Below the pieces are notes generated by a model that saw only the letters and a program-made list of their open reading frames with translations, was not told where the DNA came from and made no database searches. The translations under genes and the position numbers were made by a program. DNA of 28,796 nt from positions 1-28,796 of IMG/VR virus record IMGVR_UViG_3300034198_008629. The stretch is one strand, 5' to 3'. This document shows, in pieces, positions 1-28,796 of this stretch (its first letter is position 1; each line of letters starts with the position of its first letter). The DNA is from a virus.

Positions 1-754
1 CAGGTAAAATATATCCACCTTTTCTATATACAGGATTAGGAGATACTCTAGCATAATTAGTATTAGTAGGATATACCCAGCCACCATGTTCATGTGCTTG
101 AGGATTAGCTTGAATAGCTTTAAAAGTATCTTCCCAATGTGCAATTCTTTCATCACGCTGTGAAGGACTTCCTGCCCAATGGTAATTCAACCAAGCATCC
201 ATGGGCTTGTTAACATCTACTACTCCTTTGTCTTTAGCATTAGTAGCAATGTTAGAAAGTGCTAACATAGCTTGCTGATCTTTAGGTAAGTTCATTACAC
301 TAGCAGTAGGAACTTGCTCACCATCTTTAATTACAGTTCTACCTACAGTAGGTTTAATTTTTGGAAGAGGAACCGCACTAAGAGGACTAAGAATATCTTG
401 GTAATTCTGATATCTTTTTAAAGCGGTAGGCGCAGTAGTAGTTTCAATTTGAAAGTTACCTCTGCCTGGACCTCCTTTAGCTTGAGGAATATTTTTATCT
501 CCAGTTTCTACCTTAGCAATTTTTTGCATCATGTCTACTACTTGATCAGCAGTAGCATTAGGAAACCTATCAGGATATTGTTGAATAAGCATATTAGCCA
601 ACTTCCTAGTACCTCTGTACTCATCAGGAGCTATTCTATTCAACTGTTTATTAAACATCTTAGGATTTCTAGTAGCAAATTCCCTCATACGCTGAAGGTT
701 TTCTGAACTAAAATCTCCTGGAATTACTACGCTTGGTTTATAAGGTCTAGCCAT
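1..754 (-). CDS. N-terminal part of a virion protein with a lytic-transglycosylase-like domain (partial)
   Basis: The reading frame is open from an ATG at 754 to the left edge, giving 251 residues of a longer protein. The ATG overlaps the stop of the muzzle gene in a TAATG junction, so translation is probably coupled. Residues 75-105 contain 'KVETGD' followed by 'GGPGRGNFQIE', which resembles the catalytic-Glu and 'GLFQI' region of lysozyme/transglycosylase (SLT-like) folds. Later 'AWLNYHWAG' near residues 187-195 fits the aromatic-rich end of such domains. In crAss-like phages the genes next to the muzzle often encode large internal (cargo) proteins, and a peptidoglycan-degrading domain there would help DNA entry. 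The enzyme assignment is inference from short motifs; Glu83 is my candidate catalytic residue. The C-terminal part is outside the window, so total length and further domains are unknown. Confidence 0.62.
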   Translation of the reverse strand, partial: MARPYKPSVVIPGDFSSENLQRMREFATRNPKMFNKQLNRIAPDEYRGTRKLANMLIQQYPDRFPNATADQVVDMMQKIAKVETGDKNIPQAKGGPGRGNFQIETTTAPTALKRYQNYQDILSPLSAVPLPKIKPTVGRTVIKDGEQVPTASVMNLPKDQQAMLALSNIATNAKDKGVVDVNKPMDAWLNYHWAGSPSQRDERIAHWEDTFKAIQANPQAHEHGGWVYPTNTNYARVSPNPVYRKGGYILP

Positions 755-3700
755 TATCTTGCAGATTTACGGTAGTTAGTCTTGAAAGTATGAAGAATCA
801 ATCTTCTGTCATTCAAGTTATCATATTCAAGATCAACAATCAGATACTTATCACGCATGCGCTCTCCAAATACTTTATCTCCTAAAGCAGTTTGTGGAGA
901 TACTATAGTATAAGTACTTAACTCAGAAGTACTAAATACATTAGGAGAGGTACTAGAGTTATAAAGAACTCTGTTTCTAAGATTACTTATATTCCAAGTT
1001 CTCTCTTTACGTTTAGCAGTATCTTTACTATTGTCAATAGGAAGACTTTGGAAGTCACTGTTTTGATAGTCATCATAAAGCCTGATTCTATCAAAAGTGT
1101 CATCTACTATGTTAGCTCCAGTAGTAAGGTCAATTACTTCTGTGATCATCTCATAGTTATCAAATACCTTGGTTTCAGTAGGGTAAGGATTAACTATAAG
1201 CTTAAGAGTACTTTTAGCAGGAGTATAAGTTACAAGAGGATTGTTTATGTAGTCTACATAAAACACACCATGTCTACCTATATCATGTCTATAGATCTTA
1301 CTCTCATTAGTAGAATAATTAGGACTAAAGATACTTGTCTGATCGTTGATATATACAGTAGGAGTATATGAGTAGAAACTGGTATACCCGTCTATAAAGT
1401 CATTATAAGCTACTGTAAAAGATCTTGTTGTATAAGAGTATACAGTAAGAGTACTACCTATAGATATACTAGGATTAGTATTAAACTGAATAGTTACTGT
1501 GCCAGGAGGTATGATAGATGTAATAGTACCAGTGTAAGGAGTTGTACCATTGTTTACATAAGCCACTATGGTACTACCTGGTGTAGCCCAACCTGTAAGA
1601 TTTACAGTATTAATAGTATAAGTTCCAGTACTAGGATTAGATGTAACAGCTCCAGAAAAAGTAGTAGTCTGGTTTTTTACAGTATCTTTAAAAGTCATTA
1701 TGGCTTCATTATATCTGAAGTCATAAGTAGCTGTAATACCTCTATCAAGATAAGGATTGTCAGAAGTCTGAATAATACCATCAAGGTTATTATTCATGAA
1801 TGCGGCCATACCTTTAGCAACTGTGATTGCTACAGGAGATGCTCCAGACATCTTATACATATTCTTGGTATTCATATCAAACCAGAATATAGAGTCATGG
1901 CTTGAAGTAAATCCAAGTTGGTGTCTAGAACCAATTATCTTAGAGATGTATGTATAGTTTTCAAGAATACCGCCTGTACCAAGAATAATTTCAGATCCTG
2001 ACACATCAGGAGAAATGGCTCTTTCTTTTACAGAAAGTTGAACAACTCCTTTATTTTGGAATCCAATCAGAGTATTCTGATAAAGCATTAAGTTATTAAG
2101 TTCTCCCTGAGAAGTATCTACATCAATGTAATCTTCTGACTTAAATACTCCCCAAGAATCAGAAAGCTCTCCATTAGTTTTGATCTGAGATCTGTGTACT
2201 CTCACATCAAAAACACTTTGACTTACAAAAGGATCTGGCTTAGGAAAGAACTTTACAACATCATTATCTGATACATAACTGGTTTCTACATCAAAGTTTT
2301 CAGTCCATTCTGCAGTAGTATATGGTCCAGAACCCCCTGTAATATAACTAGGATAATCTGAATAAGTTAATGACTTATTAGGAGAGCATCTTACAGTAGT
2401 AGTATAACCATCATCTATTGCTCCAGCAGGTTTAGCATTTTGTTTTCTCCACTCAATAGGAAAAGAACATTCTACTGCAGTAAGATTAATTACATTCTTG
2501 GTATTATAATAAGTACTAATACCAAAGTTAGCCGCATCTCTTAACTGATCTGCATAGTCAAATAGAGTAACAAAAGTGTCACCACCAAATACCATACTAG
2601 TATTAACAGTAGTAGTACTATCTACTAACTGAACATGACCAGTAGAAATATACTCATTATAAGACCTTTGAGAATAAGTATTACCACCATATTGAATGGT
2701 AGTAGGTCTTCTGTAGTTGGCTATATAAATATTAGCTATACTTGAACTAATTCCATCTTTTACTAGAAGACTAGTATTAGAATCTAGGAAAGTACTTCCT
2801 GACCAAGACCAACCAGCATTAATACTAGTAGCTATGGTATCAAAATTAAAACTTCCGCCTGCAATACCTACAGCAAGTCTAGATCCGCCTACTCCTCCAA
2901 AACTTTGATTTAGAGAAACATATTGCTTATTTCTAATAGAAGCAGAAGTTATAGTAGCAGGGAAAGAGTAAGTCGTATAATTAACATTAGGACTACTCAT
3001 AGGTATTGTAGCAGAGATAGCTACAGGAGTACCTAAAGACTTAGGAGCATTAGCAGGTAAATAATGAGTAAACTGTTTAAGAAATACGCCATTAGCTGAT
3101 GTTGCTGTACCATCACTAGTAGCACCAAACAAAGTAGCTTGGTTAGTCTGGATTATATCAATCTGGTCATTAGTAACATAACCAGGAACAGAATCAAATA
3201 AAAACTCTGGAGAAGCTAACGTAGCAATATTGTTAGCCATATAAGTAGTTGAATTTACTCCATTTCCAGGAGTACTACTTTCTTGTGACCAAAAGAATCT
3301 ACTAGGAGTTGTATAATATGTAGCATCAGAAGTATTTGAATACATTACAGGATTCAAAATACCTTGACCTAAAATAGTCTTATCATTATCAGTTCTAGGA
3401 ACTCTTACAATAGAATATCCAGAGATCTGATCTCTAATAGAAGTTACATCTACAGTGAACTTAATACCAAGATTATTACCGTAATAATCTCTTTTAGAAC
3501 CAGTAAGAGTTGAAAAATCATTAGTGGTATTAGTAGTGCCATCATCCATACTAGTGATGGGGAATGCTAACAAACTTCTATTGCCGCTAGAATTAGTATA
3601 ATCAGGCATGAATACCTTAGGCATTCTAATGTCTGCTACCCAATGTACATAAGAAGGCTCTCCTCTCTTAGAAAAGAAAACAATACCAAACCTGTACATC

Positions 3701-5505
3701 TCATCTCTCATATAACCTTTCAATCCATAGTTTACAAATGGACTTGAAGAGTTACCATAAGCAAAACCTTGATTTACATTATCATATAATAATGTAGGAT
3801 CAAAGTTAAGACTGGTTACAGAAGATGTAGGTTTTACATAAGCATAAGGAGCTCTATGTATAGTAGGTAAGCCAAAAGGTCCTCCTAATTTACTATTATC
3901 TAAAGGAGTTCTGTAAGGAGCTGCAGCACTAACATCATTAAAAGAGTTCATCTTAATGAACTCATAAGTTACATTAGGACCTTGTCCTCCAAATGTAACA
4001 CCGTCAGCTTGATATAAATGGAAACTAGGAGCATCTGGAGCCTGAGCTGCAAGATTCTGAATAGCATCAGCATCTGTAGGAATACTCCAGTTAGGAGCAA
4101 TACCATTAATTATATATGAAGAACTACCTGTTAAATTAGCTGTTCTACCATTATTAGCTCCTGTAAATCTGTAAGCTCTGGCATCAAAGTCTACATCAAA
4201 ATCAGAATACTTTACATTTCCAAAAAACAACATGTTGTTCTTAGAAACCAGACTTTTTACAGTGTCAAAATTAACTTGATCAGCTAAGAATTCTTCAAGA
4301 CTTACTGGAATAGTAGTAACATTACCACTATAAGTAAACTGATATACTCCATTAGATGGGACAGGCTCACTAGGTAAAATAAATATATCTGGACTAGATG
4401 TAGCAGTTTCCCTATAAATAATAATAGGTTCTACTCTATCATATTCTAGATCCAGATTAAATAGTTTTCCTACAATAGACTTTTTAGCAGAAGCAGCGGC
4501 ATCTCTAGCTTCATAATTTTCATAATTAGTAGCAGACCCTTCTAATTCACTAATTACAGGAATAGGATTACTAGGTACTACATAATTACTTGAAGCTCCA
4601 GTAGTCTTAGTCAATCTAGCACTTACTTGATAGATACCAGTCTTAATATCTCCTCCAGCAAGAATAGCTGATACAGTAGCAACTACTTTAGAAAGATTAG
4701 AAGTGACTTGAAACTCTTCACTGACAAAAGCCATTGCATTAGGATCTGTAATATTCAAGACCCTAGGCACATTGTAGTTATCAGTCCAATATATCTTTTG
4801 AATATCTGGAGTCTCATAGTTTCCTACAACTCCTCCAGGATTAGGTATTGGATGAAATAAAGAGAAGTTAAGATATCCATTATGCAACAAAGTAATTACT
4901 GGAATATCTGTGTGCTTGTCATAAACAAGTTTCCAGATCTGTCCTACTTTGTTTACAGGAGTCTCATCTGAATTCTCAGTAGTAAATATAATAATCTGAT
5001 CCCTGATCATGCCCCAACCCATAATTTTGGGGAGGCTTACAAAAGGAATGTAACTGTTATTTACAATAGCATTAATAGCAATTACACTAATGTTAGAGTT
5101 AACTAACAAGTTATTTACAAGAGTACCATAAATAACTATGTTAGTACTAGTGTAAGCTACTGCAAGATTTCTGTTTGTAAACTGACTATCAGCTTGTAAA
5201 GCGGCTCCAAGTTGACTTAGGTTGCTTACAGTATATGGACCAGAAGTAAAAGTACCAGCAGCTGTGGTTACAGTTATTGATACTGGGTTAGCAGTATTAA
5301 TAATAGAACTTATCTGAACTACATTAGAGCAGGAGGGAATATCAATGAACCACTCATTACCTTTGATATTTCTCAAGGTACCAGTGGACAAACCTACATC
5401 AGTAACAAGACTGAGGTTTTCAGCATTGATATAAGTACCAGCTTTGAACACAGACTTTGATAAGTCCTTGTTCATGCCTTCCTGAAATGTATTGATATTC
5501 TCCAT
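754..5505 (-). CDS. Muzzle / tail stabilization protein, crAss-like
   Basis: This 1583-residue protein begins with 'NTFQEGMNKDLSKS' followed by 'YINAENLSLVTD' and 'STGTLRNIKGNE', the N-terminal pattern I associate with crAss-like stabilization (muzzle) proteins, in which 'F..GM..D', 'Y..A.N' and 'G....I.GN' recur. The family forms the outer end of the short tail and is rich in beta-propeller and beta-sandwich segments; the repeated short Gly/Ser/Thr strands here agree. It follows the tail tubular gene with a 5-base gap and overlaps the next gene by one base. Two stretches, about residues 70-140 and the region encoded at about 1430-1680, look like inserted Ig-like beta domains because they are richer in Thr, Ile and Val than their surroundings. 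There is no signal peptide or membrane segment. The virion role is quite sure; the exact position within the tail is inferred from the family. Confidence 0.82.
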   Translation of the reverse strand: MENINTFQEGMNKDLSKSVFKAGTYINAENLSLVTDVGLSTGTLRNIKGNEWFIDIPSCSNVVQISSIINTANPVSITVTTAAGTFTSGPYTVSNLSQLGAALQADSQFTNRNLAVAYTSTNIVIYGTLVNNLLVNSNISVIAINAIVNNSYIPFVSLPKIMGWGMIRDQIIIFTTENSDETPVNKVGQIWKLVYDKHTDIPVITLLHNGYLNFSLFHPIPNPGGVVGNYETPDIQKIYWTDNYNVPRVLNITDPNAMAFVSEEFQVTSNLSKVVATVSAILAGGDIKTGIYQVSARLTKTTGASSNYVVPSNPIPVISELEGSATNYENYEARDAAASAKKSIVGKLFNLDLEYDRVEPIIIYRETATSSPDIFILPSEPVPSNGVYQFTYSGNVTTIPVSLEEFLADQVNFDTVKSLVSKNNMLFFGNVKYSDFDVDFDARAYRFTGANNGRTANLTGSSSYIINGIAPNWSIPTDADAIQNLAAQAPDAPSFHLYQADGVTFGGQGPNVTYEFIKMNSFNDVSAAAPYRTPLDNSKLGGPFGLPTIHRAPYAYVKPTSSVTSLNFDPTLLYDNVNQGFAYGNSSSPFVNYGLKGYMRDEMYRFGIVFFSKRGEPSYVHWVADIRMPKVFMPDYTNSSGNRSLLAFPITSMDDGTTNTTNDFSTLTGSKRDYYGNNLGIKFTVDVTSIRDQISGYSIVRVPRTDNDKTILGQGILNPVMYSNTSDATYYTTPSRFFWSQESSTPGNGVNSTTYMANNIATLASPEFLFDSVPGYVTNDQIDIIQTNQATLFGATSDGTATSANGVFLKQFTHYLPANAPKSLGTPVAISATIPMSSPNVNYTTYSFPATITSASIRNKQYVSLNQSFGGVGGSRLAVGIAGGSFNFDTIATSINAGWSWSGSTFLDSNTSLLVKDGISSSIANIYIANYRRPTTIQYGGNTYSQRSYNEYISTGHVQLVDSTTTVNTSMVFGGDTFVTLFDYADQLRDAANFGISTYYNTKNVINLTAVECSFPIEWRKQNAKPAGAIDDGYTTTVRCSPNKSLTYSDYPSYITGGSGPYTTAEWTENFDVETSYVSDNDVVKFFPKPDPFVSQSVFDVRVHRSQIKTNGELSDSWGVFKSEDYIDVDTSQGELNNLMLYQNTLIGFQNKGVVQLSVKERAISPDVSGSEIILGTGGILENYTYISKIIGSRHQLGFTSSHDSIFWFDMNTKNMYKMSGASPVAITVAKGMAAFMNNNLDGIIQTSDNPYLDRGITATYDFRYNEAIMTFKDTVKNQTTTFSGAVTSNPSTGTYTINTVNLTGWATPGSTIVAYVNNGTTPYTGTITSIIPPGTVTIQFNTNPSISIGSTLTVYSYTTRSFTVAYNDFIDGYTSFYSYTPTVYINDQTSIFSPNYSTNESKIYRHDIGRHGVFYVDYINNPLVTYTPAKSTLKLIVNPYPTETKVFDNYEMITEVIDLTTGANIVDDTFDRIRLYDDYQNSDFQSLPIDNSKDTAKRKERTWNISNLRNRVLYNSSTSPNVFSTSELSTYTIVSPQTALGDKVFGERMRDKYLIVDLEYDNLNDRRLILHTFKTNYRKSAR

Positions 5506-5510
5506 AGTTA

Positions 5511-6323
5511 TTATCTGAATCTACGGGATTCTTGTACTCCAAGGTCTTTATAGAAGTGAGTTCTAGCATTAAACTTAGGAATAAGTCTGATGAGACTATC
5601 CTTCATGCTATCCATTTGATAGTCATCAGGTATCTTAAGTTCACTGGCAGCGCTAGAAATAGCCCAGTTCTTATTATCTCTAGATTCTCTATATACTGCA
5701 TCAGACAGAGCACCTTGTCTCCACTGAATGTAATCATGCTTCCAAATCAAAAAGTCTGTAACAGCTCTCTTGAATTTAGCAGTGTCAGGTATCATTACAT
5801 AACCCTGATTATCAATAGGATAAGCATAGTAAGCTATACAAGCTTTACCTTCCTTGATATTAAACTGAATACACTCATCATAAACACTGAAAGTGATATC
5901 TTGCAAAACTGCAGGAGTATTTGGATTAACAGTAGACTGAGGAGAGAATTCATTTCCAAACTGGTCTCTGAAAAGATCCAACATATTAGCATCAGTATTT
6001 TCTATATCACAGCAATCACCATCCATAAGGTGGTGAAAACTGTTTGTAGCCCATCTTACAGGGTTACCATTTACTGCAATACCACCTGGCATGAAAGATA
6101 CAAAGTCACATGGCAGTGGAACTTTGTAGTTAGTAAACTCGTAATCAGGATCTTGTTTATGTCCAATCACCTTAGGGATATACTGCAAAGGATATTTGAT
6201 TAGGTCAAAAATCTCTGCAGTCCAGAGCTTGACTTCATCCTCAGTTACAAAGTCTTGAGATCTGGTATCAATGTAGAATTTTTCTACAGCTTCCCTAGCA
6301 CTTACAAGTTTAGTTACTATCAT
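5511..6323 (-). CDS. Tail tubular / ring protein of the crAss-like tail
   Basis: The 270-residue product has the layout I know from crAss-like tail tubular proteins: a helical N-terminus with 'VTEDEVKLWTAEIFDLI', a 'NYKVPLPCDF' turn, a beta-rich middle, then 'GKACIAYYAYPIDNQGY' with 'MIPD', and a helical C-terminus with 'RESRDNKNWAISSAASELK' and 'DSLIRLIPKFNARTHFY'. Such proteins are adaptor-like (P22 gp4-type) subunits forming rings between portal and tail tip. The ATG overlaps the TGA of the IHF-like gene (ATGA), and the muzzle gene follows after 5 bases, so the three are likely translated together. Assignment to a specific numbered ring of the crAss001 tail cannot be made by eye. Confidence 0.8.
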   Translation of the reverse strand: MIVTKLVSAREAVEKFYIDTRSQDFVTEDEVKLWTAEIFDLIKYPLQYIPKVIGHKQDPDYEFTNYKVPLPCDFVSFMPGGIAVNGNPVRWATNSFHHLMDGDCCDIENTDANMLDLFRDQFGNEFSPQSTVNPNTPAVLQDITFSVYDECIQFNIKEGKACIAYYAYPIDNQGYVMIPDTAKFKRAVTDFLIWKHDYIQWRQGALSDAVYRESRDNKNWAISSAASELKIPDDYQMDSMKDSLIRLIPKFNARTHFYKDLGVQESRRFR

Positions 6324-6853
6324 GATGTTTCAAAAAAGTCTAATGTTAAATCAGTAGTTAATCTTTTAGCAAGCTCTCTTTTGTTCTGCCTAGTAGGTTT
6401 GAACATATAAGCTCTTGCAAACTTAAATCCTAAAGGTCTTTTCCACCCAAATCTATAAGAGCAATAACTTCTATGCTCATTCAAATGGTAGACTATCATA
6501 CCCTTCTCCTTAGAAGTCTTATAGTCTATTTTCAAACCACCGGGGGTGTTTGAGAGTTTCTCAAAGTCCATTCTCCGCTTAGTCACATTTAAAATACCCA
6601 TAGGAGTAATAGGTATTCCATCTGGGTTTTTAAGAAGTTCTTCAGCTAGAAGCTTAAAGTACTCTTTTATTATCTTGTAATAGGTCTGTTCATCTACTAT
6701 CAGACCTGTGCTTGCTTGACTGTACTTAGAAGTAAAAGTCTTAAATGTGACAGTCTCTTTATAATACTTATAAAAATCCTTTATGCCGTAGTCAGTTTTT
6801 ACTTTAGATTTCCCCCTCTTCCCAACACAAAACTTACTGAAATCTATTGACAT
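6320..6853 (-). CDS. IHF-like ring protein of crAss-like phages
   Basis: This 177-residue basic protein carries the conserved block 'KGMIVYHLNEHRSYCSYRFGW' in two overlapping parts at about residues 118-137, then 'FKPTRQNKRELAKRL' at 151-165. A 'YHLNEH...YRF.W' core with a following 'R.NKR.LA' helix is, as I recall it, characteristic of the IHF-like proteins encoded next to the tail genes of crAss-like phages. The fold resembles the DNA-binding bacterial HU/IHF family, but in crAss001 the relative is a structural ring subunit, so a virion role is more likely than transcription control. The N-terminal 50 residues are Lys- and Tyr-rich. The gene starts 5 bases after the stop of the upstream ring protein and shares ATGA with the downstream one. 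It is one of the strongest taxonomic markers in the window. Confidence 0.85.
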   Translation of the reverse strand: MSIDFSKFCVGKRGKSKVKTDYGIKDFYKYYKETVTFKTFTSKYSQASTGLIVDEQTYYKIIKEYFKLLAEELLKNPDGIPITPMGILNVTKRRMDFEKLSNTPGGLKIDYKTSKEKGMIVYHLNEHRSYCSYRFGWKRPLGFKFARAYMFKPTRQNKRELAKRLTTDLTLDFFETS

Positions 6854-6858
6854 GTTTA

Positions 6859-7539
6859 CTATACTTTAGCTTGTACTTTAGAGTCACTATCTCCCTCCTT
6901 ATCTTCCCCACTCTGTCTCATCTTCATAAGATCTTCCAAGACAATCTGTTTAAGCTGAGGAATCATGTGAGCGCCGATAGGATATTCATTATCAGGATTA
7001 TAACAAGTAGCTGTAGAACAACTAGGAATAGCAGCAAGATCCATAGGATCTTCAAATACTCCAGTGACTGCAATCTTCTTAACACCTGGATTATTAAGAA
7101 CATAAACATATCTGTCTTTAATAAACCATTTAACAGTACCTTTAGTCCACTTAGAAATACCTGCCCATTGTACTTGAGCTAATGACACATGATTCCAAGA
7201 GGGGCCAGTGATATCTACACCAGCAACTCTTGAAATCAGGTCTTTTTGGTAAATCTCAATTGGTCTTGGGATCTGGATGTTAGTCCTATAGATCTCACAA
7301 GGAGCAGTAATGCCACAACATTCTGAAGCATTAACTTTACTTATATCTAGACAGGGTAAGGTCTGTAATACATTATCTGACAAAGATCTGCCTTTAGCTT
7401 GATCCTGCCTAATCAACATTGCTCTAACAGTAGAGATCTTAAAATATACTTGGTCCAAAGAAAGTTCACTATCATCAGAGATACGTGAGGTACCTTCAAT
7501 GTTACCAATTATATCATAAGCTATTTCATTCAGCGTCAT
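6859..7539 (-). CDS. Conserved ring / structural protein of the crAss-like tail module
   Basis: The 226-residue protein matches a family located beside the IHF-like gene in crAss-like genomes. Visible hallmarks are an N-terminal helical part with 'DQVYFKISTVRAMLIRQD', a Cys pair at 'SECCGITAPCEIYRT', 'IQIPRPIEIY', 'LISRVAGVDI', a turn with 'VQWAGISKWTKGTVKWFIKD', and 'KKIAVTGVFEDP', after which it becomes acidic and Lys-rich. The 'V.GVFEDP' motif is typical of the family. It probably forms part of the stacked rings joining portal and muzzle. Translation ends with TAG immediately followed by TAA, a tandem stop. The first 14 bases overlap the end of the small coiled-coil ORF upstream. The C-terminal 'SGEDKEGDSDSKVQ' tail is probably disordered. 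Confidence 0.78.
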   Translation of the reverse strand: MTLNEIAYDIIGNIEGTSRISDDSELSLDQVYFKISTVRAMLIRQDQAKGRSLSDNVLQTLPCLDISKVNASECCGITAPCEIYRTNIQIPRPIEIYQKDLISRVAGVDITGPSWNHVSLAQVQWAGISKWTKGTVKWFIKDRYVYVLNNPGVKKIAVTGVFEDPMDLAAIPSCSTATCYNPDNEYPIGAHMIPQLKQIVLEDLMKMRQSGEDKEGDSDSKVQAKV

Positions 7540-7720
7540 GGTCTTCAGATGAATTTAATTGTGATCTCTCTTCTCTTAGAGAATTTATTTTTTCTTCTTG
7601 ATTTATTATGCTCATTGCAAAGCCCCTCAAGCGCTCTTTCAGTTCTCTTCCTTTTTTTCTTAAAGGCTTCTTGCTGCCTTTTAAGCTTCTTGATCTGCTC
7701 TGTAAGCCTCTTGATTTCAT
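7526..7720 (-). CDS. Small basic coiled-coil ORF, possibly frameshifted
   Basis: This reading frame encodes 64 residues. Its ATG overlaps the TGA of the exonuclease gene (ATGA), and its end overlaps the next ring-protein gene by 14 bases. The C-terminal two thirds (from 'GRELKERLRGF' through 'NQEEKINSLREERSQL') looks like a good amphipathic coiled coil, but the first 23 residues are only a Ser/Arg/Lys-rich string. A second overlapping frame starting at ATG 7724 gives a much better heptad N-terminus, 'MDEIKRLTEQIKKLKRQQ', but then turns poor after a run of seven A (7642-7648 on the complement). Removing one A joins both good halves into a continuous protein of about 65 residues. Function is unknown; a scaffolding or tail-assembly helper is only a guess. 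Confidence 0.5.
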   Translation of the reverse strand: MKSRGLQSRSRSLKGSKKPLRKKGRELKERLRGFAMSIINQEEKINSLREERSQLNSSEDHDAE

Positions 7721-8487
7721 CCATTCTTTTTGGCTGCTATAGCCTTATCATGTTTAGTCTCTGAGATAGAGAAGTACTTACCGCAATCTCTACATTGCAT
7801 AGTAACTGCTCTAGATCCAGCTGCAGATATTCTGTATTTGTTTATTACAGTATGCTCACTTAAACATTCAGGACAAGTGACTGCATCTCTATCAAACATA
7901 ACAGCTGCATTGGTTTTAGGAGGAATGTAAGGATTGATTTTCTGGAAAATCTTTTCAAGCAGAAGTACATCTTGCTTGCAATAATCCACCATCTTATTCA
8001 AAGCCTTTTTACTGTTCTTAAGAACAATATCTTTCCAAAGAGAAAACCCACCAGTTTCCATCTTCTCACCAAGACCTAAATACTTGCCAATGTAATCCAG
8101 CTTATTTGAGTTAAATTTAAATTTACCTCTAGCTGCCTTAAGAGTATCTATACTCTTGATATCATGAGTCATTGAAATCCCATGATATATACATCTTGTT
8201 CTGACCCACTTGATATCAAACCTATCAGAGTTGTGGCCAATCACTTCATCTGCTGTATTAATAATCTCAGCAAACTTTTGTAACATCTTCTTATCATCCC
8301 CTTTATTCCAGGTCAGATGATATACTTTATCATTCCCTTCAAACTTGTAACAGATACAGATTATGGCTCTCTCTTGAATAATGTTGTCATAATCTATCCT
8401 TACGTCATACCCTACATTCCAAGAAAAAACTAGATTTGGACTTGTCTCAATGTCAAAAAATAGCCTCTTGAATTTCCTTCCCGTCAT
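7717..8487 (-). CDS. RNase H-fold (DnaQ/YprB-like) 3'-5' exonuclease with C-terminal zinc ribbon
   Basis: The 256-residue protein shows the three exonuclease motifs in order: 'FFDIETS' with Asp12 and Glu14 (ExoI), 'IGHNSDRFDIKW' with Asn86 and Asp91 (ExoII), and 'YCKQDVLLLE' with Tyr169 and Asp173 (ExoIII, DEDDy type). These residues bind two metal ions that cleave a phosphodiester bond. The block 'FNSNKLDYIGKYLGLG' fits the YprB/RNase_H_2 branch rather than a polymerase proofreading subunit. Residues 205-235 hold CPEC and CRDC, a four-Cys zinc ribbon that may guide substrate binding. It sits at the head of the tail-gene block after a 101-base gap, an unusual place for a nuclease. It could act in DNA replication, end processing or host nucleic-acid breakdown; the substrate (DNA or RNA) cannot be told. 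Confidence 0.85.
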   Translation of the reverse strand: MTGRKFKRLFFDIETSPNLVFSWNVGYDVRIDYDNIIQERAIICICYKFEGNDKVYHLTWNKGDDKKMLQKFAEIINTADEVIGHNSDRFDIKWVRTRCIYHGISMTHDIKSIDTLKAARGKFKFNSNKLDYIGKYLGLGEKMETGGFSLWKDIVLKNSKKALNKMVDYCKQDVLLLEKIFQKINPYIPPKTNAAVMFDRDAVTCPECLSEHTVINKYRISAAGSRAVTMQCRDCGKYFSISETKHDKAIAAKKNG

Positions 8488-8552
8488 ATCTTTTAGTTAG
8501 AGGCCTATTAAAACCTTACGGGGTTAAGAATAGGATGTATATACGGGATGTA

Positions 8553-8581
8553 AGTATAAACAAAATAATTGGAATATGCAA
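8553..8581 (-). promoter_or_regulatory. Weak promoter-like sequence upstream of the exonuclease and tail genes
   Basis: The 101 bases between the spanin stop and the exonuclease ATG form one of the two largest gaps in the window. On the minus strand TTGCAT and TATACT stand 17 bases apart, which is the spacing of a sigma70-type promoter, though the -35 box matches only half of TTGACA. Just downstream, TACATCC occurs twice, 13 bases apart (complement of 8533-8539 and 8546-8552). No full Bacteroidota-type TAnnTTTG element is present. It may be a start site for the tail module or simply AT-rich spacer. Confidence 0.25.
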
Positions 8582-8588
8582 GAAAAAT

Positions 8589-9095
8589 CTACTTTTTCTT
8601 GAATACTTTGGCAATTTTAACCATTGAGCCAGCTAAAATAACCCACAAATTTTGCTTAAAATAGAGGGTTGCAGCTAATGCTATTCCTAGAATCCAGAAT
8701 CCCCAGGCATATACCTTATATGCTGTAGGGACTACCTTAACAGTTTTTATTTCAATCCTGCTGGAATCAGAAACGCTGGCTTCATAATGGCTAAGTTTAG
8801 CTTGTAACTTGCTGATAATCAAGTCCTTCTCATCGCAGTTATTCTGCACAGTGACTATGCCCTTATGGATCTGTACCATACTAGAGCTAGATTTAGACCT
8901 GGTTATAAACACAGTGTCTTTGTCACAAGGAACCTGAAATCTAATAGTATCTCCAGGGATAGTAATAATACTATCTTTAATAACATATTCAGTCTTAGTT
9001 ATAACACTGTCTTTAGTTATATAAATAACTGTAGGTTGAGTAGTCTTACAACTAGCAAAAGTTATTAACAATACTACAAGATTAAGCTTCTTCAT
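8589..9095 (-). CDS. Putative unimolecular spanin (lipoprotein with C-terminal membrane segment)
   Basis: The 168-residue product starts with a lipoprotein signal: 'MKKLNLVVLLITFASC', with Cys16 as the probable lipidated residue. Then comes a periplasmic beta-type stretch with repeated 'KDSVI'/'KDSII' units (residues 28-50), a short charged helix 'KLQAKLSHYEAS' and a hydrophobic segment at about 129-146 ('YAWGFWILGIALAATLYF'), ending in a basic tail 'KVFKKK'. A lipidated N-terminus for the outer membrane plus a C-terminal inner-membrane anchor is the u-spanin topology, which fuses the two membranes in the last lysis step. It lies last in the lysis cassette and overlaps the preceding holin candidate by 14 bases. 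The ATG is chosen because it gives the signal peptide. It stops at TAG. The alternative is a membrane-bound lipoprotein of other function. Confidence 0.65.
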   Translation of the reverse strand: MKKLNLVVLLITFASCKTTQPTVIYITKDSVITKTEYVIKDSIITIPGDTIRFQVPCDKDTVFITRSKSSSSMVQIHKGIVTVQNNCDEKDLIISKLQAKLSHYEASVSDSSRIEIKTVKVVPTAYKVYAWGFWILGIALAATLYFKQNLWVILAGSMVKIAKVFKKK

Positions 9096-9321
9096 GCTCT
9101 TTTACCAATTTAAGTGCAAACTTGGCACCAATACCAATTATTGTAAATACTCCAGCCCACCAATACTTTTGGGTTTCATTCATGTTGGGAGCATCTGCAA
9201 TTAGTTTATTAATTACAGGAATCATTATAAGGGCGGCATCTCCCAAAATACTTGCCCATACTTTAGTTCTTCTCTTATAGTAAGAAGAAAAGGTTTCTTG
9301 AGTTTTTTGTAAAGCAGTCAT
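9082..9321 (-). CDS. Putative holin (second holin-like protein)
   Basis: I start this gene at the ATG at 9321, giving 79 residues. That ATG overlaps the TGA of the endopeptidase gene in an ATGA junction, like other gene pairs here. An upstream in-frame ATG at 9369 would add 16 residues but would overlap the endopeptidase by 52 bases. The protein has an N-terminal charged helix, a hydrophobic segment near 'ASILGDAALIMIPVI', a short polar turn 'DAPNMNETQK', a second segment 'WWAGVFTIIGIGAKFAL' and a charged end 'KLVKEHEEA'. Two membrane segments, small size and location beside the endopeptidase suggest a holin, which forms inner-membrane holes and sets lysis time. It might instead be an antiholin to the other holin candidate upstream. 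Confidence 0.65.
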   Translation of the reverse strand: MTALQKTQETFSSYYKRRTKVWASILGDAALIMIPVINKLIADAPNMNETQKYWWAGVFTIIGIGAKFALKLVKEHEEA

Positions 9322-9737
9322 AGCTGAAAATGGGGTAAATCTTTTAATCTCTTGAAATCTCCTCCCCAATTAACCTTAGGGTTTATACTTTTTACTATGG
9401 CAGCAAACTTTATAAACAGATGGTCATTCCAATCTAGCTTTTTGTTCTTGTCTTTAAAAGCAACATCAAAAGCTCTGGAAGGATAGAAGTTGTGATAGGA
9501 TTGCCCAGCTTTGGCATTAGTAACCTTCTCATCAGCTTCATCTATCTTGCCATCTCCGTCATTATCAAGATGATCCCAAGGTTGATTATACAGTCTATCC
9601 TGCTCCTCTCTAGACCTGTATGTACAGGTTAAGAAAGGAACAGGTAGATCTGCATGAGCCTCCGAAAACTTCTTGACAGCTGCATACCATACTTCCTGAA
9701 GTTCAGGGGTGCAATATGTTATGCTTCTCTCTGCCAT
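9318..9737 (-). CDS. M15-family peptidoglycan endopeptidase (endolysin) with EF-hand-like loop
   Basis: The 139-residue protein has the M15 (VanY/L-Ala-D-Glu peptidase) pattern: 'TYRSREEQDRLY' at 39-50, 'SYHNFYPSRAFDVAF' at 80-94 and 'WGGDFKRLKDLPHFQL' at the end. His82, Asp91 and His136 are the expected zinc ligands. Between the first two blocks lies 'DNDGDGKIDEAD' (58-69), a canonical 12-residue EF-hand calcium loop, so activity may need Ca2+, as is known for the related T5 endolysin. It would cut peptide stems in the Gram-negative cell wall. There is no signal peptide, so release through a holin is expected, and holin-like genes stand on both sides. The start overlaps the upstream stop by one base (TAATG). 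Confidence 0.9.
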   Translation of the reverse strand: MAERSITYCTPELQEVWYAAVKKFSEAHADLPVPFLTCTYRSREEQDRLYNQPWDHLDNDGDGKIDEADEKVTNAKAGQSYHNFYPSRAFDVAFKDKNKKLDWNDHLFIKFAAIVKSINPKVNWGGDFKRLKDLPHFQL

Positions 9738-9976
9738 TACTTATCTTTATTAAGCTTTTTTCTGAGGTTCATGTTAAAACCAAGGTGTCTTAACAACGTC
9801 ACCAAACCCACTATAATACCCAGAACAAAAGACGTGTTTTGCAAATAAAAAGTGATCTTAGGGAATGACTCAATCGCATGCATGCTTGTACCAATTACAT
9901 AGAAAAGCCAGCATAGGATAGCGTCTAATATCCCCACTGTAGGATCATGAGGTGAGTTATACATAGTAGATTTCAT
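9737..9976 (-). CDS. Putative holin (two membrane segments)
   Basis: The 79-residue protein has two predicted membrane helices, 'ILDAILCWLFYVIGTSMHAI' (about 16-35) and 'FVLGIIVGLVTLLRHLGF' (about 50-67), and ends in a strongly basic tail 'NLRKKLNKDK'. Small size, two helices and a basic C-terminus next to the endopeptidase are typical of holins. Met5 is an alternative start; two starts a few codons apart recall the dual-start holin/antiholin arrangement of lambda S, but this is only suggestive. A perfect AT-rich hairpin ends 5 bases before the ATG and may slow translation. Confidence 0.65.
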   Translation of the reverse strand: MKSTMYNSPHDPTVGILDAILCWLFYVIGTSMHAIESFPKITFYLQNTSFVLGIIVGLVTLLRHLGFNMNLRKKLNKDK

Positions 9977-9981
9977 TTGAA

Positions 9982-10002
9982 AAACTAATTTTTAATTAGT
10001 TT
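9982..10002 (-). terminator. Perfect AT-rich hairpin between the 57-residue gene and the first holin
   Basis: A 9-base-pair perfect inverted repeat (AAACTAATT and AATTAGTTT) with a 3-base loop spans the stop codon of the upstream 57-residue gene. On the transcript it is followed by a short U-containing stretch and, 5 bases on, the holin ATG. It could act as a weak terminator or as an RNA structure that limits holin translation. Only one G-C pair is present, so its stability is low. Confidence 0.45.
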
Positions 10003-10169
10003 ACTTCTTCAACTTGCAATGGTGCTTCAGATTGTGCTTCAAATTCTTTTTTAATTTCAGCATTGATAGAAGCAAGTTCATCTTTGCATTTTTGTGCTTC
10101 AGCTTGATGATATTCCATCTTAGCCAGTACATCATAGGCCTTTGCCTTCAATTCAATCATTTTTTCCAT
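9996..10169 (-). CDS. Small acidic/charged helical protein of unknown function
   Basis: A short ORF encodes 57 residues starting 'MEKMIELKAKAYDVLAKMEY' and ending 'SEAPLQVEEVN', with stop TAA at 9996-9998. It is almost wholly charged and alanine-rich, with regular spacing of I, L, A and M as in a single long helix or coiled coil. There is no Cys cluster or membrane segment. It is the first gene of the lysis-linked group, 27 bases after the stop of a fiber gene on one side and 19 bases before a holin candidate. The ORF fills what would otherwise be a 235-base gap, and its codon use resembles its neighbours, so I regard it as real. The role is unknown. Confidence 0.6.
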   Translation of the reverse strand: MEKMIELKAKAYDVLAKMEYHQAEAQKCKDELASINAEIKKEFEAQSEAPLQVEEVN

Positions 10170-10211
10170 AATGTATAGGGTTTTTAAAATTTAAGTAAAT
10201 ATAGTAATTTT

Positions 10212-10661
10212 TTATAGAGCTTCATAATAAGCAGGAATAATTAAAGACTCTCCAGCAAAATTAATTCTAATCCAATAATCTGGAGCTCCTAATACAGTAT
10301 TATCTTGAAGAATAGTTGACCCATAAGCATATTCTATAGCACTTCCTCCATAACTAGAAATATTAGCGCCGTGAATAGCTCCTGTACCTGCTAATACTGT
10401 AAATCTTTGCATCTCAGAAGCATTATCTCTGTAAGTAATATATAACCCAAAGTTATCATATTCTAAAGCTCCCATCTCAAGATTATTTAACACATCACTA
10501 TCTTCTGCAAAATACAAAGGAGCTTGTCCTAGATTTGTACCTCCAGAAGCAAGATGTAATCCTCCTTTTGTCTCAGACATTTGAATAGTATCTACAGTTA
10601 AAGTATCTGTAATAACTAGAGTATTACTTATTGTAACTGGTTCACGAAATGTAGCTCCCAT
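10212..10661 (-). CDS. Short fiber / adhesin-like protein
   Basis: The 149-residue product begins with the repetitive strands 'TISNTLVITDTLTVDTIQM', typical of a trimeric beta-structured shaft, then has 'GQAPLYFAEDSDVL' and 'MGALEYDNFGLYIT'. The pattern 'APLYF....L....GA.EYD...LY.T' is common in phage tail-fiber and chaperone-type fiber proteins. The last 50 residues are rich in Gly, Ser and aromatic residues and may form the tip. It lies last in the block of decoration and fiber genes, just before the lysis cassette. Whether it sits on the head or tail is unknown. Confidence 0.6.
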   Translation of the reverse strand: MGATFREPVTISNTLVITDTLTVDTIQMSETKGGLHLASGGTNLGQAPLYFAEDSDVLNNLEMGALEYDNFGLYITYRDNASEMQRFTVLAGTGAIHGANISSYGGSAIEYAYGSTILQDNTVLGAPDYWIRINFAGESLIIPAYYEAL

Positions 10662-10680
10662 ATATTTTTATATTAAGTAC

Positions 10681-11379
10681 TTAAACTTTAACTTTAACTA
10701 TATTTAATAATGCAGTTCCTGTTACTGTAAAAGTTCCTCCCCCAGTGTATGATGGAACTACATGTTTAAATTTCATTGTTCCGTTAGAAGCAAATTCTAT
10801 TAATAGTCGCATATCATAAAATATTCCTGTAAATCTTTCAGAAATAGTAGCTGCAGGAGTTTGATTACCAGAAAGGTACCAACTATTTGTTGCAGGATGC
10901 CACTCATTCCAAGAAGATCCGTTTTGCATAAATCGTGATGTTACAGTAGGAGGAGTAGTTAAACCAGTAAAAGTTCCAGAAACTTGAGAAACCATAATAT
11001 TTAAAATATAAGTATATTCCCAAGTTTCATAAATATCTGAAGAAGTACTTATGATTGACGGAAAATTAGTTCCATCTATTGTATAATATATATTATTTCC
11101 AGTACCTACAGTTGCTGAAACTGTTAAATTGTATGTTACAGTCTGTATATTAGGATTTGAAGTAGTATAAATATTAGTAGGTCCAAGAGATCCAGATACA
11201 GATTGCCAAGTAGCATCTCCCCTTAAAAATTTTAGTTGATCTCCAGCAACAGGTTGTGGTACAATACCTGCAGTACCATTAGTGCTAGAAGTAGCACCAA
11301 CCATAGGAGTTCCTGTATTTCCAGTTCCGCCAGCAGTATATTTAGAATTAAGTTTAGTATTAACTAAGCTACGGCTCAT
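10681..11379 (-). CDS. Beta-rich fiber or head-decoration protein
   Basis: The 232-residue protein starts 'MSRSLVNTKLNSKYTAGGTG' and contains 'AGDQLKFLRGDATWQSV', the 'L.GD.TWQ' motif often found at the junction of shaft and head domain in phage fiber proteins. The rest ('YNLTVSATVGTGNNIYYTI', 'FMQNGSSWNEWHPATNSWY' and a C-terminal 'FKHVVPSYTGGGTFTVTGT') looks like a jelly-roll or similar beta-sandwich. Its ATG overlaps the TGA of the preceding 129-residue gene (ATGA), so the two are probably made together. A carbohydrate-binding tip is plausible but not shown. Confidence 0.6.
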   Translation of the reverse strand: MSRSLVNTKLNSKYTAGGTGNTGTPMVGATSSTNGTAGIVPQPVAGDQLKFLRGDATWQSVSGSLGPTNIYTTSNPNIQTVTYNLTVSATVGTGNNIYYTIDGTNFPSIISTSSDIYETWEYTYILNIMVSQVSGTFTGLTTPPTVTSRFMQNGSSWNEWHPATNSWYLSGNQTPAATISERFTGIFYDMRLLIEFASNGTMKFKHVVPSYTGGGTFTVTGTALLNIVKVKV

Positions 11380-11765
11380 TTGAAATAGATTATTTTTAAG
11401 TATCTAGTGTTAGGACCATTACCAGAGTCTATTACTCTAAAAGCAGATATGTTATCTCCACCTCTTAATTCAATAGTATCTCCATCACCAATAGGAATTC
11501 CTGTCTTATCAGGAGTATTTCCAGTTACAGGATTTACTCCATGCAAAGTATATCTAGCTCCTACCATTTTAGCACTAGAAGCATCTGGAATTTCAAGAGT
11601 AACTTCTGCACTAATAGCTCCTGAAGGAGGTGATAACGCAGATACAGTACTGGTAGAAAGAGCTATAGCTTGATACCCAACACATATTTTACCTCTAATT
11701 TCAAGAGATAATACTTTAACTATACTGCTAAGAAGTTCTTCTGTAGTATTAGGAATAGTAAGCAT
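11376..11765 (-). CDS. Decoration/attachment-like protein, paralogue 1
   Basis: This 129-residue protein is clearly related to the one encoded at 12318-12707. Shared features are an N-terminal helix 'TTEELLSSIVKVL', 'GKICVGYQAI', 'SAEVTLEI', 'ARYTLHG', then 'GIPIGDGDTIELRGGDNI' with 'AFRVID', and a final 'LKIIYFK'. The C-terminal 'GD.DTIE..GG.NI.AF.VI' block resembles small phage virion proteins with a beta-sandwich fold. I cannot name the family. It is followed, with ATGA overlap, by a fiber-like gene, so it may be the virion-binding base for that fiber. Confidence 0.6.
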   Translation of the reverse strand: MLTIPNTTEELLSSIVKVLSLEIRGKICVGYQAIALSTSTVSALSPPSGAISAEVTLEIPDASSAKMVGARYTLHGVNPVTGNTPDKTGIPIGDGDTIELRGGDNISAFRVIDSGNGPNTRYLKIIYFK

Positions 11766-11785
11766 ATAAAATTGTATAAACTATT

Positions 11786-12316
11786 TTAACAGTTAGTAGT
11801 TAATGTAAAGGTATTTCCTAATGGTTTAGTGTAATCAATAGTACCTCCAACAGTTAATTGATACAATTGAAACTGCATACTGGTAGCTCCTCCTCCACTA
11901 AGACAAGAAAGGTCAAATTTTAATTGATCCCCAGAAGTAAGTGGACAACAAAAAGGAGGAGTAACATTAGTATTAAGTCCAGCACTTAAACTTCCTTCAG
12001 CTTGAGTATAAATAGATACATTATTTTTATAAAATTTTATAGCCCCATTTATTCCAGTACCTAAGTTAGTAAAATCAACTCCTATATTTATAGTACTTAT
12101 ATTAGATGTAATTGTTACATTATTTGTGTAAGCAGTACCTGCAGCATTTGTAGCAGTCCATACAGTAGGACTTAGAGTATAAGTTTGAACAGCAGTTCCT
12201 CCTGAAGATTTAACATTTTTAGCAACTCCTAACTTAGGAAATCTTTTTTTAATTAAAGATTTTCCTGAAGAATTTTTTCCTGCAGCTAAATGTGTTTTAA
12301 TAAGAGCTTTTTTCAT
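11786..12316 (-). CDS. Beta-rich virion-associated protein of unknown role
   Basis: The 176-residue product has a strongly basic N-terminus of about 40 residues with many Lys ('MKKALIKTHLAAGKNSSGKS' and 'IKKRFPKLGVAK'), followed by a Thr/Asn/Ser-rich beta region with 'NISTINIGVDFTNLG', 'FCCPLTSGDQLKFDLSC' and a C-terminal Cys. The size and composition suggest a jelly-roll like domain on a basic anchor. It is placed between the two paralogous 129-residue genes and starts one base after the stop of the upstream paralogue. The Cys pair recurs in neighbouring proteins. No specific function is recognised. Confidence 0.55.
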   Translation of the reverse strand: MKKALIKTHLAAGKNSSGKSLIKKRFPKLGVAKNVKSSGGTAVQTYTLSPTVWTATNAAGTAYTNNVTITSNISTINIGVDFTNLGTGINGAIKFYKNNVSIYTQAEGSLSAGLNTNVTPPFCCPLTSGDQLKFDLSCLSGGGATSMQFQLYQLTVGGTIDYTKPLGNTFTLTTNC

Positions 12317-12317
12317 C

Positions 12318-12707
12318 TTATTTAAAATATTGTACTTTTAAAGCTTTAGAAACAGCATCCATTCCAATTACTTTAAAAGCTGCAATATTATTGCCTCCTA
12401 AAATTTCAATAGTGTCAAAATCTCCAAGGGGTACTCCAGCTCCAGTAATAGCTGTAGACGTAGGAGAGGTAGCACTTAAACTATATCTTACAGCAGCATT
12501 AGTAATAGTACTTGCTGTACTTCCCACTTCTACAGTAATTTCAGCTGAAGTTGCTCCACTATAAATAGATGAAGTAAGACTCTTTACAGTAGAAGAGTCA
12601 GTTATGGCAATAGTTTCAGAACCTATACAAGTTCTGCCATTAAATATTTTAGAAAGATAATCTCTAGAAGCAGCTAAAAGATTTTCAGTTGTTTTTCCAA
12701 TATTCAT
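12318..12707 (-). CDS. Decoration/attachment-like protein, paralogue 2
   Basis: The 129-residue protein has the same length and layout as the one at 11376-11765: 'TTENLLAASRDYLSKI', 'GRTCIGSETIAI', 'GATSAEITVEV', 'AVRYSLSA', 'GVPLGDFDTIEILGGNNI' with 'AFKVIG', and a final 'LKVQYFK'. By eye the two share well over a third of positions, concentrated in the C-terminal half. Each is followed by a different beta-rich protein. This suggests duplication of a base protein serving different partners. Location on the virion is unknown. Confidence 0.6.
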   Translation of the reverse strand: MNIGKTTENLLAASRDYLSKIFNGRTCIGSETIAITDSSTVKSLTSSIYSGATSAEITVEVGSTASTITNAAVRYSLSATSPTSTAITGAGVPLGDFDTIEILGGNNIAAFKVIGMDAVSKALKVQYFK

Positions 12708-12723
12708 TTTATTAAGTTTTTAA

Positions 12724-13305
12724 TTATTGTGCAGTAGCAGTAAGTTGACCAGTAGCAGGGCTATAACTAAGATTGTATAAAGTTTCATCAGCTTGTTGAC
12801 AGCAATCACAATCACAAATTGCTTTGGTTTTATCTAATATAGCTTGAATGTCATCACAAGATAGTGAATTATTCATTATTACAGTAGCTGTAGGATTAGT
12901 GGCTGCAGGATCTGTTACTATATCTCCCTGTACTACAAAAGTAGTAAGTCCTGGAATAGCCAGAATAGGAACTGAAGTTACATTATACCCAGAATTACTA
13001 AATCCTAAAATAGATACTAATTGACCTATTTGAAAGTTGTGATTAGAGCTAGTAGTATATTTTATAGTTTTACCATTACCATAAGCTGCAACTACTCCTA
13101 CACTTACATCAAGACTATCAATACAATTAAGTGCCACATAAGCTAGAGTAAGATATTTCAAATCGTACTCTTTACATTTAGCAAGATCATATCTGCCAGC
13201 AGCTCTTAATCTTGCATATTGCTTAGCAAGATCTCCCATGCAACACTGCACCTTAAAAGTCAAGCCTTTAAGTTGAGAAGTAGTAAATTGAGTACAAGTA
13301 GCCAT
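12724..13305 (-). CDS. Cys-rich structural protein with inserted beta domain
   Basis: The 193-residue protein has a helical N-terminal half with 'QCCMGDLAKQYARLRAAGRY', a central beta domain at about 72-143 containing 'NHNFQIGQLVSILGFSNSGY' and 'TTFVVQG', and a C-terminal helix ending in the cluster 'ICDCDCCQQADE' (163-174). The central domain resembles that of the 279-residue protein at 14505-15344 and segments of the large fiber. The Cys cluster could bind metal or form disulfides between subunits. The gene lies 2 bases downstream of the collagen-like fiber gene, so a role in attaching that fiber is plausible but unproven. Confidence 0.55.
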   Translation of the reverse strand: MATCTQFTTSQLKGLTFKVQCCMGDLAKQYARLRAAGRYDLAKCKEYDLKYLTLAYVALNCIDSLDVSVGVVAAYGNGKTIKYTTSSNHNFQIGQLVSILGFSNSGYNVTSVPILAIPGLTTFVVQGDIVTDPAATNPTATVIMNNSLSCDDIQAILDKTKAICDCDCCQQADETLYNLSYSPATGQLTATAQ

Positions 13306-13307
13306 AA

Positions 13308-14483
13308 TTAAGCAAATCTAGTAATTGATAGTTTAATAACGTCACCATTTACTGTAGCATAGTTATATCCAGTAGCATTAATTACTCTATGCTCATACTG
13401 CTCTCCTGCATTTAAAAGTATAACGTTAGAAACTCCACTCATAATACATTGTCTTGTTCTGTAAACACAGTTCCATTGAGCTGGTGCATAAACATTTCCA
13501 GCTGTAGAAGTTGCAGTAACTCCACACACACTGGCAAAAATAGATTGAGCTCCTGATCCATAAGTAATTGGAGTAGAATTCCACCAACCATTTGTTGCAT
13601 CGGAAGTTCTGCTCAAAATCATCATCCAACTAAACTGATAATAACCAGTTGTATCTACAGTATATTTTCCAGTACTTACATTAAAGCTAGAAGCTGGAAT
13701 AGCGGTGCTATTAGTAGTTACTGCAGTAATAGTGTTTGTACCTGAATTATAAAGTATGTTAATTCCTTGATCTCCTAAGAAAGTACTTGAATAAGTATAA
13801 GAGCTTGAATTTAAAGTAGGAGGACCATACATACTAACTACTAAACTTCCAAAAGTATTTATAGCGCTATTTCCGTTAATAGTTACACTTACTAAAACAT
13901 TATCAGTAGCTAGTAAGGTCCCATTACCTCCTAAATAACTTACTGTAAAAGTGGTCCAAGATCCAGCACTATTAGTTACTGCTGTTATTTGGTAAGCAGC
14001 AAAAATAGAAGAATCTGATTTTTTGTAGATTTTTAAAAGGCCCTTTACAGTGTTATTTACGTTGTAAAGTAAACTTTGATAAAGGTTTTGTCCTAAAGTA
14101 TATACACCACTTGATGCTGAAGTAGCATTACTTATGTAAATAGAAGTAGTGTTTCCAGCAGTAGTTCCGCTAAAAGCTACTTTACCATTAGTAGGATCTG
14201 CAGAAGATGCAGAAAATTGTGAAAAAGTATATGGAAAAGTAACTCCTCCATAAGCTCCATCAGCTCCTGTTGCTCCTTGAGAGCCAGTAGCCCCAGTAGC
14301 TCCAGCTGGAATACCAAAAACTAATTGTGAAGCACTAGTAGTTCCGTTATTAGTTACTGTAGGTGAAGATCCAGCACTTAATCCAGTAGCTGATACAGAT
14401 ACTATTGCACCAGCAGGACCTTGAGGACCAGTTGCTCCTGTAGGAAGATTTATTTGTAAAGGATCATTGCAATTTACACACAT
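13308..14483 (-). CDS. Collagen-like fiber protein with C1q-like C-terminal domain
   Basis: The 391-residue protein begins 'MCVNCNDPLQINLPTGATGP' and holds two short Gly-X-Y tracts, at about 16-26 and 57-79 ('GATGATGSQGATGADGAYG'). The linker between them, with 'TVTNNGTTSASQLVFGIP', is a known phage fiber element of the form 'VTN.GT...A.L.FGIP.G'. A beta-rich middle follows. The end has 'STGKYTVDTTGYYQFSWMM', typical of the C1q/TNF-like trimeric head ('G.Y.V...G.Y.FS'). The whole reads as a trimeric fiber with a collagen stalk and globular tip, suited to binding surface glycans or mucus. A tail or head fiber location cannot be decided. Cys2 and Cys5 may anchor it to the Cys-rich neighbours. 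Confidence 0.72.
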   Translation of the reverse strand: MCVNCNDPLQINLPTGATGPQGPAGAIVSVSATGLSAGSSPTVTNNGTTSASQLVFGIPAGATGATGSQGATGADGAYGGVTFPYTFSQFSASSADPTNGKVAFSGTTAGNTTSIYISNATSASSGVYTLGQNLYQSLLYNVNNTVKGLLKIYKKSDSSIFAAYQITAVTNSAGSWTTFTVSYLGGNGTLLATDNVLVSVTINGNSAINTFGSLVVSMYGPPTLNSSSYTYSSTFLGDQGINILYNSGTNTITAVTTNSTAIPASSFNVSTGKYTVDTTGYYQFSWMMILSRTSDATNGWWNSTPITYGSGAQSIFASVCGVTATSTAGNVYAPAQWNCVYRTRQCIMSGVSNVILLNAGEQYEHRVINATGYNYATVNGDVIKLSITRFA

Positions 14484-14504
14484 GATGTTATTTTATTTTA
14501 AAGG

Positions 14505-15344
14505 TTAGGAACAGCTATCACAACTAGTGGTACCAATCATGGCATTAAGACAATCCAGAACATCTTGTGCTCCAGTAAAATCTTGACAAGCTGCAAGGTG
14601 ACAAGCTTTATCTCTTAAGATATAAGCCTGATACAACATATTAAGTTTCGTGTTATTTGAATCAGAGCAAGAACTACAGCAGTTAATATCTTTTAACATG
14701 CTGTCCAAAGTAGCTCCAATTGTACAATCTACTACTACATAACAAGTAGAAGAATATATAACTCCAGCATTAGTAGAAGTATATACAAATTTATATACTC
14801 CATCAGTAGGAGTTATTGTGGTATTAGTATATCCCTGAGAAGTAGCTGTAAGTCCATTAGCAGTAGCAATTCCAGGAACATCAATAGTAAATGTATTGGT
14901 AGTAATGTTAGTAATTACACCAGTAATATTGTGAGTAGACGCACTACTTCCTGTAATAGTTACAATTTTTCCAATTGTATAAGGATGTGCTAAAGTAGTA
15001 GTATATACTATATTATTATTTGAAGAGCTTGAAACAGAAGAAGTAATAGCGTAGGTAGTACTTAAAGCTGTCTGATAAGAAGTAATGTTATATTGAACTA
15101 CTCCAGGAACTCTAGTGCCATCATATGTAGTTTTAACAGTAGGCACAATTACGGTTCTAGTAACAGTAGGATCAGCCATATTGGTGATCTGGAAATTTAT
15201 TGCCGTAATTCCTGTAGCAAGAGCATTAGGGCTACCATATCCATTAGGAGCAGTACCACTATCATATGCAGGAGTAATATCTTTCACATAAAAAGAACTG
15301 CAACCTGCTGTAGTTTTTACTGAAAATTGTGTTACTAAAGCCAT
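14505..15344 (-). CDS. Cys-rich structural protein with beta insert and helical C-terminus
   Basis: The 279-residue protein has a beta-rich N-terminal part with 'YVKDITPAYDSGTAPNGYG' and 'VPGVVQYNIT', a central domain at about 110-172 ('LAHPYTIGKIVTITGSSAS', 'NITGVITNITTNTFTIDVPG'), another strand region 'DGVYKFVYTS', and a helical C-terminus with 'CTIGATLDSMLKDINCCSSC' and further Cys at 248, 253, 265, 275 and 278. The central domain is shared with the 193-residue protein and the large fiber. Its ATG comes about 17 bases after a strong intrinsic terminator, so expression depends on read-through or antitermination. Likely a minor virion protein linked to fibers; not otherwise recognised. Confidence 0.55.
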   Translation of the reverse strand: MALVTQFSVKTTAGCSSFYVKDITPAYDSGTAPNGYGSPNALATGITAINFQITNMADPTVTRTVIVPTVKTTYDGTRVPGVVQYNITSYQTALSTTYAITSSVSSSSNNNIVYTTTLAHPYTIGKIVTITGSSASTHNITGVITNITTNTFTIDVPGIATANGLTATSQGYTNTTITPTDGVYKFVYTSTNAGVIYSSTCYVVVDCTIGATLDSMLKDINCCSSCSDSNNTKLNMLYQAYILRDKACHLAACQDFTGAQDVLDCLNAMIGTTSCDSCS

Positions 15345-15361
15345 TGATTTGATTATAATTA

Positions 15362-15398
15362 AAAAGGGCAGACAGTGATTTACACCATCTGCCCTTTT
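15362..15398 (-). terminator. Strong intrinsic terminator after the 468-residue structural gene
   Basis: On the minus strand AAAAGGGCAGA and TCTGCCCTTTT form a perfect 11-base-pair stem, extended inward by GTG/CAC around a short AU-rich loop, and followed by a run of U. It lies 25 bases past the stop of the 468-residue gene and about 17 bases before the next ATG. It probably ends most of the head-gene transcripts. The A-rich other side could also make it work for plus-strand transcripts. Confidence 0.88.
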
Positions 15399-15422
15399 GA
15401 TTTAATTTAAAAAGTCTACTGG

Positions 15423-16829
15423 TTACAGAGTACCAACAATAGAACTCAACTGACTTGCAAATTTATCCTTATTGCCAGTGTTAGCAGTAGGGAAGAAAAA
15501 GAACTGTTGAACACGCATAGGGTTAGATCCTTCAATTACATTGATAGAACCTAAAGCATTATCCAAACTTTCAATTGCAGTAGTTGTGTAAGTAGCAGGG
15601 GTTGTGGTATCTGTAAAGTTTCTACCAGAAGGAATTGGAACTTTCATACGGTTCAAAACTCCTTCAAATCCAGCTGCAAAGCTTTCGTATTCTGCAACTT
15701 CTTGGTAGTAACCAACACCTTTAGAAGATTCCTGGTGAGTCTGATACGTAGTGGTAGGGGAAGCAGCATCAGTAGTGCTACCAGTTTTAGTAAACGTCGT
15801 AGCTCCAAAACCTTTAGTATCAAAGTGAAATTTAACTTTGTTATACTTAAAGAAATCTTTCTGCCAAGTCAACGGAAGACCACTAACCGTAAATCCCCAG
15901 TAAGTACCTGCAGTTGCAATAACTCCAGCGTTAGCAGTTGCTACAGCAGCAGAAGGACCTTGGTAAGCCATGTTAATACGAGCACTATAAGCAGGCAAAC
16001 TACCACTAGCAGAAGCAGTATTGTTAGATTCTACAATAGTATAAACTGGAAGGTTAACAAATCTGCCAGAAGCAGTACCACTGTTAAGAGAAGCTCCAGT
16101 GTCAGGATCCGTTGCAGAAGCATTAAATCCAATTCTGATCAAGTTTTTAGCTACGTTATCAGTAGAAGCTACTCCAAAAGTAATAATATCAGAACCGTTT
16201 GCTACAGTCAAAGTAGTGATAGCGTTGATAGCTGCTGCAGTTCCAGAGTTGAAAATTTCAGATTTTACCATACGGCCAGTACCATTAGCAAGACCCAATC
16301 TTTCTTTGTAGTTGATTTGGGTAGCCATGCTGATAGCTACATCTTTTGACGTAGGAGCCTGAGAATAGTAATCATAGGTATTACGAAGCTTCTGCTCAGA
16401 CCACATCATATCATCATGGTCATAAGCAATAGTCAACATAAATTCATTACCTTGAGTTACATCGATAGTGTCAGTACTAGCATAGTGACCAGTAAAACCT
16501 ACACTCCATACTTGCTCTTTAGGAGCGGTATAAGAAGCAGTTTTTCCAAAAGAAACTTCAGTACTTTTAATACGAGGGCCATAAAAAAGTTGGTTACCCT
16601 GTCTCATAACAGCTCTCCAATAAGGATATGCAGCTGCTGTGTTGCTTGAAGTAGGAATAACTACCTCTTTACCATCGGAAGCTCTAGTTCCAACAGCAAT
16701 AATTTGACCATCTGCAATGCCAGTGCTGGTATTGAATGGGTCTTCCAATGTGATGCTGGCAATTGCAGTTCCTGTTACGGACTTGCCAACAAACACATTC
16801 ATCATGTTTTTTGTTCCAAAAACGGACAT
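15423..16829 (-). CDS. Abundant virion structural protein (tail-tube-like or second capsid-associated; role uncertain)
   Basis: The 468-residue protein starts 'MSVFGTKNMMNVFVGKSVTG'. It has a beta-rich N-terminal half with 'YGPRIKSTEVSFGKTASYTA' and 'WSVGFTGHYASTDT', then 'KLRNTYDYYSQAPTSKDVAI' before 'SMATQINYKE', a variable Ala/Thr/Ser middle, and 'GVGYYQEVAEYESFAAGFEG' followed by 'VLNRMKVPIP'. The combinations 'YDY......T..DVA...A.QIN' and 'Y..VAE.E.F..G..G...R....P' recall a family of large phage structural proteins described as tail-tube or major virion proteins. Codon choice is closer to the capsid gene than to the fiber genes, and it precedes a strong terminator, which supports high expression. 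In a podovirus-like crAss relative, a tube role would be unexpected, so I leave the role open. Confidence 0.6.
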   Translation of the reverse strand: MSVFGTKNMMNVFVGKSVTGTAIASITLEDPFNTSTGIADGQIIAVGTRASDGKEVVIPTSSNTAAAYPYWRAVMRQGNQLFYGPRIKSTEVSFGKTASYTAPKEQVWSVGFTGHYASTDTIDVTQGNEFMLTIAYDHDDMMWSEQKLRNTYDYYSQAPTSKDVAISMATQINYKERLGLANGTGRMVKSEIFNSGTAAAINAITTLTVANGSDIITFGVASTDNVAKNLIRIGFNASATDPDTGASLNSGTASGRFVNLPVYTIVESNNTASASGSLPAYSARINMAYQGPSAAVATANAGVIATAGTYWGFTVSGLPLTWQKDFFKYNKVKFHFDTKGFGATTFTKTGSTTDAASPTTTYQTHQESSKGVGYYQEVAEYESFAAGFEGVLNRMKVPIPSGRNFTDTTTPATYTTTAIESLDNALGSINVIEGSNPMRVQQFFFFPTANTGNKDKFASQLSSIVGTL

Positions 16830-16867
16830 TTTATTTTAAGTTATAGGGTTAGAAAATAAACTAATAA

Positions 16868-17341
16868 TTAATAAACAATAAAAGCAATTTTAATAGAGTT
16901 TGCTCCAGTCGCGTTGGTAGCGTGAAGGTTACTAAGTTGAATAATAACCTGTCCAGCTGAAACATAAGTAGCCGTTACAGCAGGATTTCCATTAGTACCA
17001 AGATTACCAGAAAAACCTACTACCTGAGCTACTACAATTGAATCTCTTGTAATGTTACTGTTAGTAAGAGTAAAGTTAGTAGTTGTGGCAGCAGTTAAAG
17101 TAGAAGCAGCTGTCGTAATTACTCCAGCAATAGTATTCAAAGTTACTCCAGTGGTAAGGTTAGTAGCTTGCGTAACTGTATTAGCCGCAGCATTAGAACC
17201 TGCTCTAGAATCAATATAATCAATAATAGGATTTACATCAGAAGCACGGGCATATTGGTTATTACCAGGACCATACTTAAGCTCAGCACCTCTTCCAATA
17301 CTAGAAGTTACAATGCTGGCAAGGGGAGTTTGATAAGGCAT
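16868..17341 (-). CDS. Small beta-rich capsid decoration or head-fiber protein
   Basis: The 157-residue product has a short N-terminal segment 'MPYQTPLASIVTSSIGRGAE' with 'ASDVNPIIDYIDS', followed by 'NTVTQATNLTTGVTLNTIAG' and 'TTNFTLTNSNITRDSIVVAQ' and a C-terminal 'AGQVIIQLSNLHATNATGAN' with 'SIKIAFIVY'. The pattern 'Q.T..TTGVTLN...G.ITT......' with 'F.L.NS.I...D.V' is a recurring small phage protein found near capsid genes, which I take to be a decoration or head-fiber beta-sandwich. It lies between the connector-like gene and the 468-residue gene. Copy number and binding site cannot be seen from sequence. Confidence 0.65.
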   Translation of the reverse strand: MPYQTPLASIVTSSIGRGAELKYGPGNNQYARASDVNPIIDYIDSRAGSNAAANTVTQATNLTTGVTLNTIAGVITTAASTLTAATTTNFTLTNSNITRDSIVVAQVVGFSGNLGTNGNPAVTATYVSAGQVIIQLSNLHATNATGANSIKIAFIVY

Positions 17342-17358
17342 TTTTAGATTTTTTAAGG

Positions 17359-18081
17359 TTATTCAATTTCAGTAATACGTTGCATGCTTTCTTGTGTTCT
17401 AGGAGATTCAATATCACCAAGAGCATTCCTTACAGCCATGCGAATAATTTCTCTGTAAGCTTCATCAGCCAAATCTCCTATTCCAGTACCACTAAGTCCT
17501 GGAGGAGTAAGCCTTTGAGCAAGGTCAATTTTAGTAGGGTTTTTAAGATATCTTAAATAGTAGTTAGTAATAGTAAAACCAGTACCAACTATCAATTCAA
17601 AATGCTCAGATCCACTAAATCTACCAAAAGGCAATCTATAGACTTTATTGATATTAGGTCTAGAGAATGGATTGGCCATTGTCTTATTGTACTTATCATG
17701 TGTAAGAGCTACTACAGGCAGTCTAGCCGTTTTAGTAGCTCCATTACAATCAGTATAAATTACATCAACTTCTTCCTCCAAAGCATGTCTGTAGTCCGTG
17801 GGTAGGACTACAAACACACCATTGGGTTTATTATTAGATTGAGCAGCCAGAGGAATAATAACAGCATTATATGTTATACTCTGTAAATTTTTAACTCTTT
17901 GCTGAGTTTCTTCTACAGATTCCTTTTTAAAGTTATTTCCGTAGGCTCTCTGCTCAATAAACTGTTCCTGAGCATCTGAAAGATAGATATCTATCTCTGC
18001 AGGTGTAAAGTTGGCTGAGTTAAGACTATCAGTCTTATCTACACCAATCTTAAATTGCAGATGCATTTCAGTTACAGTCAT
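17359..18081 (-). CDS. Head-tail connector / adaptor-like protein
   Basis: The 240-residue protein has an N-terminal helical part 'MTVTEMHLQFKIGVDKTDSL' with 'TPAEIDIYLSDAQEQFIEQR', then 'ETQQRVKNLQSI', a beta-rich middle with 'VFVVLPTDYRHALEEEV' and 'RLPFGRFSGSEHFELIVGTG', and a C-terminal helix 'DEAYREIIRMAVRNALGDIE'. Early helix with 'F.P.EID..L..AQ..F...R', central strands and C-terminal 'A...I...V' helix are the layout of phage adaptor/connector proteins in Bacteroidota phages. It would bind the portal or neck. Its ATG overlaps the stop of the 292-residue gene by one base (TAATG). The family is recognised by layout, not by a specific match. Confidence 0.62.
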   Translation of the reverse strand: MTVTEMHLQFKIGVDKTDSLNSANFTPAEIDIYLSDAQEQFIEQRAYGNNFKKESVEETQQRVKNLQSITYNAVIIPLAAQSNNKPNGVFVVLPTDYRHALEEEVDVIYTDCNGATKTARLPVVALTHDKYNKTMANPFSRPNINKVYRLPFGRFSGSEHFELIVGTGFTITNYYLRYLKNPTKIDLAQRLTPPGLSGTGIGDLADEAYREIIRMAVRNALGDIESPRTQESMQRITEIE

Positions 18082-18959
18082 TATTTGATATTATCTAGCT
18101 TAGCTAAAAGACCAATTTTAATATGATTGTATTCAGGAGCTCTCAAGTTTCCAACAGCTTGTTCCATACTGTTACCAAGGACATCACCTCCAAGAGTAAC
18201 ATATGCAGGGCCGTTCTGTCTTAAAATTCCTGCACTAAGACACTTCTTCAAGAATACATAATCCTTAAAGTTAGGGTCATCAATCAATTCCAAGAATCCC
18301 TCAGGATCCTCTTCAAGAACTTTACCAATAGCATTTGCAATGAAATCTACGGTAGAGGTCTTACTTACTTTATATTTATTCTGCTTGTAAACCAGCAGGA
18401 AATCCATTTGAGTCTCAAGATTCAAGCTTTCAAGTTTTTTGTAAGCATTCTTCTTGGTCATAAATTTATCACTACCAACCTTATTCTCAGCCTCTTCAGA
18501 TGTAAGCATGTACTCATACAGAGGATTTTCCATTGCTTCAACTTGACTAGTAGCTACTTTAGAACATACTTTAAGATAGCAATATCTCAATTTATCAAGA
18601 GCACTTCTGTCGCAGTCTAAAACAACTCCTTCAGAAGGTACACTAATATTCAATTTATGAGAACTCCAATATGCTGCATTGTAAGGAGAAAGACTGCCTT
18701 GGGCAATATTCATTTCTCTTTCAAGTTCTCTTGCCATTCCATCTGTAAGACCTGTCTTAATCAGACCAGTTTGGCTATCTCTTTCAGGACAAATAGAAGC
18801 AAATGTTCTACTAAACATTACTGCTCCATCGTGCTGGGGATCTAAATTAGCCAACCAAGTTCTTTTGGAAGGCTTAAGAATCCACTTTCCTTTGATACTA
18901 TCAATTTCTCTTACGTTAGAGAAAGTAGTATTTACTGTTGTGTTTGTACTTTTTTCCAT
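18081..18959 (-). CDS. Conserved virion protein of unknown role next to the capsid gene
   Basis: The 292-residue protein has an N-terminal part with 'KGKWILKPSKRTWLANLD', 'CPERDSQTGLIKTGLTDGMA', 'LEREMNIAQGSLSP' and 'GVVLDCDRSALDKLRYCYLK', then an acidic/helical segment with 'MENPLYEYMLTSEEAENK', 'ETQMDFLLVYKQ', and a final helical part with 'FKDYVFLKKCLSAGILRQNG'. I have seen this order of motifs in proteins near capsid genes of several tailed phages, but I do not know the function. There is no membrane segment or signal peptide. The first gene after the capsid protein, it is separated from it by a GC-rich hairpin, then coupled by TAATG to the connector gene. A head-completion or inner-capsid role is possible. 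Confidence 0.6.
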   Translation of the reverse strand: MEKSTNTTVNTTFSNVREIDSIKGKWILKPSKRTWLANLDPQHDGAVMFSRTFASICPERDSQTGLIKTGLTDGMARELEREMNIAQGSLSPYNAAYWSSHKLNISVPSEGVVLDCDRSALDKLRYCYLKVCSKVATSQVEAMENPLYEYMLTSEEAENKVGSDKFMTKKNAYKKLESLNLETQMDFLLVYKQNKYKVSKTSTVDFIANAIGKVLEEDPEGFLELIDDPNFKDYVFLKKCLSAGILRQNGPAYVTLGGDVLGNSMEQAVGNLRAPEYNHIKIGLLAKLDNIK

Positions 18960-19001
18960 CTCTCAAATTATCTTTCTACACTTAGTACTGGCCTCATGCA
19001 A

Positions 19002-19024
19002 GGGGGACTTTTTTAAGGTCCCCC
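19002..19024 (-). terminator. GC-rich hairpin after the major capsid gene
   Basis: GGGGGAC and GTCCCCC form a 7-base-pair stem with an A-rich loop, 21 bases beyond the capsid stop and 43 bases before the next ATG. No U-run follows on the minus strand (the next bases are TTGCATG), so it is a poor intrinsic terminator. It may instead stabilise the upstream capsid message as a 3'-end or processing structure, or attenuate downstream expression. Confidence 0.6.
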
Positions 19025-19044
19025 AAGCAATCAGCTTAAATTAA

Positions 19045-20481
19045 TTAATAGGATACGTTAGGAATAACTTCAGCTGCAGACAGCGGGTTACGCAACATGA
19101 TACCTTGGGTACACATGTAGTGCCAGCTGTAACCATCAACTTTAGAAGCTCCCATTCCGCCATTCTGAGGACCTTGCGTAGGATTAACCGCGCCAGGAAC
19201 ATACCATTTCTTCTCAGAACCTTTAGGCATAACCTTCTGAATGTTAGGTTGACCATCCGTGGTACCAACGTTCATGATAGTCATACGATAGTTCTCAGTA
19301 TAACCACCATCAGGGTGTGGCAAACGGTTGTCAATTGGATCATCATACTCAGGCATGTGCATAACGGTGTATTTAACACCCTGCGGGCCCAAGAAGGTCT
19401 TGTACTGACCACTGAATCCAAGGTTTTGACCAGAGCCAAATACACGCTTAGAATCAAGAGGTTGGAACAAGTGAACTTTATCTTCAATAAGGCGGTGGAA
19501 TGAAATCATACCACGCTCACCAGTCAGGATCAAGAATTCACGCTGATCTTCAGGGAGAATGTTGATAGACAAGTTCAATGCTACTTCAAACAAGTAGTCC
19601 AAAGTAAGCTGGTTGTAATAGAACTTGTAGGAAGGAGAGATCTGCTGACGAAGACCAGCACCCTGCTTAACTACAAAACCATTGCGTCCTTTGTTAGCAA
19701 TAGAACCATCAGACTTTTGGTTAATCTTGGAGAACATCAGGTTATTAGCCTTTTCTTTCTTCCACTGATAGTCAGTAACAATATCTTGCCAACGGGTCCA
19801 CGTGGTGAAGGGCTTACCATCATAGGTAAGTTTGATCAACAGAGGACGGTCATGCATGTTACCTGCAACAATCTGCTCTTTAGACATGGTAGAGAAGATG
19901 TTACGCATTTTAAAGTGAGAAGTAAACTGAGGGCCAGAGTACTCATCATTCAAAGTGTTAGTAACAGCATTCCAACCACGAGAAACTTTTCTTCCTGCAG
20001 TCAACAACTGCGGAGGAATGAAAGATCCAATAGAAGGATCCATAGTTTGTACTTCATATACCCAGTTAGTACCATCAGCATAGCCGTCAGAAACAATTCT
20101 AACAGTATACTCTTTGTCATCAAACTGAAGTACATCAGACATACCAAACCAACGCTCTTCCAAAGTAAGAGTGAAGATAGCTTGGTTAAGACCAGGACGG
20201 GTAGCATCACCTGAGGCAAAGCTTACAATTTTGATAGCCTTGCGGTCATCACCTTTGAGCATCCACTCATATTCTCCATCATGTTCCATGATTTTAACTG
20301 GATACTTGGACAAGAAGTTGTCCAAACCAGAGTAGCCGAGCTTGTTAAATACTTCAGTTACGATATCAGAAGCAAGCTGCGGCTCATTTTGGTAAATAGC
20401 ATACAGGTGGTTATCCGTAGTTAGGCCAGCCCAACTTTTGGAGTAAGACACCTGTAGCGCATTAATTCCTTGAATTGCCAT
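19045..20481 (-). CDS. Major capsid protein, crAss-like (HK97 fold expected)
   Basis: The 478-residue protein begins 'MAIQGINALQVSYSKSWAGL' and includes 'DGEYEWMLKGDDRKAIKI', 'RPGLNQAIFTLTLEERWFG', 'LILTGERGMISFHRLIED' and near the end 'WHYMCTQGIMLRNPLSAAE'. The 'TGERG...FH' block and the length fit crAss-like major capsid proteins as I remember them. Its codon use is more GC-rich than its neighbours, with CGT/CGC for arginine where the fiber genes use AGA, as expected for the most abundant virion protein. The preceding gene is an acidic scaffold candidate, the usual partner in assembly. No N-terminal prohead protease site can be recognised. Confidence 0.85.
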   Translation of the reverse strand: MAIQGINALQVSYSKSWAGLTTDNHLYAIYQNEPQLASDIVTEVFNKLGYSGLDNFLSKYPVKIMEHDGEYEWMLKGDDRKAIKIVSFASGDATRPGLNQAIFTLTLEERWFGMSDVLQFDDKEYTVRIVSDGYADGTNWVYEVQTMDPSIGSFIPPQLLTAGRKVSRGWNAVTNTLNDEYSGPQFTSHFKMRNIFSTMSKEQIVAGNMHDRPLLIKLTYDGKPFTTWTRWQDIVTDYQWKKEKANNLMFSKINQKSDGSIANKGRNGFVVKQGAGLRQQISPSYKFYYNQLTLDYLFEVALNLSINILPEDQREFLILTGERGMISFHRLIEDKVHLFQPLDSKRVFGSGQNLGFSGQYKTFLGPQGVKYTVMHMPEYDDPIDNRLPHPDGGYTENYRMTIMNVGTTDGQPNIQKVMPKGSEKKWYVPGAVNPTQGPQNGGMGASKVDGYSWHYMCTQGIMLRNPLSAAEVIPNVSY

Positions 20482-20518
20482 TTTGTGTCTATTTTATAAA
20501 ATAAAGGTTACTATTAAT

Positions 20519-21679
20519 TTAAAAAGAACTTTGTTTTTTCACTTTCTCAATAGCCTTCTTCATAGCTTTTAGGGATGAAGGACTAGTAAGTTTGTTAAGT
20601 CCTGGAGTTTCTTTATAAGTATTCACAGTTTCTTTGACTTTCTTAGTAGCTTTAGTATTGAGTTTTTTCTCAACATCTTTTAAGTTACCATTCATCAACA
20701 CCATGAACTGTGTGATCTTATACCAAGCTTGAGGGTCATTCTCAAGAGCTTTCATAAGTTGAGTTTTCTTAGAAGAGTCTTGCTTAGTATAAGCATCATA
20801 GACCTTCTTTTTCTCTTCTTTAGAAAGCTGAATTCCAGGAATAATTTCTTCGGATGCCATAATATCAGATTCAATCTGCTTGAGCATCTGGTTATAATTT
20901 TCCTGAGCTGCTTGTTTTTTTCTCTCAGTATCATACTTCAACTGCTCCTGATACTTAGACTCATAGGCTCTAAGCTTTTTAAGTGCAGTTTTAGCTTCAT
21001 CTTCAAGAATCAAAGCATCTTCATATTTCTTGAGTTTAGCGTCTATCTCTTCTTCACTAAAGTCTTGAGTAAACAACCAGTCTGCGACAAGCTTCTTTTG
21101 GAGAGCTTCAGAGTCTCCAAGTTTATCTTCATCTACTGAGTTATACTCAATCTCTCTGGACTTAGAGTAGATCAACTCATCAAGAGGTACTCCCTCTTCA
21201 TAGTTATTAATTACTTCCTTAATAACTGGCGGAAGGCTATCCTTCCATTCATCAGCATAAGCTTTAGATTTCTCTACAAGCTTATTTTCCAGCCAATCCT
21301 CAGAGTCTTCAAATTGATCATCTTCATAATCAAATACTCCTTTGGCCTTAGCCCATTCAGCAACAGCTTGAATTACAGATGGTTCTTCTGATCCTCCAGA
21401 TCCTTCAGTTCCTTCTGAGTCTTCATCAGCAAACTCAGAAGCCTCTGCCTCAGCAGACTCTTTTTGGGAGTCTTCTGCAGAATCTTCTGAATCCTCTGTA
21501 TTTTCTTCTCCTGAAAATTCATCTAATCCTGCTACCTCCTGAATAGCTGTTTCTTTTGCTTCTTCTATTTCATCCTTAGTAAGCAAAGGTTGCCCTTCTA
21601 CTGACTCAAGATCTTTTGCTTCAATGTTAATTGGAGGCATATTTAGCCTCTCAAGTGCTGAGAAATCAAGTTTTTCCAT
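20519..21679 (-). CDS. Putative capsid scaffolding / assembly protein
   Basis: I start at ATG 21679, giving 386 residues; a GTG two codons earlier (21685) is also possible. After a short N-terminus 'MEKLDFSALERLNMPPINIE' comes a very acidic, Ser/Glu-rich stretch of about 100 residues with many ED, SE and DS pairs. Helical regions rich in Glu and Lys follow ('ALILEDEAKTALKKLRAYES', 'LKYDTERKKQAAQENYNQML'), and the C-terminus is basic ('LKAMKKAIEKVKKQSSF'). An acidic disordered part, coiled coils, a basic C-terminal helix and location just upstream of the capsid gene are hallmarks of scaffolding proteins, which guide capsid assembly and then leave. Sequence identity to a named family is not claimed. 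Confidence 0.72.
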   Translation of the reverse strand: MEKLDFSALERLNMPPINIEAKDLESVEGQPLLTKDEIEEAKETAIQEVAGLDEFSGEENTEDSEDSAEDSQKESAEAEASEFADEDSEGTEGSGGSEEPSVIQAVAEWAKAKGVFDYEDDQFEDSEDWLENKLVEKSKAYADEWKDSLPPVIKEVINNYEEGVPLDELIYSKSREIEYNSVDEDKLGDSEALQKKLVADWLFTQDFSEEEIDAKLKKYEDALILEDEAKTALKKLRAYESKYQEQLKYDTERKKQAAQENYNQMLKQIESDIMASEEIIPGIQLSKEEKKKVYDAYTKQDSSKKTQLMKALENDPQAWYKITQFMVLMNGNLKDVEKKLNTKATKKVKETVNTYKETPGLNKLTSPSSLKAMKKAIEKVKKQSSF

Positions 21680-21714
21680 CGCCACAATCTTTCTAGTTTA
21701 TACTTAATCTACTA

Positions 21715-21746
21715 CAAATATAGACTTTAAAATGCATTTAAACATA
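21715..21746 (-). promoter_or_regulatory. Bacteroidota-type promoter candidate for the head genes
   Basis: On the minus strand TATATTTG (complement of 21715-21722) matches the Bacteroides -7 consensus TAnnTTTG exactly. TATG (complement of 21743-21746), 20 bases upstream, matches three of four bases of the -33 TTTG box. Transcription would start near 21708, leaving a leader of about 30 bases before the scaffold ATG. It lies in a 114-base gap, the largest in the window. The spacer contains an almost perfect palindrome. Confidence 0.6.
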
Positions 21747-21766
21747 GTATTTAAATAAATTTTAAA
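21726..21766. repeat. Four TTTAAA palindromes in two 17-base units (operator-like)
   Basis: TTTAAA occurs at 21726, 21737, 21750 and 21761. It forms two units of TTTAAA-N5-TTTAAA whose starts are 24 bases apart. One unit lies inside the spacer of the candidate promoter and the other directly upstream of the -33 box. Such spacing suits a dimeric regulator on one DNA face, but the region is very AT-rich, so chance is possible. Confidence 0.45.
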
Positions 21767-21793
21767 GCATTCTTATAGCAATTATTTAATTTA

Positions 21794-23197
21794 TTAGTAT
21801 TTCATACAACTTGTTAAGTAAGCATTACTGCTTCCAGAACCTACAGGGAAAGGTCTAGAATCAAACTCTAAATAATCTGTTTGAGAAGAATCAATAGTTA
21901 TTGGACTAGAAGGTGACCCAGCAAAAAAACTTATATTACCACCAGTAGCAATATTTAAAGTATTAGTAGAACTTCTAGTAATTCTATATTTATGACTATC
22001 TGGATATCCAACTATAGTGCTAATTGTATGTGAGGATGAATTCTGACTAGCTATAAATATACCCATAATATATTGATGCTGAGGTTGTATATACAAAACA
22101 CCAGAACTAAAATAAGCAGTATTAGTAAAATTATAATATACCCAAAAAGTACTATACTCATTTACTTTATAAACACAATTTATATAATTATCTCCACTAT
22201 CTAATGAAGCTCCAGTTCCAGCTTTAACTCCATTTATTTCACAGCCTGTAATAGTACTACTATTATCAATACTAAATTCACTATTAATAATAGTATTATA
22301 ACTATAATCTCCCCCTCCAGTTGTAATAGTTATTGTAGAGTCTTTAATTATATTATGACTTAAAGCATCAAAAATACAATTTGATATATTTATAACACTG
22401 TTTTCTATATCATTATAACTAATGTCATAAGTTACAGTTACTGCATTTCCTGTTGTAGCAAGTATTCCAGCACCTTTACTGAATTTATTAAATTCCATAT
22501 TAGGAATAGTGCCTTCTAGCCACATGCTAGAAACTAAATCTATAAACTCATTGTTTCCAATAATTCCAGAGCCGCCATTATTAATAACAAAAGTTACATC
22601 CCCCTTAATAGTATTATCTTGAAAATCATGAAAATAACAACCTGCTAAATAAGTATATCCTCCAATTATTTTATTATTAATAATTGCAGCAATATTAGTA
22701 GCAGAATCTATATTAAAAGTAGACCCGTTAGTAACTAAGTTTTTAGAAAATTGTGTGAAAGAAGTAGTTCCTAAAATTAAAGTAGAAAATTGATCTACTT
22801 TGTTATAATTAAATGCAGAATTTCCCCAAGGAAATTGAGAAATGTTAGTAGTACCTTCTACCCAGTTATAATAAGTAAGATCATATACTCTTATAAGAAA
22901 ATTTGTAGAAAGGTTATATTCTACTTCAGCTGGAGTAAATGTAGATTGATGTACTGCATAACCTATTTTAGCAAGTTTAGTGTTTGTAAAAGCCAACAAA
23001 TAAACATCCCAACCTGTAACATCAATTACTTTATAATAAATTCCAGGACTTAAAGAAGATGAACTTACTAAAGTTTGTAAATCTCCAGAATTTAAAGCAG
23101 CTACATTATTTTTAGAAATTGTAACTCCATAGTTAGGAGTTGTAATTTCTATAGTTTGTAATAAAGTTCCGCTATCATTATATATTTCTTGTATCAT
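21794..23197 (-). CDS. Beta-helix fiber / receptor-binding protein candidate
   Basis: The 467-residue protein has an N-terminal region of about 150 residues including 'PGIYYKVIDVTGWDVYLLAF', likely for virion attachment or a shaft. It then has a long tract with repeated short strands such as 'AGCYFHDFQDNTIKGDVTFV', 'NNEFIDLV', 'YDISYNDIENSVINISNCIF' and 'YNTIINSEFSIDNSSTITGC'. The alternation of N, T, I and F with turns every 15-20 residues indicates a right-handed parallel beta-helix, as in tailspikes. The end, with 'YPDSHKYRITRSSTNTLNIA', looks like a separate beta-sandwich. No catalytic residues for polysaccharide cleavage can be picked out. It starts one base after the stop of the large fiber gene, so the two are made together. 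Confidence 0.66.
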   Translation of the reverse strand: MIQEIYNDSGTLLQTIEITTPNYGVTISKNNVAALNSGDLQTLVSSSSLSPGIYYKVIDVTGWDVYLLAFTNTKLAKIGYAVHQSTFTPAEVEYNLSTNFLIRVYDLTYYNWVEGTTNISQFPWGNSAFNYNKVDQFSTLILGTTSFTQFSKNLVTNGSTFNIDSATNIAAIINNKIIGGYTYLAGCYFHDFQDNTIKGDVTFVINNGGSGIIGNNEFIDLVSSMWLEGTIPNMEFNKFSKGAGILATTGNAVTVTYDISYNDIENSVINISNCIFDALSHNIIKDSTITITTGGGDYSYNTIINSEFSIDNSSTITGCEINGVKAGTGASLDSGDNYINCVYKVNEYSTFWVYYNFTNTAYFSSGVLYIQPQHQYIMGIFIASQNSSSHTISTIVGYPDSHKYRITRSSTNTLNIATGGNISFFAGSPSSPITIDSSQTDYLEFDSRPFPVGSGSSNAYLTSCMKY

Positions 23198-23198
23198 C

Positions 23199-26100
23199 TT
23201 ATAAAGTTTTTAAATATATTATAGGATTACCAGGAAAACTATTAGCAGTTAAAGTTGAAATATAAGCATCTAAGTTACTAGGCAGGGTAGTGAGCGCTGG
23301 AATAACTGATGGAGCTCCTTGTTCAAAAAAACTATTTCCAAAATTAGCTGCAAATAAATTTACTCCAGTAGCAGCAGAACTTCCAGTCAATGGAGCAGTA
23401 AATCCTGCCCAAGATTCATTGGTATCTAACCCTCCAAAAGCTAAAGCTGAAGTAGAAACGACATTTGAAGCAATAAAAAATCCATAAAGGTCTCCTGCAC
23501 TAAGAGCTATAGGAGTTGTAAGAGCTACGGATTTAATTAGTGTGGCAGTTCCTAAAACTGGTACTCCAGTATCTGCAGCCATAATAGCAGAATTAGGACT
23601 TATTAAATACCCAGTAACATATTCTGGGCCTACCATTTTATAGATTCCTATTATTATTTTAGAACCAGCACTTCCTGCAGCACTAAGTGACACAGCCATT
23701 GTAGTTATTTCAACATCATAAGGAACAGTAAATAAAGTAAGCCATCTAAAATTATTACCACCCGTAAGAGTTAAAGAAGCTGATGCATTATAAGCATATC
23801 CTCCAGCATTTATAGTACTAGGGTCAGTAACATTTATACTTCCTGGAGTAATCCAAGCTCCTGATTTAGGTTTAAAACTTCTTAAAGTTTTTCTTCCTTG
23901 TAAATCATACAAATTATTGCCAGGTATAGTTCCTGTACTATAACCTTGTCTTAATACAGTTCCTCCACTTGTAAAACTTCCAATAGTAGGATTATTTAAT
24001 ACAAATTGAGTAGTACTTGGAACAGAAGTAATAATTCCAGCTCCATTATAACCTAAGGGAGTTACTCCTGTAATAATCACGCTATCTCCAACAGAATATC
24101 CATGAGGAGTAGTTCCTGTAGTATATGTAACATATAAACCTGTACCAGAAGCTGCTGTAATATTATATTTAGTACCTACGTATGCAGAAGCATTTGTAAG
24201 AGTTGCTGTACCAGTAGTAGTTCCATTTATATTAAATGTGTAACTAGAGGCTAACGAATAAACAGCAGTTCCTTGAGTACCATAAACAGCATCTACTTCA
24301 GTTATTGTTACCCCAGTTCTAGCTGTAAGTCCAGTTGTTTGACTTACTGTAAAAATTTTATTAGTGGTAATACTTGTAACAGTTACTGTTGAAGCAGAAG
24401 TACTAGGTAATCCTGTCGCGGTACCTGCAGATTGATATATTTTTTGTCCTATATAAAGGCAAGCCGTTGTTTCGTTAGCTGTTGTTCCTGTTATAGTAAC
24501 TACACCAGTAATAGCTACACTACAAGTTAGTGGTACAATAACTGTATTGGCACTTAAAGCTGATGGGCTAAATCTTGTTGCTCCAGTTCCTCCAGATACT
24601 GCTACATGGTTAGCACTCATTGTAAATGTAGTGAGTCCCGTAATAGTAGCTATTGTAGCCGCAGTTGCAAAAGTAGCAGCTCCATTAGAAACTACTATTA
24701 AAGTTTGACCTACAAATAAACCTCTAGTATTTCCCGTAGTAAGAGTTACAGTAGCTACTCCTGCAGTTAAAGTAGCTACTAAATTTCCTGGGTTTGCATA
24801 TGTTATACTATTAATAGTAGAACTTACATATTGTCCTGTAAGATTAAAAGCGCTATTTACTAATCCAGAAATAGCAATATTATCTGTAGAAAGGAAAGGT
24901 GGATTACTTGCTAAAGTATAAGTAATTGTAGTAGAAGTTGCAGATACTGCAGTAATATTAGAATTTCTAGAAATAGCTTGTGTATAATTAATAGCTGTAA
25001 CCGCGCCTGTAAGACTATATCCAGATGGGGTAATTCCTGTAGTAGTTACTGTATCTCCTAATTTAAATTTTGGGTAATTACTAATTCCATAAGTCTGACT
25101 AGTACCATTTCCAGAAGCACTTCTTACTGGAATTTCATTACCAGAATCAAATTTAGCAGGTGACCCAGAACCTCCAGAAACCCACTCAGGAGTATTTGAG
25201 GTAGTATTATATGCAAGTACATAACCATTTGTAATTGGAGCTACTAATTGTTGAGGAGTTCCTCCTGACCCACCATAAATAATAGATCCTTGGGCATTCA
25301 TTGGGTTTGTCAACCCAGAAACCCAATAAGTTGTATCATTACTAGTATTATAAGCTAATAATTGTCCATTAATAGCTGCTCTATCTTCAGGAAATACAAA
25401 ATTCCAATTATTAGTTGTAGTTTCAGAAGGTTTAAGAACTACATGATTTGCACTTCCGTTAGGTTGTAAAGTTAGAGATCCAGCACCATTTCCTTGCAAT
25501 CCTAAAACAGGGTTAGCGGAGTAATCTGGTTTATGTGATAATCCCTGTGATATAAGAACTTGTCCAAGATCTACAGCATTTATAAAACTAGTAGTACTTG
25601 TATTACTTTGATATAAAAGATCCCCTGGACTTCCTGAAGATATATTTGTAGCATTGCTAACTGAAAGGGGAGACCAACTAGTTACTCCATTACCATCAGT
25701 TTTCAAATACTCTCCATTGTTTCCAGCACTAGTAGGCAATGTTAAACTCCAACTACCAGCATTAAGCGCTGTTTGAAGAGTAACTGTTCCAGAAGTAGCT
25801 CCTGATAAAATTAATTTACCAGCACTAGCACCTGCTAATCCAAAAGTAGCAACACCGTCTTTTCTAAATGAAAACCTATCAGATCCTCCTATTTGATATT
25901 TAGCAAATGTAGAAGCTGTATTAGAGCCAGTATCTGTGATATTTAATAGTAAACTATTAAAAGTTGTTGCCCCACTATTCCAAGTTTGAGTTAAACTATG
26001 TATAGGATTAGAAGCAGAAACTGTACCTGCAGCAAATAAAGATCCACCATTAACTCTTAAAGCATAGTTAGATATTCCTGTAAAAGCACCATTTGTAAAA

Positions 26101-28121
26101 GAAGGTGTAACATCAAGTCCTACAAGAACATCGTTATTTGCTGACGCTATTAAAGTAGGAGTAAAATTTATTCCTCTTGCAATTAAACTAGCAGCTGTTA
26201 CACTGTTATTTACAAGTAATGCAGCAGTAGGACTAAACGTAAATGTAGCACTTCCTGTTACAGCACTTCCACTACTCCAATATGTAATTTGACCAGCTGT
26301 TCCTGAACCACTTATTCCAGGGTTAATAGCTGCTATATTACCATTTAATTTTTGAATAGCTTGTAATATAGTATCTGAAGCTGATATTGTTCCAGAACCA
26401 CTTACATAATTAGTAAGTGTTGATGCTATAGTCCTAGCATTTGTATAATATTTATTTGAAGGAGTAGCAGTCTCAGGAACAGTATCCGTATTTAAAGTCT
26501 GCCAAGTTTTATCTCCCCTCCAATATTGAGCAGTAGTTCCAGTAACTATTGCAGGCTCTTTGCTATTAAATGTTCCCCAATCACCGTTGCTTAAATAACC
26601 AGATTGACTATTAGTAGCTGCTGGAATGCTAAATACTCCAGTAGTATTATTATAACTTAAAGGAGCTGTAGCACTTAATGCTGAAAGACTTACATAAGCT
26701 GGAGTAAAATATTCAAGAGCTGATGCTCCAGTATTTACTCTAAGTAATTGTCCAGCTGTACCTAATGTGTTAAGCCCTGTACCTCCATAAGATGGAGAGA
26801 TGAGAGTACCATTCCAAGTACCTGTTGTAACAGTTCCTAAAGTATTTAAACTAGTGCTTCCTGCTAATGGACTTGCTCCTATTGTATTATAAGAAACAGT
26901 TCTAGCAGTACTACCATTATAAGTAGTTCCACTAGCATCTCCAGTACCTGAGTTATTAAAAGTAACTGTATTTGTTACAGATCCAGCAGTTCCATCAATA
27001 CTTACACCTGTAAGAGATAAAGATCCACTAGCTCTGTTAATAGCTACTTGAGTAGTACCAATATAAAACTGTTGGGTTGGAAGAGCATAATCAGTTCCTG
27101 CAGTTGCAGTTGCTATAACTCCACTAGAAGCTTTTAGCATTCCAGTATTAGTAGCTCTTTTAATTTGTTTTCCAGTAGTACCGCTAAATAGAACAATCTC
27201 ACTATCAACAGATAAGCTAGGACCAGTTACATCCCCTGCACCAGTAGGAGTAGTCCAAGCAAATCCAGCTCCGTTCCAACTTAAGTAAGTACTTGATGTT
27301 GTGGGCGCTGTTACAAAGTTAGTTGTGTTAGCTCCAGTTTGATATAAAAGTTGGTTGGCTGCCCCACCTGTAATGCCAGCAGCTGTACCTGTAGTATTTT
27401 GATTTAGTGTGGGAAAATCAGTAGAAATTGCTGTAGATAAAACACCTGTAGTAGTAGTAACTTTAAGAATTCCTGTACTTAAAGCTCCTAAAAATTGAGC
27501 TCCTGAAAGACCAGAATCAGCTGTTCCTTGTACAATAAACTTATTTGTAAAAGCCACATCTGAACTACCATCTACACTATTACCAGCTAATAATCTTGCT
27601 GTAGTCCATTTAGCAGCAGAACCAGTTGTATTAGCAGCATTATTTGGAATATCTGCAGATACAAGACCTCTAAAAGTTGGAGTAGCGTTAGCTCCGCTAG
27701 TAGGTCCTGCTAAAACTGTATTAGCAGCCTGGGTTCCAAAATCAGAAGCTGACACTGTAAGAGTACCAGCTAATGAGATTGTGCCTGTGGTAGTAATAGC
27801 ACTACCTCCAGTACTTAATGATAGTCCACTAATAGTATTACTACCTACTGAAATACTTGTTACAGTACCTGTACCTACAGTTTCTTGAGTCCATCCATTA
27901 GTATTACCTACGTTAGTTATATCAGTAAGTATATAATATTTACCTAATGAAGTAACCCATACTCTAGTTATTTTTTCTTTTAGCTGGTCTACGTTAGCTG
28001 AAAGAGCATATAAAGCTGTAGGGTCTGCTACAACTCTTCCACCGCCCCTGACAAAATTAGAGTCAGCAATAGCAAGAACAGGATTATTATGTTCATATAT
28101 GTCAGGTCTCTTAATAGCCAT
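23199..28121 (-). CDS. Large tail fiber protein
   Basis: The 1640-residue protein opens with 'MAIKRPDIYEHNNPVLAIAD', 'DSNFVRGGGRVVADPTALYA' and 'LSANVDQLKEKITRVWV', a recurrent attachment module in fiber proteins of Bacteroidota phages. A very long repetitive shaft follows, rich in Thr, Ser, Gly and Ala, with elements such as 'SYGGTGLNTLGTAGQLLRVN', 'YWRGDKTWQTLN' and 'DGVATFGLAGASAGKLILSG' that recur in phage fibers. At about residues 1010-1400 lie several beta domains of the 'G.SVGD.V.ITG..P.GYN' type. The C-terminal ~190 residues, starting near 'LTGGNNFRWLTLFTVPYDVE', form a compact beta domain likely to bind the receptor. No cleavage or chaperone motif is visible. It starts 2 bases after the stop of the upstream fiber gene. 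Confidence 0.78.
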   Translation of the reverse strand: MAIKRPDIYEHNNPVLAIADSNFVRGGGRVVADPTALYALSANVDQLKEKITRVWVTSLGKYYILTDITNVGNTNGWTQETVGTGTVTSISVGSNTISGLSLSTGGSAITTTGTISLAGTLTVSASDFGTQAANTVLAGPTSGANATPTFRGLVSADIPNNAANTTGSAAKWTTARLLAGNSVDGSSDVAFTNKFIVQGTADSGLSGAQFLGALSTGILKVTTTTGVLSTAISTDFPTLNQNTTGTAAGITGGAANQLLYQTGANTTNFVTAPTTSSTYLSWNGAGFAWTTPTGAGDVTGPSLSVDSEIVLFSGTTGKQIKRATNTGMLKASSGVIATATAGTDYALPTQQFYIGTTQVAINRASGSLSLTGVSIDGTAGSVTNTVTFNNSGTGDASGTTYNGSTARTVSYNTIGASPLAGSTSLNTLGTVTTGTWNGTLISPSYGGTGLNTLGTAGQLLRVNTGASALEYFTPAYVSLSALSATAPLSYNNTTGVFSIPAATNSQSGYLSNGDWGTFNSKEPAIVTGTTAQYWRGDKTWQTLNTDTVPETATPSNKYYTNARTIASTLTNYVSGSGTISASDTILQAIQKLNGNIAAINPGISGSGTAGQITYWSSGSAVTGSATFTFSPTAALLVNNSVTAASLIARGINFTPTLIASANNDVLVGLDVTPSFTNGAFTGISNYALRVNGGSLFAAGTVSASNPIHSLTQTWNSGATTFNSLLLNITDTGSNTASTFAKYQIGGSDRFSFRKDGVATFGLAGASAGKLILSGATSGTVTLQTALNAGSWSLTLPTSAGNNGEYLKTDGNGVTSWSPLSVSNATNISSGSPGDLLYQSNTSTTSFINAVDLGQVLISQGLSHKPDYSANPVLGLQGNGAGSLTLQPNGSANHVVLKPSETTTNNWNFVFPEDRAAINGQLLAYNTSNDTTYWVSGLTNPMNAQGSIIYGGSGGTPQQLVAPITNGYVLAYNTTSNTPEWVSGGSGSPAKFDSGNEIPVRSASGNGTSQTYGISNYPKFKLGDTVTTTGITPSGYSLTGAVTAINYTQAISRNSNITAVSATSTTITYTLASNPPFLSTDNIAISGLVNSAFNLTGQYVSSTINSITYANPGNLVATLTAGVATVTLTTGNTRGLFVGQTLIVVSNGAATFATAATIATITGLTTFTMSANHVAVSGGTGATRFSPSALSANTVIVPLTCSVAITGVVTITGTTANETTACLYIGQKIYQSAGTATGLPSTSASTVTVTSITTNKIFTVSQTTGLTARTGVTITEVDAVYGTQGTAVYSLASSYTFNINGTTTGTATLTNASAYVGTKYNITAASGTGLYVTYTTGTTPHGYSVGDSVIITGVTPLGYNGAGIITSVPSTTQFVLNNPTIGSFTSGGTVLRQGYSTGTIPGNNLYDLQGRKTLRSFKPKSGAWITPGSINVTDPSTINAGGYAYNASASLTLTGGNNFRWLTLFTVPYDVEITTMAVSLSAAGSAGSKIIIGIYKMVGPEYVTGYLISPNSAIMAADTGVPVLGTATLIKSVALTTPIALSAGDLYGFFIASNVVSTSALAFGGLDTNESWAGFTAPLTGSSAATGVNLFAANFGNSFFEQGAPSVIPALTTLPSNLDAYISTLTANSFPGNPIIYLKTL

Positions 28122-28123
28122 AA

Positions 28124-28796
28124 TTAACTAAATGCTAAAGTATTATTTGTAAAGGCGTTAGTAGCATTAGATCTATACACTCTATAAGTTACAGTAGCTC
28201 CATAACTATTGGTACCTGATACATCAACAGACTGTTTTGTAAAAGCTCCTAAAACTGGAGCAGCTCCATCCAATATTATACTTGTTAAATTTCCAGCTGC
28301 AGCTGCATATACATAATAAGTATATTCAGTAGTAGCAGCGGTAACTCCAGTAAATGTTCTTGCGCTAGCATTGGTATAAGTTACTGTAGTTGCAGCAGCA
28401 TTTATTTCTGTCATACCTATAGTAGCAGAAGTACTGTACAATATAAAATTTTTATGATAGAAATTTATAGTACTGCTAGCAGAATAAGTTCCTTGACTAT
28501 CTGTGGCAACTGTTCTCCAAGATGTAGCTGCAACGTTAACACCCAATGATGTCAATGCTACAGATGAAATAGTTTGAGGATATGTAGTAATAGTACCGCT
28601 TTGAGCATTACTCCAAGTAGAACCTCCGTTAATACTATAATCTATAGTATAACTAGTAGGACTTATATTAGGGTTATTTCTAGTAATTGTTGTATTAACA
28701 TAAGTAACTACATTACCAAGTTCTCTAGTTAATACATTTGTAGTAGTTTGAGTACTAGTACCTAAATAGTTTATAGTTACTCCAGGAATTGAGTGA
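28124..28796 (-). CDS. C-terminal part of a fiber protein (partial, cut by right edge)
   Basis: The frame is open from the right edge to TAA at 28124, giving at least 223 residues. An internal TTG at 28555 should not be taken as the start, because the frame continues upstream with the same beta-rich composition ('TINYLGTSTQTTTNVLTREL', 'YTIDYSINGGSTWSNAQSGT'). The end has 'TEYTYYVYAAAAGNLTSIIL', 'APVLGAFTKQSVDV' and 'YRVYRSNATNAFTNNTLAFS'. The sequence '.YY.Y....G.LTSI..DG..PVLGAFT' with 'Y.VYRSN....F' is a widespread C-terminal domain of phage tail fibers. It is followed after 2 bases by the large fiber gene. What lies upstream, and total length, are unknown. Confidence 0.7.
   Translation of the reverse strand, partial: HSIPGVTINYLGTSTQTTTNVLTRELGNVVTYVNTTITRNNPNISPTSYTIDYSINGGSTWSNAQSGTITTYPQTISSVALTSLGVNVAATSWRTVATDSQGTYSASSTINFYHKNFILYSTSATIGMTEINAAATTVTYTNASARTFTGVTAATTEYTYYVYAAAAGNLTSIILDGAAPVLGAFTKQSVDVSGTNSYGATVTYRVYRSNATNAFTNNTLAFS

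Follow-up and report, generated by a model that had tools for sequence, protein, structure and literature searches.

The principle of a constant attachment part that carries exchangeable bodies is well known among phage receptor-binding systems. The Klebsiella phages with T4gp10-like domains and the branched spikes of the Ackermannviridae both combine such a constant part with exchangeable bodies and with several fibres per virion. In the Klebsiella phages, the anchor or branching domain lies within the receptor-binding protein itself (PMC6872550), and the branched tail spikes of the Ackermannviridae are likewise a modular receptor-binding system (PMC11414711). Bacteroides phage crAss001, from the same virus order as the locus described here, has head fibres, gp21 and gp29, and a tail fibre, gp22; these are held by short N-terminal stretches (residues 1-38, 1-58 and 1-26, respectively) and have separate bodies (PMC10172136). 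A small decoration protein of the virion, gp10 of phage epsilon15, is listed as a predicted beta-jellyroll (PMC7602432). At the present locus, in contrast to the Klebsiella and Ackermannviridae systems, a small jelly-roll protein of 129 residues, encoded by its own gene, is the proposed base and a peptide of only about 13 residues the proposed fibre anchor, and no sequence link to either of those systems was found. No sequence or structural match of the 129-residue family to epsilon15 gp10 was obtained in the searches made. In the partial literature texts available, neither the family nor, for crass-like viruses, any base-plus-plug cassette was described, which is a weak negative; the parts, and not the principle, are new.

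The window is the whole sequence of a 28.8-kb virus record (28,796 nt), and the minus strand carries every gene in it that has a strong family match. A crAss-like major capsid protein is encoded at 19045-20481 (minus strand; phrog_11589, E 3.8e-84). It was matched in 130 of 50,697 phage records, with a best identity of 35%, and the taxonomy of the three capsid-matching records that were looked up is Crassvirales. Genes for proteins of 240, 226, 177, 270 and 1583 aa match counterparts in Cellulophaga phage phi14:2 with their order kept, and those of 240 and 1583 aa also match crAss001; the gene types matched are ring-type tail genes, a muzzle-type gene and an HU/IHF-like gene. Based on the capsid match and the order of the tail, muzzle and HU genes, we therefore conclude that the window comes from a crass-like virus that is, as judged from these comparisons, distant from the named members. 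The genes for the 129-residue proteins sit in a virion gene cluster with capsid and tail genes on one side and lysis genes on the other. Between the auxiliary-protein position and the endolysin, phi14:2 has 10 genes, 6 of which are annotated with experimental MS/MS virion evidence, and therefore, by analogy, most of the fibre cluster of the window is likely to be in the virion.

The initial annotation had described two paralogous 129-residue proteins of equal length, each in front of a different beta-rich gene, and had read them as a duplicated base with interchangeable fibres. The first copy, 129A (12318-12707), and the second copy, 129B (11376-11765), are both 129 aa long, start with ATG and are encoded on the minus strand. 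BLASTP aligned them with 54 of 132 positions identical (41%; 61% similar; E 1e-26), and the global alignment score of 201 was far above those of 1000 shuffles (mean -24, sd 12, maximum 21). The pairwise alignment, for which a lack of homology had been named as the contrary outcome, thus revealed homology, and all five motifs that had been quoted were read directly in both sequences. By these measures 129A and 129B are true paralogues that arose by duplication. The family had no match below E 0.01 in Pfam, PHROGs or NCBIfam, where phrog_21641, "virion structural", reached E 0.29 only, and no match among PDB sequences. When the 50,697 phage records were searched by tblastn with 129A, 129B, copy a of the relative L018 (see below) and a consensus, none or one chance match (E 9) was returned, and 113 pattern stretches from 84,980 species genomes contained 0 relatives of the family. 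The profile of the family did not match the crAss001 record, and among the 1606 ORFs of the loci fetched for comparison nothing but the four members already known scored below E 0.3.

In the order of transcription, a gene for a 193-aa Cys-rich protein is followed after 16 nt by 129A, after 1 nt by the gene for a 176-aa protein (11786-12316, minus strand), after 20 nt by 129B, with a 4-nt overlap by the gene for a 232-aa protein (10681-11379, minus strand), and after a further 19 nt by the gene for a 149-aa protein (10212-10661, minus strand). The last of these has no significant family and is probably another small virion fibre protein; it closes the cluster. The next gene in the list lies 235 nt away, and the lysis genes come beyond that neighbour. 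Outside the two pairs the spacing is 16, 20 and 19 nt, versus 1 and -4 nt inside them; each 129-aa gene is thus tightly packed against its downstream gene. Phage operons often have such tight spacing. The claim that each copy precedes a distinct beta-rich gene held for the distinct partner, and the richness in beta structure is plausible from the partner sequences.

A BLASTP comparison of the 176-aa and 232-aa partners gave E 0.059 over 7 residues, and their bodies are unrelated. When the 425-aa fibre-like protein encoded in L018 is added, the bodies of all three proteins are mutually unrelated and the first 13 residues look alike, starting with MKKALIKTHL in the 176-aa and MSRSLVNTKL in the 232-aa partner. 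The N-termini were compared by ungapped scoring, using 629 gene N-termini from the fetched loci and 20,000 random pairs. Left out of this comparison were L001 and L016 (same contig as L018), L014 and L015 (pieces of the window) and L022 (seemingly the L021 virus again); all of these except L022 were also left out of the profile search over the 1606 ORFs, of the survey of small ORFs described below and of the comparison of gene arrays, the last of which took in 16 loci and covered the arrays of L027 and L033 in part. The N-termini of the 232-aa and 425-aa proteins were each other's best match among the 629, with a score of 23 that was reached by 0.18% of random pairs. The scores were 15 (0.4% of random pairs) for the 176-aa and 232-aa proteins and 9 (1.7%) for the 176-aa and 425-aa proteins, and in the ranked lists unrelated genes equalled or outscored the matches of the 176-aa protein. 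The likeness in sequence is good for the 232-aa and 425-aa N-termini, and it is suggestive for the 176-aa N-terminus with either of the others. A motif that fits all three partners and no other of the 629 N-termini was built from those three and carries no weight as evidence. A gp29-like N-terminus of the partners was considered and rejected, as gp21 ranked 566 and gp29 ranked 75 of 629; an exploratory look at a five-sequence alignment with gp29 showed no relation.

Behind the second copy, the partners (232 and 425 aa) have thus kept a short N-terminal peptide and changed the rest. Residues 18-75 of the 232-aa protein match phrog_4302 (E 5.1e-10), and tblastn against the phage records found a linker, at about residues 26-78, also in the tail fibres and minor tail proteins of phages that are otherwise unrelated. 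This linker was the only part of the protein that was matched in the searches, in which the C-terminal part had no match, and a model of the protein (mean pLDDT 40) was too poor for use. The 176-aa protein had no relatives in the searches made.

Viral contigs were searched with each 129-residue copy and with two alignments, and one query gave nothing and three gave the same single contig, IMGVR_UViG_3300045581_000123 (L001, L016 and L018 are the same contig). Likewise, of the 22 complete records from which the fetched loci came, only that of L018 contained the family. Here the two copies, a and b, are adjacent and 1 nt apart with no gene between them, and copy b overlaps by 1 nt the 425-aa gene, the body of which is unrelated to that of the 232-aa protein. 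The copies keep their order after the same Cys-rich domain as in the window. Copy b is 64% identical to 129B, and copy a is about 40% identical to 129A, which is no closer than 129A is to 129B (about 41-42%); so, by sequence identity, either copy A is fast-evolving or its strict orthologue is not copy a. Between the window and L018, identity is 68-85% for the endolysin, exonuclease, ring and tail genes on the flanks, and the bodies of the partners have no detectable similarity. With the flanks and the 129-residue copies kept and the partners changed, the cluster thus turns over fast, and the 129-aa genes stay in it.

Since a 425-aa gene lies behind copy b and none behind copy a, the partners vary, and since copy a has no partner of its own, a base can do without one. 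The search for further copies and partner swaps, as had been proposed, therefore yielded both copies in L018, with one swap (the 425-aa gene) and one absent partner. Of the idea of a duplicated base with interchangeable fibres, the duplication, the varying partners, the shared peptide behind the second copy and the virion cluster are borne out. "Interchangeable", however, comes from one comparison of two genomes, because only one relative has the family, and the base and adhesin roles are predicted ones.

Several side observations were made around the same genes. At 1-2829 of L018 a large protein with SprB repeats (PF13573, E 6.4e-10) carries, as a fusion, the Cys-rich domain found ahead of copy a, and the same domain in the window is a small separate protein; by eye, L006 and L010 have other large bodies on a similar Cys-rich domain. 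Two contigs with the same sample number (3300016263), L003 and L017, end at opposite sides of the fibre cluster, where L003 stops soon after a 157-aa gene and L017 stops within a 368-aa-like gene. Strain differences at the fibre cluster may have caused the assembly to break there.

An AF2 model of 129A, with four sequences as input, had a mean pLDDT of 76.1 and a pTM of 0.68 and consisted of an N-terminal helix (residues 6-19) followed by beta strands in a jelly-roll-like arrangement. Foldseek against BFVD gave 18 matches at E <= 0.001 (best E 1.2e-04), which included small proteins from phages, 92-102 residues long and with no known function. One of these, A0A6J5MDM4 (102 aa, uncultured Caudovirales phage), was matched with a TM-score of 0.75 on the target, an rmsd of 2.9 Å and 22% identity. 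Proteins of this type, which are annotated as "uncharacterized" only, lack the N-terminal helix region of the 129-residue family and have no detectable match to it in sequence. A comparison with the PDB by VIA-align returned many unrelated jelly rolls and cupins that were tied at Z 7-8.5, with none outstanding; no base protein of the same fold was matched convincingly among the solved structures (Z up to 8.5, unrelated jelly rolls). Phage decoration proteins were not prominent among the ties in this list, which excludes nothing. YomS (6i5o) was present at Z 7.1, with an rmsd of 4.5 Å over 94 residues, tied with unrelated jelly rolls. The 129-residue proteins are thus predicted to be jelly rolls, and the shared fold does not assign a function to them.

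On the capsid side of the pairs, a proposed capsid auxiliary protein (15423-16829, minus strand) at the gp36 position of crAss001 was recognized from gene order and from a profile match of local extent, with E 4.7e-05 and a probability of 68%. Directly after it lies the gene for a beta and Cys-rich helical protein of 279 aa (14505-15344, minus strand), and this is followed by the genes for a collagen-like fibre protein of 391 aa (13308-14483, minus strand; phrog_4120, minor tail protein, E 1.6e-05) and for the 193-aa Cys-rich helical protein, which has an inserted beta module (12724-13305, minus strand) and a Cys-rich domain with 50% identity to the C-terminal end of the large protein encoded before copy a in L018. 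The 279-aa and 193-aa proteins resemble the hub proteins of crAss001 in position and in their Cys-rich helical ends. In the crAss001 gene table, gp38 and gp39 are the next virion genes after the auxiliary gene, and they form the tail hub that holds the N-terminal 26 residues of the fibre gp22 (PMC10172136). The comparison by hhalign, with very shallow profiles, gave probabilities of 0.1% for the 279-aa protein versus gp38 and 0.3% for the 193-aa protein versus gp39. The profile tests gave no support, so "tail-hub-like" is a guess from position for both proteins.

A beta module of about 55 residues was observed inside the 279-aa protein (about residues 112-143), the 193-aa protein (about 66-126) and a 1640-aa protein encoded at 23199-28121 of the window (about 1320-1376, perhaps also 999-1095), with pairwise BLASTP E-values of 7e-06 and 3e-08. 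It has the look of a surface module that is mobile and has been inserted into proteins of hub-like type. Another class of fibre, seen at 13308-14483 of the window and in L006, L010, L011 and L044, starts with a short Cys-rich peptide (by eye, for example MCVNCND, MSCSNCN, MGCCD and MCCKGC) and continues with collagen-like repeats. This start peptide is possibly a second kind of anchor.

In a survey of 400 small ORFs in 44 loci, paralogous pairs within one locus were found in the window, in L018 and in L021 with its near-duplicate L022, and L023 had one distant non-adjacent pair. In L021 (1673-4792), two paralogues of 142 and 145 aa stand in tandem, with 43% identity, and are followed by a 104-aa protein and then by a fibre-like protein of 646 aa, the middle of which looks by eye like an SGNH hydrolase. 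The profile of the 129-residue family had no match among the small proteins of L021 and L022. Two further links were tried and rejected, namely a relation of the 104-aa protein to the family (hhalign probability 0.9%) and the N-terminal peptide on the L021 fibre (rank 511 of 629). The pair in L021 and L022 therefore suggests that an arrangement of small paralogues close to a fibre may recur in the order Crassvirales, made with different parts.

The paralogy, the gene pairing, the virion neighbourhood, the changed or absent partner and the peptide common to the 232-aa and 425-aa proteins are all observed. From these we infer, tentatively and at a little under even probability, that the 129-residue proteins are bases or adaptors in the virion, on the head or the tail, each of which contacts and holds the fibre encoded behind it through the N-terminal peptide, with the fibre binding the host. 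Each base would be translated together with the adjacent fibre gene and would be attached to the virion, perhaps by its N-terminal helix. It would grip the short basic N-terminal peptide of the fibre and leave the fibre body free to be replaced, and two diverged bases would provide two slots. A more specific version, in which the jelly-roll bases read a plug of about 13 N-terminal residues, host range changes by replacement of the rest, and the same logic operates with unrelated bases in L021 and L022, is possible and on balance doubtful.

The small size and predicted jelly roll of the 129-residue proteins, together with a cluster that begins right after the proposed capsid auxiliary gene, would also suit capsid decoration or head-fibre proteins, comparable to gp21 and gp29, that stabilise or decorate the head, with the downstream genes coding for separate head or tail fibres. 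The predicted beta-jellyroll of epsilon15 gp10 is in line with this, as is the statement that most crassvirus groups lack detectable homologues of gp21 and gp29 and that other proteins may serve instead (PMC10172136). We nevertheless consider it unlikely, because the N-termini of the partners are unlike those of gp29 or gp21, the profile is absent from the crAss001 record, the cluster lies at the position of the tail-hub genes of crAss001, and the tight pairing with a downstream gene would be left unexplained. That pairing also speaks against independent small virion or tail-tip proteins, with a receptor-binding or accessory role, that precede the fibre genes through operon packing only: the second copy overlaps a fibre-like gene in both genomes while the body of that gene changes, and the 232-aa and 425-aa proteins share their N-terminal peptide. 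Such independence is likewise unlikely, even though copy a of L018 is kept without a partner, the fold is common to many small uncharacterised phage proteins, and the family is narrow and fast-changing (about 40% identity between 129A and copy a), as expected of surface proteins.

The conserved pairing of the second copy would also fit a chaperone outside the virion that aids the folding or trimerisation of the adjacent fibre. Fibre chaperones are usually small proteins encoded next to the fibre gene in overlapping reading frames, and their genes usually lie after the fibre gene. The 129-aa genes precede the fibre genes, however, and their fold matches phage proteins of no known role rather than known chaperones, which makes this reading quite improbable. 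The place of the cluster just before the endolysin gene and the presence of YomS in the structural list might instead point to lysis accessory proteins like XepA and YomS of Bacillus prophages. We regard this as very improbable, since the match to YomS is tied with unrelated jelly rolls at 4.5 Å, fibre-like genes lie between the 129-aa genes and the lysis genes, and YomS itself was not toxic (PMC6834076). We thus return to the base or adaptor as the preferred reading, for which the present evidence is a good lead and not a demonstration.

Beyond the cultured gut isolates, crass-like viruses have surface proteins that mostly lack an assigned role, and the determinants of host range in this very abundant order are poorly understood. 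If the 129-residue proteins are bases of the kind proposed, receptor-binding genes of crass-like viruses could be recognized by a simple rule, namely a separate small base gene and a fibre with a short plug, and this rule would let the turnover of host range in these viruses be read.
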